The notes under the pieces: generated by a model | The model's input: the letters and a program-made list of their open reading frames with translations, nothing else | The model's database searches: none | Told to the model about the DNA's origin: nothing | From: Ktedonobacteraceae bacterium | GTDB taxonomy: Bacteria; Chloroflexota; Ktedonobacteria; Ktedonobacterales; Ktedonobacteraceae | DNA length: 64,000 bases | Assembly (NCBI GenBank): GCA_035653615.1 | Contig: DASRBN010000037.1 | Coordinates: forward strand, 249,736 to 313,735 | Reading direction: 5' to 3' | In this document: piece by piece, positions 1 through 64,000 of the stretch | Numbering within the stretch: the first letter of the stretch is position 1 | How the letters are laid out: each line of letters begins with the position of its first letter | Program-made: the position numbers and the translations under genes

Positions 1-405
1 TGCCACAAACACTCCATTGCGTCCTACTAACCACCAGGAAATATGGTGATCGCCCAGCGCACCTGCACAGTGGCAGGAAAGATCAGAACGACCACGCACC
101 AGGTTAATGATAATAGCCCCACTGAACACAAGAAACATGCCAAGGGCCAGAATAGTGGCAGGCAGGAGTACCAGGCCGCTAATCAGACCCAATGCAGCCA
201 CCAGTTCAGCTAGTGGAATAGAGAATGACAATACGGTAGAGAGAGCCAACTTCGATTCCAGGAAACCGGGCAGAATTTGGTATTCCTTCATTCCTCTCTC
301 AAAGCGAGATCGGTGCAATAATTTGCTTACGCCAACACTCAAGAGGATCAATCCTAGTAACAGGCGAATAAATAAGCGAATAGCATTGATATCCACCAGA
401 AACAT
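1..405 (-). CDS. MauE/DoxX-like membrane protein (partial, 3' end off window)
   Basis: I read this frame directly on the minus strand; 135 codons are open and it runs off the left edge. The protein has at least three hydrophobic segments, beginning with LLLGLILLSVGVSKLL, followed by the loop KEYQILPGFLE, the segments LAELVAALGLISG and ATILALGMFLVFSG, and then a Cys-His-Cys pair (SCHCAGALGDHHISWW). That layout is typical of the MauE/DoxX family, whose members supply reducing power or thiol chemistry at the membrane. The ATG at 405 has GGGGAG eight bases upstream; a second site, AGGAGG, sits nine bases before a GTG at 396, so the start may be three codons later. It is separated from the next gene by 193 bases and its partner is unknown. 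Confidence 0.72.
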   Translation of the reverse strand, partial: MFLVDINAIRLFIRLLLGLILLSVGVSKLLHRSRFERGMKEYQILPGFLESKLALSTVLSFSIPLAELVAALGLISGLVLLPATILALGMFLVFSGAIIINLVRGRSDLSCHCAGALGDHHISWWLVGRNGVFVA

Positions 406-598
406 CCTCCTGACTCCCCGCTAATCGGATTCTCAATACGATCTCGCCGGTCTTTTAAAATTGCCATAGATAAGTATAGCTGCTGGTTTTATCGATTTCT
501 ACCCCTAAGCGTTGCAATTTTGTTGCAATATATTCTACTAGCGGCAAAAGAAATTTGAGATGAAGGCACAATATTTTTGCGTTTGGATCAATTTCATA

Positions 599-1222
599 TC
601 ACTTATCCTCTGGTAATTGGAGATGCTGAATCTGTTCGTGTGTAATCCCAAGCTTATGAACAATGCGAGAGATATATGATCTTACCGAGCCACAGCTTAT
701 ACAGAGTCGCTCTGCAATCTCGAGATTGCTGTGACCTTCATGCAACAAATAGAAGACCTGCTTTTGCTGGGGAGTAAGCTTATTAAGATGAACAGGCGTG
801 GAAGGAGCGAGGAACTTGTCGTCGTCGAGGGCCTTGAGTACTTCGAACGAAAGATAGGGCCCAAGCAAAAACATGGCTTCCTCCTTCCCTATTGCAATAG
901 TAATAATACTTTGCATCATCTCTTGTGCCCCCTTTTCCAGAAGATACCCTCGTCCACCATGATCACGAACGGCGAGCAATATCTGTTTGTCTATTTTGTC
1001 GGCTATTACAAGATAATGATTATGCGGCAGAAGAGTAAAATCCTGAACGAGTGCTTGATGGATGATCACGAAATCGACATAGCAGGTTCCAAGATAGTTT
1101 TTCATCTCATCTTCGGTTGCTACCATATCGACACCCTCAACAATGGGAAACGTCTTGATCAGTTTCTGTAGCTGTGTACCGGTGCAATTACGAGGCACTA
1201 CAAGTAAGATGCGCAGACTCAT
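599..1222 (-). CDS. LuxR-type regulator with a degenerate receiver domain
   Basis: This is a 207-residue predicted DNA-binding protein. Residues 1-120 follow the beta-alpha pattern of a response-regulator receiver, but the acidic pocket is missing (VVPRN where DD is expected) and the phosphoacceptor position reads VDFVIIHQ, with His instead of Asp. The lysine region GYLLEKGA is kept. The C-terminal 60 residues are a clear LuxR/GerE helix-turn-helix (LTPQQKQVFYLLHEGHSN, then LEIAERLCISCGSVRSYIS and a dimer helix). It should therefore act without phosphorylation, perhaps as a ligand- or partner-controlled regulator. It lies 307 bases downstream of the peptide-maturation operon on the same strand and could regulate it or the polysaccharide genes; that is inference only. 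Confidence 0.85.
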   Translation of the reverse strand: MSLRILLVVPRNCTGTQLQKLIKTFPIVEGVDMVATEDEMKNYLGTCYVDFVIIHQALVQDFTLLPHNHYLVIADKIDKQILLAVRDHGGRGYLLEKGAQEMMQSIITIAIGKEEAMFLLGPYLSFEVLKALDDDKFLAPSTPVHLNKLTPQQKQVFYLLHEGHSNLEIAERLCISCGSVRSYISRIVHKLGITHEQIQHLQLPEDK

Positions 1223-1529
1223 ATACTATTGCTCCAGCCTTTTTCATCAACGGCAACAATGGCGTAAGTTCCACTATAAGGAAGTACAATGGTTTTATAG
1301 AAGTCAGCTATAAAAAATATATCCAATATGAAGCACATTCGCAAGTACTTGAGTTCTCTTTATCTTATCGAAAAGACGAACGAGGAAACTTCTGAAATTG
1401 CTCTTCCCTCTAAAAGACGCCAATCATGCCAAATGTATTGCAGGAAATACACACAATTTAGAGGAAATCGACAAAGAGGTAGCGGAATAAATAAGACGGC
1501 AATCGCCCTAAAAATAGTAACAAGAATCT
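1223..1529. other. Gene-free stretch between regulator and ABC exporter
   Basis: This AT-rich 307-base stretch holds the upstream region of the LuxR-type gene and the 3' end of the exporter transcript. Short reading frames cross it on the plus strand but have no ribosome binding site or recognisable product. I see no clear terminator or repeat here. Confidence 0.5.
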
Positions 1530-3647
1530 TTACATCCGCCCGTAACTATTATACAAATGCCAGTACACACCTCTCCTGGCCAGCAATTCATCGTGCGTCC
1601 CCTGCTCCACGATGCGCCCATCGTCAATCGTCACAATGCGGTCGGCGTTGCGGATCGTGCTGAGGCGGTGCGCGATGATGAACGTCGTGCGCCCGGCGGT
1701 CAGGCGTTTCACCGCCTGTTGAATTAAGGCCTCGGACTCGTTATCGAGCGCGGATGATGGCTCGTCCATAATCAATATCTTGGGCTGGTGCAGGAACATG
1801 CGCGCTATGGCGATGCGCTGGCGCTGGCCAACTGACAGGCTCTGCCCGCGTTCGTGCAGCGCGGTTTGAAAGCCGAGCGGTTGTGATTGAATGAAGTCTA
1901 GGATGTTGGCGTTACGCGCGGCCTCCTCCATCTCCTCCTGCGAAACCTTGCGTAGCAGTCCAAACTTCAAATTGTCTTCGATGGTGCCGCTGAAGAGCGA
2001 GTCGTCCTGCAGGATGACGCCGAACTGGCTGCGCAGGCTCTCGATCTTCAGCTCGCGCAGGTCGTATCCGTCGATAGTCACGCGCCCACTATCGGGAGCA
2101 TAGAAGCGCATCAGCAGGTTGGCAATCGTCGTCTTACCGGCTCCGCTGCGTCCAACCAGCGCAATCGTCGAACCGGCCTGCACCGCGAGATTGATATCGT
2201 GCAATACTTCGATGCCAGGGACATACGAAAAATGGACGTGTTCGAAGGTGATATGGCCCTGTATATTGGGCAACTGGATACCTTTCTCGGCATCGGCCTC
2301 CTCGGGATAGTTAAGCACCTCAAACAGGCGATCAATGGCCACTGCCGCCGCCTGTAGCTGCTGGTTAACGCCGTTCAACGTCGTGACGGGCGAGGAAAGC
2401 TGGCGCAGGATCAGAATGTATGCCGCCAACGCGCCGGCAGTCAGGCCATTCGTCAGCACCAGGTAGCCCCCGAAGCTCAATATCACGATCACCGCCAGCG
2501 CCTGCACGATTCCGATCATCAGGTTCGCCTCGGATTGAAAAATCGTGCGTTTGAAGGAGAGCGTATTGGTATGCATGATCAGCTTTTTGATTATGCGGCC
2601 AAAACGGTGTTCTGCCGCGAGCGCCTTGACCGTTTTGAGGCCCGTTAAACCCTCATACATGGCCCCGTTCATCACCGCGTAGCTCTCCAGCACCTCGCGG
2701 CTCAGCTGGCGCACACGCCGGTTAAAATAGAGGCTTACTCCAATGTAGAAAGGCGAAACTGCTATAACTACCAGCGTGAGCCGCCAGTCTGTCAAAAATA
2801 ACACCACCGTATAGATGATAACCAGCACGATATTGACCGCGGTGTCGAGCAATACCTGGATGACCGTCTGCTGCGCGGATGTGACTTCACTGAGACGGCT
2901 CAACGCCTGTCCAGTAGTGGCGGTGCTCTGGTAGAATGAAAGCGGCAGGCGCAGCATGTGCTTGTAGAACTTATGGGTGATATTGAGGTTGGTTGCCCGG
3001 CTCAGCGACCCCTGCACGTTGCGGTTGAAGAAACTCAGTACTTCCTCTAATAAGAAGACGGCCAGCAGGAAAGCCAGTGACCAGATAAACAGCGAGATAT
3101 CGTGCGAATGGAACACCTGGTCGAGCATGGTACGAAAGATGAATGGCAGCGGGATGGCAGTAAGGCCCACACCGACCGTCAGGAAAAAGGCAAGCACAAT
3201 GTACCACTTAAAAGGAACGACGAACTGCCCGAACTGCCGCAGGTCCTTCCAGCTAAGCTTCTTTTCTCTGGCCCTCTGACGCCTTTCCAATCTCCTGGCA
3301 TAGCCGGTGCTGGCATAGATGGGTCGTCTGGCCTGCTCAATGCTGATGGGCTTAGCTTCTGCCGGTTTTGCCACCTGCATCTTCGCCGTAGGGTATGCGC
3401 TTATTTCTCTATCCATACCACTACTATCGGCCAGTTGAAAGCCGTCTTGAGCTATTCGTGGCCTATGTCCATTGGTTATCGGTTCGACGACAGGCATCTC
3501 GAGCGTGTCATACGCTTCGATTTCGAAATCATCAAGACCGGGGAGAAGAGGTGGCGTCTCCGGTATATGAGAGTCATTCGTCTGTCCGATCAGTCGGACG
3601 GGGCGCGGTGTATTGGTGGGTGTTTGGGGCGCCTGCTCTTCAATCAT
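1530..3647 (-). CDS. ABC exporter, fused membrane and ATPase domains
   Basis: A 705-residue half-transporter of the type I exporter fold. Residues 1-135 are a hydrophilic extension; six membrane helices run from about 137 to 430; the ATPase domain follows with Walker A GRSGAGKTT (about 497-505), signature LSVGQ (about 601), Walker B ILIMDEPSSALD and the switch histidine in IIAHRLSTI. There is no N-terminal C39 peptidase, so a substrate peptide would need another protease. ATG 3647 has AGGTGA just upstream and overlaps the end of the kinase-like gene by eight bases, which implies translational coupling. Such exporters form homodimers at the cytoplasmic membrane. Its position as last gene of the peptide operon makes the matured peptide the likely cargo; a polysaccharide or lipid cargo is the alternative. 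Confidence 0.9.
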   Translation of the reverse strand: MIEEQAPQTPTNTPRPVRLIGQTNDSHIPETPPLLPGLDDFEIEAYDTLEMPVVEPITNGHRPRIAQDGFQLADSSGMDREISAYPTAKMQVAKPAEAKPISIEQARRPIYASTGYARRLERRQRAREKKLSWKDLRQFGQFVVPFKWYIVLAFFLTVGVGLTAIPLPFIFRTMLDQVFHSHDISLFIWSLAFLLAVFLLEEVLSFFNRNVQGSLSRATNLNITHKFYKHMLRLPLSFYQSTATTGQALSRLSEVTSAQQTVIQVLLDTAVNIVLVIIYTVVLFLTDWRLTLVVIAVSPFYIGVSLYFNRRVRQLSREVLESYAVMNGAMYEGLTGLKTVKALAAEHRFGRIIKKLIMHTNTLSFKRTIFQSEANLMIGIVQALAVIVILSFGGYLVLTNGLTAGALAAYILILRQLSSPVTTLNGVNQQLQAAAVAIDRLFEVLNYPEEADAEKGIQLPNIQGHITFEHVHFSYVPGIEVLHDINLAVQAGSTIALVGRSGAGKTTIANLLMRFYAPDSGRVTIDGYDLRELKIESLRSQFGVILQDDSLFSGTIEDNLKFGLLRKVSQEEMEEAARNANILDFIQSQPLGFQTALHERGQSLSVGQRQRIAIARMFLHQPKILIMDEPSSALDNESEALIQQAVKRLTAGRTTFIIAHRLSTIRNADRIVTIDDGRIVEQGTHDELLARRGVYWHLYNSYGRM

Positions 3648-4743
3648 GGCTCTCACCTGCAAAAAGTGACTGTATCAACCGCGGGCCATCGTTGGTGTCA
3701 CGCGCGATTTCAAGCTGATAGCCGGACGCTTGCTCGGCCAGCCGGCTGAGCAGGTGAAATAGTTTTTCCTGCGCATAGAAGGCGTTATTTCCTGTACTCA
3801 TGCACATGTCAATCAACATACGCAGCGTGTCTGCTTTGCTGAGCAGCCTGGCCCTGCTCGTATTCTCCGCTGTCAATGAGGGGAACAGCAGCAGGCGAAC
3901 AGACGTTTGAAAACGTGCAGCTCCTGCTCGCACCTGTTCGATGCTTAAGAAACGCTTATCACGCTGATCGACCGGGTAGTCGCGCAAGAAGGAGAGATTT
4001 TTGAGCAACATAAGCGTATGGGAGCGAACTGAAACCTCGTGTGTGATTGTGTATGCTTCGATTTCTTCGTCGTCCCGACTTTCGCACAGCATTACCAGGT
4101 CATCTCCCAACAGGCCATATCCTTGGAGAGCGCAGCTGAGGCTAAGTGTCGTTTTGCCACTGCCAGATGCACCGATAATCAAAGCTCCTTGCCTGCAATT
4201 CCCGGGAGCAGTGATGGTGGCAGCGTGACAGGGCTCAAATCCGAATTGACCCAGTACCTGTCCCAACGCCAGCAAAAATACATAGCGGCGCAGGAACGTT
4301 CCCTGGTACGCCTCGGGCATCTCGAGCTGCGTAAGCGCAACAGGCTCCATGCGACTCATTACGCTGAGCGCATTGCCATTGATTGGACGTAGCTCCCTGT
4401 AGCTCTGGTACTCGGTCGTATTATCCATGCTCGCGTAGTGCTTGAGTTGTGTATTTGTCAGCAGGCGAATGGTATCCACCCTTCTCCTTGTATGCGGTAA
4501 CCGGACAGGAAAAATTCCGCCGCTCTCATAGCAAAGCACGTAATAGCTTAATTCGCCCCGTACCTGCCGCGGTGGGGCAAACATACCCAGCATCTCGTCA
4601 AGTATGGCCAGAATCGTGGGATGATTGGTTTGACAGATAACGCGAATGTCATGGAAGAAATAAGCCTTGCGCAATAGGCGGCTGCTATCCAACATCTCGC
4701 GTATCGTCGTTTCAAATACTGCCGGTTGTATCTTTTCAGGCAT
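3640..4743 (-). CDS. HprK-like serine kinase-type protein
   Basis: This 367-residue protein carries a P-loop, GASGSGKTT, at about residues 188-196, followed by LQGYGLLGDDLVML, the arrangement of the HPr kinase/phosphorylase catalytic core. The N-terminal half is unlike true HprK, and no HPr or phosphotransferase gene is nearby. HprK-like proteins are known partners of PqqD-like proteins in lasso-peptide loci, where PadeK-type enzymes phosphorylate the peptide C terminus, and in exopolysaccharide-linked loci of unknown role. The frame stays open upstream to 4782 inside the PqqD gene; I chose ATG 4743 because it lies four bases after the PqqD stop and the extra residues look like overlap. The substrate is unknown; the peptide encoded at 5818-5979 is the obvious candidate. 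Confidence 0.82.
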   Translation of the reverse strand: MPEKIQPAVFETTIREMLDSSRLLRKAYFFHDIRVICQTNHPTILAILDEMLGMFAPPRQVRGELSYYVLCYESGGIFPVRLPHTRRRVDTIRLLTNTQLKHYASMDNTTEYQSYRELRPINGNALSVMSRMEPVALTQLEMPEAYQGTFLRRYVFLLALGQVLGQFGFEPCHAATITAPGNCRQGALIIGASGSGKTTLSLSCALQGYGLLGDDLVMLCESRDDEEIEAYTITHEVSVRSHTLMLLKNLSFLRDYPVDQRDKRFLSIEQVRAGAARFQTSVRLLLFPSLTAENTSRARLLSKADTLRMLIDMCMSTGNNAFYAQEKLFHLLSRLAEQASGYQLEIARDTNDGPRLIQSLFAGESHD

Positions 4744-4747
4744 ACTG

Positions 4748-5029
4748 TTATGCAGTGGTATGTGATGGAGCAGCAACATCACTCAGAAGCTGGTTGGCGC
4801 GCAGATCATCGAGCAGCTTTTGCACATCGTGGAGGGCTTGCTCAAAATCTACCTCGTAGGATTCGCAGATGACGGCGGCGATATCGGCCTCCGTATGTTT
4901 GCCGTCGAGCAATTTCCAGATCAATGTGCCGATTACATTCAGATTATAAGAACAACCCTCGCGCGGATCGAGCAGAATTGCTTCGCCATCTAGCTCGCGC
5001 CATAGTACCTTTTCATTCCTGACCAACAT
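4748..5029 (-). CDS. PqqD-like peptide-recognition protein (RRE/B1 type)
   Basis: A 93-residue protein with the PqqD fold signature: a start of VLWRELDGEAILLDPREG, then YNLNVIGTLIWKLLDGKHT, then an acidic helical part (EADIAAVICESYEVD) and a C-terminal helix (LHDVQKLLDDLRANQLL). Members bind the leader of a ribosomal peptide and hand it to modifying enzymes. In lasso loci the equivalent is B1, which reads a Tyr-x-x-Pro-x-Leu leader motif; exactly that motif is present in the peptide at 5818-5979. The start has GAGGAG seven bases upstream and overlaps the preceding peptidase gene by 17 bases. Confidence 0.9.
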   Translation of the reverse strand: MLVRNEKVLWRELDGEAILLDPREGCSYNLNVIGTLIWKLLDGKHTEADIAAVICESYEVDFEQALHDVQKLLDDLRANQLLSDVAAPSHTTA

Positions 5030-5624
5030 TGAATATCTCCTCGGCTTGCCTCTCTACGTTTAACTTATGACCACAAAAAGCACTACAACTGCGTACGCAC
5101 CAGTAACAAGCAAAGACAACGATGCGTGACAATCCATGCAAAAACAGCCGCCCTGCATTGAACTTGTTGAAAGTATATAGACGATAGAGCCGGTAACGCA
5201 ACTGAGCGGTAATAAAGCCACACATTTGGGCTATAGGATGTCGCAAATTAATCAATTGTGTGGTACGACGTACCAGAATAGCGCGCCCAACCACCGATTG
5301 ACCTTCAACCCAACGTGGATGCAGGTGAACGTCGCTCATTTCTAACAATCGGATCATGGAACCGGTTTGTTGATATCGAACGATGCGGTGAATAACGAGT
5401 CCTTCATCCGTCTCAAAAGCTGCGATTTGTCCTATCCGGATCTTGTCAGCAGCTACCGGTTCAATCCGCACCTCATCGCCGACGCGTAATAGCGGATCCA
5501 TGCTGCCACTCGCCACACGGAACCAGAGCGCCTCACCCTGTCGTAATGCATCGATATACAGGGAAGCAAGCGTTTCGGCCTCTCTTTTTTGGGTCTGGCT
5601 CCCAGACATTTTTACATTTTCCAT
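5013..5624 (-). CDS. SipW-like signal peptidase (S24/S26 type)
   Basis: A 203-residue protein from ATG 5624. The core SGSMDPLLRVGDEV contains the expected catalytic Ser41. The general base position reads GLVIHRIVRY, with His79 in place of Lys, as in SipW and eukaryotic/archaeal-type signal peptidases; a later MSDVHLHPRWVEG plus VVGRAI matches the conserved closing motifs. A hydrophobic stretch near residues 160-180 may be a membrane anchor. It sits between the precursor-like gene and the PqqD-like gene, so it may remove the leader of the peptide, a job done by the transglutaminase-like B2 protease in lasso loci. No good Shine-Dalgarno supports the start; TTG 5636 is an alternative. Confidence 0.82.
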   Translation of the reverse strand: MENVKMSGSQTQKREAETLASLYIDALRQGEALWFRVASGSMDPLLRVGDEVRIEPVAADKIRIGQIAAFETDEGLVIHRIVRYQQTGSMIRLLEMSDVHLHPRWVEGQSVVGRAILVRRTTQLINLRHPIAQMCGFITAQLRYRLYRLYTFNKFNAGRLFLHGLSRIVVFACYWCVRSCSAFCGHKLNVERQAEEIFNVGQE

Positions 5625-5686
5625 AATATAGTGCAATCAAGAAAAATCATCTGGCAGGGTATCGTGAAAATAAAACGAATGGCAAT

Positions 5687-5817
5687 TAAAAAGAGAACAT
5701 ACGAACCTCCAGTCCCATCAAAGCGTAGGACATTTGATTGCGTATGTTCACAGAAACTCAGGTGGATGGATATCCGAATCCACCTGACTACCCATATTGC
5801 TGATGGGTCACGATTGC
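5687..5817 (-). promoter_or_regulatory. Triple-hairpin spacer behind the precursor-like gene
   Basis: Between the small peptide gene and the peptidase gene the sequence can form three hairpins. ACCCAT at 5790-5795 pairs with 5803-5808. CAGGTGGAT at 5759-5767 pairs over nine bases with 5778-5786. GAACATACG at 5696-5704 pairs with 5741-5749. None is followed by a T-run on the minus strand, so they are not typical terminators. Such structures often protect a precursor transcript or reduce read-through so that the peptide is made in excess over its processing enzymes. This is inferred from base pairing only. Confidence 0.5.
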
Positions 5818-5979
5818 TTAGTTATCGCCGCCTTGTGTACCTGAGGTTGAGCAACTGAGTTGCTGCTTGCTCGGGGTCATGCGACAGCCAGACGTTGCAA
5901 GTGCCGAAGGCAGGTCGCGAAGACGCTTTACTTCGAGCTTTGGAGCCTGGTACTTAGCACGAGTGGTATGAGTAGTCAT
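5818..5979 (-). CDS. Putative RiPP precursor peptide, lasso-type leader
   Basis: A 53-codon gene, found by reading the gap between sugar transferase and peptidase. GGAGGAG lies six bases before the ATG, an excellent ribosome site. The product begins MTTHTTRAK, then YQAPKLEVKRL (residues 10-20), which fits the Tyr-x-x-Pro-x-Leu recognition motif of lasso leaders, then PSALATSG, where Thr29-x-Gly31 matches the usual leader/core junction. The tail after Gly31 is 23 residues, contains Cys32 and Cys43, many Ser/Thr/Gly/Gln and ends GGDN. No Asp or Glu occurs at core positions 7-9, so a normal lasso ring cannot form. It follows the sugar transferase by 25 bases and precedes the peptidase, PqqD-like, kinase-like and exporter genes. 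A structural or signalling peptide is the alternative to an antimicrobial. Confidence 0.75.
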   Translation of the reverse strand: MTTHTTRAKYQAPKLEVKRLRDLPSALATSGCRMTPSKQQLSCSTSGTQGGDN

Positions 5980-6004
5980 ACTTTTCTCCTCCAACTAGCT
6001 CCTG

Positions 6005-6730
6005 CTATGCTCCTGTATGGACGATGAAGACCTTCAACGTCTTTACCAGGATAGCAAGATCGACAATAAAAGAACGGGTATCGATATATTGCATATCAAG
6101 CAGAACGCGCTCATCGTAAGAGATGTGCTGCCGCCCACTGATTTGCCACAAGCCTGTAATGCCGGGTTGGACCAGGAGCCGCTTCTGGGCATACTTGCCA
6201 TAGCGAGGTAGTTCGCTCGGGTGAATAATACGCGGCCCTACCAGAGACATCTGCCCAATTAGAACATTGAACAGCTGTGGTAACTCGTCAAGGCTGGTCT
6301 TGCGTAAAAATCTGCCCACCCGCGTGATCCGTGGGTCATGTTCCAGCTTCATATTCTGCTGGTATTTCCGCATCAATTCCGGGTGTCTTGCCAGGTAGCC
6401 ATCCGCATCATGAATCATTGTCCGAAACTTGAGGGCATGGAATCGTCGCCCCTGTTTCCCGATGATTTCGCGAAAATGTAGTATTTCTCCCCCATCATCG
6501 AGCTTAATACAGACGGCAATCGTCAGAAATACCGGCAGCAGTACCACTATTCCTATCAGCGCCAGAACTATATCGGTCACACGTTTCAGCATGAAATAGA
6601 CGAGTGATGGTTCGCGAATAATGGTCGTCAGGGGTTCAGTATTGAATGCCCCCGTTTTCAGGTTTCCTAATACTTGAGAAGCTGGACCTTCATCCGCACG
6701 CTTAGGTATGGTTACCGTTATTTGTTCCAT
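6005..6730 (-). CDS. Undecaprenyl-phosphate sugar phosphotransferase (initiating)
   Basis: A 241-residue bacterial sugar transferase that would load the first sugar phosphate onto undecaprenyl phosphate at the inner face of the membrane, starting repeat-unit assembly. After a 40-residue hydrophilic N terminus there is one membrane segment (about 44-77), then the catalytic block with KFRTM near 101, [21 protein letters not shown] near 145-165 and [12 protein letters not shown] near 187. This is the short WcaJ/EpsL-like C-terminal form, without the multi-helix N-terminal domain. AAGGAGAGG precedes the start by nine bases. It is divergent from the glycosyltransferase at 7054 and in operon with the peptide genes, which links peptide and polymer production. 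Confidence 0.92.
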
Positions 6731-7053
6731 TCAAACGCCTCTCCTTAATTTGACTTTTTCCCCTCGACGGCTACAGTTTAGCAGACGCAGTACAGCTTGT
6801 CGGTAGTGAAAGAGTTAAGATATGATTGTGAATATTTCAAACCGGTTAAGGTTTCTCTCAAGTTCTTGAGCGGCTTCGCGCGTTTCCCCCCACGTTAAGA
6901 AGAATTAACCAGTTTCCCCCAATCTTTATACTTTTATAACCTCCATCCAACCATCCCTGCTCTTCCTCTTTGATACGCTATTCCTGACCGATTCTTTAGA
7001 TAGATATGATGAAGATAGATATGATGAAGATTGCTTTCCTGAAAGGATTTGCG
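6731..7053. promoter_or_regulatory. Divergent control region with TTAACC motifs
   Basis: This 323-base region separates the minus-strand peptide operon from the plus-strand polysaccharide genes, so promoters for both should lie here. It holds GAAACCTTAACC on the minus strand (6844-6855) and GAAGAATTAACC on the plus strand (6899-6910), two members of a motif that recurs before other genes of the locus. I could not place a convincing -35/-10 pair. Confidence 0.45.
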
Positions 7054-8280
7054 ATGCGTGTCCTGTTCGTTACCCCTTACGTGCCGTCGCGTATTCGCGT
7101 GCGGCCCTTTAATCTGATTAAGTCACTCTCGTCCGTCCATGAAATTTCGCTCGTCTCCTTGCTCTGTGACGAGTACGAGCGGGAGATGGTACAGGATGTG
7201 GCAAACTATTGCGCTTCGGTCGATCTTGTGCCATTGTCTAAATCCCAGGCTTACAAGAACTGCTTGCTCGCTTTGCCCACGCTCACGCCCTTGCGCGTCG
7301 CCTATTATCAATCTCCGGCCTTTATAGCGCGCATCAAGCAGGTGATTCACGAGCGCCATATCGAAGTCGTTCATGGCGAATTGATTAAGGTTGCGCCGGC
7401 CCTGCGGGCTATGCTGGCGCAGGAAAATATTCCCCTCTTATATGATTCGGTTGACTGCATTTCGTGGTATCTCCAGCAGCAATACGCCTCGGCGCGCAAT
7501 CCACTCAAAAGAGCATTTATTTACTCCGAATTACAAAAGATGCGCCGTTATGAACGCCAATCGCTGGCAGCATTCGATCAGGTTATAATCACTTCTAGTC
7601 ATGATCGTGATTGCCTGATTGCTTTGGGAGAAGAACCATCGCATGTCAAAGTGGTACCGAATGGTGTGGATATAGAGTATTTCACGCCGCCGGTTGCCCC
7701 GCGCGAGAAGGATTCGCTGGTGTTCTGTGCCAAACTGGACTATTACCCAAATTCACAGGCGATCCTGCATTTCTGCCGTGAAATACTTCCGCAGATATGG
7801 GCCAAACGCCCCCAGGTCCGGCTTACCATTGCTGGCAACAACCCTCCGCAGGCAGTACGCGATCTCAGTTCTGACGAACGGATTACGGTAACGGGCTATG
7901 TGCCGGATATCCGTCCTTACCTGGGGTCGGCCTCGGTCGCCCTCGCTCCATTGCGTGTGGCAGCGGGTATGCAGAACAAAGTGCTGGAAGCATTGGCCAT
8001 GGGTGCGCCGGTCGTGGCTACACCTGGATCGTGCCGTTCTTTGCAGGTCAAGCACGAGACACACCTGCTGATAGCGGATGAGCCGCAGAGCTACGCGGAA
8101 GCGGTGCTGCGCTTGCTTGAGGATCCACAGCTGGCTCAAGACCTGGGCAATGCCGGTCGCTATTACGTAGAGCAATATCATAGCTGGGTGGCGGCTTCCA
8201 ACATGCTCAGCAACCTGTATAGCATGATTTCCACAACTCGCGATCAAGGAGAGCATCTGTCGCAGCCGGCTTATACATAA
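7054..8280 (+). CDS. Glycosyltransferase, GT4 family
   Basis: A 408-residue GT-B enzyme. The N-terminal half opens with RVLFVTPYVPSRIRVRPFNL, resembling the transferases found beside exosortase-type polysaccharide loci; the C-terminal donor-binding half contains VVPNGVDIEYFTP, ITVTGYVPDIRPYLG and the acidic stretch LEALAMGAPVVATPGSC. It should add a sugar to the lipid-linked repeat unit in the cytoplasm; donor and acceptor cannot be read. The frame is open from 7006, but ATG 7054 has GAAAGGA six bases upstream and matches the usual family start. Confidence 0.9.
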   Translation: MRVLFVTPYVPSRIRVRPFNLIKSLSSVHEISLVSLLCDEYEREMVQDVANYCASVDLVPLSKSQAYKNCLLALPTLTPLRVAYYQSPAFIARIKQVIHERHIEVVHGELIKVAPALRAMLAQENIPLLYDSVDCISWYLQQQYASARNPLKRAFIYSELQKMRRYERQSLAAFDQVIITSSHDRDCLIALGEEPSHVKVVPNGVDIEYFTPPVAPREKDSLVFCAKLDYYPNSQAILHFCREILPQIWAKRPQVRLTIAGNNPPQAVRDLSSDERITVTGYVPDIRPYLGSASVALAPLRVAAGMQNKVLEALAMGAPVVATPGSCRSLQVKHETHLLIADEPQSYAEAVLRLLEDPQLAQDLGNAGRYYVEQYHSWVAASNMLSNLYSMISTTRDQGEHLSQPAYT

Positions 8281-8595
8281 GTACTATGGCTCTCGGTTCA
8301 CCAGGTACAGCTTCTGCTCTCCTGCCACATGACCATGTGGGAATCTGAAGAGCAATCCTTTGACCTGTAATCCGTTCCAGCAATTATGAAATGTTAACCA
8401 GTTATCCTGTTTCGTAACCGATTCATAACCGATTATTACCATTGAACTCAGCGAAAGCCTGCTATGCTTGCCAGCAGTTCGGACAAAGTGGCTATTGTTT
8501 AGTACTCCGCGAGGATGCACCGTTATAATGATGTGAACTTAATCCTACGGATGTAATGAAAGGCAAGACATGTTTCTTAGGAGGGACAACTATCA
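8281..8595. promoter_or_regulatory. Upstream region of first Wzz gene with TTAACC motif
   Basis: This gene-free 315-base stretch contains GAAATGTTAACC at 8388-8399 and a close direct repeat of AACCGATT a little further on. AGGAGGGACAAC just before 8596 is the ribosome site of the next gene. The 78-codon minus-strand frame here has no ribosome site or recognisable product. Confidence 0.4.
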
Positions 8596-10308
8596 ATGAA
8601 CCTTAATTTAAGTGTAATAGTGAGAGCCCTGGTGCGCTGGTCCTGGGTTCTGATAATTTTCTTAATCGTAGGATATGTGCTGGGGAAAGTATTAACTTCC
8701 ATACTTCCCCCACAGTATCAGGCAACTTCTCTCGTGCAGTTGAACGGCGGCTCTCGTGGGATCATTATCCAGCCGGTCGCCTCTTATGCCAACCTGGTAT
8801 CAAGCGATTCCGTTTTGGGCCAGGCGCTAAAACAATTCCCTAAAATAAATCCTGCATCCATAGGAACTAAACAACTGGTCGTGACTCCTGACACTAAATC
8901 GAACAGTATTTCAATTCAGGTTTCGCTCCCCGATGGCAAAGATGCGGCCGGCCTGGCAAACGCGCTTGCGCAGATACTCGTAACCAGTCAGAATGCCTAC
9001 ATCAAAGCACAGACCGAACAGCAACTCAGTCTGCTGCAAGCGAGTATCAAGAACGACCAGAATCAGATCAATAATCTGAAGAATCAGATTATTGCAGTTG
9101 CAGGCCAAACTCCTCCTGGTCAGCAACCTACCCCGGCTAATGTAGCAGAACAACAACAACTACAGAATGAGCAACAACAGTATATAAACCGCCTGAACAC
9201 CGATCAGAATCAATACAATCAATTGGTAACGGACCAGGCGCTGTATGGTCAACCGCTTACAGTAGTGCAGACGGCCACTGTGCCAACTAAACCATCGGGC
9301 ATCACCGGAGTCTTGCCACTGGGGCCGGTGTCACTGGTGGTGATGTTCCTCCTCGGTCTGGCGTCCATTTTCTTCCTTGAGAAGATGGTGAAACGCGTCA
9401 ATAGCGCATATGGATTGCAGAAAGAGACTTCTTTACCTGTGTTAGGTTCACTGCGCTGGACCAGTCCCAGTCCACTAAGCGCTCCCTTACTGAAGGTCAT
9501 CGAATCGAAGAGGCCATACGGCGAAGATTGCCGTGTGATGATGGCGGATGTTCTGTTTCACGCCGAAGATGAAGGCGCGCATATCCTCGCGATAACCGCT
9601 CAGAGACCTCAATCGGGCATCAGCTGCGTGGCTTCGGAGTTGGCGGCTTTGCTGGCTCAGAGTAAAAGGCGTGTATTGTTGATCGATGCCAATTTGCATA
9701 ATCCGGTACAGCACAAACGCCTGGGCATTCCCAATGATGCAGGTCTGGCTAGAATGCTGGAGGAATTGCGCAATCTGAAGATGAATCTCACGGCATCCGC
9801 TCAGGAACCTGTCGAGATGACCCAGCAGGCAGCGGTTTCTATGATGGAAACGCGCCGGGTTGCCGGCGTCCAGCCCAATCAGACGCCTGTGGTGAAGATT
9901 CACCAGCAGCGCTCCAGTTCCAATTCGAACGGCGCATCTGAGCAAAAATTCGTTGACATCTCCGATAAATTCCCTTTCGATAGCTATATTGTCTCTACCA
10001 GCATCCAGAATCTGTATGCTTTGCCGGCGGGCAAGACCTCCACAAACCCGGCCAGCCTGCTCAGCATGCCGGCGATGGAGCATTTCCTGCGCTGGGCATC
10101 TCGTCCTATCGATTACGTGATCATTGATTGCCCGGCTCTTACCTATGCTGAGGCGCATATCCTCGGTGGCTTGAGCGATCAGACGTATCTGGTAGTCGAT
10201 GCCACTCGTGATCGCATGCGACAGGTGGAAGCCACGAAAGACGAACTATTGAGCACGGGGGTGAAAATTTCAGGTCTCATCGTCAATAAGCTGGGACGAT
10301 GGATATAA
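8596..10308 (+). CDS. Wzz-type chain-length protein fused to a degenerate BY-kinase domain
   Basis: A 570-residue protein with a membrane helix near 17-37, an extracellular Wzz domain with coiled coil (about 130-215), a second helix near 245-265 and a cytoplasmic CpsD/Wzc-like ATPase domain. The Walker A site is broken: ITAQRPQSGISC (about 334-345) has Ile where the catalytic Lys should be, while Walker A' RVLLIDANLHNP and YVIIDCPAL are kept. A 90-residue low-complexity insert splits the ATPase domain. There is no C-terminal tyrosine cluster. It probably controls chain length or regulates its intact paralogue rather than acting as a kinase. The next gene overlaps by ten bases. Confidence 0.85.
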   Translation: MNLNLSVIVRALVRWSWVLIIFLIVGYVLGKVLTSILPPQYQATSLVQLNGGSRGIIIQPVASYANLVSSDSVLGQALKQFPKINPASIGTKQLVVTPDTKSNSISIQVSLPDGKDAAGLANALAQILVTSQNAYIKAQTEQQLSLLQASIKNDQNQINNLKNQIIAVAGQTPPGQQPTPANVAEQQQLQNEQQQYINRLNTDQNQYNQLVTDQALYGQPLTVVQTATVPTKPSGITGVLPLGPVSLVVMFLLGLASIFFLEKMVKRVNSAYGLQKETSLPVLGSLRWTSPSPLSAPLLKVIESKRPYGEDCRVMMADVLFHAEDEGAHILAITAQRPQSGISCVASELAALLAQSKRRVLLIDANLHNPVQHKRLGIPNDAGLARMLEELRNLKMNLTASAQEPVEMTQQAAVSMMETRRVAGVQPNQTPVVKIHQQRSSSNSNGASEQKFVDISDKFPFDSYIVSTSIQNLYALPAGKTSTNPASLLSMPAMEHFLRWASRPIDYVIIDCPALTYAEAHILGGLSDQTYLVVDATRDRMRQVEATKDELLSTGVKISGLIVNKLGRWI

Positions 10309-11516
10309 GTTTCGCCTCCGCGAGCCCCAAGGACGCGGTACGTGAAGAGGATTGCTTGCCGCGGGTAGGGGATGTACTCGAGTCGATGTACGGAGGGCTG
10401 GATAACATCCCGGTTCCGGCTTCTCTGGAATCAGGCTCGAGTATTTTGCAGGGCTGCTTGCCACTTTTGATGAAGGAGCTATCATCTGAAGCTCTGTTGC
10501 AGAGGGTTGGCTCTAAAAAGTATGAGCGGCTACGTGATCTCTATTATCAAAGTAGCCTGCTGAACCTGTGGTATAGCTGGGAAGTGAAACGCGTCCTCGA
10601 GACGCTCACCGATGCGCACATTCCGGTAATGGTTTTGAAGGGTGCCGATATCGCGACGACGCTATACCGGCATCCTGAACTGCGCCATTATACCGATGTC
10701 GATCTGATGGTACGCCCAGAAAACCTGGCCGCGACCATTGAATTGCTGAAAGGCCTTGGCTATCGCTACCATCAAGAGTATCGCTTTGAAAGCGTTTCCC
10801 GGCAGCGCGCTGCCTTCGTGTATGTGAAGGAAGTCGCGGCGGGCTACATCGTGTTCGAGATTCATACCTCGCCACATCAAAATGAAATGGGTGTCTCATT
10901 TCAAGCCACTGAACTCTGGGAACGCGCCCGGCCGATCACAATTGAGGGTGTAAATGTGTATGGCATGGGACTTGAGGACCTGCTGCTCTACCTGTGCTGG
11001 CATTTTCGCTCTCACTCGTTCAGCCGTTTGATCTGGCTGTACGATATCACTGTATTGCTCCTGCGCCATGCCGGTGACATCGACTGGCAAAAAGCGTATG
11101 CTATCGCGAAAAAACAAGGGTTGCTATCCACCGTCTACTATTGTGTGCAGTGGTGCCAGGCGGTATTTCATATTTCACTGCCTGAACAGGTTCAAATTGC
11201 GCAATTTGCCCCTCCTGCGCTCATTCGCCACCTGGTCACGCATTTTGTAGGGAATGATTTCAGCGCTTTATTGCACGTAGGTTTACATCACGAGCGCAAA
11301 ATAGTGCAGCGCTTGATGGTGGATGATAAACCAGCCTTATGCCAGGTGATGCTCCGAGTTTGTTTCCCCAGCCCAACGCACCTCGGGCGTCTCTACATGG
11401 AGCATTCGCGTTTGCCGGTGCGCCTTTTCTGGCTCTATTATCCCCTGCACCCTCTCTTCATGCTGCGAGCGTATTTTAAAGATCGCCCGAGAAGAAAGAG
11501 AGCTCAACATATATAA
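10299..11516 (+). CDS. Uncharacterised nucleotidyltransferase-fold protein (NTP_transf_5-like)
   Basis: A 405-residue protein with the nucleotidyltransferase core VMVLKGADIATTLY followed by HYTDVDLMV, in which the paired Asp residues would bind metal, then LKGLGYRYHQEY. This matches the uncharacterised nucleotidyltransferase family often encoded with PqqD- and HprK-like genes in lasso-peptide and exopolysaccharide loci. Its role there is unknown; transfer of a nucleotide to a peptide, protein or sugar is possible. It overlaps the end of the first Wzz gene by ten bases, so it is co-translated with the polysaccharide genes although its usual partners lie on the other side of the divergent promoter. 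Confidence 0.8.
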   Translation: MDISFASASPKDAVREEDCLPRVGDVLESMYGGLDNIPVPASLESGSSILQGCLPLLMKELSSEALLQRVGSKKYERLRDLYYQSSLLNLWYSWEVKRVLETLTDAHIPVMVLKGADIATTLYRHPELRHYTDVDLMVRPENLAATIELLKGLGYRYHQEYRFESVSRQRAAFVYVKEVAAGYIVFEIHTSPHQNEMGVSFQATELWERARPITIEGVNVYGMGLEDLLLYLCWHFRSHSFSRLIWLYDITVLLLRHAGDIDWQKAYAIAKKQGLLSTVYYCVQWCQAVFHISLPEQVQIAQFAPPALIRHLVTHFVGNDFSALLHVGLHHERKIVQRLMVDDKPALCQVMLRVCFPSPTHLGRLYMEHSRLPVRLFWLYYPLHPLFMLRAYFKDRPRRKRAQHI

Positions 11517-11539
11517 ACATAATGCATGATATCGATTCA

Positions 11540-11576
11540 GGTGTAGTAAAGATCAACGGTGATTACCCATAAGTGG
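11540..11576. repeat. 37-base direct repeat, copy 1
   Basis: It starts GGTGTAGTAAAGATCAACGG and ends ACCCATAAGTGG. An identical copy lies 73 bases downstream. The 36 bases between the copies contain the small palindrome GGGGTGCATCCCC. Confidence 0.85.
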
Positions 11577-11612
11577 CCTCTATCGCGTGTTCGGGGGTGC
11601 ATCCCCAATGCT

Positions 11613-11649
11613 GGTGTAGTAAAGATCAACGGTGATTACCCATAAGTGG
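11613..11649. repeat. 37-base direct repeat, copy 2
   Basis: Identical over 37 bases to the copy at 11540-11576. Two copies and no cas genes are present, so I do not call an array; it may be a dispersed genomic repeat. Confidence 0.85.
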
Positions 11650-11691
11650 GCTGGATGACGGAAGTCGTGGCCGCTGCACAATTTCGCACGG

Positions 11692-11780
11692 GAGATTCTT
11701 CGCTTCACTCAGAATGACATGCCCCCGGACAGTCTAGACAAGTCCGGGGGCATGTCATTCTGAGTGAAGCGAAGAATCTC
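11692..11780. repeat. Palindromic repeat family A, perfect 39-bp arms
   Basis: Arms 11692-11730 and 11742-11780 are exact reverse complements over 39 bases with an 11-base loop. The arm holds the core ATTCTTCGCTTCACTCAGAA. It lies between the convergent nucleotidyltransferase and first sulfotransferase genes and could act as a two-way transcription stop, but its recurrence at 32062, 37483, 38746 and 38831 marks it as a mobile or REP-like element. Confidence 0.9.
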
Positions 11781-11809
11781 TACTCACTTTCTGGATAGTC
11801 ACCAGAAGA

Positions 11810-12682
11810 TCAATGGTCCCAACCAAAATCTCGACCGACCAGCTGGTACAGTTGCGCGTTATATGGCTCATAGTATGCGAGCAACTGCTTGCGGATGGCC
11901 TCGTTCATCTTAGAAGGCGTTTCCTTTGATTTATTGTACTGTTTGTAGCCTTTTTTCAGGCTTGCTGGCTCGAAGGCAGGCACGTTCAGAAATTCCAGCG
12001 TCTGCTTGTAGATCTCTCCCGGGTTGGAGTAGAGGTCTTCACTTTTCAAAATGAGGAACTGCTCTCGTGGAAACAGGGCGAACCAGGCTTCCAACTGTTC
12101 AGCATACCTGCCGCGCGCTTTATAGGCAAAATGCTGGTAGTTGAAGCTGACGTAATTTTTTATCGTCGCTATTTTTTCGCGTTCTCCCTGGATTCTTTCC
12201 TCTTCGCGGGCGATGGCTTCCTCGAGCGGCAGCTTTTCGTGCTTGCCTCGTTCCACCTTGTGACGGTATTGTGAGTAGAGCCTGTCGACCGGGTTTCTGA
12301 GCAGCACGATCAGCTTCACATTGGGAAGGAATTGTGCCACTCTTTTTGGCGCAAGCGGGTGAAAAATATAGCTCGGGCTAGCCTCGCCGGTGATGTAATC
12401 GCGCTTTGCGATATGCTCAGTGTAATATTTCTCCAGCATCGTAGGAAAGTGCGCCCGGTACCACCAGAAGCCCTTCCCGAATTTATGATCGAAGAAATGA
12501 ACCTCTTTTGTCGCCGCCGAATGGATATTCGGATGCTTAATCAGGTAATTATAGAGTGAGGTGGTGCCACACTTCTGCGCGCCGATGATGATAAAATCCG
12601 GCATCAAACGTATAGGGTTAGTGGCGGCACGAAAAAAATTATCCGCGTATACCCTGGTGTCATGAAACAGCTTCACGGCCAT
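11810..12682 (-). CDS. Sulfotransferase 1
   Basis: A 290-residue PAPS-dependent sulfotransferase. The 5'-phosphosulfate loop is GAQKCGTTSLYNYL (34-47), and the 3'-phosphate site is VLLRNPVDRLYSQYRH (about 125-140). The C-terminal LVGRDFGWDH and the segment EQFLILKSEDLYSNPGE are shared with its two paralogues in this window. Such enzymes transfer sulfate to hydroxyls of sugars or lipids. Within a polysaccharide locus the nascent polymer or its lipid-linked repeat is the likely acceptor. AAGGAG lies three bases before the ATG; a GTG two codons later has better spacing. It follows sulfotransferase 2 by 18 bases. Confidence 0.92.
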   Translation of the reverse strand: MAVKLFHDTRVYADNFFRAATNPIRLMPDFIIIGAQKCGTTSLYNYLIKHPNIHSAATKEVHFFDHKFGKGFWWYRAHFPTMLEKYYTEHIAKRDYITGEASPSYIFHPLAPKRVAQFLPNVKLIVLLRNPVDRLYSQYRHKVERGKHEKLPLEEAIAREEERIQGEREKIATIKNYVSFNYQHFAYKARGRYAEQLEAWFALFPREQFLILKSEDLYSNPGEIYKQTLEFLNVPAFEPASLKKGYKQYNKSKETPSKMNEAIRKQLLAYYEPYNAQLYQLVGRDFGWDH

Positions 12683-12700
12683 GAACTCCTTTTCTGTCTA

Positions 12701-13573
12701 TCAATCCCAACCAAAATCTCTGCCCACCAGTTTATAAAAGCGTTGATTGTGGGGTTCGAAGTAATCGACGAGACGTTTCCTTAGCTCCGGGTCCATCTTT
12801 TTGGGCGGTGTGTATTTTGGCTTATTGTATTGCTTGAACTCCGTCTTGAGGGCCTTCGAGTCTGAATAAGGCACGTTCAGGAATTCCAGCGTCTGCTTAT
12901 AGATCGAGGGAGCGTCTTTATACATATCTTCGCTTTTGAGTAGTAAAAACTGTTCGCGCGGGAACAGGCTGAACCACTTTTCGAGCTGGTCAGCATACAG
13001 GCCGCGCGCCAGGTAGGAGTAGTGCTGGTGATTAAAGCTGTAGCGTTGTGCCAATTCCTGCTCGGGCACATTTATTCTCTCCTGCTCGCGCTCGATGGCC
13101 TCCTCAAACGATAATGTTTCATCTCCCCAGCCTACTTCCCAGCAGTAATGCGAAAAAGCTCTTTCGATTGGATTGCGGAACAGGACAATCATCTTGACAT
13201 TGGGCAGCGCTTTCTTCAGCCTTTGCGCGGCGTGGGGATGGAAAATGTAATATGGGCTGGCCTCGCCCGTCACAAAATCCTTCTTCTGAACACGTTCCGC
13301 ATAGTATTTTTGCATGCTGTACGGGAACTGTCCTCGATACCACTTCAGGCCTTTCTGGTACTGATTATCAAAGAAATGGATCTCTTTTCTCGACGCGCCA
13401 ACAATATTAGGATGGTCGATGAGGTACTCATAAAGGGAAGTCGTTCCTCCTCTTGCCACGCCAATAATAATAAAATCAGGCATGAGCCGCATCGGACTGG
13501 TGGCGACCCGGTAGAATCGCTCTGCCGATTTTGCGGCGTTTTTAATCGGTTGTATGGTATTCATTGCTTTCAA
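12701..13573 (-). CDS. Sulfotransferase 2 (TTG start)
   Basis: A 290-residue paralogue of the neighbouring enzyme, with GVARGGTTSLYEYL as phosphosulfate loop and VLFRNPIERAFSHY as 3'-phosphate site. The two are clearly products of a tandem duplication that has since diverged, so they may sulfate different positions. The best start is TTG 13573, because AGGAGA lies eight bases upstream; the nearest ATG, at 13564, is too far from that site. A family B repeat lies just upstream at 13595. Confidence 0.9.
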   Translation of the reverse strand: MKAMNTIQPIKNAAKSAERFYRVATSPMRLMPDFIIIGVARGGTTSLYEYLIDHPNIVGASRKEIHFFDNQYQKGLKWYRGQFPYSMQKYYAERVQKKDFVTGEASPYYIFHPHAAQRLKKALPNVKMIVLFRNPIERAFSHYCWEVGWGDETLSFEEAIEREQERINVPEQELAQRYSFNHQHYSYLARGLYADQLEKWFSLFPREQFLLLKSEDMYKDAPSIYKQTLEFLNVPYSDSKALKTEFKQYNKPKYTPPKKMDPELRKRLVDYFEPHNQRFYKLVGRDFGWD

Positions 13574-13594
13574 TGTAAAGATCTCCTTTTATCT

Positions 13595-13620
13595 GTAGGG
13601 GCGCATCTTATGGTCGCCCC
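13595..13620. repeat. Repeat family B, copy 1
   Basis: GTAGGGGCGCATCTTATGG followed by TCGCCCC, just upstream of the second sulfotransferase gene. It pairs GGGCG with CGCCC. Confidence 0.6.
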
Positions 13621-13728
13621 ATCCTGATGTCTTTGCGCTTGAGCTTTTCGGATTGCGGTGGTGTACTTCCCTTAAACAGAAGCGGCAGGCTGCAGGCGCT
13701 TTCCCGACCTCCCGATAGGGATTGAAAC

Positions 13729-15255
13729 TCAGGCCCATATCGCATTGGCGAGATCGCCCTCTTCAATCTGCTGCGCCGCTTTTATGTCTGCCTCCGATGC
13801 TTTTTGTTCGATCAGCACCGCCTCCTTATCCCAGTTAGGTATACTCAGCACGAGTCCGATCAGTAGCCAGCGATATGAAGCCTCTACGAAGGCTGCCGTT
13901 CCACCGCCAGCGGCGGCTGACGGAATAAAGATACCGGTGAAAAGGCTACCGAAGACAATAGAGATGTAGAAGCCTATAGACGAAAGAGCGACAGACTTGG
14001 CCAGGTCTGACTTTGATTTCAAGAAGTATTTGGCGCTGACATAGCCTACAGCCACAATGAGCCACAGCAGGCAGATTAGACCTTGAACCCCCATTTCCGC
14101 CAGCACCGAGAGGAACTGGTTGTGCGCAACTCCTACCTTGTCGGTACCATAAACGCGGTCAAAGAACTGGAAGTTGCCGGCACCTACGCCGAAGATAGGG
14201 CTTTTCAGCCAGATATTGATGGCATCAAGCGCAATTTTCAGGCGATCAGAACCATACACCTGCGTTGGATCGAAGAAGTTCGTTGCCCCTGGTATGAACA
14301 ACAGCGCGAGAGGGACCAGCAGGAACAAAAGTGCTGTTGGATTCCTGGTGCGAATGACCAGCATGATAAATGATGAGAGGAATAGCCCGATCCAGGCCTC
14401 ACGCCCTAAAGCCATGATGACGCCGATGCTATAGAAGACCGTCAGGAGAAGCCATAATATACGAGCTGTACTGTTCTTTGTATAGAGCGCTTTACTAAAG
14501 GCAATATTGGCAAAGAGAACGATCAGCGTGCCAAGTCCGCTCGAGGACTCGCCAAAGACCAGCGGACGAGCATACCCAAGAATATGCTTGTTGGAGAAAA
14601 GCCCCAGCGGCCCTGCAATAATCGTCCCAATGGTGTACATTGCTCCGGCAACGAGATAGGCATAGGTAACCAGTTTGGCATCCATTACTTTACGCGCAAG
14701 GCCGGGTACGACCAGCAGGAACATGGGTAAACCGATCAGCAGCGACATTTCAGAGAGGTTAGTGATCGTAATCGAAACGTTAGAGTGCGGGTAGGTATAA
14801 GGCACATTGGGGTCAGGATAGAGACGTGAGTAAATGATGGATATGAGCCCAACCAGAATCAAAGCAACCAGGGGCGCCAGCAGCGTCTTCGTCAGCAATA
14901 CACGCCCCGATTTGCGCTCTGGGAGAACCACTTGCAGAATCCAGATCAAAAATACGAAGACAAACAGCAGGTCACCGATGTATAGCCGGGAAAGGATGCC
15001 ACTACTGGAAAACGCGAGCGCTGTGCTAGGCCCGGCTGCCACGACATACAGCGGCAGGGCGAAACGAGACCGTATAAAGAAAAGGACGATCAAATTGATG
15101 ATGATGGCTCCTATTATCCCCAGCACCGGCAATATGGGCATAACGTAAGCCATAGCTACAGACATGATGAGATAGAGAACGAGCGTAATTGTTAATGCCA
15201 CAGGCGGCAGCTGCACCGAAACCGGTGATTGAGAAGAAGATTTATTTTGTATCAC
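13729..15255 (-). CDS. Wzy-like O-antigen polymerase/ligase family membrane protein
   Basis: A 508-residue protein with about 12 hydrophobic segments. The signature of the O-antigen ligase/polymerase family is visible: a long extracellular loop with GREAWIGLFLSS before it and VAHNQFLSVLAEMGVQGL (about 373-390) in it. It should join lipid-linked repeat units on the outer face of the membrane. The C-terminal 40 residues are hydrophilic and cytoplasmic. A GTG at 15270 also opens the frame, but GAGGA lies eight bases before GTG 15255. The gene is followed by the two sulfotransferase genes on the same strand. Confidence 0.85.
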   Translation of the reverse strand: MIQNKSSSQSPVSVQLPPVALTITLVLYLIMSVAMAYVMPILPVLGIIGAIIINLIVLFFIRSRFALPLYVVAAGPSTALAFSSSGILSRLYIGDLLFVFVFLIWILQVVLPERKSGRVLLTKTLLAPLVALILVGLISIIYSRLYPDPNVPYTYPHSNVSITITNLSEMSLLIGLPMFLLVVPGLARKVMDAKLVTYAYLVAGAMYTIGTIIAGPLGLFSNKHILGYARPLVFGESSSGLGTLIVLFANIAFSKALYTKNSTARILWLLLTVFYSIGVIMALGREAWIGLFLSSFIMLVIRTRNPTALLFLLVPLALLFIPGATNFFDPTQVYGSDRLKIALDAINIWLKSPIFGVGAGNFQFFDRVYGTDKVGVAHNQFLSVLAEMGVQGLICLLWLIVAVGYVSAKYFLKSKSDLAKSVALSSIGFYISIVFGSLFTGIFIPSAAAGGGTAAFVEASYRWLLIGLVLSIPNWDKEAVLIEQKASEADIKAAQQIEEGDLANAIWA

Positions 15256-15314
15256 TGCAACAATCCTCACTTTTACTGTCTAATGCATTTGCCCTTGACC
15301 GCTTCTGGTTTGGC

Positions 15315-15340
15315 GGGCGACCGCCAGGGTGCGCCCCTAC
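15315..15340. repeat. Repeat family B, copy 2
   Basis: GGGCGACCGCCAGGGTGCG followed by CCCCTAC lies in the short gap between the polymerase and the second Wzz gene. Confidence 0.55.
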
Positions 15341-15403
15341 ATGCCTGGGGAAAGCAGCCGGAGCCAGCCCTTTTCCTGAACCTGTTAGGGATTGATTGAA
15401 ACC

Positions 15404-17077
15404 CTATTCCAAATTTTCGCGGTCGCCCCTGTTTAATACTGTGGCAAAGGCCGCTCCCAATTTTGCAAGCAGTTCCTCTGCCTCAAGTACTCTTGTACTG
15501 TTACTTCTTTTCGCATCAACGATCAATAAGACAATATCGGAAAGTGTGACCAGGTTGACTGTATTGGTGTTGCTCAGCAGCGATGGAGCGTCAAAGATGA
15601 CCAGGTCGGCCTGATTTGAGAGCAACTCGGTAAAAGGTTCCAGCCCATCGATACGTATCGCCTCTCCCGCGGTTCCGGTTGTTTTCTGTTGAGCTGTTGT
15701 TCCGATTGGCACAAAGCCAAGCTTCACGATATTCGTGGCCAGAATAGGAGAAGGGCCAACCACACCTGTAGATAAGGCGCGAATAGCATCCAATGTGCCT
15801 GCCGAATTAGGCATTTGCAGCCAGCTATGCAGGACAGGATGCTCTGGATTGGCATCGACCAGGATGGTCCGCAATCCACTCTGAGCCGCTGTGATAGCCA
15901 GGCTCGCCGCCACAGTACTTTTTCCTTCGCGGCCTATTGGACTTGTGACGGTGATTACTCGCATTCGATGCTCGTACTCGCCTGCCTGGTAGCGAAGCCT
16001 GCGCAGCAGTGGTAGCGTCTCAGATGCTGTCTCTCGTAGAGCCTGGGGGCGCAATCGATCATTATTTACACCTGGCAATACAGGAATGAACGCCAGGATA
16101 TGCGGCAATATCTGGTCTCGTTTCTTTCCACGCAGCGGTAGCTTCCGCGAAAAACGACTGGCCAGCAACGCGCCTCCCAATCCCATAAGCAGCCCTATGA
16201 TGGGCGATAGCGCCAGGCGCAGGTTTCGCGTCGATTCTGAGCCAGGAATGGTTGTGATATGGGGCTGGATATCATATGGCACAAGAATCTCTGTGCTGCC
16301 ATTGTTTTTCAATTGTTCCAGAGCTTGCATCTGTGAACTGATAGTAGCCAGCAGCTGTTGTTGATCTTTGTTCAGATTCGCTTCCGAACGCGCCAGGTAA
16401 GTATTGGCCTGTCCTGAAGCGGCCAGACTGTCAACTTCTGCTTTTGAAGTGTTTGCGTCTTGCTGTATGGTCTGGTACTCGTTCGTCAGTGCTTTCAGCA
16501 GGCCATTGATTAAATTCAATCGCTCAGCGTGAAAATTTGCTACGAAGGCCTGGTACACGGTCGTCACAACCAGCTTAGCATCATCTACTGAGGTCGCCGT
16601 CGCCGTTAATTGCAACACTCGCGTACCTGTTACCGCGGTCGTGGAAACCATTCCTTGTAGTTCATAGAGCTGCAAGTCCTTGAACTGTGGATAGGTCTGG
16701 AGCTTGGGAAGCGCCAGGTTGAGCGTGTCGGGATTAAGAAAGACTTTGGAGTAGAGGGTAGTAGAAAGGTTGTCCGCGATTAAGCCCATCGTGGAAGGAA
16801 GTTGCACCTCAAGTTGCAGCGTCGCTTGATACGAGTCGGGCGTAACAAAACTCGACGTGAATAATGCGGTGCCACGAGCCTTCGAGGTCGTCGTGCTTGT
16901 CGGTGTGTTGTGGCCGGATGGAGTACTTGGAGCAGTACCATCCGGTAAGGAATAGGTATAGGCTGTTGTCAAGATCATCGAAAGCAAGATGAACCAGCCC
17001 CACCGCGCCAGAAACCGGGTGTAACGCTTGATCCTGCCTCGCCAATCGGGTTGCTTTACTTCAAAGTTGTTCTTCAT
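15404..17077 (-). CDS. Wzz chain-length protein with intact BY-kinase-type ATPase domain
   Basis: A 557-residue protein. A membrane helix lies near 28-50, a Wzz domain with a Thr/Ser-rich start and coiled coil follows, then a second helix near 290-310. The cytoplasmic domain keeps the Walker A lysine in SPIGREGKSTVA (about 378-389), Walker A' TILVDANPEHP and Walker B LVIFDAPSL. The C terminus, LNRGDRENLE, has no tyrosine cluster, so classic tyrosine autophosphorylation is unlikely even though ATP binding should be possible. ATG 17077 is preceded by AGGTG six bases away; the 28 codons upstream in frame are probably not used. Confidence 0.87.
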   Translation of the reverse strand: MKNNFEVKQPDWRGRIKRYTRFLARWGWFILLSMILTTAYTYSLPDGTAPSTPSGHNTPTSTTTSKARGTALFTSSFVTPDSYQATLQLEVQLPSTMGLIADNLSTTLYSKVFLNPDTLNLALPKLQTYPQFKDLQLYELQGMVSTTAVTGTRVLQLTATATSVDDAKLVVTTVYQAFVANFHAERLNLINGLLKALTNEYQTIQQDANTSKAEVDSLAASGQANTYLARSEANLNKDQQQLLATISSQMQALEQLKNNGSTEILVPYDIQPHITTIPGSESTRNLRLALSPIIGLLMGLGGALLASRFSRKLPLRGKKRDQILPHILAFIPVLPGVNNDRLRPQALRETASETLPLLRRLRYQAGEYEHRMRVITVTSPIGREGKSTVAASLAITAAQSGLRTILVDANPEHPVLHSWLQMPNSAGTLDAIRALSTGVVGPSPILATNIVKLGFVPIGTTAQQKTTGTAGEAIRIDGLEPFTELLSNQADLVIFDAPSLLSNTNTVNLVTLSDIVLLIVDAKRSNSTRVLEAEELLAKLGAAFATVLNRGDRENLE

Positions 17078-17161
17078 CGTTTCACCTGTCAAAGCCTTTT
17101 CCAGGCCGGATACCTGGAATTTCTTTGTCTCTCCATTCACAAAAATATTGTCTTTATACAT

Positions 17162-17432
17162 ACAATAGTTGTGCTTTTCATAATCATCCAGGGCCTATGG
17201 TACTCGTTTACTAATAAGTATCGGAAGAACATGACAGTTGAGAATAGGTTGATGTTCTGTGACTGCTCTTAAGATTTCTTAACCAACTTATGCCCCTCTC
17301 TCGCGCCTTGCCGGGATGAGTATAGCCATCTTTACAACCTGGTCTCAACTCGTTCGTAACCCCTTTGCTCTTCTCAAGCACATCAGGCCCTGCTACAATA
17401 CGGGACAAACTTGAAAGGAGCGTTCTCGAGCC
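17162..17432. promoter_or_regulatory. Divergent control region with TTAACC motif
   Basis: It separates the minus-strand Wzz gene from the plus-strand glycosyltransferase. GATTTCTTAACC at 17273-17284 is a one-mismatch member of the recurring motif. TACAAT near 17393 could be a -10 for the plus-strand gene, without a strong -35. Confidence 0.4.
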
Positions 17433-18605
17433 ATGTCTGAAACATCACTACGCGTGGGCATTGACCTTACCGGAATCTGGCGCAGACCTACCGGAATATT
17501 TCGTTACGCATTAGAAGTTGCCAAACACCTGCTCTTGCTGCCGGAAAGCGAGCCGCATATTCGCTACGTCCTCTTTTTTGCGCGCGAAATTCATCCAGAA
17601 TTCGTGCCCCTGCAAGACTCGTTTGATGCTGTGATCTGCCCGACGACGAATGAACTCGTCATCAAGCAATTCTGGTTCCCGTGCGTATTGCCGCGCCTGC
17701 GCCTGGATGTGATCCATTATCCCTCGTTTCCCCCTCCATACATTCAACCATTCGGGCCGCGCACCGTCATGACCTTGCATGATGCCGGACCCTGGCGTTA
17801 TGCTGACGCTTTAACACTGCATGGGCGCCTCTACTTCCGCACGCTGCTGGCACGCGGTACTCGCACCTGCTCGCGCGTGATTGCCGTCTCTGAGCATGCA
17901 AAAGTAGAGATCGCGCATTTCCTGGGTGGACGTTACCTCTCCAAGATTTCTGTCATTCCCGAGGCGGCGCGGCCCGCCTTTGCTGTAGCATGCAGTGATT
18001 CCTTTAAGGACGAGGTTCGAACACGCTATGAACTTCCTGCTCGCTACTTCTTCACGGTCTCAACCGTTGAGCCGCGTAAAAACCTCGTAACATTGCTCGA
18101 TGCCTATGCAAGGCTGAGAAAAGAGCTAGGTTCTTCGTGCCCGCCGCTGGTTATTGTTGGACGCAAAGGATGGAATTGTGACGATATTCTTGGTTATATG
18201 TCCGACCTGCAAGAGACCGTTCGTTTCCCAGGCCATGTATCGGACGAAGAACTGATTGCCCTCTATCAAATGGCTACCTGCCTGGTATTTCCCTCCTTAT
18301 ATGAAGGCTTTGGGCTGCCCGTGGTTGAAGCAATGATGGCCGGTTGCCCGGTGATTACTTCAACCACCTCCTCATTGCCAGAAGTAGCAGGCGATGCCGC
18401 CCTGCTTGTCGATCCACTTGATCCCTCGGAAATTGCCGCTACCATGAAAAAGGTGTTGCAGGACGAGCAACTGAGAGCGAGCATGATCGCAAAAGGGCAC
18501 TCCTGGTCATCGCGCTTCTCCTGGGAAAGGACGGCTGAAATGACCAGGAATGCCTATCTCATAGCGGCGGGAATAAATATTCCTTCCGTATCAGGCCACC
18601 AGTAG
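17433..18605 (+). CDS. Glycosyltransferase, GT4 family
   Basis: A 390-residue GT-B enzyme. The start LRVGIDLTGIWRRPTGIFRY is the Gly-rich acceptor-domain motif; the donor half has FFTVSTVEPRKNLVTLLDAY, LVIVGRKGW and the EX7E-type stretch PSLYEGFGLPVVEAMMAGCP. It resembles mannosyl- or rhamnosyltransferases of polysaccharide loci. GAAAGGAG lies 13 bases before the ATG. Its last 15 bases overlap the convergent third Wzz gene. Confidence 0.92.
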   Translation: MSETSLRVGIDLTGIWRRPTGIFRYALEVAKHLLLLPESEPHIRYVLFFAREIHPEFVPLQDSFDAVICPTTNELVIKQFWFPCVLPRLRLDVIHYPSFPPPYIQPFGPRTVMTLHDAGPWRYADALTLHGRLYFRTLLARGTRTCSRVIAVSEHAKVEIAHFLGGRYLSKISVIPEAARPAFAVACSDSFKDEVRTRYELPARYFFTVSTVEPRKNLVTLLDAYARLRKELGSSCPPLVIVGRKGWNCDDILGYMSDLQETVRFPGHVSDEELIALYQMATCLVFPSLYEGFGLPVVEAMMAGCPVITSTTSSLPEVAGDAALLVDPLDPSEIAATMKKVLQDEQLRASMIAKGHSWSSRFSWERTAEMTRNAYLIAAGINIPSVSGHQ

Positions 18606-20090
18606 CGCCTGCATCGTCAGTTTCAGTTCTTGCGTCAGGACCTGCGTCTGCTTCAACGATGTCAGGCTGTCTCGACGCTTCTTCACCAGCAAGAATATCT
18701 GCTTCACATACTTTGTGAACAGGTGCGCATCACCATGATCCAGTGGCGGCGCATCGATGATCACAAGATCGAACATTTCCTGTAATTCTGGCAGCAATTG
18801 CACCAGCGCCACATTTGTCAAAGGCATGTTTTGCGCAATCATCGCCCTTGCCGGTAGCAAGAACAGGTGCTCATCATCCGTTCTGTTGATAAAGTTGAGC
18901 GGCATACCACTATTGGTAATCAGCTCGCACGGTCCTGTGCGGCGGATTTGCTTTTGCAGTGCCGGTTGTTCATGATCTAGATCGATGAGCAAGGTCCGGT
19001 ATCCATTGCGTGCCAGCGTACTGCCGAGTATTGCCGCCAGTTCGCGTTTCTTGCGCGGGCTGGTCAGCAGGATGGTATTGCCTTTCTCGCGCGTAGCCAT
19101 TGTTCCAATCGCCGCACAGATCACTTGCAACTGGGTGACACGTTTAGAGAAAAAAGGCCTGCGACTTTGTAACGCCTGTTGTAGTTCTGACTTGAAGACA
19201 AAAGGCAATTCCGCGAATACGGGCAGCCCGGTCAGTCGCTCAACCTCTCCCCGATGCCTTACAAACGGGGAGAAGTACTCGGCGAAGATGATTACGATGA
19301 TTCCTGCCAGCAACCCTAAAACCAGGCCGAGCAGCTCAAGGATATTAGGGGATAGCGGAGCGGTTGTCGCTGCGCCTGACTCCGTGGGCGGTTGCAGAAT
19401 GAAAAAGGCATTTGAAAAGAGTGAACGTGTGTTATGAATGCTGGTCAGCGATTGCTGATCCTGGTATATAGCACGCTTGTCAAGATCAAGCTGGTATTGA
19501 TCCTCGCTGATGGTCTGTTGCTGCGCAGGGGTTGGTGGTGTGGCCTGCTTTTGAGGTGCCGGTGGCGGAGTATTCGCGCTGATTTGCGCATTGAGATTAT
19601 TCGCATCGGTGGTGAGTTTCGAAATTTGCTGGTTCAGGTACTTGATGTAATAGTCGACCTGCTGCAAGATGGCTGCGTTCTGCGTGTCTACAAATGTCTG
19701 CGTCAGATACCCATCAATATTCAACGCGCTTTCCGGGGTGATATCCGTCATACTGATAAAGATCGTCTGGTGCAGGTCGTCTGAGGTGACTACGATATCT
19801 TTCTGCAAATCGAATTTCGACAGGCGCGGATAATGTTTGCTAATAACGCTTTCCGCCGCCGGTGTATCTACTAACCCTTCCGGAGTTTTGGGGAAAGTTA
19901 CTTTCAGGATACCGGTTGGGTCCGCATTATCGGCCAGCAGGGAAGCATTGACCTGAACCGTCGATGTTGCGGTAAAGGTAGGGTACAAATTTTGCCCTAT
20001 ATACCTGCAGATAAAGAAGCCGATGATCATAAAGAACACGATAAGCCAGGATGCCCGCAGTATACCCTGCATATATGCTTTCATTTCCAT
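18591..20090 (-). CDS. Wzz chain-length protein with a decayed ATPase domain
   Basis: A 499-residue protein: membrane helix near 13-32, Wzz domain with a Pro/Gln-rich loop (about 165-195), second helix near 250-270, and a C-terminal domain with CpsD-like topology. The P-loop is lost (TSPRKKRELAAI in place of a Gly-Lys-Ser loop), but LLIDLDHEQP and LVIIDAPPLDHGDAH remain. No tyrosine tail is present. It overlaps the upstream glycosyltransferase by one base in a TAATG arrangement, so the two are coupled in translation. It likely shapes chain length or scaffolds the other two Wzz proteins. Confidence 0.83.
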   Translation of the reverse strand: MEMKAYMQGILRASWLIVFFMIIGFFICRYIGQNLYPTFTATSTVQVNASLLADNADPTGILKVTFPKTPEGLVDTPAAESVISKHYPRLSKFDLQKDIVVTSDDLHQTIFISMTDITPESALNIDGYLTQTFVDTQNAAILQQVDYYIKYLNQQISKLTTDANNLNAQISANTPPPAPQKQATPPTPAQQQTISEDQYQLDLDKRAIYQDQQSLTSIHNTRSLFSNAFFILQPPTESGAATTAPLSPNILELLGLVLGLLAGIIVIIFAEYFSPFVRHRGEVERLTGLPVFAELPFVFKSELQQALQSRRPFFSKRVTQLQVICAAIGTMATREKGNTILLTSPRKKRELAAILGSTLARNGYRTLLIDLDHEQPALQKQIRRTGPCELITNSGMPLNFINRTDDEHLFLLPARAMIAQNMPLTNVALVQLLPELQEMFDLVIIDAPPLDHGDAHLFTKYVKQIFLLVKKRRDSLTSLKQTQVLTQELKLTMQALLVA

Positions 20091-21361
20091 TATTGTAACC
20101 CTTTCATTGGTCCTTTCTGTCCTGCCGCCCCTGTAGGGACAGTGCCTGGTGCCTGTTCTGGCCTGTCCTGCAGCATCTCAATGATAAAAGTGCCGGCGGC
20201 CGTCCCCCACGCATCCCAATTGAGGCGGTCATCAAAGGCCTTTCTGCTTGATCTAACCAGGTCATTATAGCTTTGCTCGTCCGAATAAAGCCTGGCAATC
20301 ACGCGCGCGTAGTCGTTGCCACGCGCATGAAGCGGTAGCAGAAAGCCGTTTTCGCCTTCCCGGATCACTTCGGGGACACCACCGGTGAAGGTTGAGATAA
20401 CCGGAAGCCCAAACGCGTTTGCCTCGCAAAAAACAAGTCCAAAACATTCATTTCTTGTAGGAAGCAGCAGGAAATCTGAACTCAGATACAGTTGTTCCAG
20501 CTCTTTATATTGTTTTGCGTCATTTTTATCCAGATAAGGAATAACTTTCATATGTTTATGCGAAAATTTCCTGGGGGGAACGCATCCGCATACTATCAGC
20601 TCTGCTTCGATTCCTTGCTGCTCCAGCGCGAGCAAGGTTTCAAAAGCGATATCGCCGCCTTTGCGCTGCCAGTCAAAACCAATAAAGAGTAATCGGCAGC
20701 GGTCGGATTTTTTCTTCTGCTCGATGATTGCCGCCGCGGGAGCCTGTTCAAGATTGGCGCCAATCGGAATAACATGTACCTTGTTCGGGTCAGCATGATA
20801 GTCGTCGATGGCTGATTGGGCGGCCCACGCTGAAGCATAGATAAGCATGCTTGCCTTTTTAATGGCGTTCTGCGAAAGGGCATTCATAGAGCGAACAGAG
20901 CGCTCCGGCAAGCCCGAATATTGCGGATAATAGTTATGCAGTGACGCAAAAGTGGCGTCTTCTATCAAAACAATGGGAAGATGTGTATGGATGAAGGCAA
21001 TTTCCGTCGTACTCGCGGGAGCGACAAGCACATCGAACGATTGGCTTGCCAGGGCAGCATTGGCGAACTTCGCATATCTTTTGGCGGTAAATATTCTATA
21101 TTCACACACAAAATATTTTCTACCGATAGAAAAGAAGGGATTATAAGGAGCGTATTTCTTGAGCAAGAACCGCAGCTTTTTATAAAGGGCTTGCTTGCTC
21201 GAGGAATTGCCTTGAGCCGGAGCGCCGATGTGGATTACCTCTCCACAATATTTTTGCAGGGCCTGGGCCGTATAAAACAGGGTGCCGGACCAGGCTCGTT
21301 TATCTCGTGGGTCCATCGGCGTCACAAAAGCAATCCTTGGACGCTTGATCTCGTCACTCAT
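20090..21361 (-). CDS. Glycosyltransferase, GT4 family
   Basis: A 423-residue GT-B enzyme beginning KRPRIAFVTPMDPRDKRAWSG. The donor-binding half shows LLFIGFDWQRKGGDIAFE, SDFLLLPTRNECFGLVFCEA and GLPVISTFTGGVPEV. The role is addition of one sugar to the repeat unit; specificity cannot be read. The frame is open upstream to a TTG overlapping the sulfotransferase gene, but ATG 21361 fits the family start. The last residues before the stop, around RPEQAPGTVPT, are encoded by a family C repeat. Confidence 0.9.
   Translation of the reverse strand: MSDEIKRPRIAFVTPMDPRDKRAWSGTLFYTAQALQKYCGEVIHIGAPAQGNSSSKQALYKKLRFLLKKYAPYNPFFSIGRKYFVCEYRIFTAKRYAKFANAALASQSFDVLVAPASTTEIAFIHTHLPIVLIEDATFASLHNYYPQYSGLPERSVRSMNALSQNAIKKASMLIYASAWAAQSAIDDYHADPNKVHVIPIGANLEQAPAAAIIEQKKKSDRCRLLFIGFDWQRKGGDIAFETLLALEQQGIEAELIVCGCVPPRKFSHKHMKVIPYLDKNDAKQYKELEQLYLSSDFLLLPTRNECFGLVFCEANAFGLPVISTFTGGVPEVIREGENGFLLPLHARGNDYARVIARLYSDEQSYNDLVRSSRKAFDDRLNWDAWGTAAGTFIIEMLQDRPEQAPGTVPTGAAGQKGPMKGLQ
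20131..20160. repeat. Repeat family C inside the 3' end of a glycosyltransferase gene
   Basis: CTGTAGGGACAGTGCCTGG then TGCCTGTTCTG. It is translated on the minus strand into the low-complexity tail of the enzyme encoded at 20090-21361, so the insertion extended or replaced the original C terminus. Confidence 0.6.
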
Positions 21362-21399
21362 CAGGAACTCGCTTTCTTCGGGGCGGTCAGGAAGCCATC

Positions 21400-22305
21400 T
21401 TATTTGTCCCAATCGAAATCCCTACCGAGCAATTCTTTTAGGCGTGCGTTATGTGGCCTGAAATACTCGACCAGGTATTTACGCAGCTCGGGATCCATCT
21501 TGGGATAGCTATCCTTGACCTTATACCCCGTTTTTGTGGGCACTTTGTATTTTTTATATTCTTTATTGGTATCGATCATGCTCGAAGGCACGCCGAGGAA
21601 TTCCAGCGTCGTTTTCACCGTCTCCGCCGGTTTGCTATACAGGTCTTCGCTCCGCAGAATCAAAAATTGTTCCTTGGGGTAAAACTCCATCCAATACTTC
21701 AACTGGTCCACGTAAATGCCGCGTGTGAGATAAGAGTAAGGCCGGTAGGTGCGGCTAATGTAATGTTCATCGGCCAACATTTTCTCGCGTTCACCGGCAA
21801 TTCTTTCAGGTTCGGCCTCGATAGCCTCTTTGAAAGAAAGCGGCTCGGTGCCGTTAGCCTTGACATTGAGCCAGTGTTGTGAGTAGGCGCGGTCGATAGG
21901 GTTGCGCAGCAAGACGATCAATTTCACATTGGGCATCGACTGCGCAATTCTTCTTGGGGCAAGTGGGTGAAACAGATAGGATGGACTTGCCTCACCTGTA
22001 ATGAATCCCTGCTTGCGTACATGCTCGGTGTAGTACTTTTCCAGGGTCGTAGGAAATTGCGCGCGGTACCAACGAAAACCCTTGCGGTAGTTCGCGTCAA
22101 AAAAGTGCAGTTCTTTAGTATACGCGGGCGCAATAAATGGATGATCTATGAGATAAAAATAAAGGGATGACGTGCCGCATCGTTGTCCACCGATAATCAG
22201 AAAATCGGGCAGCAGCCGCAAATTGCCGGTGATTACCCTGTATGTTTGAGAGGAATAATGCAAGAAATTTCTGGTACCAGATCTCGCATTAGAAGAAATC
22301 TTCAT
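21400..22305 (-). CDS. Sulfotransferase 3
   Basis: A 301-residue member of the same family as the two enzymes at 11810-13573. The phosphosulfate loop is GGQRCGTSSLYFYL and the 3'-phosphate site VLLRNPIDRAYSQHW; the end is LKELLGRDFDWDK. It carries a short insertion (VPTKTGYKVKDSYPK) near the C terminus that the others lack. AAGGAG lies ten bases before ATG 22305. Being placed directly before a glycosyltransferase suggests that sulfation is matched to the sugar that enzyme adds. Confidence 0.92.
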   Translation of the reverse strand: MKISSNARSGTRNFLHYSSQTYRVITGNLRLLPDFLIIGGQRCGTSSLYFYLIDHPFIAPAYTKELHFFDANYRKGFRWYRAQFPTTLEKYYTEHVRKQGFITGEASPSYLFHPLAPRRIAQSMPNVKLIVLLRNPIDRAYSQHWLNVKANGTEPLSFKEAIEAEPERIAGEREKMLADEHYISRTYRPYSYLTRGIYVDQLKYWMEFYPKEQFLILRSEDLYSKPAETVKTTLEFLGVPSSMIDTNKEYKKYKVPTKTGYKVKDSYPKMDPELRKYLVEYFRPHNARLKELLGRDFDWDK

Positions 22306-22903
22306 TGGGTCCAAACTCCTTAACGTCTACCACGATGTATTTTTTTCTGGTTCAGTTCTGTCCAACATGTATAACTATTGAGCGTAACATGCGAGCCAAA
22401 AGTAGGGATATTGGGCTACCTTCACCGACTTGCACCCTATAGCCTCAACTACTAGCACCGGTTCGTCTTGCTTCCCTCGTATACCCTGCTTAGCATAATC
22501 GGCATGTGTAAAGAAGGGATGAGCAAATGGTAACGGATTGGTTGTTATCATTGCCTTGCGGTTAAGGAAAGATAACCAGAGTCAGTACAAAAGTCTAGAT
22601 GTAGTCGTCGTCTTTCAGCGAAATGCTGGAGGGACAGCGCCTGGTGCCCGTCCTGGTAGGATCGCAATGAGGACAGGCACCAGGCGCTGTCCCTCCTATT
22701 TGATTGTGCTTTTCATCTGTTGGGAGTTAAGAATTTGGCCGATATCTGTTATAGATTATGTGATTTCCTTCTCATCCTCTCAGTATGAGCGGAAAGTACT
22801 AATCGGTCCAGGTATGCTTGCTCTGAAGGAAAACGTTAGTCTATCCTTGCCAATGAAGATACGGGTGTTTACATATTCAATGGCTAAGTTCATGGAGGTT
22901 CTT
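22306..22903. other. Gene-free stretch with a family C palindrome
   Basis: About 600 bases between divergent genes. It contains the family C inverted repeat at 22628-22696 and otherwise only short frames without ribosome sites. A long upstream extension of the following lipoprotein frame, open from 22538, is not supported by a ribosome site. No clear promoter hexamers were found. Confidence 0.5.
22628..22696. repeat. Repeat family C, inverted pair
   Basis: Arms 22628-22654 and 22670-22696 are reverse complements over 27 bases with one mismatch and a 15-base loop. The arm reads GGAGGGACAGCGCCTGGTG and on. Single copies occur at 20131 and 35020. Confidence 0.85.
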
Positions 22904-23692
22904 ATGAGAATAGGTACAAAGCGAAAGCAGCGCAATACAGGCAAAGTGGCGATGAGCGGATTGGCTTTGTTCCTGATCATCTGCCTCTTTCTCTTATCTG
23001 GTTGTAGTGGATCCGCTAAATCGAACGATCATCCGTTTGCGTTGGGTACGCCGGGCGACCAGGGAGGAAGTGCTACGGAGGATGCAGGTACTCCCAGTTC
23101 CGGTATACCTATCGTGGTAGTGCAGGATCAATCAACCCTTTCCACTTATCCTGGTGGGTTTATGAATATGACCGTTACCACTGCCCCTTTTGCCGTCTGT
23201 AATTTTCTTGTCTATTATGGGCTGAGTACGCCGAGCAAAACATATGGCATTGTTCCCGTCACCGCTAACGCTGATGGGCTGGCCAGCTGGAAATGGCAGG
23301 TAGACCCGGCAGCTCATACCGGCAACTGGCCTTTGAAGATCACAGCGACACTGCCTAATGGTCAGCAATCGACGCAAACGATAGATGTTACCGTGACATT
23401 ACCGCCTATCAGTGTCGTCAGTAGCCAGTCAATTTTGACCGGCGCTCCAAAGAGCCAGTTAAAGCTAATGATTCAAACCGCGCCCAATGTAAATTGCTCC
23501 CTCCTCTTGAATTTCGGGCCAGGGTCCAGCAGCAAGACCTTAAAGGCAAGAACAGGATCGCAGGGTCTGGCAAACTGGACCTGGAATATTCCGAAGGATG
23601 CCAGTCCGGGCGTGTGGCCCTTGACCGTCACTGTGACCTTGCAGGATGGAGAAAGCACCGCGATCCAGGTCAACGAAACCATTCAATCGTGA
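22904..23692 (+). CDS. Lipoprotein with two repeated beta-sandwich-like domains
   Basis: A 262-residue secreted lipoprotein. The signal peptide ends in the lipobox LLSGC, with Cys34 as lipid anchor. After a Gly/Ser/Thr linker come two homologous domains of about 90 residues, VVVQDQSTLSTYPGG to IDVTVTL and VVSSQSILTGAPKSQ to the C terminus. Each has the pattern T-A-P-x-x-x-C near its start (TTAPFAVCNF and QTAPNVNCSL) and Trp-rich strands (LASWKWQVDP and LANWTWNIPK). They look like extracellular adhesion or polysaccharide-binding modules. GGAGG lies six bases before ATG 22904. I do not recognise a named family. Confidence 0.83.
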   Translation: MRIGTKRKQRNTGKVAMSGLALFLIICLFLLSGCSGSAKSNDHPFALGTPGDQGGSATEDAGTPSSGIPIVVVQDQSTLSTYPGGFMNMTVTTAPFAVCNFLVYYGLSTPSKTYGIVPVTANADGLASWKWQVDPAAHTGNWPLKITATLPNGQQSTQTIDVTVTLPPISVVSSQSILTGAPKSQLKLMIQTAPNVNCSLLLNFGPGSSSKTLKARTGSQGLANWTWNIPKDASPGVWPLTVTVTLQDGESTAIQVNETIQS

Positions 23693-23705
23693 CCGGCATC
23701 ATGGA

Positions 23706-23717
23706 GAAACCTTAACG
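23706..23717 (+). promoter_or_regulatory. TTAACC-type motif
   Basis: GAAACCTTAACG, a one-mismatch copy of the motif seen at 6844 and 27870, in the gap before the next gene. Confidence 0.35.
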
Positions 23718-23828
23718 CATCACAAGTATCATTAACCAAATCTTGACTTTATTGCCATGGGACTTCGTGATGCATTTCGATACAATCAGCATAGAAATCG
23801 AAATGCCTGTACCTATCTGCAACATGCA

Positions 23829-23875
23829 GTAGGGGCGAACCTTTGTGATCGCCCGCCGTACCCTTATGGTCGCCC
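23829..23875. repeat. Repeat family B, double copy
   Basis: GTAGGGGCGAACCTTTGTG, then ATCGCCC, then a second half ending TTATGGTCGCCC, placed directly upstream of the gene at 23899. Confidence 0.6.
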
Positions 23876-23898
23876 TAAGAAGGAGAATTTCCAGGATT

Positions 23899-25092
23899 AT
23901 GAAGAATTCGGTGTGCCTTTTGTGGCTTGAAGGGGTGAGGCCGGAGCGCCTTTCGGCGATTCCTTTCCTCACGGAGCAGATTAAAAATGGTGTTGATCTT
24001 CAACTGGCCCCATTACCACTCGGTGAGAAAAGTGTTTGTTACTATCAAACACTTACCGGCACGGGCTCGGGCAAGTTGGGTCGATTCGATGCTGTATATC
24101 CTGCGGGGTATAAGGCACAAGAGGATACAGGTGTTCCCGATGGCGCCTACGGGCGCCTCTTACCCGACCTTCTTCGCTCGAAGAAACTGGAAGTGACGTT
24201 CTTCGAGACGAAGAACAGAGAAATATTGCATACGCTGGCCGATCAATCCTTTGATTGTGCCATTGTACGTTTGCTGGATATGGGCGGTGCCGGTGATGAT
24301 GAGCTGGATGCTATGCTGCGCCGCTGTGCCGGGCAACTCGCTCCTCAAACGCACCTGCTGGTACTAGCGGATGCATGGGATAGACCGGCCCCAAAACTGG
24401 TGAACATCAATGATTTTCTAGCAGATGTGGGGCTGCTGGAAGCAGGTGCGGATCGCGACCAGGCGCACATCGTGTGGTCGGAAACCCTGGCATATGGCTT
24501 AGGAACCGGCCAGGTCTGGATCAATTTGCGCGGTCGGGAGCCACAGGGAATCGTCGGGTCTGGGCGTGAGTACCAGGATGTGTGTGATGCCTTGATCAAT
24601 GAACTGCGTACCAACTGGCGCGATCCTGAGACCAATGAACTCGTCGTTGAGCAGGTGCTGCGCAGAGAAGAGGCCTATAGCGGCGATTACCTTTTTAAGG
24701 CGCCTGACCTGGTCGTCGTCTACCGTCCCGGCTATGCAGCCTCTCCAAAGGCAGTAGCGCTGGATTTCGATGGTCAAAGCGTGCGCGCCGGTGGCCAGAC
24801 CCTTGATGCTTCCTCAACTGCTCCTTTCGCTCGCCTCACCGGTAGCGGTCCTTGCCTGGCTCGTGGTTTCGTAGCGAACGGCAAACTGGTTGACCTGGTG
24901 CCCAGCCTGCTCTATCTGTTAGATTGTCCTGTGCCCACGTATGTTGATGGAAACGTCATTTCGTCCATGTTCACCCCATCGTATCGCGAACAGACTCCCA
25001 TCCGGCAACTGGATAGTGATGATGATCTGCTTTCCGATGAGGAAGAGGGCATGATTGTGGACCGGCTGCGCGACCTGGGCTACCTGGGATAA
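23899..25092 (+). CDS. Alkaline-phosphatase-superfamily protein, probably inactive
   Basis: A 397-residue protein. The C-terminal half matches type I phosphodiesterase/sulfatase-like proteins: YLFKAPDLVVVYRPGY, then GKLVDLVPSLLYLLDCPVP, TYVDGNVISSMF and the ending VDRLRDLGYLG. The N-terminal part lacks the nucleophile motif found in its neighbour at 26229, and the metal site that normally reads S-D-H-G is LVLADAWDRP. It may therefore be a pseudoenzyme, perhaps binding phosphorylated or sulfated polymer or partnering the active paralogue. ATG 23899 is the first start that gives a sensible N terminus (MKNSVCLLWLEG). Confidence 0.72.
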   Translation: MKNSVCLLWLEGVRPERLSAIPFLTEQIKNGVDLQLAPLPLGEKSVCYYQTLTGTGSGKLGRFDAVYPAGYKAQEDTGVPDGAYGRLLPDLLRSKKLEVTFFETKNREILHTLADQSFDCAIVRLLDMGGAGDDELDAMLRRCAGQLAPQTHLLVLADAWDRPAPKLVNINDFLADVGLLEAGADRDQAHIVWSETLAYGLGTGQVWINLRGREPQGIVGSGREYQDVCDALINELRTNWRDPETNELVVEQVLRREEAYSGDYLFKAPDLVVVYRPGYAASPKAVALDFDGQSVRAGGQTLDASSTAPFARLTGSGPCLARGFVANGKLVDLVPSLLYLLDCPVPTYVDGNVISSMFTPSYREQTPIRQLDSDDDLLSDEEEGMIVDRLRDLGYLG

Positions 25093-25100
25093 ACCAACGG

Positions 25101-25134
25101 CCTCTATAGGGACAGGCCGCTGTCCCTATAGAGG
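25101..25134. repeat. Perfect 15-bp hairpin related to family C
   Basis: CCTCTATAGGGACAG at 25101-25115 pairs exactly with 25120-25134 across a four-base loop. It follows a stop codon by eight bases and could slow transcription, but no T-run follows. Confidence 0.7.
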
Positions 25135-25164
25135 TAATTATAGATAGTGAGGAACATAGCAAGC

Positions 25165-26166
25165 ATGCAAGACCCTTTCGTCACCATTATTATACCTACC
25201 TGCAATCGTCCCTTTCTCTTAGGGCACTGTATCGAGCATGTTCTTGCGCAGCCATACCCGCGCAAGGAAATCATCGTGGTCGATAGTTCATCCAACGATG
25301 AAAGCGAGAGTGTCGTTGCCCGCTATCCAGAAGTAATCAGCGTGCGTATACGCGGGCAGCACGATAACCGGCCCACAGCAAAGAATACCGGCATGACCTA
25401 TGCCTCTGGCGACCTTATCTGTTTCCTGGATGACGATGCCATGGTCTGTCCAACCTGGCTCGATACAGTACTCGAAATACATCAGGATGATACCATCGGC
25501 GCGGCTGGCGGTCGTGTCGTGCGTGCGCCCAGGCCCTACGCCGACCAGCAAAGCGGTCCGCCACGCATGACTGTCACGAAATCAGGGCGCGTTATCTGGG
25601 AAGGCGCAGATCTCGTCAGCACCGAGCGCGTTGATGTCGATCACCTGATCTCCTGTAATGTCTCGTTCCGCCGTGATGCCCTGGAGCAGGTAGGAGGCTT
25701 TGACCCCAACTATACCATAACCAGTCTGCGTGAAGAGACTGACCTGTGTATTCGTGTCAAAAAGGCTGGCTGGCGGCTGGTCTATGAGCCGAAGATGGAG
25801 GTAACCCATTACTCGGCGCGCAGTCAGGGCTACTTCATGCGCCAGCCGGTCGCCCAATTCTCGAGCGGTCGCAACGGCGTCTACTTCGCCATTAAACAAT
25901 GTGGCCTCACGCCGCAGGTGCTTGTTGACCAGTTGGTTGTAGAGCCGGGCAAGAACCTGGCAAAAGCGAGTTCGCTGGCGGCGATGTTCATGGTGGGCGC
26001 CTCGGCTCAAATAGTCGGTCGAGCTGTGGGCCTTGGGGTAGGTTTAAAGTGGATGATGAGCCAGAAGATGCGCGAAAACGCCGATCCCAAAATTCAGATG
26101 CGCACCCGGCCCGTAAGCGAAGATACTCATGAATCGATAGCTGATGAAGATAAATCACTCGTTTAA
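25165..26166 (+). CDS. Glycosyltransferase, GT2 family
   Basis: A 333-residue GT-A enzyme. The nucleotide-sugar domain starts FVTIIIPTCNRPFLLGHCIE, followed by KEIIVVDSSSND and the DXD-like metal site CFLDDDAMV. The acceptor region includes SCNVSFRRDALEQVGGFD and the catalytic LREETDLCIRVKKAGW. The last 60 residues form a weakly hydrophobic, membrane-attaching helix and a charged tail. It should extend the lipid-linked repeat unit. ATG 25165 is preceded by GAGGA at a long distance; a GTG at 25147 is the alternative. Confidence 0.92.
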   Translation: MQDPFVTIIIPTCNRPFLLGHCIEHVLAQPYPRKEIIVVDSSSNDESESVVARYPEVISVRIRGQHDNRPTAKNTGMTYASGDLICFLDDDAMVCPTWLDTVLEIHQDDTIGAAGGRVVRAPRPYADQQSGPPRMTVTKSGRVIWEGADLVSTERVDVDHLISCNVSFRRDALEQVGGFDPNYTITSLREETDLCIRVKKAGWRLVYEPKMEVTHYSARSQGYFMRQPVAQFSSGRNGVYFAIKQCGLTPQVLVDQLVVEPGKNLAKASSLAAMFMVGASAQIVGRAVGLGVGLKWMMSQKMRENADPKIQMRTRPVSEDTHESIADEDKSLV

Positions 26167-26228
26167 CATCGACAGTATTGTATACATTTGAGACGAACAA
26201 ATCGCTCTCTTGAAAGGGAGTAAAACAC

Positions 26229-27773
26229 ATGCGTGTATTTTTATTTGGTGTTGATGGCCTCACGTACCGTGTCCTGCATCCAATGATGGAGCGCGGCCTG
26301 TTGCCCAATTTTCAACGCCTGCGCGACGAAGGGGTTGAAGGCATCTTGAAATCAACGACGCCCCCCGTCACCCCTCCCGCGTGGACATCGATTGCTACCG
26401 GTCTCTCACCCTCCAAACATGGAATCTATGATTTCTGGGAATATGAGCAGTCAGAAAATGGACCCATCCCTCATGTTATGACGCATCGCAAAGGTGGCAA
26501 AGCCATCTGGAATGTCTTGAGCGACTGGGGCAAGCGGGTCGTCATCGCGAATGTCCCCATGACCTATCCGCCTGAGCCAGTCAATGGAATTATGCTGAGC
26601 GGCCTGATGGCCCCTGAGATGCAGGCCAACGTAACCTATCCCACCGCTTTGAAAGAAGAATTGCTGGCAGAAGTGCCGAAGTACCATATCGACATCAACC
26701 CAGCCGTCTCCTGCGGGCAGAGAGGCGATGTCTTCGTCGACGTATTGGAGATGACACGCCATCGCAATGCCATGTTGCGCCTGCTGCTCAAGAAGCCATG
26801 GGATTTCTTTTTCTTCGTCTATACCGGCGCTGATCGCATCCAGCACTTGCGCTGGGATGAGATTATGGCGTTCCATCCCATGGCCGTAGAGTATTACCAG
26901 ATGGTTGATGAGGGGTTGGGCATGGTGCTGGATGAATTAGGGCCTGAAGACATGCTCATGGTTGTCTCAGATCATGGCTTCCAGGGAGCCTCCCGCAAGT
27001 TTTACCTGCAGGAATATCTCTATCGTAACGGCTGGCTGCAAATGCAGGGCAGCAACCGCACGCGCGCGCAGCTCTTCGGCATGGTCAGAGCGATAGCACG
27101 ATCCTTGAACATACAAAAACCTGCCCGCCAGATATACCGCCGCCTGCGTCATAAGCAGATCGAAGCCCTGGCAAACGAGAATCATCCGGCCATCTTGCCC
27201 AAGATAGACTGGGCAAAATCGCGCGCCTGGGTTCAATCCACATCGGGTGAGCTTGCCGGCTATGCCGATATCTTCTTCCACGACTCTGTCACCGAGGAAG
27301 AGATTGAGGAACTGACGAAAGCCTTGAAAGACCTGCGCGACCCTCTGAATGACCAACCGCTGGTGATAGAAGCGCATCGTGAAGACGCCTTTGGCAACGG
27401 TCCTTTTGCGCCCGCTCAGCGCCACCTCGTCATCCTATCCGGCGAGAACACCTCCATCTACACACAATTGGGGCGCATATCCCTCTGGGAAACGCGTGGT
27501 AATGGGCATGATGTATCAACCGGCATTCACCATCCCGATGGCATCGTCTACCTGTATGGCGCGGGCGTCAAAAAGGGCACGACGATAGCTCCGACCCATA
27601 TCTACCAGGTCGTTCCGACCATCTTGACCGCCATGGGCGTACCGCTTCCAGAAGATCTGGATGGCAAACCCATGGAGGAACCGTTCGAGAAGCAACTCAC
27701 CGCCGGTGCAGGAACTGGCGGCAGCGAACTGGTGAAGCAGAAGCTGAAGAAGTTGGCGGCGCGATCCTCATAG
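26229..27773 (+). CDS. Type I phosphodiesterase/alkaline-phosphatase-superfamily enzyme
   Basis: A 514-residue, apparently complete enzyme. Metal ligand and nucleophile motifs are in order: FLFGVDGLTYRVL (first Asp), TTPPVTPPAWTSIATG (Thr nucleophile region), YTGADRIQHLRW (Asp and His), VVSDHGFQGAS and the late HDVSTGIHHPDG. The family hydrolyses phosphodiester, phosphonate or related bonds, and some members transfer phospho-groups to glycans. No signal peptide is seen, so it acts in the cytoplasm. Within this locus it may modify or recycle polymer precursors. GAAAGGGAG lies about ten bases before the ATG. Confidence 0.88.
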   Translation: MRVFLFGVDGLTYRVLHPMMERGLLPNFQRLRDEGVEGILKSTTPPVTPPAWTSIATGLSPSKHGIYDFWEYEQSENGPIPHVMTHRKGGKAIWNVLSDWGKRVVIANVPMTYPPEPVNGIMLSGLMAPEMQANVTYPTALKEELLAEVPKYHIDINPAVSCGQRGDVFVDVLEMTRHRNAMLRLLLKKPWDFFFFVYTGADRIQHLRWDEIMAFHPMAVEYYQMVDEGLGMVLDELGPEDMLMVVSDHGFQGASRKFYLQEYLYRNGWLQMQGSNRTRAQLFGMVRAIARSLNIQKPARQIYRRLRHKQIEALANENHPAILPKIDWAKSRAWVQSTSGELAGYADIFFHDSVTEEEIEELTKALKDLRDPLNDQPLVIEAHREDAFGNGPFAPAQRHLVILSGENTSIYTQLGRISLWETRGNGHDVSTGIHHPDGIVYLYGAGVKKGTTIAPTHIYQVVPTILTAMGVPLPEDLDGKPMEEPFEKQLTAGAGTGGSELVKQKLKKLAARSS

Positions 27774-27783
27774 AATGCTTTTC

Positions 27784-27857
27784 TAGTAGAGTGTAGAGCA
27801 AATTACTCCGGCACTCCCACTCGGGAGTGCCGGAGTAATTTGCTCTACACTCTACTA
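27784..27857. repeat. Perfect inverted repeat with 35-bp arms
   Basis: Arms 27784-27818 and 27823-27857 are exact reverse complements with a four-base loop. It starts ten bases after the phosphodiesterase stop. The stem would block polymerase or stabilise the transcript, and the perfect identity of the arms suggests recent origin or ongoing repair. The sequence differs from families A to C. Confidence 0.9.
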
Positions 27858-27869
27858 CCCATCAGTTAT

Positions 27870-27881
27870 GAAACCTTAACC
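27870..27881 (+). promoter_or_regulatory. TTAACC-type motif before the flippase gene
   Basis: GAAACCTTAACC, identical to the minus-strand copy at 6844-6855. It lies 238 bases upstream of the flippase start. Confidence 0.4.
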
Positions 27882-28118
27882 TGAAGCTGCCGATTATTAC
27901 CAGAGTGCAACAGCAAATCCGTAAGCCAATTACGGCGCGGATGATACAGTAAGGAATGGAAGACCTGTAAATTCGTCGGGGAGAACATTCCAATTCTCTC
28001 GTGTGGAAAGAATTGCCAACAATTGAAGCGCGGAATGGCGATTGTGTTGGTTGGGCTGAAACAATCCGGTTGACGCAATTAGAGAAGGCGATAGAAGCAT
28101 AAGGCGGAATATTTGCGC

Positions 28119-30035
28119 ATGAGTAACCAGCTTGAACAAAAACCTGGAACCCTGCCACAGAAGCAACTGCACCGGCTGCGGCTGCTTCCGATTGTAGAGT
28201 TTCTTGATGATGAGGTTACGTTGAAGATGCCTGCGTTCAATGGATTGCACCAGCACGTGGACATGATGCCCACCCCTCTCATGGGTCTGGAACAATGGGA
28301 GGCTGAGCAGCTATTAGCGCCTCGCCGCCCGGCGCAAGTGAAGTCGCCGGACAAAATAAGCGATGACCCTGATTTTGAGAAGCTCAGCACCATTCCCATG
28401 ATGGTGCTGAAAGATATCGCGAAGAAGCAGGGGCAATCATCGCCTGAGATGCAATCGGAGATTTCGGGAGCGGCCAGCAATGCTGCCGTTGTCGGCCTGG
28501 GCAATGTCGTCGGCTTCATCTTCAAGTACGGTAACAACCTGCTGATACAGCGTTCGCTGGGAGCCGTCAATTTCGGCCTCTATTCGGTCAGCCTCTCTAT
28601 CGTCACACTGGTTGCCTCCATCGTAGACCTCGGCCTCGATAATGCCATGATCCGCTACATCGCTATCTATAAAGGCAAACAGCAGTCGCATCTGATGCGC
28701 AACCTGTCCCTGTTTTGCTCAGTTATGGTCAGTATAACGGGCATGCTAGGAGCATTCTTCGTCCTGTTTTTTGGACCCTGGTTAAGCGCTCTCTTTCATA
28801 AGCCCACCACAGCTCCTATCCTGTTGATTATGGCGCCAATCGTTCCCGTTACCTGTTTGCAAAACGTCTGGATCGGTGGGTTGCAGGGCCTCAAAGAGTT
28901 CAAGCGGCGTGTCTTTGTGCAGCGCTTTTTAGTGCCCCTCGTCGTATTCCTGTTGATGCTCGTCGTTGCCGCCTTCTTCCCCAATATCACCTGGGTTGCC
29001 GTTATCACGTTCATCAGTGTGATGCTCAGCGCGGTCATCAATCTGTACTTCCTTTTTCGCGCCGTCAATCGTGCCGATAAGCAAAAAGCACTCCAGGAGC
29101 AGCACAGGTACTATGAAATACGCACCTGGCTGGGCTTTGCTATTCCCAATTTCCTGACCCAGGTCATCAATACCGTCCTGGATTCGGTAGACACGCTCTT
29201 GCTCGCTTTCTTTGTGCCGGCCCTTGCCATTGGACAATATGCCGCGGCCATCAAGATTAGTGGCTTTATCCTCTTGCCGATGGTTTCCTTGAACGTGATG
29301 TTCTCACCAACCATCGCCGAACTGCATGCCAGGGGTGAAAATAAAAAACTGGCGGCCATGTTCAAAGTGGTGACGCACTGGACGATTACGCTCTCCCTGC
29401 CGGTCTTTATCATAGCCATCATCTTCTCTGTCCCATTGCTCGGCCTTTCCGGTCCCAGCTTTGTGCCGGCCTGGCCATTGCTGATCGCGTTATCCACCGG
29501 CTACATGGTCAGCGCCGCAGCCGGGGCAGTCGGCAATGTCTTATTGATGACCGGTCATCAAAGATACTCGCTCTTCAACTCGCTCGCGGTAGTTGCTCTG
29601 AATGTTGTACTGGGTATCATCCTGACGTCGAGATATGGCGCGATGGGAACTGCCATCAGCACCGGGCTGGCTATTGCCGTAGTAAATATCATTCGCCTGG
29701 TTGAGGTGCGCTTCTTACTCAAAATGCATCCCTATCGCTGGCGCATGTTCAAACCTTTAGCCGCGGGGGCAATCAGCGCCGCGCTCGTAGGTATATTGCT
29801 CTACTTGCTCGGCCTCACTCATTTTGCTCTGCACGTCGGCAAATATACGCTTTCAGTGCAACTTGCCTTAATTCCAGTATTCCTGCTCTGTTATTTCCGG
29901 TTGATCGGACTGTTTAAGATCAGTCCTGAAGATAAAATCGTCGTGGATCGATTGCGCAAGCGTTTTGGGCGCGGCAAAGGTAAGAAAAAAGGCGGACGTG
30001 GCGGAAAACAAGGACTTGTAAGGGCGTTCCCTTGA
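28119..30035 (+). CDS. Wzx-like flippase (polysaccharide biosynthesis membrane protein)
   Basis: A 638-residue MOP-superfamily transporter with about 14 hydrophobic segments from residue 125 on (ASNAAVVGLGNVVGFIFKYG, GAVNFGLYSVSLSIVTLVAS and on). It should flip the lipid-linked repeat unit across the membrane for the polymerase. The 120-residue hydrophilic N-terminal extension is unusual and has no known motif. The C-terminal tail is Lys/Gly-rich. The last codons and the TGA stop come from a family B repeat, so the original end was replaced. ATG 28119 gives the start MSNQLEQ; a GCGGA site is about 11 bases upstream. Confidence 0.9.
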   Translation: MSNQLEQKPGTLPQKQLHRLRLLPIVEFLDDEVTLKMPAFNGLHQHVDMMPTPLMGLEQWEAEQLLAPRRPAQVKSPDKISDDPDFEKLSTIPMMVLKDIAKKQGQSSPEMQSEISGAASNAAVVGLGNVVGFIFKYGNNLLIQRSLGAVNFGLYSVSLSIVTLVASIVDLGLDNAMIRYIAIYKGKQQSHLMRNLSLFCSVMVSITGMLGAFFVLFFGPWLSALFHKPTTAPILLIMAPIVPVTCLQNVWIGGLQGLKEFKRRVFVQRFLVPLVVFLLMLVVAAFFPNITWVAVITFISVMLSAVINLYFLFRAVNRADKQKALQEQHRYYEIRTWLGFAIPNFLTQVINTVLDSVDTLLLAFFVPALAIGQYAAAIKISGFILLPMVSLNVMFSPTIAELHARGENKKLAAMFKVVTHWTITLSLPVFIIAIIFSVPLLGLSGPSFVPAWPLLIALSTGYMVSAAAGAVGNVLLMTGHQRYSLFNSLAVVALNVVLGIILTSRYGAMGTAISTGLAIAVVNIIRLVEVRFLLKMHPYRWRMFKPLAAGAISAALVGILLYLLGLTHFALHVGKYTLSVQLALIPVFLLCYFRLIGLFKISPEDKIVVDRLRKRFGRGKGKKKGGRGGKQGLVRAFP

Positions 30036-30080
30036 GGTCGCCCTCCAATTTGAGCAGGCGTACCCCGGTGGTCGCCCGTA
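30018..30080. repeat. Repeat family B, double copy overlapping the flippase stop
   Basis: GTAAGGGCGTTCCCTTGAGG with TCGCCC, then a second half ending GGTGGTCGCCCGTAG. The TGA of the flippase gene is within the first half. Confidence 0.6.
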
Positions 30081-30096
30081 GAAAGGTTCAAGCTCC

Positions 30097-31209
30097 GTGA
30101 GGAACAACATCTGGTTTCTGCCCAAGAAACCCGGTATGCAACGTATGCTTTTCCATGCTATCAATCATTCAGGTCTTGGTCATCTTAATCGCTCGATAGC
30201 GGTGGCGCAATGGCTAAAAGCTGGTATTCCGAATTTGCAGGTGCTATTCCTCATCGAAGGCGGTGAGAATTTCATTACTCCTACCGGCCTTCCGTGGATT
30301 ATGGTACCCGGCCATAATCAGGCCAGCGAAAATGAGAATTGCGAACAGATTACACGCAACATTCTCAACGTGTTCCAACCCGATGTCATGATGCATGAAA
30401 CGGTGTTACATGAGCCGATCCATCGAGCGGTGCGCGATGCGGGTGTCAAGGAAGCCCTGATGGCCAACGTCGGTGGTCTATTACGTGATGAACTTACCCA
30501 TTCCTTAGACAGGATGAATGAACTGGACCTGTTGATCGTCTTGCAGCAAAGACAGGAAGTAGCGCCTGAAGATCAGGCGCTCATCGATCAATTTACCGGT
30601 AAAACCTTGTTCGCCGGCCCGCTGGTGCGGCAGAAAGATCGCTTTGCCGGAGATGCCCTGCGCAAAAAGCTCCACCTCGCGGAGGCAGACCAGGCCATTT
30701 TGCTGACCTTTGGAGGTGGCGGATACAATCTCACGGGAGAATTGCTCGCCAATACGCTGGCAGCAAGATCGGCTATCCTGGAGCAGTATCCGCGAGCAAA
30801 ACTTATCGTCATTACAGGGCCATATTTTAGCGGCGAATTGCCTGCGGAGGATGATTTTGTCTGCTATGCCAGCCGCTTTGAGCCATTTCTGACCGATTAT
30901 CTCAATATTGCCTCGGCGGTCGTGTGCATGGCCGGTTATAGTACTGTCAATGAGATAGCGGCCTCCGGTGTACCCGCGGTTTGCGTGCCCGCTGCCGAAG
31001 CCGATGACCAGGTCGGAGCAGGGAATATGGAAGAATACGCTCTGCGTTTCCCCAATATTCGTATAGGCTCCACTGCTACCGGGGATCTCGCGCAGCAGGT
31101 CATAAGTGCCCTGGGACGAGAGCGTGACCTCTCCGTCACGCAGGAATTTGCTCGCAGGGCAACGGCGGCTGCCGCAAGCATCGTTGACGAAATAAAAACT
31201 CTTTTTTGA
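30097..31209 (+). CDS. GT-B glycosyltransferase, family 28-like (MurG-like)
   Basis: A 370-residue protein with the acceptor-domain start LFHAINHSGLGHLNRSIAVA and a C-terminal donor domain with ILLTFGGGGYNLTGELL, the Gly-rich loop of family 28 enzymes, and VVCMAGYSTVNEIAASGVP, which binds the nucleotide. It probably transfers a hexosamine or similar sugar. The family includes MurG and diacylglycerol glucosyltransferases, but identity is too low to name it. The GTG at 30097 has AAAGG nine bases upstream; an ATG at 30136 is possible. Confidence 0.82.
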   Translation: MRNNIWFLPKKPGMQRMLFHAINHSGLGHLNRSIAVAQWLKAGIPNLQVLFLIEGGENFITPTGLPWIMVPGHNQASENENCEQITRNILNVFQPDVMMHETVLHEPIHRAVRDAGVKEALMANVGGLLRDELTHSLDRMNELDLLIVLQQRQEVAPEDQALIDQFTGKTLFAGPLVRQKDRFAGDALRKKLHLAEADQAILLTFGGGGYNLTGELLANTLAARSAILEQYPRAKLIVITGPYFSGELPAEDDFVCYASRFEPFLTDYLNIASAVVCMAGYSTVNEIAASGVPAVCVPAAEADDQVGAGNMEEYALRFPNIRIGSTATGDLAQQVISALGRERDLSVTQEFARRATAAAASIVDEIKTLF

Positions 31210-31250
31210 TCTCGCTGTTTAGAAAAATAGAAAAGAGAAGGATAGAGCAT

Positions 31251-32027
31251 ATGAGTGAAGCTATTATTCCCCAGGAGCATGCAAAAATACAACATGTGAT
31301 CGCTGTCATGAGCGGCAAAGGGGGCGTCGGGAAATCTCTGATTACCGCTCTGCTGGCCATTGCGCTGAGACGGCAGGGGCTACAGGTCGGCATTCTGGAT
31401 GGCGACCTCACCGGTCCGAGCATTGTGAGCATGTTTGGTCCCGAAATCCAACTTTCTGTGACCGGTGATGGTAGCATTGAACCACTAGTAAGCGAGGAAG
31501 GGCTGAAAATTATGTCCATGAGCCTGTTCCTGGAGAATGAAGCAGACCCGACTGTATGGCAGGGATCAATGCTTGCCAGCGCTTTTAAACAATTCTATAG
31601 CGAAGTAGCCTGGGGCGAGCTTGATTACTTGCTGGTCGATGTGCAATCCGGCACATCTGATGTGCCCATGACTATTTTGCGATCACTTCCATTAGATGGT
31701 GTCGTTATCGTCTCATCTCCACAGGTGCTGGCCACGACTGTGGCGAAGAAGACGATCAATATGGTTCATCAATTCCATGTCCCGATGCTTGGCATCGTAG
31801 AAAACATGGCCTATTTTATGGCACCAGGAGAAGAGTATTGCGAGATCTTTGGCTCCGGCCATGCATCCGAACTGGTCTCATTAGCCAACGCTTCTCTATT
31901 AGGGCAATTGCCCCTTGATCCCAAACTGGGCGTGCTCGCCGACACCGGCCACATTGAAGAGTATCATTCGCAGGCCTATGAAGCTTTAACGGCAAACTGG
32001 CTCAAGGCGCTCAAGATCGAGCAGTAG
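31251..32027 (+). CDS. Mrp/NBP35-type P-loop ATPase lacking the metal-site cysteines
   Basis: A 258-residue ATPase. The deviant Walker A is VMSGKGGVGKSLITALLA (about 20-37), followed by VGILDGDLTGPSIVSMFG, LDYLLVDVQSGTSD (Walker B) and MLGIVENMAYFMAPGEE. Mrp proteins normally carry a Cys-x-x-Cys pair right after that last motif to bind an Fe-S cluster; here only YCEIFG follows, with one Cys. It may therefore be a regulatory or localising ATPase rather than a cluster carrier. AAGGA lies nine bases before ATG 31251. It follows the family-28-like gene by 41 bases and is probably in its operon. Confidence 0.85.
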   Translation: MSEAIIPQEHAKIQHVIAVMSGKGGVGKSLITALLAIALRRQGLQVGILDGDLTGPSIVSMFGPEIQLSVTGDGSIEPLVSEEGLKIMSMSLFLENEADPTVWQGSMLASAFKQFYSEVAWGELDYLLVDVQSGTSDVPMTILRSLPLDGVVIVSSPQVLATTVAKKTINMVHQFHVPMLGIVENMAYFMAPGEEYCEIFGSGHASELVSLANASLLGQLPLDPKLGVLADTGHIEEYHSQAYEALTANWLKALKIEQ

Positions 32028-32349
32028 TTCGAACAGGGCGCCAGAATTTCTTGATAGAGGCAGAGATTCTTCGCTTCGCTCAGAATGACATGGCAGGGCA
32101 TGTCATTCTGAGCGAGTGAGTCGAAGCCCTGAGCGAAGCGAACGGGGCAGAATCTGCCAGCATGAACCTCCGAATCGGGTTGGAATAGGAAATCAGGAGG
32201 ATTTTCGTTCTCGCCCGTTTTCCATCCTTCCAGAAAGATGGAATTTGAAACGAGGGGACTTAGGGGTAATAATCTCTAAGTGGATATTGGGAGTGGTTCC
32301 CATAATGACCTCCCATTATCCTGAATCAAATTGATGGAGTAAGTAATCA
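32028..32349. other. Gene-free stretch with a family A repeat
   Basis: Beyond the repeat at 32062-32158 I see only the ribosome site (GATGGAG) of the next gene and a short GAGGGGACTTAGGGG-type purine tract. No promoter could be placed. Confidence 0.4.
32062..32158. repeat. Palindromic repeat family A, rearranged copy
   Basis: The left arm AGATTCTTCGCTTCGCTCAG is intact. The right arm begins CATGTCATTCTGAGCGA but is then interrupted by about 30 bases with a partial duplication (GCCCTGAGCGAAGCGAAC) before ending in CAGAATCTG. Confidence 0.75.
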
Positions 32350-34602
32350 ATGCGGACAGTAAAACGAATTTGTATCATCGTATCTATCGTTGCGCTTTTA
32401 GGGTTAAGCAGCTGGTACCTGCTTCCCTCTACTATTTTCCGTAATGCGCGTGCATCTGGCCCACTGGCCGGAACGCCAACTGCGACCCCGACTGCGACCG
32501 CAACGCCAGTACCTACAACACCGATCAAGTACATCGTGGTCCTGATGATGGAAAACCGCACCTTCGATAATCTGTTTGGGCGCTTTCCCGGGGCCAATGG
32601 CGTTACCCTGCCTCAGGCCACCGACCCGGTCTACAGAGATTTTGACCACCAGGGGCCTCCTGTACTCGCCGCTATTGATGGTGGCAAAATGGATGAATTC
32701 CCCGCGCGCGGCCAGGTCCAATATACCCAGGCGGATATCCCCAATTATTGGAGTTATGCCCAGCATTATGGGCTTGGCGATAATTTCTTTACTTCTGTGG
32801 CCTCCAGCAGTACGCCAAACCACATAGCGATGGTCGCCGCACAGAGCGGGGGGCTTGATACATCGGTGACCGTCAAGGGTGGCACCTTCGTCAAAGGTGG
32901 ATGTAAGACGACGCAAAACAACATTGCATACTCCCGGCATCCCGATACCAATACCGGCTATTTTGGCTATGGCTGTTACAACATCAACAGCATACCGCAG
33001 GAACTGGACGCAGCAGGAATCAGCTGGCGCTATTATAATGGCAATCCCACCTGGGATGGCCCCGGCTACATCCAGGATGTCGCATACTCGAAGAACCTGG
33101 TGAGCAATTCAAACCAGTTTCTTAGCGATGTGAAGCATGGAAAAATGGCCGCTGTGAACTGGCTTATCCCGCCCACCAGTGACCAGAGCGATCATCCGCC
33201 CCACTCGTTGTTGGCGGGTCAGGATTATGTGACGAGTGTAGTCAATACTGTCATGCAGAGCCAATACTGGGCCAATACCGCCATCTTCGTCACCTGGGAT
33301 GATTGGGGCGGCTTTTATGACCATGTCGTACCGCCTACGATAGATGGGCTGGGTTTAGGCCCGCGCACCCCGCTGCTCGTCATCTCGCCCTATGCGAAGC
33401 CCGGCTATATCTCGCATCAACTGGGAGAGTTCTCCTCTTTCGATAAGTTCATCGAGGCAGATTATAACCTGCCCAGCCTGGGCCAGCGCGATTCACTTCC
33501 GCAGATAAGCAACCTGATGGATTACTTTGACTTCCAAAGCCCACCACAGCCTCCGCTGATCCTCAATATGCTTCCCTATTCCAGAATGATCCACGTGATT
33601 GCCACAGCAGGTGGAGGTCACACACATCTACCCTATATCGCCGGTTGTATTACTCCCACGCAGGGCGATGTCAACACCGTCTACCATTTTGATATTGCCT
33701 ACACGTCCAATTCTTCTCCCACCGAATCGGTCGTCACAATTGACGGCGTCAACTACCAGATGAACGACCTCGGAAAACTGCCGAGCAACGGGGGAGAGCT
33801 CTACGATTACGCCACAAAGTTAGCGCTCGGTACCCATCAATTTAGCTTTACTTTTTCGGATGGCAAAACGACCGCCACCATTCCTGACAATAATACCCAG
33901 TTCACAGGCCCATACGTGGAAACGTTCGATCTCACCACCAGTATATCCACGAATATCGCCACATTTGGTTCCACAGTCACCTATACCACCAAATATGTTT
34001 CACCGACGAATACTCCGCCCACCCTTGAGGAAATCGACATTGATGGCATTCCCTACCAGATGACCTCTGATGGGTCAACCAACTATAAAGCCGGTGTCAA
34101 ATACACCTATAGCACGAAGAGTCTTTCCGTCGGTGAGCATTACTATCGCGTGCGGTTCGACGATAGTAACAATGGCTCCGACCTTGTCATTCAGGAGGGC
34201 AACTCAACCCCTGATATAACTCCGATCTGGTTGTCAAAGTCTTCGGTCAGCCCGACCTCCGGTACCGGTTCAACCGTCTTTACCTACCAGACAACCTACC
34301 TGGATACGTCGAACGAACCTCCAACGCAGGCGATCCTGTTCGTAGACAAAACCCATGCCTATCCCATGACCTATGTCTCCGGTTCATATAACACAGGCGC
34401 AATCTACCAGGCGACTGTAAGTGGCCTCTCGGACGGGAAACACACCTTCTTCTTCTACTTTGCGGACGCTCAGAGTCAATGGGCCGATCCCATCACGAAC
34501 CTCTATTCCGGCCCCGACGTAGGACCAAATGCTCATGCCATTGCTCCTGGAACGCAGATCAACACCGATCCAACAACAGGCGATGGTGAGGATGATAGTT
34601 AG
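32350..34602 (+). CDS. Secreted phosphoesterase (phospholipase C/acid phosphatase family) with beta repeats
   Basis: A 750-residue exported protein. A signal or anchor helix (about 8-26) precedes a Thr/Ala/Pro linker. The phosphoesterase domain carries [20 protein letters not shown] (from about 58), [31 protein letters not shown] and [16 protein letters not shown], the conserved blocks of the family that cleaves phospholipids or phosphate esters. From about residue 430 there are three successive beta-rich repeats, each with a D-G-x-x-Y-x-M core ([28 protein letters not shown]), likely cell-wall or polymer binding. The ATG has GGAG nine bases upstream. Whether it belongs to the polysaccharide operon or was added at its edge is not clear. 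Confidence 0.87.
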
Positions 34603-34620
34603 GCAAGGGTAAGTCAAAGC

Positions 34621-34661
34621 GAGGATGGCCGGCATTATCCTTCGACATGCCGACCATCCTC
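34621..34661 (+). terminator. Hairpin downstream of the phosphoesterase gene
   Basis: GAGGATGGCCGGCAT at 34621-34635 pairs with 34647-34661 with one mismatch. No T-run follows, so termination efficiency is uncertain. Confidence 0.5.
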
Positions 34662-34916
34662 ACCTGTTTCCTGCGACAAAAGTGACTTTCCTGGGCAGAC
34701 CATTATCTTATACAAGATAACATGGTTCAGGATGCGATCCGCAGGTGAGCCATGACAAAGCTTGCTGCAATATAGTACTATCAGGTACCTGAACCCGATA
34801 GCCCGTCTCTGTCTCAGCTCAATTGTGGCCGCTCGTCTCAGCTGATTGTTTGACTTAAGCCTGGTTGTATGTGATATACTCTGCGGGGTGTGATATTTCT
34901 ATTTTGCCGCATAAAG

Positions 34917-34946
34917 TTGGTATTGTGGCGTTTAGTGTGCTACAAT
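34917..34946 (+). promoter_or_regulatory. Candidate promoter for the sensor kinase gene
   Basis: TTGGTA and TACAAT are separated by 18 bases. Position about 130 bases before the kinase start is reasonable; the -35 is weak. Confidence 0.35.
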
Positions 34947-35019
34947 AGATAACTATGTTGTCCGGCTTATTCTTCTACGGCGCTACAGACGTTGAGAGAG
35001 CAGTCTGATTGTAGCCCTT

Positions 35020-35047
35020 GTAGGGACAGCGCCCGATGTCTGTCCTC
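35020..35047. repeat. Repeat family C, single copy
   Basis: GTAGGGACAGCGCCCGATG then TCTGTCCTC, in the untranslated leader of the kinase gene. Confidence 0.55.
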
Positions 35048-35075
35048 ATTGCTGAAAGAGGTTTAGGGAGCATAG

Positions 35076-37805
35076 ATGGAGGCGAAAATACAATCGCCTA
35101 CATTGGAGCAATCTACTATCGTCGAGCGTGTTGCTCGCATCGTCTCCAGTGTACGCGGGGCGAAGGCAAATTATGCCCATCTGGCCTCAGAATTAGAGCC
35201 CGCTATCCCTTTTGATATCCTTGGGATCGCACTGCTGCGTCATGATCGTCAGGCTGTGCGCGTCACCGTCTGTCAGCGCAAGGGGAATAGCTGGGTTGCT
35301 CACTATCACCAGCATCCACTCGCGGATTCGATGGTTGAGCGTATTCTAAACATGCAACGGCCCTCTTCTCCAGCAGACCTCGACCAGGCAGGCAAGAGCG
35401 TGGCCGGGCTGATTATCCAGCAGTATCCGGCCGGCCTGGATGGTTCGCCGGCACAGTGTGGTGATGCCTTGAGCGGTAATCCTCACCTGCGCGCAACTCT
35501 CATCGCTCCTCTTGTGGTAGCAGATCGCATCCTCGGCACGTTTGAACTCGGCAGTACCCGCATCAATGCGTATGACGATGAAACCTTGCGCCGTCTCATT
35601 AGCGCCGTGGCCCGCGTACTGGCCGCAGCCATAGAAAGCGCCCAGGTTGGTGGCAGCGTAGAGATTCAAGACCGGCAGCGCCAGGAACTTAAAGACGTTT
35701 CGAGCGCGCTTACTTCCGATATGGACCTTTCCGCCATCCTCAATCGTATCGTCGCCGGTATCGCCAAAGCCTTGCATGGTGCTTCAGCAATTATCATATA
35801 TGAGCGGCAGACCGGACGTTTGCGCCTCCAGGCCCAGTCGGGGCTGAATACAACTCTCCTGGAAGCGGTCATTGAACAAGAAGTAGCTTCTAGCGAGCAA
35901 TCTATTCTTGGTTATGCGCTACTCAAGGGCTCGCCCACCGTCTCACAGAATATCGCTGAGGATGAACGCTTTCCGCTCAGTTCTGGTTTCGCATCGAAGC
36001 TCCAGGTTCACTCGATGTTCGCCTATCCGCTTGTGATTGGCTCGACCGTCTATGGTGTGCTCTTGCTCTGCTCGCCCGAACCGGGTGGATTCACACCTCT
36101 CAAAGCCGATATTCTCTCACTCTTCGCAAGTCAGGCCAGCATTGCCATCCATCATGACATCCTCCTGCAATACTATTACCAGGATGTGGGTAATGAAGAC
36201 AGGCGACTCCAGCTAGAGCGAGCGGCTATCCTTACAGAGATCGAAGCCGCTCTTGTCAGAATAGGAATTTTGGGGGATAGCAGCGCAGACTCTGGCAATG
36301 CTGGCGATACGCTCGATTTCAATCAATCGCCAGCGAAAGATCCATCTTTTTCTCAATTCAACGGGCCGGCCACAGGCTATCTAATTGAACCCCTCTTCAT
36401 CGTTGATCTCACCGGGCGTTGTCTGTATGTGACACCGACTGCGGAAGCGTTTTGTCACAGGCGATTGTTGGCGCCTACCAGTCCATTAATAGAGAGCGTG
36501 GCGGGAGTGTTGCGTCCTGCCTCTTACATCTCCTTAGAAGAGGCATTCACCATCTTATTGCCCCGTATACGCAATGCCGGTGAGGTGCGAGAATATCTCC
36601 AGGCATTTGCGGTTGAGGGTCCCGGCGCCGATAATGACCTGATAAGCATGCAAAGCGAGGGAAATCACCAGAACAGGCATCTTGTGCCGGATGCCTGGGC
36701 GTCGCATATATTACGCTGCGTCATCGCCGCGGAACCAATCCGGCAAGCAACTTCTGCTGATTTCGGAACCCTTGACGATCAAACAGCGCCCGCGGATGAT
36801 CTGTCCTGGCTTGATGAACCCGGTGATCTGGAGCGAGCATCGGGTAGGCCAGCGCAAAATGATGCTCCTTCGGATCGTCACTACCGGTTGAAGCGCTATC
36901 CGCTCTATAATGCACACGGCCGGTTGATAGCGAATGCCCTGCAAGCGCAAGATATCACCGAGCAGGTACGCGACGAAAAAAATCGCTCGGCGCTACTTTC
37001 CGCCGTTTCACACGAGTTGCGCACCCCGCTTACAACCATCAAAGCGGCCGTCACCGGGCTTATGCAGCCAGGTATCGAATTTGATGAAACCATGCTGCAT
37101 GAGATACTTGAAGAAATTGATTCCCAGACCGATCAGCTTGATACGCTTGTCAACGCGCTGATAGACATGTCGCGCATCCGGATGGGAGCGCTGATCCTGG
37201 ATAAAGAATGGTGCGATGTGCGGGAGATAGTGCATGTCACACTTTCTCGCATGCGGCATGTACTGGATGGCCGGGCCGTGCGCACGCTCTTCCAACCGCA
37301 ATTACCGCTCATTCAAGCTGACTACGTACAACTGGGGCGCGTCTTCAGTAACCTGATCGAAAATGCGGCTCGCTATAGTCCACCCGGCTCAGAGATAGTC
37401 ATCTCACTTGACATGGTTACGTATCATGATCTACGAGATGCCGCTGTTCCGCTCGACGAATCAGGCGCAGGGAACACATTAGGGATTCTTCGTTTCACTC
37501 AGAATGACATGCCCAGCCATGCCATTCTGAGTGAAACGAAGAATCCGAAGCTATCTCAGGGAAGCATGCCCTCCAGGGACGGAGCCTTTTTACGCGCTCA
37601 AGTAATCGATCATGGAAGCGGTGTGCCGGAGTGCGAGCGCGAGCGCATTTTCAAGCCTTTTTATAGTTTCGATCCCAAGAATAGTGGACTTGGGTTAGCT
37701 ATCTGTCGTGGCATCATTGAAGCTCACCAGGGTAGCATCTGGGTAGAGCAAATGCCAGGTGGAGGTTCATGTTTCGTCTTTGTGCTGCCAAATATCTCAT
37801 CGTAG
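35076..37805 (+). CDS. GAF-GAF-PAS sensor histidine kinase with an in-frame repeat insertion
   Basis: A 909-residue cytoplasmic kinase without membrane segments. Two GAF domains (about 25-185 and 200-370), a PAS-like region (about 435-640, ending in ALQAQDITEQVRDEK), the His box SAVSHELRTPLTTIKAA near 645-660, the N box VFSNLIENAARYSPPG near 755 and the G boxes VIDHGSGVPECERERIF and NSGLGLAICRGI. Between N and G1 boxes, residues about 803-825 are encoded by a family A palindrome, read as ILRFTQNDM and HAILSETKN, enlarging a surface loop. The TAG stop lies in a family B repeat. It likely phosphorylates the regulator encoded at 37906. AGGGAG lies before the ATG. Confidence 0.9.
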   Translation: MEAKIQSPTLEQSTIVERVARIVSSVRGAKANYAHLASELEPAIPFDILGIALLRHDRQAVRVTVCQRKGNSWVAHYHQHPLADSMVERILNMQRPSSPADLDQAGKSVAGLIIQQYPAGLDGSPAQCGDALSGNPHLRATLIAPLVVADRILGTFELGSTRINAYDDETLRRLISAVARVLAAAIESAQVGGSVEIQDRQRQELKDVSSALTSDMDLSAILNRIVAGIAKALHGASAIIIYERQTGRLRLQAQSGLNTTLLEAVIEQEVASSEQSILGYALLKGSPTVSQNIAEDERFPLSSGFASKLQVHSMFAYPLVIGSTVYGVLLLCSPEPGGFTPLKADILSLFASQASIAIHHDILLQYYYQDVGNEDRRLQLERAAILTEIEAALVRIGILGDSSADSGNAGDTLDFNQSPAKDPSFSQFNGPATGYLIEPLFIVDLTGRCLYVTPTAEAFCHRRLLAPTSPLIESVAGVLRPASYISLEEAFTILLPRIRNAGEVREYLQAFAVEGPGADNDLISMQSEGNHQNRHLVPDAWASHILRCVIAAEPIRQATSADFGTLDDQTAPADDLSWLDEPGDLERASGRPAQNDAPSDRHYRLKRYPLYNAHGRLIANALQAQDITEQVRDEKNRSALLSAVSHELRTPLTTIKAAVTGLMQPGIEFDETMLHEILEEIDSQTDQLDTLVNALIDMSRIRMGALILDKEWCDVREIVHVTLSRMRHVLDGRAVRTLFQPQLPLIQADYVQLGRVFSNLIENAARYSPPGSEIVISLDMVTYHDLRDAAVPLDESGAGNTLGILRFTQNDMPSHAILSETKNPKLSQGSMPSRDGAFLRAQVIDHGSGVPECERERIFKPFYSFDPKNSGLGLAICRGIIEAHQGSIWVEQMPGGGSCFVFVLPNISS
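37483..37546. repeat. Palindromic repeat family A inside the kinase reading frame
   Basis: Arms 37483-37511 and 37518-37546 are reverse complements over 29 bases with one mismatch and a six-base loop. Both arms carry the family core, here with TTCGTTTCACTCAG. The frame is kept through the element. Confidence 0.9.
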
Positions 37806-37828
37806 GGGCCCAAGCTTGTGGTTGCCCG
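37802..37828. repeat. Repeat family B at the kinase stop codon
   Basis: GTAGGGGCCCAAGCTTGTGG then TTGCCC. The TAG at its second base is the stop of the kinase gene. Confidence 0.6.
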
Positions 37829-37905
37829 TCATGGTTGACTACCAGTGTAGAGTGCGGATTTATCCCGCACGTGGTTGCCTCTACACGTAACGGAGTACTA
37901 TCTGC

Positions 37906-38805
37906 ATGAAAACCAGGAGAAAATGCATACTCGTCGTCGATGATGATCCGCCTATACAGCGCATTTTGCGCCGAAATCTCATGATGAGCGGTTATGATGT
38001 CTTGATTGCAGAGGATGGCAAAGAAGCAGTAGAAATTGTGCGCATGCATCAACCAGACCTTATTCTACTCGACCTCTGGTTGCCGGGTGAAATAGATGGA
38101 CTGGGTGTATGCAGGCGAGTTCGTCAATGGACGCAGACGCCTATAATCATCCTGTCTGCTCGCAAAGAGGAAAAGCAGAAAGTAGAGGCTCTCGACCTGG
38201 GTGCTGATGATTATTTAACCAAGCCTTTCAGCAATGATGAGCTACAGGCGCGCGTGCGCGCCTGCCTCAGGCGAGCCGCGGGAACTGCGGAACCAGGGAA
38301 CCAGCAACAACCCGATATTTTACAGACTGAAGACGGTTATTTAAGTATGAATACGGCACGCCGTCAGGTACTGGTTGGCAGTCACGAGGTCAAACTGACG
38401 CCGACCGAGTTCGAGTTATTACGACAGCTCATGCTGCACGCGGGTAAGGTTCTAACCCATCGTGTGCTGCTGCGCTCCGTCTGGGGGCCCGAGTACGGTG
38501 AGGAAGCTGATTATCTGCGCGTCTATGTGCGACAGCTACGGGTGAAGGTCGAGGAAACGCCCTCGGACCCGCGCTATATCATTACCGAGCCGGGAGTTGG
38601 GTATGTCTTTCAAGCTCAGGTACGGACTCTGCAACAAACAGGCATGCCCTGGAATGAGAGACCTGAAATAGTACCTGGAGAGCAGGGAACGGGAAATGTG
38701 CCAGGTGGCGCAGCGGCTTTTACAAATTCGCTATCGAATGATACACATGTCATTCTGAGCGAAGTGAAGAATCTCGGTTCCTTACCTGAAAGGGAGATCG
38801 GCTAA
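37906..38805 (+). CDS. OmpR/PhoB-type response regulator with a repeat-derived tail
   Basis: A 299-residue regulator. The receiver (1-122) has acidic residues in CILVVDDDPP, the phosphoacceptor Asp in LILLDLWLPGE, Ser in IIILSARKEE and Lys in YLTKPFSNDEL. The winged helix (about 145-240) includes KLTPTEFELLRQLMLHAG, then LLRSVWGPEYGEEADYLRVY and IITEPGVGYVF. It resembles KdpE-type regulators. The 60 residues after the DNA-binding domain are not part of the family: the final HVILSEVKNLGSLPE is encoded by a half copy of the family A repeat. It lies 100 bases after the kinase gene and is its likely partner. Confidence 0.92.
   Translation: MKTRRKCILVVDDDPPIQRILRRNLMMSGYDVLIAEDGKEAVEIVRMHQPDLILLDLWLPGEIDGLGVCRRVRQWTQTPIIILSARKEEKQKVEALDLGADDYLTKPFSNDELQARVRACLRRAAGTAEPGNQQQPDILQTEDGYLSMNTARRQVLVGSHEVKLTPTEFELLRQLMLHAGKVLTHRVLLRSVWGPEYGEEADYLRVYVRQLRVKVEETPSDPRYIITEPGVGYVFQAQVRTLQQTGMPWNERPEIVPGEQGTGNVPGGAAAFTNSLSNDTHVILSEVKNLGSLPEREIG
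38746..38775. repeat. Family A half copy inside the regulator gene
   Basis: CATGTCATTCTGAGCGAAG then TGAAGAATCTC, a single right arm within the last codons of the response regulator. Confidence 0.8.
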
Positions 38806-39147
38806 GATGTGGAGTAGGGACTCAAGAGATTCTTCGTTGCACTCAGAATGCCATGCCCCGGATACACCCGGGTGTATCCGGGGCATGGCATTCTGAGTGC
38901 AACGAAGAGTATGATGCATCGGGGTATATATCAAAAAGTTTAACTCAACAAGTGGAAATCTTAATAAAATTTTAATATCATGACCCGAATTTTTATATAC
39001 TCTTTGCTCGTAATGTCGTAAACTCCATGATGGGAGAGAAGACACTTGTATTGAGGAATTGCCTGTCATGATAACAGTCATTCCAAAAAGTTACAATACC
39101 TGAGCCTATGGTTTGTATGGCTTTCAAGGGAGAGGGAGTAGAGGATA
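38806..39147. other. Gene-free stretch before the chemosensory operon
   Basis: After the family A palindrome at 38831-38908 the stretch turns AT-rich, with the palindrome TAAAATTTTA at 38965-38974 and TTTATATAC soon after, a plausible promoter and operator zone for the chemosensory operon. GAGGATA precedes the first gene. Confidence 0.45.
38831..38908. repeat. Palindromic repeat family A, perfect 39-bp arms without loop
   Basis: Bases 38831-38869 and 38870-38908 are exact reverse complements meeting at CCCGGG. The outer part is the family A core (TCTTCGTTGCACTCAGAATG); the inner part, GGATACACCC, is unique to this copy. It starts 25 bases after the regulator stop and may terminate transcription. 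Confidence 0.9.
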
Positions 39148-40554
39148 ATGGAGCTGCAAGATCAAATTATGGATGGAGACCTGCAAACGCTTGGGCTCCA
39201 ATCGATCCTGAAGATGCTCGCGTTGAGTGGTAAAACTGGAACATTATTCGTACATTCCGGGCCAGAAACCATCTCTATCGGCCTGCGTAAGGGTCAGATC
39301 ATGGCGGTGCGTGAAAATGAATCCACGCAGTATGATCTGCTTGGCATGCTCTGCCTGATCAATAAGCTGGACCCGCCGCGCGCCCAATCCGTGCGTGAAA
39401 TGGCAAAGGGCAACATGCAGGTAGCGCTGGCGCTGCTCGTTGAAAACAACTGGATGAGCCGCGACGAAATGCAACGTCGCCTTGAATTTGCCATTACACA
39501 AACGATTAGCCATGCATTGCGCTGGGTGAACGGGCGCTTCTCGTTCCACCGCCAGCTCATTGCGATGGAGAGCAGGATGGAACCTCTGGATGTTGATACC
39601 GTCTTGTTAGAAGCTTTGCGTCAGGCCGACGAATGGGAAGAGATGAGGCAAACAACTCTCACCCGTACATCGGTCGCGCGTTGGCTGCCGGAGGTCAACA
39701 AAGATGTCCGCAACCTGGGGTTGAGCCAGGAGCACATAGAGGTGCTTTGCCTCTCCAATGGAGAAATCTCTTTGCAGGCAATGGCGCTCGTGCTGATGAT
39801 GCCGGAAGCCCGTATCGCCCGTATCATGACTCATCTGCTTGAACTGCGCCTGATCGAAGTTGTCGATACCGCTCTCGAAGCAGAATTGCAGCAGGATCTT
39901 TCTAATATCATTATCATGTGCCAGCATACCCTGGCACAGCAGCGACAAAACCTTACCCCTGAACAACATCTTCTTGGATTGATAAAGACCCTTTCCCAAT
40001 GTATTAATGGCTTGCTTATCCATCATGGCAAATATGCGAAAGCTCTACGCGGGCGAGGTCAATTACCTGTGCCAGAGATCGTGCGTTACCTGGAACGCCG
40101 TTTCTCGCAACCTTTACAGTTGCTATCAAAGCAGCAGTATGCTATCCTCGAAACCGCGAATTTTGTGAATGGTCAGCTTGACTGTACGGAAATCCTGAAC
40201 CTGAACAAATTGGTCAAGGGGGAAAAGCTAGAGGAATTTTATTGGGAAGCGGTACTGGGCCTTGCCACGTTCTTGCGTACCGTTTTCGCAACCTTATTGA
40301 ACGATGAAGTCGGCAATTCTCATACCGGTCGCCAGCTCAACGTCGTTTGGAAAACGTTCCTCAGCGAAATTGACCAGGAAATTCAACAGTACCAGCTCTA
40401 TCGTGCGAATCAACATATGCAGCAGGCGCGAAACCGGCGCAATGAAGGGACGTTCCAGGCAGGCCCTGGCGTGCCCTTGCCCGGTGTATCCGGCGTATCA
40501 CAGGGTCAGAATGATCTACCCTGGTCATCTGAGACGCAAAGGAGGTTAATGTGA
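39148..40554 (+). CDS. DUF4388 (PatA N-terminal-like) protein
   Basis: A 468-residue protein. Residues 1-110 match the DUF4388 module found at the start of cyanobacterial PatA/PixG regulators: DLQTLGLQSILKMLALSGKT, GTLFVHSGPETISIGLRKGQ. The rest is helical, with a winged-helix-like part (ISLQAMALVLMMPEARIARI) and a Gly/Pro-rich tail. In PatA a receiver domain follows in the same polypeptide; here the receiver is a separate gene overlapping by four bases. It is the first gene of the chemosensory operon and probably links CheA output to pili, motility or polymer secretion. Confidence 0.85.
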   Translation: MELQDQIMDGDLQTLGLQSILKMLALSGKTGTLFVHSGPETISIGLRKGQIMAVRENESTQYDLLGMLCLINKLDPPRAQSVREMAKGNMQVALALLVENNWMSRDEMQRRLEFAITQTISHALRWVNGRFSFHRQLIAMESRMEPLDVDTVLLEALRQADEWEEMRQTTLTRTSVARWLPEVNKDVRNLGLSQEHIEVLCLSNGEISLQAMALVLMMPEARIARIMTHLLELRLIEVVDTALEAELQQDLSNIIIMCQHTLAQQRQNLTPEQHLLGLIKTLSQCINGLLIHHGKYAKALRGRGQLPVPEIVRYLERRFSQPLQLLSKQQYAILETANFVNGQLDCTEILNLNKLVKGEKLEEFYWEAVLGLATFLRTVFATLLNDEVGNSHTGRQLNVVWKTFLSEIDQEIQQYQLYRANQHMQQARNRRNEGTFQAGPGVPLPGVSGVSQGQNDLPWSSETQRRLM

Positions 40555-40988
40555 AGATGATCGAACCGACGGTATTAGTGGTTGACGATAGTCCCACTGT
40601 GCGGAAAATTGTGCAAATGACGCTACAGCGTGAGCATATCCGGGTCATTACTGCCGGCGATGGACTGAGCGCTCTCACCTCAGTGGCGGATGAAATGCCT
40701 GCCCTCATCCTCCTCGATATCCAGTTGCCTCGTATGGATGGGTACCATATTTGCCAGATAATACGCAAAAACTTGCAGTTTCGCACAATACCTATTATTA
40801 TGCTCAGTGGGAAAGATGGTTTATTCGACAAGATGCGGGGTCGGCTTGCCGGATCAACCGAATATCTTACGAAGCCCTTCGACACGGCTGAATTGATCCA
40901 CACGGTCAAGAAACATCTTGTGGATTGGCAAGCACGCATGCCCCCACAACAGGAAGGTATGCGAACCCGCCTCAGACGACGTGGATAG
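40551..40988 (+). CDS. CheY-like receiver protein (PilG/PixG-receiver type)
   Basis: A 145-residue single receiver. TVLVVDDSPTVRKIVQMTL supplies the acidic pair, LILLDIQLPRMDGYH the phosphoacceptor, IIMLSGKDG the Thr/Ser site and TEYLTKPFDTAEL the Lys. The start is GTG, whose last bases overlap the TGA of the DUF4388 gene, with AGGAGG five bases upstream; an ATG two codons later is badly spaced. The C-terminal tail is Arg-rich (MRTRLRRRG). Its likely phosphodonor is the CheA hybrid at 44539. Confidence 0.92.
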   Translation: MKMIEPTVLVVDDSPTVRKIVQMTLQREHIRVITAGDGLSALTSVADEMPALILLDIQLPRMDGYHICQIIRKNLQFRTIPIIMLSGKDGLFDKMRGRLAGSTEYLTKPFDTAELIHTVKKHLVDWQARMPPQQEGMRTRLRRRG

Positions 40989-41066
40989 AGGTCCCCCAAA
41001 AATAGCCATTCTTTCCTAGTGTCTGGTGCAATGGGTTGCACCTCTACAAAGGAAAGGTATACTGAA

Positions 41067-41432
41067 ATGCCAGGGCAGAAGGTACTCGTAGTTGATGATA
41101 GTTGGACAGAGTTGACGATGATTGCGGCTCCTCTGCGCAATAACGGCTTTGAGGTAGTCACCGCCCTTGATGGCGATGAGGCCCTTGAAAAAGTCTTCAG
41201 GGAACGCCCGCAATGTATCGTACTGGACGTAGTCTTGCCCAAACAAAATGGATTTCAACTGTGTCGCAGACTCAAAAGCCTGGAAGCAAGTAAGCACATA
41301 CCGATTATTTTATTGACCAGCAAGAACACGCCTCTTGACAAATCCTGGGGGTTGCGACAGGGCGCTGATATGTACATGACGAAGCCTTTTAGCGAAGACG
41401 AGCTGGTTAGTAATGTCCGTCGACTGACATAA
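41067..41432 (+). CDS. CheY-like receiver protein (PilH/PixH type)
   Basis: A 121-residue receiver with KVLVVDDSWTELTMIAAPL, CIVLDVVLPKQNGFQL (phosphoacceptor Asp), IILLTSKNTP and ADMYMTKPFSEDEL (Lys). Two CheY proteins in one operon is the pattern of pilus-type chemosensory systems, where one drives output and the other acts as phosphate sink. ATG 41067 has AAGGAAAGG about nine bases upstream; the frame is open upstream without a ribosome site. Confidence 0.93.
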   Translation: MPGQKVLVVDDSWTELTMIAAPLRNNGFEVVTALDGDEALEKVFRERPQCIVLDVVLPKQNGFQLCRRLKSLEASKHIPIILLTSKNTPLDKSWGLRQGADMYMTKPFSEDELVSNVRRLT

Positions 41433-41448
41433 CGATGAGGAGCTTAGC

Positions 41449-42129
41449 ATGTTGCAGCCTGATGCAAGGCAATGGTCGCAGCCAGCCGGTTCAACACCCC
41501 GTAGGGGCCGATTTACCGATCCCAACGCCGATTCATCGGCCTTGAGTTCGCCCGCCTCTGATGTGGCACGCCGGAGTGGAAGTTCTGCGGGCTTGCCATC
41601 GCTTCCTTTCGTCGTGGAAACCCTACCCGGTAATCCTAACGCGGCTGCGGATCTTGCAATGGTCGCTGCTGAGCCGGTTGAGGCGGGTGACCAGTATCTT
41701 GTCTTCACCTTGCTTGGGCAGGAGTTTGCACTGAAAGCAGAGCACATCGAGGGCGTTGAGCGCCTGGCAGATGTGACACCTGTTCCCAATGTTGCATCCT
41801 GGGTCAGCGGCGTCATAAATTTGCGTGGCTCTATTGCCTCTGTCGTCGATCTGCGTGCGTTTCTAGGGCTTGAACGGCTCCCGTATAATCCACGGACGCG
41901 CTTATTATCGGTTGAATGTAATGAGATGGTGATTTGCCTGGTGGTAGACAGCGTGAGTGATATGCTTCCTATTGCTCCTTCCACTATTGCCGCTGTTTCG
42001 CGTCAGAATAATGTTCCGTATTGGATCGCTCCCTATGCTGTGGGGAGTGTCAATTTAGGCAAGCGAGCTATCGTCATTTTAGATGCGGCTCGTCTGCTGT
42101 TCTCTGAAAAAATGCAGCACTATTCTTAA
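41449..42129 (+). CDS. CheW-like coupling protein with N-terminal extension
   Basis: A 226-residue protein. The CheW domain covers about 80-222: YLVFTLLGQEFALKAEHIEG, WVSGVINLRGSIASVVDL and LVVDSVSDMLPI. It should bridge the chemoreceptor at 42255 and the CheA at 44539. The first 75 residues are low-complexity; residues 17-30 (RRGRFTDPNADSS) are encoded by a palindromic GTAGGGGCCGATTTACCGATC element. AGGAG lies seven bases before the ATG and 16 bases separate it from the receiver gene. Confidence 0.93.
   Translation: MLQPDARQWSQPAGSTPRRGRFTDPNADSSALSSPASDVARRSGSSAGLPSLPFVVETLPGNPNAAADLAMVAAEPVEAGDQYLVFTLLGQEFALKAEHIEGVERLADVTPVPNVASWVSGVINLRGSIASVVDLRAFLGLERLPYNPRTRLLSVECNEMVICLVVDSVSDMLPIAPSTIAAVSRQNNVPYWIAPYAVGSVNLGKRAIVILDAARLLFSEKMQHYS
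41491..41541. repeat. Repeat family D inside the cheW-like gene
   Basis: CCCCGTAGGGGCCGATTTAC with related CCGATTCATCGGCC following. A second copy is at 57427. Confidence 0.5.
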
Positions 42130-42254
42130 TTGAAACTCGTTTCGGTCTGAATAGTTGAGGTGGTCGTAAGCTGCTACATATGCCACCGTGTTCGTCGGAT
42201 ACCTGTAATGGTGTCTCTATTTCAACGCTGCTTCACTGAGAGGAGGCCTGGCGG

Positions 42255-44303
42255 ATGAATGATCGCAATACTGGCGGAATGACAATTAGCTCGCTCTTGT
42301 TTACAGGGCTTATCGTTTCAGTTGCCATTCCGGTCGCTCTAATTATTGTCCTCGGCATACTGGCCCATAGCAGTTCACCGGTATTTGTGTATGTGGATGC
42401 GCTCTGTGCTGTAGGGGTATTGCTGGGTGTCCTGGTGGTGAATTATTTTATTAAGCGCAAAATCCAGGACCGTCTTCTGGCGCTGATAGATATCTGCCGC
42501 AGCTATGCTGGGGGAGACCGTACCGTTCGTGCTACGGTCACCGGTGATGATGAATTCGCTATGCTGGCGATGTCTCTCAACACGCTTCTTGATAGCCAGG
42601 GCTTTGTCTCAGGCGCTGTCGCCTCCGGTGGTAGTGGCAGCGATGCGGCAGCTTTGCAGGCGCAGATTGAGAAATTGCTACAGGAAGTCAGCGCCGTTGG
42701 TGATGGTGACCTGCGCGTACAGGCCGAAGTGACGCCAGATACCCTGGGTGTACTGGCCGATTCCTTCAACTACATGATCGAAGAGCTTGCGAAGGTCGTT
42801 GGACGCGTGCAGGCGACTGCCGTACAGGTGACGAATGCTACCCGTCGTATCCTGGATCGCTCGGCTGAACTGGCGCAGGCCTCTGAAACACAGGTGACGC
42901 AGATTTCGCAGACTACCCAGGCAGTAGAAGCCCTGGCCGTCTTTATCCAGAATGTGGCCCGCAATGCTCAGTTGAGTACCGAAGCAGCGCAGGAAGCGTT
43001 GCGTAACGCCGATTCCGGTCAGCAAGCGGTACGTCAATCAATCCAGGGTATGACGGTTATTCGCGAGAACGTCCAGGAAACTTCTAAGAAGATCAAGCGA
43101 CTTGGCGAGCGCTCGAATGAAATCGGTGAAATCGTGCGTATCATCGAAGATATCGCCGATCAGACAAACCTGCTTGCGCTCAACGCTGCCATCCAGTCCG
43201 CCATGGCAGGTGAGCATGGACGAGGATTTGCTGTAGTCGCCGATGAAATCCGCCTGCTTGCTGAACGCTCAACCGAATCAACGAAGCGTATTGCCACACT
43301 GGTCAAGAGTATTCAGGGCGATACGTTTGAAGCGGTCGTCGCAATGGAAGATAGCACGCAGGAAGTGGTCAAGGGTTCGCAACTTGCTGACGACGCCGGA
43401 CGCGCGCTCAACTCGATTTATGCTGCTGTAGAACGCCAGGCGCAAATGATTGAGAGTATTGCACGGGCCGCTGTCGAGCAGGCCAGTGTCTCCGAAAGTG
43501 TCGCTGTCGCTATGGGTCAGATTTCCGAGATCACCAGGCAGACCAATGCCGGAACCCAGGAAGCTGCGATGAGCGTTAGCTATCTTTCCGAACTGGTCGA
43601 TCAATTGCGTGCCTCGGTCTCCACCTTCCGCCTACCGGAGCGCAACAACGAGATGGTTGAGGTATTCCCAGCCATGTCATCCGGCGTACCGGCCTTGACC
43701 GCCGCCAGCACCAGCGGAGAGCATTACTTCCAACAAGATATGGATGTGAATAGAGATTGGAACCAGGGCTTTTCCTCCGATTTCCTGCCGGTTCCGCAGG
43801 CGCCAGAGGCGGGACATTCCGGGCCCTTCCAATTCGCGTTTAATAATCAGCAGGAATTCTCCAATCCGCCGGGTTTCCCGACTCCTCCCCAATCAAATGG
43901 GCAGCAGGCACCATCTCCTAATGGTCAGCAATTTGGGAGCTACCAGGCAGGTATGGCGGGACAGCGAGGACCCCAATTCGGGAGCCAGCCCCAGCCGCAG
44001 GGCCTTCCCGGCCAGCCGTTCGGATCTTATCCGTCTTTTGACAGGATGGGTAGTTTCGATAGCCAGCCCGGGTTCGATGCCCAGCAGCAATTTGGTCCCG
44101 TACCCGATTCCGGCTCCGGCATGCGAAATGATGGCAATCAAAGCCAGCCACTATTTCCGCCTGCCGGTCAGAATCCAGGCATGCAACAGCAGCAGGGGCA
44201 ATCGGTCGTAACGCCTCGCCCGCGTTGGAGAACTCCTCAACAGGGTCAAGCATCATTTGGACAGGACCAGGTTCCATTCCCTAACAATGGATTTGGACAG
44301 TAG
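42255..44303 (+). CDS. Double-HAMP chemoreceptor with a long disordered tail
   Basis: A 682-residue methyl-accepting-type protein. Two membrane helices (about 11-33 and 42-62) are joined by only a few outside residues, so there is no extracellular sensor. Two HAMP units follow (about 64-115 and 130-185), as in PilJ/PixJ, then the signalling coiled coil with the tip ADQTNLLALNAAIQSAMAGE and HGRGFAVVADEIRLLAERS. The tip reads Ile-Gln-Ser where Ile-Glu-Ala is usual. From residue 466 the tail is over 200 residues of Gln, Pro, Gly and Phe, unusual for receptors and without a CheR-binding pentapeptide. AGGAGG lies nine bases before the ATG; the TAG stop is in a family B repeat. Confidence 0.92.
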   Translation: MNDRNTGGMTISSLLFTGLIVSVAIPVALIIVLGILAHSSSPVFVYVDALCAVGVLLGVLVVNYFIKRKIQDRLLALIDICRSYAGGDRTVRATVTGDDEFAMLAMSLNTLLDSQGFVSGAVASGGSGSDAAALQAQIEKLLQEVSAVGDGDLRVQAEVTPDTLGVLADSFNYMIEELAKVVGRVQATAVQVTNATRRILDRSAELAQASETQVTQISQTTQAVEALAVFIQNVARNAQLSTEAAQEALRNADSGQQAVRQSIQGMTVIRENVQETSKKIKRLGERSNEIGEIVRIIEDIADQTNLLALNAAIQSAMAGEHGRGFAVVADEIRLLAERSTESTKRIATLVKSIQGDTFEAVVAMEDSTQEVVKGSQLADDAGRALNSIYAAVERQAQMIESIARAAVEQASVSESVAVAMGQISEITRQTNAGTQEAAMSVSYLSELVDQLRASVSTFRLPERNNEMVEVFPAMSSGVPALTAASTSGEHYFQQDMDVNRDWNQGFSSDFLPVPQAPEAGHSGPFQFAFNNQQEFSNPPGFPTPPQSNGQQAPSPNGQQFGSYQAGMAGQRGPQFGSQPQPQGLPGQPFGSYPSFDRMGSFDSQPGFDAQQQFGPVPDSGSGMRNDGNQSQPLFPPAGQNPGMQQQQGQSVVTPRPRWRTPQQGQASFGQDQVPFPNNGFGQ

Positions 44304-44398
44304 GGGTGACCTTTGTGGTTGCCCTCCCGAGTTTCAATCAAGCGTGTGATAGAAACGGATGGATGTGAAATGCGAGGGGCCTTTGTGGTCACCTCGCC
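44300..44398. repeat. Repeat family B, two copies after the chemoreceptor
   Basis: GTAGGGGTGACCTTTGTGG at 44300 supplies the chemoreceptor stop; a second copy, GAGGGGCCTTTGTGG with TCACCTCGCC, is at 44374-44398. Confidence 0.6.
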
Positions 44399-44538
44399 TA
44401 TCCGGCCAGCGCGGTCTATAGAGAGAAATTTTCAGGCCTATTCCCGGACATATGGATGCAGTTGTAATCATAACGGGAACCAGGAGAAGATCCTTTACAC
44501 GGCTTGACAATGAAACTAGAGAAGTGGGTGCGCGAAGT

Positions 44539-47500
44539 ATGTCGAATACATTTGATAAATCATCTGTTCTCGCCTCCTTTATTGAAGAGGTGAATTCGTA
44601 TTTGCCTGAAATCGAGACCAACCTGGCGCGCCTGGCAGAGATGCCCGGCGACATGGATGCTCTTGAGGAGACATATCGCCGCACTCATACCATCGGTGGT
44701 TCCGCTTCAATGATGGATTTCCCCGGTTTATCGCATGTCGCACATGGGATGGAGGATATTCTCGGCGATGTGATAGATGGGGTAGCCGAGCTTGATCAAC
44801 CAACGATAGCGCTTTTGCAGCGTTCTCTCGCGCGCCTGCATCGCCTTGTAGATGGCATAAATCAAGGAATTGACCAGGATGCCGTGATTGCGGAGGATGA
44901 CGCCGATTATACCCAGTATCGTGTAGCGATCGAAGCTGCTGCTCGCGCCGGAAATACTAGTGCCGCCGGCACAGGATCGGAAGAACAACTTCAAGGCATT
45001 GCGGCATCAGTGGCTCCCGGCGTATCGATGCCTTCACTTGAGGAAGTGCTGGCTTCTTTCCGCACTCCTGAAGTGGTTGCAGGAGAGGCAGTGGCATGGC
45101 CGGAAGAGCCTGCGCCGGTTGCTTACGCTGATATGCCTGCAAAGCGGGATTCCTCACCGCTTCAAACACCAACCCAGGAATTCATCCAGGAACAACCGCA
45201 AGTACCAACAGCGCCTGCACAGCCAGGAGCATTGGAGCTACTTGTTGCTTCATCACGCCAGCCTTCCGCCCCCCTCGATAACCCTCCGGTTACACCACGG
45301 GCGTCACTGCAAGATGACTGGGGGCATGACGCCGCAGGATCTACCGGTAAGAGGGAAGCTGCGCAACCAACATCTCCACTCTCGCCGGTTACTGGAACAG
45401 GCGTGGGGAACAGGTCTATCATGCCCACGGCGGGATCGTCTTCCTTGACCCCGACGGACGTAGACCAGGGTCCGATTGCCACGGTTTACAATGAGATGCA
45501 GGCTGAAGTGCAGGTGCTGGATGAACAGGCTTCTTCATTGAAGCGCACATTAACCCAGCTGCGCCTGGCCGTATCAGTTATTGAAGCCCAGCGCGCAGAA
45601 TTTCGTGGCTTTCTAGATGGCTCCAAAGATGCGCTCGATCGCATGGAGGAATGGGCCGGGAAAGCTATGGGCCTCAATCTGCGCAATAGTCCTGAGCAGG
45701 TCCGGCGTTATCTCCCACTTTCAGTCATGTGGGTAGCAAACAACAAGCTCAAGAAAGTGCTTGAGTTGCTTGTGCAAATGACGAGCGGCGTAGAGTTGAC
45801 GGATGAGCAGATGCAAATAGCTTTGCAGCAGTTACATGCGTCTATACAGACATGCGGAAGCATTTTCGAGCAACTGCAATCCGGTTCCTCTGCGTCCCTG
45901 TTCGCCCATGATCCCGGTTGGACGCACTGGGAGATGCAAATTCCGCCCGAAAACGAAGGCTTGCGGGAACGTGTCACATTTGAGCGTCGTGGTGACCTTG
46001 CTGCTATCCGCGCCGAGATAGAAGAGCGGTTGCGCGAAGAACTGCGCCAGGAATATGAGGCTCGCCCGTTCACACTGGCCGCTCGCGCCGAATTAGAACA
46101 GCAGATACGCAACGAGGTGCGCGAAGAGTTCGAGGCCAGGCGTCAATTGCAGGAAACTGTTGCCGGTTCTGGGCATCAGGAAACATTGGAAGAAATAAAA
46201 GCCCGGCTGCGCAGCGAGATAGAAATTGAAGTACGCCGCGAGTTCCTCAGCCAGCTTACCGGGGAAATGGAAGATGCCACCGAAGTAGCGTTTCCTGGCT
46301 CGCCACAGCCTGCCGCATTCGTGCCACCCGCTCCGGCTCCGATGGTAATGCCGCCGCCGCTATCGCCTGCATCATCACCATCTGCTGCTTCCTCTGTAAT
46401 GAACGACTTTGGTGAGGAAGCGGCTGAACTCTTCCGCCTGGAAGCTGAAGAGCACCTGCAGACGATTAGCGTACATGTGGCTGAACTTGAAAATGCGCCT
46501 GCTGACCGCAATCCCATCCAGGCCATCCGGCGCGCTACTCACACGCTCAAGGGCGCTGCCGGAATGATGGGCTTCCGTATGATTGCGGACCTGTGCCATA
46601 TTCTGGAAGACCTCCTGGATAGCATCATAGAGGAGGCAATTTCAATTTCACCAACCGTTGTGAGCATTATTCTGGATACGACGGAATTGTTGGATGCGCT
46701 CGTAAATGGTAAGGGAAGTGCAAGCGAGCATGAGAATGCCCTACAGGAGCTTCGTGGCCGTTATGTGCAGGTGCTTGGTGAGCAGTCTCCGCTGGTAAGT
46801 AACGTCGACGAGGAGATTGCAGCTGCCATCGAGGAAAGGGAATCTTCCATGATGGAGGCTGCCGCGGTTACAGGTGTTGTTGCCAGCACGCCGCAGGCTG
46901 AAGCCGAGCCACAGGCTCAGGCACGCACAGACCTCAGCGTGCGCGTTCCACTACAAAAACTTGACGAACTGGTCAACCTCTTTGGAGAGTTACTCGTTAA
47001 CCGTAGTGCCCTTGAGGAGCGCCTGCAGCGTCTCATGCGCCTGGTAGCAGACGCCGAGGTCAGCAGTAATCGCCTGCGCGATGTGGGTCAGAAGCTGGAT
47101 AGTCGTTTTGAAGCCGCGACACTGCCGAGTGGCCGTTCGGTGCAGGTGATGCCTGGGGAAGGAGACCAGAGCTTCAGTCACAATGGCGACAATGGCAAGG
47201 GTGCCGGTAAGCGCGTCGAACCTTCATACCTGGCCGAATTTGATGAGTTGGAGCTTGACCGTTATACCGAATTTCACCAGCTTGCACGCGGATTGAGCGA
47301 GGGTATTTCGGATATGACCACCCTCAGCAGTGAGATGGAAGCCATCATCCGCGATTGTGAAAGCGTCTTCAGGCGTGAGAGTCGTCTCAGTACCACGTTC
47401 CAGGATCGTTTGATGAAGGCTCGCCTGGTGCCCCTTTCCACAATGATCCCGCGCCTCTATCGCACAGCCCGTGCGGTTGCGCTGAAGCAGCACAAAGAGT

Positions 47501-48945
47501 TCGAGTTTGTCCTTGAAGGTCAGGAGACTGAGGTTGATCGTACCGTCATCGAGGAAATCGCTGGACCGCTCCTGCACCTGATACGCAATGCTGTCAACCA
47601 TGCCATAGAAACACCCGAAGTGCGTGTGCAGAAAGGCAAGCCCCCAGCCGGCCAGATCAAGCTATCTGCCGCATATGAGGGGAACCAGGTCATTATCACG
47701 GTGCGTGATGATGGCACAGGCATTGATCCTGAAAAGGTACGCAATGAAGCCATCGCGCGTGGCTTTATCCGCGCTGATCAGGCCTTGAGCGACAGTGACC
47801 TGGTAGAACTTATCTTCCGCCCCGGATTCTCAACCGCGGAAGTGTTGAGTGAGGAGAGCGGACGAGGTGTAGGTCTTGATGTTGTGCGAGATAGCGTTTC
47901 GCGGCTCAGAGGCGCGCTTGAGGTCGAATCGATGCCCGGCCAGGGGACAGCTTTCACAATGAAATTCCCGACCAGCCTGGCGATTCAGAGCGTCATGATG
48001 GTACTGGTTGGTGAGCAACAATTCGCCATTCCGACAGTGATGGTTGAGTCTATTGGTCGCCTTGATAACTTCAAGTACTCGACCTACGGTGGACGACCCG
48101 CGATCCTCGTGCAGAACGATCTCTATCCTCTAAATTCTCTCGCGCAGTTGCTCGGACTACCGGAGAAAGAACCTGATGAAAGAGGACCCATCGTACTCGT
48201 TCACACGGACCGCCAGCGTGTGGCATTGATGGTTGATGCTATCAAGGGCAAGATGGATATCGTGATGAAGAATCTCGGCCCTCACCTGCGTCACGTGCAT
48301 GGTATTGCCGGCGGGTCGGTACTCGGTAATGGGCGTGTAGTGCTCATTCTTGAGTTGCGCGAACTGCTTTCTCCGCGTGTAAGCGTGACGACCAGCACTG
48401 CTAATGTGCCCGGCCAGGTGACAAGGCGAGAAAGCACTGCCATGTCGCCAGCGCAGCAAGCGGCACCCAGCATGCCAATTCAGGCCCCGGTACCTGCTGA
48501 ACGCCAGGTTATTGGGACTACAACGAGTGCGCCCAGACCTCCGGCTAAACAGGCTGCTACACCCCCGCGTGGTAAGTATATACTGGTGGTGGATGATAGC
48601 CCAAGTGTTCGCCGTGTGGTAGGCAACATGCTCAAACAGCATGGTTGGGAGGTTCAGCTCGCGCGAGACGGCGTTGAGGCCCTCGAAATGATTACTCGTG
48701 AAACACCGCTTGCCGTGCTACTCGATATCGAAATGCCGCGCATGGACGGCTACGAATTGATGGCCACTGTACGCGCGCAGGAGCAGTATCGCACGCTACC
48801 CATCGTCATATTGACCTCGCGCGCCGCTACCAAGCACCAGCAGCGCGCCATGCAGTTGGGAGCGAGCGGTTACCTGGTCAAGCCATACCAGGATGAAGAA
48901 ATGCTCAATCTCCTCAACACGCTGGTCTACGGCGCAACTGTGTAG
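44539..48945 (+). CDS. CheA-type hybrid histidine kinase with two Hpt domains and a receiver
   Basis: A 1468-residue cytoplasmic kinase like PilL/PixL/FrzE. Hpt1 (about 8-115) has YRRTHTIGGSASMMDFPG; a Pro/Ala/Ser linker and a charged coiled coil (about 480-590) follow; Hpt2 has RRATHTLKGAAGMMGF with His near 669. The dimer and ATPase parts show VNLFGELLVNRSALEE, LIRNAVNHAIETPEVR, VRDDGTGIDPEKV and EESGRGVGLDVVRDSV. A CheW-like domain starts near 1147, and a receiver (1346-1465) has ILVVDDSPSVRR and LLDIEMPRMDGYE. It should phosphorylate the two CheY proteins upstream. ATG 44539 is chosen from domain limits; the frame is open from 44452. Confidence 0.93.
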   Translation: MSNTFDKSSVLASFIEEVNSYLPEIETNLARLAEMPGDMDALEETYRRTHTIGGSASMMDFPGLSHVAHGMEDILGDVIDGVAELDQPTIALLQRSLARLHRLVDGINQGIDQDAVIAEDDADYTQYRVAIEAAARAGNTSAAGTGSEEQLQGIAASVAPGVSMPSLEEVLASFRTPEVVAGEAVAWPEEPAPVAYADMPAKRDSSPLQTPTQEFIQEQPQVPTAPAQPGALELLVASSRQPSAPLDNPPVTPRASLQDDWGHDAAGSTGKREAAQPTSPLSPVTGTGVGNRSIMPTAGSSSLTPTDVDQGPIATVYNEMQAEVQVLDEQASSLKRTLTQLRLAVSVIEAQRAEFRGFLDGSKDALDRMEEWAGKAMGLNLRNSPEQVRRYLPLSVMWVANNKLKKVLELLVQMTSGVELTDEQMQIALQQLHASIQTCGSIFEQLQSGSSASLFAHDPGWTHWEMQIPPENEGLRERVTFERRGDLAAIRAEIEERLREELRQEYEARPFTLAARAELEQQIRNEVREEFEARRQLQETVAGSGHQETLEEIKARLRSEIEIEVRREFLSQLTGEMEDATEVAFPGSPQPAAFVPPAPAPMVMPPPLSPASSPSAASSVMNDFGEEAAELFRLEAEEHLQTISVHVAELENAPADRNPIQAIRRATHTLKGAAGMMGFRMIADLCHILEDLLDSIIEEAISISPTVVSIILDTTELLDALVNGKGSASEHENALQELRGRYVQVLGEQSPLVSNVDEEIAAAIEERESSMMEAAAVTGVVASTPQAEAEPQAQARTDLSVRVPLQKLDELVNLFGELLVNRSALEERLQRLMRLVADAEVSSNRLRDVGQKLDSRFEAATLPSGRSVQVMPGEGDQSFSHNGDNGKGAGKRVEPSYLAEFDELELDRYTEFHQLARGLSEGISDMTTLSSEMEAIIRDCESVFRRESRLSTTFQDRLMKARLVPLSTMIPRLYRTARAVALKQHKEFEFVLEGQETEVDRTVIEEIAGPLLHLIRNAVNHAIETPEVRVQKGKPPAGQIKLSAAYEGNQVIITVRDDGTGIDPEKVRNEAIARGFIRADQALSDSDLVELIFRPGFSTAEVLSEESGRGVGLDVVRDSVSRLRGALEVESMPGQGTAFTMKFPTSLAIQSVMMVLVGEQQFAIPTVMVESIGRLDNFKYSTYGGRPAILVQNDLYPLNSLAQLLGLPEKEPDERGPIVLVHTDRQRVALMVDAIKGKMDIVMKNLGPHLRHVHGIAGGSVLGNGRVVLILELRELLSPRVSVTTSTANVPGQVTRRESTAMSPAQQAAPSMPIQAPVPAERQVIGTTTSAPRPPAKQAATPPRGKYILVVDDSPSVRRVVGNMLKQHGWEVQLARDGVEALEMITRETPLAVLLDIEMPRMDGYELMATVRAQEQYRTLPIVILTSRAATKHQQRAMQLGASGYLVKPYQDEEMLNLLNTLVYGATV

Positions 48946-48966
48946 GGGCGACCCTTGTGGTCGCCC
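48943..48966 (+). repeat. Repeat family B at the cheA-like stop codon
   Basis: TAGGGGCGACCCTTGTGG then TCGCCC. The TAG is the stop of the CheA gene, and GGGCGACC at 48946-48953 pairs with 48959-48966 as an eight-bp hairpin. Confidence 0.7.
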
Positions 48967-49005
48967 GTTCCGGTCCCCCGTTGGTTGGTTAGCCAGGAGC
49001 AAGTT

Positions 49006-49215
49006 ATGGGTGTTGAACGTGCAGTAACCCGCTGGTATGCAAAGCGCCATGTAATCATGGACGAAATCGCGACTTTAGAGGCGAAGCTCTCGCAAATGCA
49101 GCAGGAAGGACAGGAGCCAGGTCGCAAAGAGAGAGCTGCCGTCGAAGAACAGCTTGTGGCAGCGCGGGCAAAATTGCTCGCGTTAGGCCCCTGTCCCAAA
49201 CCAATGATGGGTTAG
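49006..49215 (+). CDS. Small coiled-coil protein of unknown function
   Basis: A 69-residue protein, MGVERAVTRWYAKRHVIMDE at the start, then a heptad-like helix (IATLEAKLSQMQQEGQE and AAVEEQLVAARAKLLALG). AGGAG lies seven bases before the ATG. It follows the CheA gene by 60 bases and could be the last gene of the chemosensory operon. I do not recognise the family. Its last four bases overlap the convergent leuB gene. Confidence 0.6.
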   Translation: MGVERAVTRWYAKRHVIMDEIATLEAKLSQMQQEGQEPGRKERAAVEEQLVAARAKLLALGPCPKPMMG

Positions 49216-50309
49216 CGGGCAATAGCCTCGGCGATCAACCTGCCCATCTCCTTTGTTCCCACCGTTTTCTTTCCACCCTGGCCCAGATCCTCTGTCCGGT
49301 AACCCGCCTCAATAACCTGCGACACCGCGGCTTCAATCGTCTCTGCCTCTTGCAGCAGTCCAAATGAATAGCGCAGCATTAATGCGCTCGTCAAAATGGC
49401 GGCAATCGGATTCGCTTTATCCTGCCCCGTGATATCGGGAGCAGTACCGTGGATTGGCTCGTAAAGGCCGAAGAACCCGTAAGCCGTCTCTCTTGTACCC
49501 AGGCTGGCCGAAGGAAGCATGCCCATCGAGCCTGCCAGCATAGAAGCCTCGTCGGTAAGGATGTCCCCGAACATATTCTCGGTCACGATCACATCAAACG
49601 CCGCCGGTCGTCGAATGAGCTGCATCGCGCATGTATCTACCAGCAAATGTTCAAGCGATACATCAGGATAATCGGCGGCGATACGCCCGGCGGTTCGTCG
49701 CCAGAGCCGCGAGGAACTGAGCACATTAGCCTTATCCACCGAGGTCACTTTCTTCCTCCGCCCGCGCGCCAGTTCAAAAGCCGTGCGCATGATACGCTCA
49801 ATCTCCGCCTCGGTGTAGATCAACGTATCAATCGCCTCAAGCCCTTGCCCGGTTTCGCGAATCTCGCTCGGCTTGCCGTAATAAAGCCCACCCGTCAACT
49901 CGCGTACCACCAGCAAATCGGTCCCTTTCAGAAATTCTGATTTGATAGTTGAAGCATCAAGCAAAGCATCGAGCGGGCGTACCGGGCGCAGGTTAGCAAA
50001 AAGCTCGAGGTCTTTGCGCAAGCGGAACAGCGCCCGTTCCGGCTGCACTTTCGAGTTTGGCCCCTCGAAGCGCGCCGTTCCACCCACAGCCCCGAACAGT
50101 ATCGCATCGCTGCGCTGGCACAGCTCCATCGTCGCATCAGAAATAGCATCGCCCTCGGCCTCGATAGCTGCTACTCCCACCAGTGCCTCTGTCATATTGA
50201 AAGTATGCCCAAAGCGATCAGCGACGACGTGCAGTACCTGTACCGCCTGCCCGATGACCTCCGGCCCAATGCCATCGCCGGGCAGGACCGCGATTGTGTA
50301 GGTTCCCAC
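49212..50309 (-). CDS. leuB: 3-isopropylmalate dehydrogenase
   Basis: A 365-residue enzyme of leucine synthesis, oxidising and decarboxylating 3-isopropylmalate with NAD. Motifs: IAVLPGDGIGPEV, RALFRLRKDLELFANLRPVR (substrate arginines), ELTGGLYYGKP, ENMFGDILTDEAS (metal-binding Asp residues) and IHGTAPDITGQDKANP (NAD site, followed by Ala-Ile). The length is normal for the family. The start is GTG, with GGAGGAG nine bases upstream. No other leucine gene is in the window, so it stands alone, convergent to the chemosensory operon. Confidence 0.97.
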   Translation of the reverse strand: MGTYTIAVLPGDGIGPEVIGQAVQVLHVVADRFGHTFNMTEALVGVAAIEAEGDAISDATMELCQRSDAILFGAVGGTARFEGPNSKVQPERALFRLRKDLELFANLRPVRPLDALLDASTIKSEFLKGTDLLVVRELTGGLYYGKPSEIRETGQGLEAIDTLIYTEAEIERIMRTAFELARGRRKKVTSVDKANVLSSSRLWRRTAGRIAADYPDVSLEHLLVDTCAMQLIRRPAAFDVIVTENMFGDILTDEASMLAGSMGMLPSASLGTRETAYGFFGLYEPIHGTAPDITGQDKANPIAAILTSALMLRYSFGLLQEAETIEAAVSQVIEAGYRTEDLGQGGKKTVGTKEMGRLIAEAIAR

Positions 50310-50589
50310 TTTTTATTGCTCCTCCGGTGTTTCAAGCATCAAAAATCTCTGTTGGTACCCGCGGCTGCGTTAATTGGATTCTAACTGGTATCTTGACTTT
50401 CTGTCAAATGTCCTGTATGGGCGCGCCCGGTTAACTCCCTATCCAAAATCCCACCCTCTTTCCCATCCTTTGGCGGGTGCTAACCCAACCTGGCAATAGG
50501 TACACTGTTTCCAACAAGATAAACAGCATGCTTCATATGCATCTATTCGATGCGAGTTTTCTCGTCTTATCCGAAAGGAAGCAAAAATC
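50310..50589. other. Divergent upstream region of leuB and the P450 pair
   Basis: 280 bases that must contain both promoters. A TTGACT/TATGGG pair with 17 bases between begins at 50393, but the -10 is poor. AAAGGAAG just before 50590 is the ribosome site of the small frame there. Confidence 0.35.
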
Positions 50590-50715
50590 ATGTTACAGGG
50601 TTCTGTCACTCCATTAGCGGCGGATCTCAAGCCGCCGTCTGCTTTGCTTCAGTCTTTTCTTACCGTCCAACCAGTGTTTTTTGAGTCTCAATACCGGCAT
50701 GGAGGAAAGTCATGA
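50590..50715 (+). CDS. 41-residue peptide coupled to the cytochrome P450 gene
   Basis: I found this short frame by eye. AAGGA lies about ten bases before the ATG, and the TGA stop overlaps the P450 start as ATGA, the classic arrangement for translational coupling. The product begins MLQGSVTPLAADLKPPS and ends FFESQYRHGGKS. The aromatic C-terminal part with Tyr-x-His recalls the short precursors that P450 enzymes cross-link in biarylitide-type RiPPs, but the final GGK codons also contain the P450 ribosome site, so sequence constraint there has another explanation. It may be only a coupling leader. Confidence 0.45.
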   Translation: MLQGSVTPLAADLKPPSALLQSFLTVQPVFFESQYRHGGKS

Positions 50716-52127
50716 CTCACCCACACACGACCACATCGACCGCTGAAGCCGCCGTGAAGAGCGTTTCGACCGCCCCTACCCCCCATAGCAGGACAGCGCC
50801 GGGAACACGGGGCAACCTCCTGCTGGGTAGCGCCAGAGCTTTACAACGTGATGCCCTGGCGTTTTATACCGGTATGGCCCACCGCTACGGAGATGTTGTA
50901 CGCACGCGCCTCCTTTTCTGGCCGACGTACCTGGTCTTTCACCCGGATGGAGTGCGGCACATCTTGCAGGAGAACCATCAGAACTATGATCGCGACCTCT
51001 TTTTGTACAAAGGTCTGCGGCCCTTTTTTGGCGAAGGTCTGGGAACCTCTTCCGGCCCCTCCTGGTTGTACCATCGCCGCCTGATGCAGCCAGCCTTTCA
51101 TCGCACCCGGCTAGAGGCCCTGGCAACGTTGATGACCGGGACCATTGCCAATCTGCTAGCAGGCTGGCAAACAGCAGCTGAACAGGAACGGCCTCTAGAA
51201 ATGAGCCAGGAGATGCTCAGGCTGGCGCTGGGCATTCTCGGCCAGACCCTCTTCAGAGTAGACCTTTCTGATGAGACCGATTCCATCGCCCAGGCGTTTA
51301 CTGACCTGCTGGCGCTGCTGGGAGAGTATCTCTACCTGCCTTTTCCGCCGCTCAGCGTTCCAACCCCGCGCAATCGGCGCATGCAGGCTCGCTTGCACGC
51401 CCTCAATGCCATCGTGCAGCGCCTGATTGAGGAGCGACGCCAGTCGCGGGCAAGAGAGTACGATCTGCTCTCATTGTTGATCGAGGCGCAGGATGAGGAG
51501 TCAGGGCAGGGATTGAGCGACCGGCAGTTGCGTGACGAAATATTCACCCTGCTCTTTGCCGGACATGAAACAACGGCCAATACGCTGACCTGGGCCTTGT
51601 ACCTGCTCGCGCAACATCCTGAGGAGCAGCAGCGCGTCAAGGCGGAGGTTGATAGCGTCCTGGCGGGCCAGGTTCCAACCGTCAATCAACTCCGCTCGCT
51701 GCCTTATACACGCATGGTTCTGGAGGAGACGCTGCGGCTCTATCCTCCCGCGGTCACGATTCCACGCCGGGCTATCACCGGTGACGTGATCGGCGGCCTT
51801 GACATTCCGGCCAACAGCCTGGTCTTCCTCAATCCCTACGTCACACATCGTCATCCCGATTTCTGGGAGCAGCCAGAGGTCTTTGACCCACAGAGGTTCA
51901 CGCCAGAGCGCGTAGCTGCCCGCCATCGCTTCGCCTACTTCCCCTTTGGCGGAGGACCTCATCTCTGTATTGGGCAGCACTTCGCTATGATGGAGTCACA
52001 TCTGGCGCTGGCAATGATAGTGCAACGCTACCACTTGAGCCTGCTTCCCGGCCAGCGTATTGAACCGCGAGCAATGGTAGCACTCCGTCCATCTCCCAGT
52101 GTGCAGATAATGCTGCATAGTGTATAG
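50712..52127 (+). CDS. Cytochrome P450
   Basis: A 471-residue soluble P450. Motifs in order: I-helix AGHETTANTLTWALYL (about 283), ETLRLYPPAVTIPRR with the ExxR pair, FDPQRFTPERV (PERF-type), and the haem loop FAYFPFGGGPHLCIGQHFA with Cys419 as the iron ligand. The sequence is of the long-chain type close to the CYP4/CYP102/CYP110 group, suggesting fatty-acid or terpenoid substrates; there is no fused reductase and no ferredoxin gene nearby. GGAGG lies six bases before the ATG. The overlapping 41-codon frame upstream is co-translated. Confidence 0.95.
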   Translation: MTHPHTTTSTAEAAVKSVSTAPTPHSRTAPGTRGNLLLGSARALQRDALAFYTGMAHRYGDVVRTRLLFWPTYLVFHPDGVRHILQENHQNYDRDLFLYKGLRPFFGEGLGTSSGPSWLYHRRLMQPAFHRTRLEALATLMTGTIANLLAGWQTAAEQERPLEMSQEMLRLALGILGQTLFRVDLSDETDSIAQAFTDLLALLGEYLYLPFPPLSVPTPRNRRMQARLHALNAIVQRLIEERRQSRAREYDLLSLLIEAQDEESGQGLSDRQLRDEIFTLLFAGHETTANTLTWALYLLAQHPEEQQRVKAEVDSVLAGQVPTVNQLRSLPYTRMVLEETLRLYPPAVTIPRRAITGDVIGGLDIPANSLVFLNPYVTHRHPDFWEQPEVFDPQRFTPERVAARHRFAYFPFGGGPHLCIGQHFAMMESHLALAMIVQRYHLSLLPGQRIEPRAMVALRPSPSVQIMLHSV

Positions 52128-52210
52128 TGTCGTTCCACATCACTTTTTCGGGCGTGATAGTATACTGCTCCTATCCTCCTCTTGCTCAGCTTTTTAGAAT
52201 GGGAACGCCT

Positions 52211-52238
52211 GTATGGGGGCAAGCTCTTGCCCCCATAC
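52211..52238. terminator. Two-way terminator hairpin
   Basis: GTATGGGGGCAAG at 52211-52223 pairs exactly over 13 bases with 52226-52238, with only CT between. It lies between the convergent P450 and TPR-protein genes and would serve both strands. Confidence 0.75.
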
Positions 52239-52243
52239 AACAT

Positions 52244-54115
52244 TTAAGGCGCTACGGGAATTGGCTCGTTGATACTGCCGAAATTGTAAGGACAGAGAGG
52301 GCCTACGTTTGCAACATAGACCAGCGATTTATCAGATGGCCTGTAATAAAAGTAGAAGCTTTGACTACCATCGACATTATCTGTTCCCCAGGCCAGATCG
52401 TATGTACCCTGCTTTACGGGCTTGAAGGTAAATGTGCCATCCGGCTTTATGACTACGGTAGGCGCTCCGGCAATCAACTGGAAAAATTGAGCGTCGGGGA
52501 TATTCGCGTAAAGCCCTTGCGCTAAAACGGCCAGAGGCGTGAGCGCCGAACCCTTTGGCACAGGCGTTGTGAAGCGCCCTATCACTTCCTGCGGTGCTTT
52601 GAGCGCAATGCTGGCCTGCTGCCCCTCGGGCGTGTCACCAAACTTCGAAGCAAGTTCCTGATACGTCGGGATGGCGCTTGAACATGAGCTTACAAGTTGC
52701 TGCTTGCCCTCGCCAAAAAGCGCTTTGGCGAAATCTTCGTGATCCTTCTGCGCTTCAGGAGATTTCGGGAACAGGGTAGCGAGCGTCTGAAATGAATTGG
52801 CAGCGTCGGCATATTGCTGGGCCGTAAGCTGTGTTTCGGCCAGATCATAGTATGCCGTCGCGGAGAGCGCGCTGGCCTCTGCCTGGCAGTTAGCATTGCA
52901 GTAGGACAGGTTGAGCAAATCACCGAAATGAGTGACCGCATCATTGTAATCGTGCTGCTGCGATGCCTGTTTGCCCCAATTCAGGTACGCGGTGATGCTA
53001 TCTGCCTGGGCACGCGTTACCTCACCGGTCGCTGCCTGGAAAGAAGTTAGTACGATATTGAATTTGTCAATGGCCGCGGAGTAATGTTGTGTATTGCTTA
53101 GCTGCTCTCCCCATTCATCATAGATACGGGCGATATTGCCCGAGGTGGGAGCATGCTCGCCGGCCAGTTGAAATTCATTGATCGCACTCTGCCATTGCTG
53201 CTGGCCCTCATAAAAGCGCCCTTGCACCTGGTGGATTGTTGCTTGCTGGGTGAGGCCAAAACCGCTCACGGCCAGGAGAATCGCCACAAGTAGTCCGGCG
53301 CTGATGAACTGGGAGCGGCGTTTCGGATTGCTCCTGGCAGCCATGCCTGCCAGTGTACGCACGATTGCAGCCAGCAGGATGAGTATGGCGAGAATGCCTC
53401 CAACAATACCTGCTCGCGTTGCCCCTGCTGCCCAATCGCTGCCCGTGAAGAATAGCGCCGCAAGGACAGCCACACCTGCAACGATGCTGAGAATAAATGC
53501 CCAGACAGGCAAGGGCCGGGCAATTGCCCGCACTCGTGGCTCGCCCGCGGTCGGAGACGTAGGAGGCATGGCAGACGGAGGAACAAATGGCGCCGGTATT
53601 TGCATATCCGGTAACGCCCCTGACCCCTGGTTTGCCGGCTCCTGTCGATAAAGAGAGGGGTATGCAGCCGGCGACCCGGGTGATTGAAATCCATCCGAAA
53701 GGTAACCCGAACTGGATGGAGTGGGCTGAATTTGAAGGGGGGATGCGCCCTGAATATCGGGCTGAGCTGCCAGCACAGTGGGTTCTGAGAAGGAAAATTG
53801 CTCGAAAAGCTGACCTGGCCCGGCAGATTCCCCGTTCTGAGCATTTCCTGATGGAGGGGTGGCATAAGGAAAACCGGCTCGAGCAGTTAAAGTGGGCGCA
53901 TCTACTATGCCGGACTGGGCCTGTATAGTGGGTACATCTGAAAATGGTATTTGCTCGTGGCCGGTAGGCGAATTTGCCTCCAGTAGAACTGGTGCATTTA
54001 CCTGAAAGGGTGATGATAATACCGGGGAATCTACCTGCTTCTCTAATGGCATGCCGCACATGCGGCAAAACATTGCCGTATCAGGATTTTTCTCCCCACA
54101 ATGGATGCAAAACAT
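52244..54115 (-). CDS. Zinc-ribbon membrane protein with TPR-like repeats
   Basis: A 623-residue protein. The N terminus is a zinc ribbon with two Cys-x-x-Cys pairs (MFCIHCGEK and MFCRMCGMP). A 170-residue Pro/Ser/Gln-rich linker leads to three hydrophobic segments (about 205-290: WAFILSIVAGVAVLAALFF and IVGGILAILILLAAIVRTLA). Then come helical TPR-like repeats (EGQQQWQSAINEFQLAGEHA, TQHYSAAIDKFNIVLTSFQ, AQQYADAANSFQTLATLFP) and a beta-rich C-terminal domain ending NFGSINEPIPVAP. The family is common in Chloroflexota with no assigned role; surface or envelope stress sensing is a guess. No strong ribosome site is visible before the ATG. Confidence 0.8.
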   Translation of the reverse strand: MFCIHCGEKNPDTAMFCRMCGMPLEKQVDSPVLSSPFQVNAPVLLEANSPTGHEQIPFSDVPTIQAQSGIVDAPTLTARAGFPYATPPSGNAQNGESAGPGQLFEQFSFSEPTVLAAQPDIQGASPLQIQPTPSSSGYLSDGFQSPGSPAAYPSLYRQEPANQGSGALPDMQIPAPFVPPSAMPPTSPTAGEPRVRAIARPLPVWAFILSIVAGVAVLAALFFTGSDWAAGATRAGIVGGILAILILLAAIVRTLAGMAARSNPKRRSQFISAGLLVAILLAVSGFGLTQQATIHQVQGRFYEGQQQWQSAINEFQLAGEHAPTSGNIARIYDEWGEQLSNTQHYSAAIDKFNIVLTSFQAATGEVTRAQADSITAYLNWGKQASQQHDYNDAVTHFGDLLNLSYCNANCQAEASALSATAYYDLAETQLTAQQYADAANSFQTLATLFPKSPEAQKDHEDFAKALFGEGKQQLVSSCSSAIPTYQELASKFGDTPEGQQASIALKAPQEVIGRFTTPVPKGSALTPLAVLAQGLYANIPDAQFFQLIAGAPTVVIKPDGTFTFKPVKQGTYDLAWGTDNVDGSQSFYFYYRPSDKSLVYVANVGPLCPYNFGSINEPIPVAP

Positions 54116-54484
54116 TCAAATCCTCCAACTTTTGCTTTGAGCTGATACGCTCCATTTTTAGCGAATGTAGGCAGATAAATAACCGGATAACCATAATAGG
54201 GATGAGAAAAGGTATCGACGAGTTTGCAAACCGCTGCGTTTATATGTTACATGAAAATCACAACAAATACAATAGACTCTGCTTGCTTTTTTTCAACTGA
54301 GAAGCTGCCCTTAATAAGCAAAGAATAGCAGAATGACACGATTTGAGATAAAAACAATAAAAATGATGCTTCTGAATTCAGGTCTAGTAGTACTTGATGA
54401 AGGACAAAGATCAAGTATCAAGCGGTTCTAAAGGATATCCACGCCAGGTACAGAAGTCCTATTGCCTCTTATATTCTGGTCGAG

Positions 54485-54513
54485 TGGTCAATCATGGGGC
54501 TTCGTGCTATAAT
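54485..54513 (+). promoter_or_regulatory. Promoter of the oxidoreductase operon
   Basis: TGGTCA and TATAAT are separated by 17 bases, and TGC before the -10 makes it an extended -10 promoter. It lies 143 bases before the first start codon. Confidence 0.65.
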
Positions 54514-54615
54514 AGGGGCAAGATGAAAGGTGCATAAACAGCTCTTTTTCTTGTTGGCCTTCGCTCTCTAAGCCCGAGGGCCATACGAACAGCGCTTGCG
54601 CTAAAGCATAACTGA

Positions 54616-54639
54616 GCAGTGGTGCTGCTAAACCACTGC
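54616..54639 (+). promoter_or_regulatory. Leader hairpin next to the ribosome site
   Basis: GCAGTGGT at 54616-54623 pairs exactly with 54632-54639, ending one base before the ribosome site TAGGAG. It could tune translation of the first gene. No known riboswitch fold is recognised. Confidence 0.4.
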
Positions 54640-54655
54640 GTAGGAGTTTTAGATT

Positions 54656-55261
54656 ATGAGCAGCGAAAATAAAGCCAATGGGGACGCGGTGTTTTCAACC
54701 ACACGCCGCAAGGCCGTACCAATTATTATGGCAAGAGGTCCCCAGGAGTACGTGCCAGGAGACCAGGAACTGCCGGTTCAGCTTACCAGCCTGGCAGATA
54801 TGATACAATGGGCGCAAAACTGGCCTCGCTCGAAGTCAGTCTGGCCGCTGGGATATGGGCTGGCCTGCTGCGCTATTGAGATGATCGCCTCGGCCTCTGC
54901 TCCCCAATATGATCTCTCGCGTTTCGGCTCGGAGGTCTTTCGATCCAGCCCGCGCCAGGCCGACTTGATGATCGTGGCCGGAACCGTTTCGGTAAAGATG
55001 GGCCCGCGCCTGCGCCTGCTGTGGGAGCAGATGCCAGACCCGAAGTGGGTGCTGAGCATGGGTCAATGTGCCAACTCAGGCGGCGAATTTTATGACAGTT
55101 ACTATACCGTCCAGGGCGTTGATACGATTGTTCCGGTCGATGTCTATGTGCCGGGTTGCCCTCCTCGTCCAGAGGCGCTCATTGAGGGTATCCTCAAGCT
55201 GCGCGAGAAGATTCTCAAGCAGGGTTTGAAGATTCAGGGCGAGAAGGAAATTGAGGTGTAG
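54656..55261 (+). CDS. nuoB: NADH-quinone oxidoreductase subunit B-like protein
   Basis: A 201-residue NuoB family protein. The four ligands of the N2-type 4Fe-4S cluster are present: the adjacent pair in [18 protein letters not shown], Cys in [14 protein letters not shown] and Cys in [20 protein letters not shown] 45-residue N-terminal extension precedes the domain. NuoB normally sits between the hydrophilic arm and quinone; however, neither NuoC/NuoD nor membrane subunits are encoded here, so this copy may belong to a soluble or hydrogenase-like complex or use subunits encoded elsewhere. TAGGAG precedes the start; the next gene begins three bases after its stop. Confidence 0.88.
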
Positions 55262-55264
55262 TGT

Positions 55265-56005
55265 ATGCGTGGTATTCTTGAGGGCATGAGCCTGACCTTC
55301 AGCCACATGTTCAGGCCCAAACTGACCCGCTTATATCCTTATGAAAAACCAAAACTGCCCCCGCGCAGCCGTGGTCTGATCCAGCTCATCGCGGAAGAGG
55401 GCCTTGGCACCGAATACAATCTGAAGTGCGAGGCCTGCCTGCTCTGCGAAAAAGCGTGCCCGCCGCGTGCCATCACCATCGAATATGAACCGATGCATAC
55501 GTTCAAAAAGCGTCCATGGTTCCAATCCTATATTCGCGAGGGCGCGGATAAGTATAGCACGCATCCTATACCGCCCGCGTCCGGGGCATCTAAAGCCGGT
55601 TTTTATACCACACGTATGTCTGAATATGCCGTAGAGTATCATAATAAGCCCGTAGCTCCATGCGTCGCCATGCCCGTCAAAGACTACCTGGAGCCTGAAA
55701 TAGACCTCAGTAAAGTTGATGAGTTACTGGAAACATGGCCGCAAGAGGCAGGCGCGTTGCCTTCGCTTCTGGATGCCGTTATGGATATCTATGGCTATAT
55801 GCCTCTACAGGCGGCAAAACGTATCGTCCAGGTGCGCGGCGTCGATTTGAGCGATATCTTCGGTATCGCTACTATGAGTCCGAAATTTAAGCCAGCCCCG
55901 GCTGTCAAAGGCATACGCCGCGATGATCAGCCCATCCGTGGCCTGTCGCCCGCTACACGTGGCAAATGGGGTAATATTAATCATGTGAGGCAACCAGATG
56001 CCTGA
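55265..56005 (+). CDS. Fusion of a half NuoI-like ferredoxin with a half NuoE-like domain
   Basis: A 246-residue protein. The first 80 residues match NuoI: LTFSHMFRPKLTRLYPYEK, then a single 4Fe-4S motif, CEACLLCEKACPPRAITIEY; the second NuoI cluster motif is missing. From about residue 140 the sequence follows the helical start of NuoE (LLETWPQEAGALPSLLDAVM, DIYGYMPLQAAKRIVQVRG, SDIFGIATMSPKF) and then stops before the thioredoxin-fold 2Fe-2S domain, with no cluster cysteines. It overlaps the NuoF gene by eight bases. It may act as a docking and single-cluster electron-relay subunit. No frameshift is evident; both halves are in one clean frame. Confidence 0.8.
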   Translation: MRGILEGMSLTFSHMFRPKLTRLYPYEKPKLPPRSRGLIQLIAEEGLGTEYNLKCEACLLCEKACPPRAITIEYEPMHTFKKRPWFQSYIREGADKYSTHPIPPASGASKAGFYTTRMSEYAVEYHNKPVAPCVAMPVKDYLEPEIDLSKVDELLETWPQEAGALPSLLDAVMDIYGYMPLQAAKRIVQVRGVDLSDIFGIATMSPKFKPAPAVKGIRRDDQPIRGLSPATRGKWGNINHVRQPDA

Positions 56006-57329
56006 TTTTGATTCTTCTTATCGTGTATTACGGAGGCGCGGCGAGCCTGACCTGCGCTCGCTCGACTCCTATCGCCGGGCCGGTGGCTACAGCGCCCTCG
56101 AAAAAGCCATTCGCGAGCAAACGCCTGAGCAGGTCATCCAGCAGGTGATCGATGCGAAGTTGCGTGGCCGCGGCGGCGCAGGTCGGCTCACCGGCGAAAA
56201 AATGCGCATCGTGAGCCGTCAGGAAGATGATTTCCGCTACGTTATCTGCAATGCCTACGACGCCGATCCGCGCTCGTGGGCGGCGCGTTCGATGATGCAA
56301 CGCAATCCGCACCTGGTTATCGAAGGCGTAGTGCTTGCCGCTTATGCTGTTGGAGCAAGGGAAGCGTATATTTTTACACGCAGCTTCTTCAAGGAAGGAA
56401 TCGATGCCATCCAGCAGGCGCTGGCGGATGCTCTCGAAGCCAATCTTGTGGGACGCGATATCCTGGGTATGGACTTCAGTTGTACCATCAATGTGCTGGG
56501 CGTCGATCAGGGTTTCATGGGCGGAGAGGAAACGGTGCAGATTGCCGTCATTAAGGGCCGCCGTGGTATGCCCGAGCAGCGACCGCCATATCCCGCCCAG
56601 TATGGCCTCTGGGATAAGCCAACGCTCGTCGATTGCATCGAGACGCTGGCAAACATTCCCCTCATCATTCGTGATGGTGTGCAGGCATTTACCAGTATCG
56701 GTACAGCCACGACCAGCGGTACCAAAGTGCTGACGGTCTATGACTATGTGCCCGATAGCGAGCCGAAGCTGGTGGAAGTTCCTTTTGGCGCGACCCTACG
56801 TGAGATTTTGCGTCATGCCGGATACAGCCGTCCGGACAGCGATTTGCAGGCCATCATCGTCGGTGGGGCCGAAGGCGGCGCGCTGCCACCTTCATTGCTC
56901 GATACGCCGTTTGACTATGATGCGCTGGAAGAGGCAGGCGCTATTGTGGGTTCCGGCATTCTCGAATTGCTTCCTGCCAATACCTGTATGGTAGGATGGT
57001 CCAGGGAGCGCAGCAGTTATTTGAGCAAAGAGTCCTGCGGCAAGTGCGTGCCATGCCGCATCGGCATGAAACGTGTAACCGGCATCCTGGAAGGCATTAT
57101 CAGCGATCTTGGCGTCAAATCTGACCTGGATATGCTGGACGAATTTGCTGAATATATCCCTGCGGGTTCGCTATGCGCGTTTGGCGTGCTAGCCCCAAAT
57201 GCCTATAAGACGGCCAGGCGCTACTGGCCTGAACATTTTCGCATGCATGTCGAGGAGTTGCAGTGTCCGACCGGTACGTGCCTTCCTGTGCGCGCGCACC
57301 GTTTTATCACCAAACATGTGTTACCCTGA
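55998..57329 (+). CDS. nuoF: NADH-quinone oxidoreductase subunit F-like flavoprotein
   Basis: A 443-residue NuoF family protein. RGRGGAGRLTGEKM is the NADH loop, MGGEETVQIAVIKGRRGMPE the flavin region, and SCGKCVPCRIGMKRV with GSLCAFGVLAPN the four cluster ligands. The segment CNAYDADPRSWAARSM differs from the usual acidic CNADESEPG stretch that contacts NADH, so cofactor preference may be altered. It is fed by NADH or another pyridine nucleotide and would pass electrons to the FeS proteins of this operon. GTGAGG lies seven bases before the ATG. Confidence 0.9.
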   Translation: MPDFDSSYRVLRRRGEPDLRSLDSYRRAGGYSALEKAIREQTPEQVIQQVIDAKLRGRGGAGRLTGEKMRIVSRQEDDFRYVICNAYDADPRSWAARSMMQRNPHLVIEGVVLAAYAVGAREAYIFTRSFFKEGIDAIQQALADALEANLVGRDILGMDFSCTINVLGVDQGFMGGEETVQIAVIKGRRGMPEQRPPYPAQYGLWDKPTLVDCIETLANIPLIIRDGVQAFTSIGTATTSGTKVLTVYDYVPDSEPKLVEVPFGATLREILRHAGYSRPDSDLQAIIVGGAEGGALPPSLLDTPFDYDALEEAGAIVGSGILELLPANTCMVGWSRERSSYLSKESCGKCVPCRIGMKRVTGILEGIISDLGVKSDLDMLDEFAEYIPAGSLCAFGVLAPNAYKTARRYWPEHFRMHVEELQCPTGTCLPVRAHRFITKHVLP

Positions 57330-57426
57330 AGGCACAATATACTGTGCCCGTCTAAATAAAGCGGAGTCGTGGACGTTTTAATGGAGTTTAACAAATTAAT
57401 CGGGTAATAGAAAGCAACGCGGCGAA

Positions 57427-57453
57427 GCCCCGTAGGGCCGATCAATCGGCTCC
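57427..57453. repeat. Repeat family D, intergenic copy
   Basis: CCCCGTAGGGCCGATCAATC then GGCTCCC in the 183-base gap between the NuoF-like and flavoprotein genes. Confidence 0.5.
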
Positions 57454-57512
57454 CATGCTTGCCCAATTATACGTTATATCCATAAAAGACGCCCCTATTA
57501 AAGAGGAATTCT

Positions 57513-59918
57513 ATGGCTGTATCGATCCGAGATAATCTTTCTCCCATACAGACATCGCCGCAGCCGGTGGTGCGCAATGACGTTGGGCACTCATCCTTCA
57601 CGCTCACCATCGACGGCAAGACCGTGCAGGCCTACGAGAATCAGACCTTGCTCAGTGTGGCGGTCGACAACGGCATTACCGATATCCCGAATATGTGTAA
57701 TGACGAAAAGTTGGAGCCGACCGCGACCTGTCGCATGTGCCTGGTGCATATCGAGGGTGTAAAACAGCCCTTGCCGTCGTGTACGACACCGGCGCTTCCC
57801 GGCATGGTTGTGACGACAAAGTCGGATGAGTTGTTCCACATCCGGCGTACAAACCTGGAGATGTTGCTCTCCGACCACAATGCCTACTGCCAGCCTCCCT
57901 GCCAGGCGGATTGCCCAACGCATATCGACATTCCGGGATACCTGGAACTGATAGCGAAAGGTTCGATGAAAGAGGCGGCGCGACTGGTCAAGGAAGTGCT
58001 GCCATTCCCTTATATCCTGGGGTTGACCTGCCCGGCTCCCTGTCAGAAGGCCTGCCGCCGCGGACTCGTTGAGGAAGAGATAGCGATCTGTCGCATGCAT
58101 GGTCACGCCGCCGAAACCTGCCTGCTCGACCCGCCGCATCCTTTCGTGAAGGACCCGCCAACGGGCAAGAAGGTTGCCATTGTTGGCGCGGGACCGGCAG
58201 GACTCACCTGCGCCTACTACCTCGCCTTGAAAGGCCACTACTGCAAGGTCTTTGACCAGCAACCGCAGCCGGGTGGTCAATTGCGCTACGGCATCCCTGA
58301 ATACCGTCTTCAGAAAGACATGATGGACCGCGAGATTGATCATGTCTGGTCGCTGGGTGTGGATGCGCAGTACAACGTCAGGCTCGGGCGCGATTTTACC
58401 ATCGATGACCTGTTTGCCCAGGGCTTTGATGCCATCTACCTGGGTATCGGAGCCTGGACCAGCAACAAGCTGAATATGGAAGGCGAAGATGCCGAAGGAT
58501 TCGTCAACGCCATCTCCTATCTCTCCGAAAAGGTTGAAGGCAAGCCGGTGCCGGTGAAGGAAGGCGATGAGGTCGTAGTCTATGGCGGCGGATTCACGGC
58601 CTACGACTGCACTCGAACCTCACTGCGCCTGGGAGCGAAAGTGCATACGCTCTATTACCGCACGCGCTCGGATATCACGGCGACTTTTGAAGAGGTTGAG
58701 GACGGCATCAACGAGGGCACCGACCTGCAAGTCCAGACCATGATCCAGAAAATCCTGGTCGAGGATGGCAAGGTCAAAGGCGTTCAATGCGTGAAAACGA
58801 AGCCTGGCGAACCCGACGCGCGTGGCCGGCGACGGCCCGTACCGGTGCAAGGTTCGGAGTTCGTCATTAACTGCAACGCGGTTATCCCTGCCGTGGGCCA
58901 GGCCGTCCAGCAAGATGTGCTTGAGGACAAGTCCGGCGTCAAGTTTACCAAGCATGGTACCATTCAGACTAATCCGCATAACTTCATGACAGACCGCGCA
59001 GGTGTCTTTGCCGGTGGTGATGCCCAGATGGGCGCGAAGACCATCATTGAGTGCGTCGGACAGGGCAAGCTCGGTGCTCGCTCGATACACGCGTACCTCA
59101 GTGGCGAGGATATGAAAGAAGTGGCGCGACGCCTGGAACTGGAAGAGCGTCACCCAGATCTCTTTGATATCGTCCCCTATAAGCCCGTCGAGCCGAAAGT
59201 GAAGATGCCGATGCTGCCCTACGAAGACCGCAAGCGCAACTTCAGAATCATCGAGATGGGCTATATGCAGGAACAGGCGGAGCGCGAAGCCGCTCGTTGC
59301 TTGCAGTGCGCGTGCCCTGCTGCCGGGCAGTGCGACCTGCAAAAGTATAGTATCGAGCATGGTCTGGCGGATAACCGCTTCCACGATGGCGAACCAACCG
59401 ACTATCATGATTATGATATGGACCTGTCGCACAGCTTTATCCTGCGCGATCCCAACAAGTGCATCAACTGTACGCAGTGCGTGCGGGTCTGCCATGATGT
59501 GATTGGCCCCGACTGTTATGGCATGTTCGGCAAGGGCTTCGACACCATCGTATCCACGCCGTTCAACGTCAGCCTGCATGATACCGACTGCGTCTCCTGT
59601 GGCGCGTGCGTGCAGGTCTGCCCGACCGGTTCCTTGATGATGGCCGAGCGTTACCTGAAACGCTACGCCTTCGCGCTGGATCGCTGCATCTTCTGTGGCG
59701 ACTGCGTAGAGGTCTGTCCTCACGGAGCATTGGGTGAGACGCCGAACTTCGAGCTCTCGTTCTTCAATCGCTTTGGCCCCGATGTCACACTCGACAAAGG
59801 CGACCTGGCGACTGCGCCGGACTACCTGGTGCGCCAGCGCCTGCCGCGCAGTAAAAAGAACCTGCCCGTGATGAGCCCTCTGGTGCGCCCGCTGCCGCCG
59901 CGTGGCATCAGGGAATAA
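57513..59918 (+). CDS. NuoG/GltD hybrid: ferredoxin-FAD oxidoreductase with multiple Fe-S sites
   Basis: An 801-residue multidomain electron carrier. Residues 20-105 are a NuoG-type 2Fe-2S ferredoxin (NMCNDEKLEPTATCRMCLVH, then PLPSCTTPAL). At about 120-200 is a GltD-type 4Fe-4S domain (NAYCQPPCQADCPTHIDIPG; LTCPAPCQKACRRGLVEEE). Then come the FAD and NAD(P) Rossmann folds, with KKVAIVGAGPAGLTCAYYLA and VVVYGGGFTAYDC and AGVFAGGDAQMGAKT. The C terminus has two ferredoxin-type 4Fe-4S motifs plus one more (CINCTQCVRVCHDV, CVSCGACVQVCPTG, CIFCGDCVEVCPHG). Such proteins occur in electron-bifurcating and formate-dehydrogenase complexes. AGAGGAATTCT precedes the ATG. Confidence 0.87.
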   Translation: MAVSIRDNLSPIQTSPQPVVRNDVGHSSFTLTIDGKTVQAYENQTLLSVAVDNGITDIPNMCNDEKLEPTATCRMCLVHIEGVKQPLPSCTTPALPGMVVTTKSDELFHIRRTNLEMLLSDHNAYCQPPCQADCPTHIDIPGYLELIAKGSMKEAARLVKEVLPFPYILGLTCPAPCQKACRRGLVEEEIAICRMHGHAAETCLLDPPHPFVKDPPTGKKVAIVGAGPAGLTCAYYLALKGHYCKVFDQQPQPGGQLRYGIPEYRLQKDMMDREIDHVWSLGVDAQYNVRLGRDFTIDDLFAQGFDAIYLGIGAWTSNKLNMEGEDAEGFVNAISYLSEKVEGKPVPVKEGDEVVVYGGGFTAYDCTRTSLRLGAKVHTLYYRTRSDITATFEEVEDGINEGTDLQVQTMIQKILVEDGKVKGVQCVKTKPGEPDARGRRRPVPVQGSEFVINCNAVIPAVGQAVQQDVLEDKSGVKFTKHGTIQTNPHNFMTDRAGVFAGGDAQMGAKTIIECVGQGKLGARSIHAYLSGEDMKEVARRLELEERHPDLFDIVPYKPVEPKVKMPMLPYEDRKRNFRIIEMGYMQEQAEREAARCLQCACPAAGQCDLQKYSIEHGLADNRFHDGEPTDYHDYDMDLSHSFILRDPNKCINCTQCVRVCHDVIGPDCYGMFGKGFDTIVSTPFNVSLHDTDCVSCGACVQVCPTGSLMMAERYLKRYAFALDRCIFCGDCVEVCPHGALGETPNFELSFFNRFGPDVTLDKGDLATAPDYLVRQRLPRSKKNLPVMSPLVRPLPPRGIRE

Positions 59919-59936
59919 CGTAATATGGTTTCACCA

Positions 59937-60015
59937 GGGCGACCGCGAGGGTGCGCCCCTATCCGCCACAGGCGAATACCACGTGGCGGATAGGGGCGCA
60001 CCCTCGCGGTCGCCC
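59937..60015. repeat. Repeat family B, perfect inverted pair with 33-bp arms
   Basis: Arms 59937-59969 and 59983-60015 are exact reverse complements with a 13-base loop. The arm carries GGGCGACCGCGAGGGTGCGC. It lies 19 bases after the flavoprotein stop and may end the operon transcript. Confidence 0.9.
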
Positions 60016-60105
60016 TTAGATTCTCTTCATCTTCTTCCCTTGCTTCGTGTTACAATAACAATAGTCAGTAATCCATTATCCATTAAGTAAACAAGGAGCG
60101 ATTCT

Positions 60106-61491
60106 ATGGCTGGCCAGCGAACATTGCAGTTCCCGCGCGGCTTTTTATGGGGAACAGCATCTTCATCGTATCAATGTGAGGGTGGAAATACGAACGATCA
60201 ATGGTATCGCTGGGAGCAACAGGGCCATATTCTCACCAGAGAACATGCTGGAGATGCCTGCGACTGGTGGCACAACGCGGAAAGCGATTTTGAGTGGGCC
60301 GAGCAGATGGAGAACAATGCCCTGCGCCTGAGCATCGAGTGGAGTCGCATTGAGCCGCAAGAGGGACAATGGAATAGCGCCGCCATAGACCGTTACCGGC
60401 AGATGCTCGCGGATTTGCACCGTCGCCACATGAAACCTTTCGTCACCCTGCATCACTTCACCGACCCATTGTGGTTTGCCGACCGTGGTGGTTTTGCCAA
60501 CGAGCGTAACATTTTTTATTTTATCCGCTATGTTACCTATGTCGTGCAGTCGTTGCAGGACCTGTGCGACTTCTGGCTCACGATCAACGAACCGAACGTC
60601 TACGCTTTTATGGGATATGTACTTGGCTCGTATCCCCCGGGTGAGCATAATATTAGTCTCGCTCTACGTGTTCTGCGCAACCTGGTGCAGGCCCATGTCG
60701 AGGCATTCTATGCCATCCGACGCGCGCAGCCACAATCCGAGATTGGCTATTGCCTCGATTACCGTCTGTTCGATCCGGCCAGCATTTTTTCGCTGCTCGA
60801 TACGCTTGTTGCGGGTGCTCATGACGAGTTCTTCAACTGGGCAGCATTAGAGGCAGCCGAGACCGGTCGCTTTCCGTTTCCCCTGAAAATGATGCTGTCA
60901 CCTGTCCCACATGCATCCGGCACGCGTGATTACCATGGCGTGAACTATTACACCCGCGATATCGTGCGCTTCGACCCCACACGCCCGGCGGATTTTTTCG
61001 CTCGTCGCTACGTGAAGCCTGGCGCGCTGCATAATGACCCCGGTTTAGAAGGAAACTTCGGCGAAATTTATCCAGAGGGTATCTATCGCGTCTTGAAAGA
61101 TGTCTACCGGCGCACGCGAGGCAACAAGCCGCTCTACGTTACTGAGAACGGCTTCAGCGATACACTCGATGACCGCCGTCCAAGGGCTATCCTTGAACAT
61201 CTTGCCATGGTACATCGAGCCATCCGCGAGGGTATACCTGTGCGGGGCTATTTTCACTGGACACTGGTTGATAACTTTGAATGGAGCGAAGGCTGGGGAG
61301 CTCGCTTCGGCCTGATCGAACTCGACCCTCGCACGCAGAGGCGCGCACCAAGGCCGAGCGCGAGCATGTTCGGGGAAATCTGCCGTGCCAATGCCATCAC
61401 CGAAAGCATTGTCGAGCGTTACGCGCCCGAAGCCATGGGTTTCATTTTTCCCCAATCCAATTCCGAACTGGCAAGGAGCGCCAGTGTATAA
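60106..61491 (+). CDS. Family 1 glycoside hydrolase (beta-glucosidase type)
   Basis: A 461-residue GH1 enzyme. The start LQFPRGFLWGTASSSYQCEG is typical; the acid/base Glu is in DFWLTINEPNVYAF and the nucleophile Glu in LYVTENGFSDTLDD; WTLVDNFEWSEGWGARFGL binds the sugar. The length is standard and there is no signal peptide, so it acts on imported disaccharides or aryl-glycosides in the cytoplasm. AAGGAG lies seven bases before the ATG. No transporter is adjacent, and it appears to be a single-gene unit. Confidence 0.96.
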   Translation: MAGQRTLQFPRGFLWGTASSSYQCEGGNTNDQWYRWEQQGHILTREHAGDACDWWHNAESDFEWAEQMENNALRLSIEWSRIEPQEGQWNSAAIDRYRQMLADLHRRHMKPFVTLHHFTDPLWFADRGGFANERNIFYFIRYVTYVVQSLQDLCDFWLTINEPNVYAFMGYVLGSYPPGEHNISLALRVLRNLVQAHVEAFYAIRRAQPQSEIGYCLDYRLFDPASIFSLLDTLVAGAHDEFFNWAALEAAETGRFPFPLKMMLSPVPHASGTRDYHGVNYYTRDIVRFDPTRPADFFARRYVKPGALHNDPGLEGNFGEIYPEGIYRVLKDVYRRTRGNKPLYVTENGFSDTLDDRRPRAILEHLAMVHRAIREGIPVRGYFHWTLVDNFEWSEGWGARFGLIELDPRTQRRAPRPSASMFGEICRANAITESIVERYAPEAMGFIFPQSNSELARSASV

Positions 61492-61562
61492 GATTTCGTT
61501 GTCTCATACAGCTGACCAGCGCTTCCTATACCGAAGATGCTCCATGAGCATGTAGGGTCCGT

Positions 61563-62189
61563 CTAATGTTCCACAAATCGCATCACATACGGGATGCTGT
61601 GCCCGCTTTCTCTATGTGCTGGAGTGCCGGCAGGAGCAGGTGGTAATTGCAATTGTTGCTCGATTGTTTCTTTTAGCAAATCATTGGCGTCGATATGCGA
61701 TAGTTCATTCAGCGCGGCACGGTCAATAGCATTGGCCGACCGTTCGGCCCGCTCGCTGGAGAAGCGTGCCCATGCCTCAGCCAGCCAGAGGCTGGCGCGG
61801 ATGCGTTCGCGCGTTGCTTCCTGCTTTTCGACGTTCTCAGCGTTCTCGGCGCCCTTGTTGGAGCGCCAGATGCGCCAGGCACGCGAGAAATGTACCATAC
61901 TCGCGCCAGGCCTGGAACGCGCAAGTTGCAATATACCTGATGCCATTTCGAGCCATCCCCATGCCCTCGCTTCAGCAAATGTCAACGTAGCGAACCGCGC
62001 ACCATTGGCTCTATCTGTTGCCTCACCTCTACCGGCGATAGGCAAGTCTCCACTCACGCCTTTTAATTTTGTGCGCGCAGAAAACACTAACCCCTGGGCA
62101 TCTTCCGTCTTGCCTTCCAGGCTAAGTCGTATGGCTTCCTGAGCGTTTGCTACTGCATTATTGAAAATCGAAGGTGTCGTATCGGCCAT
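61563..62189 (-). CDS. Uncharacterised helical protein
   Basis: A 208-residue, mostly helical, Ala/Arg/Glu-rich protein (FNNAVANAQEAIRLSLEGKT, FAEARAWGWLEMASGILQLA, RASLWLAEAWARFSSERAE). The repeating Ala-x-x-x-Trp pattern resembles TPR-like helices but no family is recognised. It follows the small Cys-rich gene by 41 bases and the two likely form an operon. The ribosome site is weak. Confidence 0.6.
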   Translation of the reverse strand: MADTTPSIFNNAVANAQEAIRLSLEGKTEDAQGLVFSARTKLKGVSGDLPIAGRGEATDRANGARFATLTFAEARAWGWLEMASGILQLARSRPGASMVHFSRAWRIWRSNKGAENAENVEKQEATRERIRASLWLAEAWARFSSERAERSANAIDRAALNELSHIDANDLLKETIEQQLQLPPAPAGTPAHRESGHSIPYVMRFVEH

Positions 62190-62230
62190 GATTTATTAAG
62201 GCACCGGTTACTGGCGAAGATGTAACTGCT

Positions 62231-62470
62231 TTAATGTTCAGCCTCTTGCAATACCGCTGCCAGGAGCAAGCGATCAGGGCAATGCTGGGGAAATTTCTTT
62301 GCGTAACATACCAGGCAATAATCTCCAACCAGCTCCTCATCGTCGCCCGTACCATAGTAGGTGATGGTGTGTGGCGGACAGGCGTAGTGGCCGCAAGGAA
62401 GCAGAACGGCTTCTCTGTCGTGTGGCAGCCGGTGTGGGAATTGTTCGATATAGCATACATGTGTACTCAT
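62231..62470 (-). CDS. Small Cys/His-rich protein, probable zinc binder
   Basis: A 79-residue protein. LLPCGHYACPPHT followed by VGDYCLVCYAKKF gives four Cys and several His in a RING- or treble-clef-like spacing. AGAGG lies seven bases before ATG 62470; an ATG one codon earlier is closer to that site than usual. The frame is open upstream to 62548 without support. It is divergent from the PRC/BON gene. Function is unknown; a zinc-dependent protein contact is inferred. Confidence 0.6.
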   Translation of the reverse strand: MSTHVCYIEQFPHRLPHDREAVLLPCGHYACPPHTITYYGTGDDEELVGDYCLVCYAKKFPQHCPDRLLLAAVLQEAEH

Positions 62471-62587
62471 CATTTTTCCTCTTACTAGCAGCAAATAAAT
62501 TTGGGGAAGATGCATCTCTGGACTGTCTGCATAATATCGCTCTCTCACATGTGTGTCAAGGTGAAGACTATATTTTGTTCCGCCCGC

Positions 62588-62617
62588 TTGTCATGCATTA
62601 CCATAACATGCTACACT
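62588..62617 (+). promoter_or_regulatory. Candidate promoter of the PRC/BON gene
   Basis: TTGTCA and TACACT are separated by 18 bases, 70 bases before the start codon. Confidence 0.45.
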
Positions 62618-62686
62618 CTCTATAAGGGAGATAGTATGTAACAGTTCTATGCCCATCATAAAATTCAGTAGTGCGAGGTGGTCGTT

Positions 62687-63688
62687 ATGATTAAACCTGG
62701 TTCAATCGCCGAAATGCAGAAGTTTATTTTCGGCACGCAGATATTTTGTTCCGATGGTGAGGATGGCTCGCTGGTTCAGGTCATTTTTGACCCTGCTACC
62801 CGGCGCCTGACACATATAGGTGCGCGGCAGGGGCGTTTCTTCGGCAAAACTCACCTTGTTTCGTTTGAGCACGTCGTTAATGCTTCCGGTGAGGCTATAA
62901 CGCTCGATCTCAGTCTTGCCGATGTCGCTTCCACAGATAGTTCAGGAGTGAGTGGAGTATCCCTCGAAAGAAAGAGTGTCGTAGAGCTTGTCGGTTCCTC
63001 AAGTAAAGGCACGCTGCTGCTCGTTGCTGTGCATCCAGGGAATGGGGAACTGGCCTATCTCGTGGCCCACAATATCCGCCCCGGGCAGGACACTCTGTTT
63101 CAGGAGAAGTACGTCGGCTCAATAGAAGCCGGGCATGTGATGGTGACGATTCCGGAAGAGGTCCTGCAAAGCCTTCCACCTTACCGGCCTGATGATGTAC
63201 TCCAGCGCGAGGTAGAGGGCATTCTGTTCGATTTTACTCCATTACATGTTGACCTGAAGGCCATCAATATTCATGTGTTGGATAGTGTCCTTTACCTGGA
63301 CGGTAACATCTCCAGTTCGCTGAAGCGTGATATTGTGACCGACCAGGTATCGGGCGTGCAGGGCTTGTTGGAGATCAACAACAACCTGGTTGCCGACGAT
63401 ACGCTGGCGGCAGGGCTGGCGAGAGCGTTGGGCCAGGACCAGATCACACACGACCTGCCAATAGGCGTCTACCCGCGTCTTGGAGTCGTGCGCCTGAGCG
63501 GTGCCGTCCACACCGGCCAGCAGAAAGCGGTTGCCGGAGAAATAGCAAAGAACTATCCAGGAGTGCGTTCGGTAATCAACAACCTGGTGATCGACCCCAA
63601 TGCCGAATTGCTGAACGTTATGTCGGCACCCGAAGGCGGCGATGCGAAAGATAAGGTGCCTGGGAAATATGTCAGGCATACAAAGTAG
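62687..63688 (+). CDS. PRC-barrel and BON-domain protein
   Basis: A 333-residue protein. The N-terminal part looks like one or two PRC-barrel units (FGTQIFCSDGEDGSLVQVIF, then GRFFGKTHLVSFEHV). From about 190 there are two BON-like units (INIHVLDSVLYLDGNISSSL, VSGVQGLLEINNNLVADDTL and IGVYPRLGVVRLSGAVHTGQ, GVRSVINNLVIDPNAELL). BON domains bind membranes or polymers and PRC-barrels mediate protein contacts; in Chloroflexota such proteins are often stress-related. GAGGTGG lies just before ATG 62687. No signal peptide is present, so a cytoplasmic site is likely. Confidence 0.78.
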   Translation: MIKPGSIAEMQKFIFGTQIFCSDGEDGSLVQVIFDPATRRLTHIGARQGRFFGKTHLVSFEHVVNASGEAITLDLSLADVASTDSSGVSGVSLERKSVVELVGSSSKGTLLLVAVHPGNGELAYLVAHNIRPGQDTLFQEKYVGSIEAGHVMVTIPEEVLQSLPPYRPDDVLQREVEGILFDFTPLHVDLKAINIHVLDSVLYLDGNISSSLKRDIVTDQVSGVQGLLEINNNLVADDTLAAGLARALGQDQITHDLPIGVYPRLGVVRLSGAVHTGQQKAVAGEIAKNYPGVRSVINNLVIDPNAELLNVMSAPEGGDAKDKVPGKYVRHTK

Positions 63689-63822
63689 CTGTTATCCTTT
63701 TGAGGGATGGCCGTAAACATGTTCTGAGATGCGAAGGCATCCCTCATTTCTTCACGTAAGATAGTCTCCCTTGTCCTTCCTATTCTTCCTTTCCAATCGC
63801 CCTGCATCAGTCTCACCACTTG

Positions 63823-63851
63823 TTGACAGAATCCCGGTATAAGAGTATCAT
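63823..63851 (+). promoter_or_regulatory. Strong sigma-70-type promoter at the right edge
   Basis: TTGACA and TATCAT are separated by exactly 17 bases, 61 bases before the next start codon. Confidence 0.65.
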
Positions 63852-63911
63852 CGATGAGGTAAGAAACTATCGTTGTCAATTTTGAACCAATAGAAGTCGG
63901 ACTGAAAATAC

Positions 63912-64000
63912 ATGATGGAGAGTTTAGACCAGCTCAAAACCACTGCACAAGAAGCGTCTCCTCCAACCCCCGCGATCGATACAGATGAGCCAAAAGATGC
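63912..64000 (+). CDS. Start of an unidentified gene (partial, runs off window)
   Basis: An open frame from ATG 63912 (second ATG at 63915) to the window end. The product begins MMESLDQLKTTAQEASPPT and continues acidic and Pro-rich. It has a good promoter at 63823 but no clear ribosome site. Thirty codons are too few to identify a family. Confidence 0.45.
   Translation, partial: MMESLDQLKTTAQEASPPTPAIDTDEPKD

Follow-up and report, generated by a model that had tools for sequence, protein, structure and literature searches.

Gene order at the locus

The window analyzed here, a stretch of 64,000 nucleotides (G000:C37:249736-313735) from a 6.6-Mb Ktedonobacteraceae genome, carries an operon-like run of minus-strand genes within an exopolysaccharide locus. 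The run comprises a polyprenyl-phosphate sugar-1-phosphate transferase (6005..6730; Bac_transf, E = 6e-62), a 53-residue precursor peptide (5979-5818), a putative leader peptidase resembling signal peptidase I (SpI-like; 5013..5636), a putative leader-binding protein of the PqqD/RRE type (4748..5029), an HprK-like kinase (K1; 3640..4782), and an MsbA-like ABC exporter (1530..3662) in which no C39 peptidase domain was found. From the SpI-like protease onward, the gene ends overlap. Five genomes carry the kinase locus (G000, which is the window genome, G001, G003, G004, and G013), but the G003 contig ends within the kinase gene. The exporter is conserved beside K1 in all five and kept together with K1 and a second HprK-like kinase, K2, while the trio of sugar transferase, precursor, and SpI-like protease is kept together in four, the transferase lying directly upstream of the precursor in the window as in G001, G004, and G013. 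The precursor is present in 4 of 29 genomes of the family, and close K1 and K2 kinases occur in only 5 of 400 genomes sampled from the phylum.

In G001, G003, G004, and G013, K2 is found past the exporter in a tail-to-tail arrangement; in G000 it lies ~13 kb from K1, with other genes between. One of these (L038:19165-19551), found between K2 and the exporter in the window genome only and located shortly ahead of the first window position, encodes a short Cys-rich protein carrying a Tat-like signal; FtsX/MacB-type permeases and a thioredoxin-like protein are encoded nearby. On the other side of the run, a stretch between the sugar transferase and a divergent glycosyltransferase (6797-6898) is conserved with G004 (L041:15435-15560) and may serve as a shared promoter or regulatory region.

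Between the precursor and protease genes, a minus-strand hairpin (GAACATACG..CGTATGTTC; 5695..5749) is present only once in the G000 genome. Its 9-bp stem is identical in G000, G013, and G001, and the element folds better than shuffled sequences (z = -7.2 for G013 and -3.3 for G001); it is absent in G004. The simplest reading is a putative attenuator that would keep the precursor above enzyme levels; a processing element is the alternative. A second, perfect 10-bp stem (TCAGGTGGAT..ATCCACCTGA; 5758-5787) lies just past the precursor stop in the window genome only.

Precursor peptide

The minus-strand frame at 5979-5818 (MTTHTTRAKYQAPKLEVKRLRDLPSALATSGCRMTPSKQQLSCSTSGTQGGDN) is a real gene rather than a chance reading frame, because a strong ribosome-binding site (GGAGGAG) precedes its ATG, three syntenic orthologues exist, and dN/dS is ~0.1. 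The orthologues, which come from G013, G001, and G004 and share this gene order, were detected by tblastn (E = 1e-12 to 1e-13) and found again in a profile search at 4e-29 or better. Between G013 and G001, dN was 0.097 and dS 1.00, and third codon positions account for 25 of the 35 differences. The precursor had no match in NCBIfam or Pfam, and a search of plasmids with the precursor and the SpI-like protein returned none. A weak precursor-like match on contig C99 of G013 (E = 0.005) was rejected since its sequence, when read, was unlike the precursor.

A preliminary description of this frame had proposed a lasso-type leader joined to a core that cannot form a lasso, and its observations hold. 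Tyr10, Pro13, and Leu15 are present within a YxAPKL motif (Tyr10-Leu15) and Thr29 and Gly31 at the proposed junction; the leader ends in LRDLPxALA and, overall, is of the YxxPx[L/I] type. Counting from Gly31, the 23-residue core has S-K-Q at positions 7 to 9, where an acceptor Asp or Glu would be expected, and its two Cys residues, Cys32 and Cys43, lie 11 apart within C-x2-T-x-S-K-x2-[LM]-S-C-S. In the alignment of four orthologues, the invariant residues are R7, Y10, P13, E16, V17, L20-R-D-L-P24, A26-L-A28, S30, G31, C32, T35, S37, K38, and S42-C-S44. After the leader motif, the core is the most conserved part of the precursor. With Gly31 taken as core residue 1, Asp and Glu are absent from positions 7 to 9 in all four orthologues. 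The residues leading up to the first Cys and those following the second vary in number, yet the spacing between the two Cys is constant in 4/4 precursors. The expectation that the Cys pair and the Thr-x-Gly junction would both be conserved was thus borne out for the Cys pair and Gly31 and failed for Thr29, which is Ala in G004; a lasso-style Thr at the junction is therefore not required. Thr at this position is not universal among lasso peptides either, since Bsf has Ile.

Recognition protein and leader peptidase

The recognition protein matches Pfam PqqD (E = 3e-19) and is putatively of the B1/LppB type. LppB belongs to the Linear Polyphosphorylated Peptides (LPP), described by Popov et al. 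(2026) from the lpp cluster of Paenibacillus alginolyticus (PMC13381572). In LppB, N33 and D70 hold the YxxP motif (PMC13381572), and their counterparts here, Asn31 and Asp68, are both invariant. Against structures, however, the profile of the window protein ranked the lasso proteins TbiB1 (E = 1e-10), PbaB1 (5e-9), and TfuB1 (6e-7) ahead of LppB in fourth place (3e-6). The recognition protein is thus nearer to the lasso B1 group than to LppB and may have an origin separate from that of the LPP clade.

A signal-peptidase-I-like protease, overlooked in the preliminary description, replaces the lasso protease B2. By its sequence, it is of the archaeal/SipW/SEC11 type: the match to NCBIfam sigpep_I_arch fell below cut-off (E = 7e-10), but a PDB profile search matched SEC11A (E = 1e-8) with the Ser, His, and Asp aligned, these residues (Ser45, His83, and Asp102) are invariant in four orthologues, and the core of a structural model matches folds of the signal peptidase/LexA superfamily. 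Its true start may lie downstream of the listed TTG. Three other kinase-bearing Chloroflexota loci tested by tblastn had no SpI homologue.

PF13471, the domain of B2, was not found in any of the five genomes; drafts of 84 to 95% completeness could miss a gene, but G004 is a single contig. The absence is meaningful because G168, G105, and G311, Chloroflexota genomes that also encode HprK-like kinases, were positive in the identical search. These results bear on whether the system is an unusual or degenerate lasso pathway, whose B2 and cyclase act from elsewhere and possibly cyclize through a residue other than Asp or Glu. The leader motif, which fits the lasso pattern YxxPx[L/V/I/A/F/Y], and the discrete recognition protein are indeed of the lasso type, and Asn_synthase matches occur in the four genomes searched; none of those placed lies near the cluster, though, and no Asn-synthetase-like cyclase was found near it. 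With B2 missing despite positive controls from the same phylum, no acid near positions 7 to 9, and Thr29 not conserved, we regard a lasso product as highly improbable, and the Thr-x-Gly lasso junction proposed earlier is not upheld. Elsewhere in the phylum, a lasso-type precursor (MKYEQPLLLEHGALRDVTGTG...) at L097:8959-10755 has an RRE and an HprK-like kinase as neighbors, and its leader has an LRD stretch in common with the window precursor.

Kinases and sugar-handling enzymes

K1 was identified by alignment and a match to HprK_rel_A that is below cut-off (E = 1e-8). His186, Lys210, Asp227, and Asp228 of K1 are invariant, and the same His-Lys-Asp-Asp set, required in the lasso kinase ThcoK, is found in K2; both kinases are conserved in five of five kinase-locus genomes. 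Phosphorylation, the first modification guessed at in the preliminary description, gains support from this pair of conserved enzymes. The kinase tree separates K1 from K2, with each group on its own side of a branch (100/99). A scan of named genomes with the kinase profile gave one distant match only, and an AlphaFold kinase model (pLDDT of 37) was too poor for use. Beside K2, no other conserved small reading frame on a plausible strand was found that might be a second precursor; the remaining small matches there were antisense or non-coding.

Conserved kinases next to a Cys-bearing core raise the question of whether phosphorylated Ser or Thr is eliminated to dehydro-residues and then captured by Cys in thioether rings, as in lanthipeptides, rather than the Cys pair closing a disulfide. 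The conserved Ser and Thr between the two Cys would suit such chemistry. Nevertheless, no lyase or LanC-like cyclase was recognized among the cluster genes and characterized HprK-type RiPP kinases leave stable phosphates, so we give thioether formation very little credence. A disulfide between Cys32 and Cys43 is plausible because the pair is conserved in all four precursors.

An NTP_transf_5 nucleotidyltransferase of the PsmN/LppN-type family (10299..11516, plus strand; PF14907, E = 3e-46) has a full-length match in five of five genomes, which in G001 and G004 lies close to the cluster. It is a possible second tailoring enzyme and, judged from its family, putatively a glycosylation-type enzyme for this peptide. 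Its homologue PsmN has been linked to hexose addition on phospho-Ser. Conceivably, the phosphopeptide serves as a carrier or primer that receives sugar through NTP_transf_5, the adjacent sugar-1-phosphate transferase, or both, and is linked to exopolysaccharide. The sugar transferase sits immediately upstream in all four precursor-bearing genomes and LPPs are also found in capsule loci (PMC13381572), but the case for a carrier rests on co-location and LppN was inactive in a heterologous host (PMC13381572), leaving this function rather improbable.

Relationship to known systems and proposed pathway

Phosphorylated lasso peptides (paeninodin, pseudomycoidin, and Bsf) resemble the window system in having an RRE, an HprK-like kinase, and a [Y/W]xxPx[L] leader, and pseudomycoidin also has an NTP_transf_5. 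They differ in that here B2 was not found, the cluster is without a cyclase, the ring acid is absent, and an SpI-like protease is present instead; unlike paeninodin, the window precursor has no C-terminal Ser. The SpI-like protease in place of the lasso protease therefore points to an LPP-type system. LPP clusters combine an SpI, a discrete RRE, an HprK kinase, an NTP transferase, and an MsbA-like exporter in a capsule/EPS locus (PMC13381572). All of these have counterparts here, along with a YxxP leader and a core set without a cyclase, the comparison with LppS and LppK being drawn from their descriptions. Of the LPP leader consensus, YxxPxVLxHQxIxFETxxS (PMC13381572), the YxxPx[L/I] part fits, whereas the remainder here is LRDLPxALA[T/A]SG. 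LPP cores have highly variable C termini (PMC13381572), in contrast to the strongly conserved core here with its two Cys residues, a pair not reported in LPP, and the window system has a second HprK-like kinase.

We conclude that the locus is probably an LPP-like RiPP cluster with the whole proposed pathway (probability of about 0.78), lying in Chloroflexota and so outside the Bacillota to which Popov et al. considered LPPs restricted (PMC13381572). The sequences themselves show the gene and its Cys pair, the enzymes and the catalytic residues they carry, the synteny, and that B2 is missing; phosphorylation, the role of the protease, and the order of steps are inferred from characterized relatives. 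It is unlikely, by comparison, that this is a separate RiPP class that was built around a lasso-type recognition protein independently of the LPPs of Bacillota. In that case, two dedicated kinases and an SpI-type protease would make a peptide with a 12-residue ring, closed by Cys and bearing phosphate (perhaps sugar), that acts at the cell surface with exopolysaccharide.

For the LPP-like pathway, we propose that expression of the exopolysaccharide operon yields the precursor, whose YxxPx[L/I] leader is clamped by the PqqD-type protein and delivered to one HprK-like kinase or to both. Mono- or polyphosphorylation would then take place on a Ser close to the end of the leader, with Ser30 the best guess, followed by Ser37, Ser42, and Ser44, these last three possibly serving the second kinase. 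Two features favor Ser30: it does not vary among the orthologues, and it follows the motif Tyr by 20 residues, near the spacing of the phosphorylated Ser3 in LPP (18; PMC13381572) and in the Bsf lasso peptide (19). In place of B2, the SpI-like Ser-His-Asp protease would cut near ALA-[T/A]-S (residues 27 to 30). An ALA at the cut would suit signal peptidases. Even so, the site is not fixed, since LppS cuts after Phe-Glu-Thr (PMC13381572). The core of ~24 residues, spared macrolactam cyclization, would be exported by the MsbA-like pump, its two Cys probably being oxidized to an intramolecular disulfide outside the cytoplasm, and NTP_transf_5 may attach a further group to the phosphate. The disulfide, the exact cut site, the final product, and any role at the surface or in polysaccharide are purely inferred.

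With a core that is short and strongly conserved, an LPP-like system from a second phylum would offer a better-defined target for resolving both product and role. Its occurrence also suggests that the transition from lasso peptide to unthreaded phosphopeptide, by exchange of the leader protease, may have taken place more than once.
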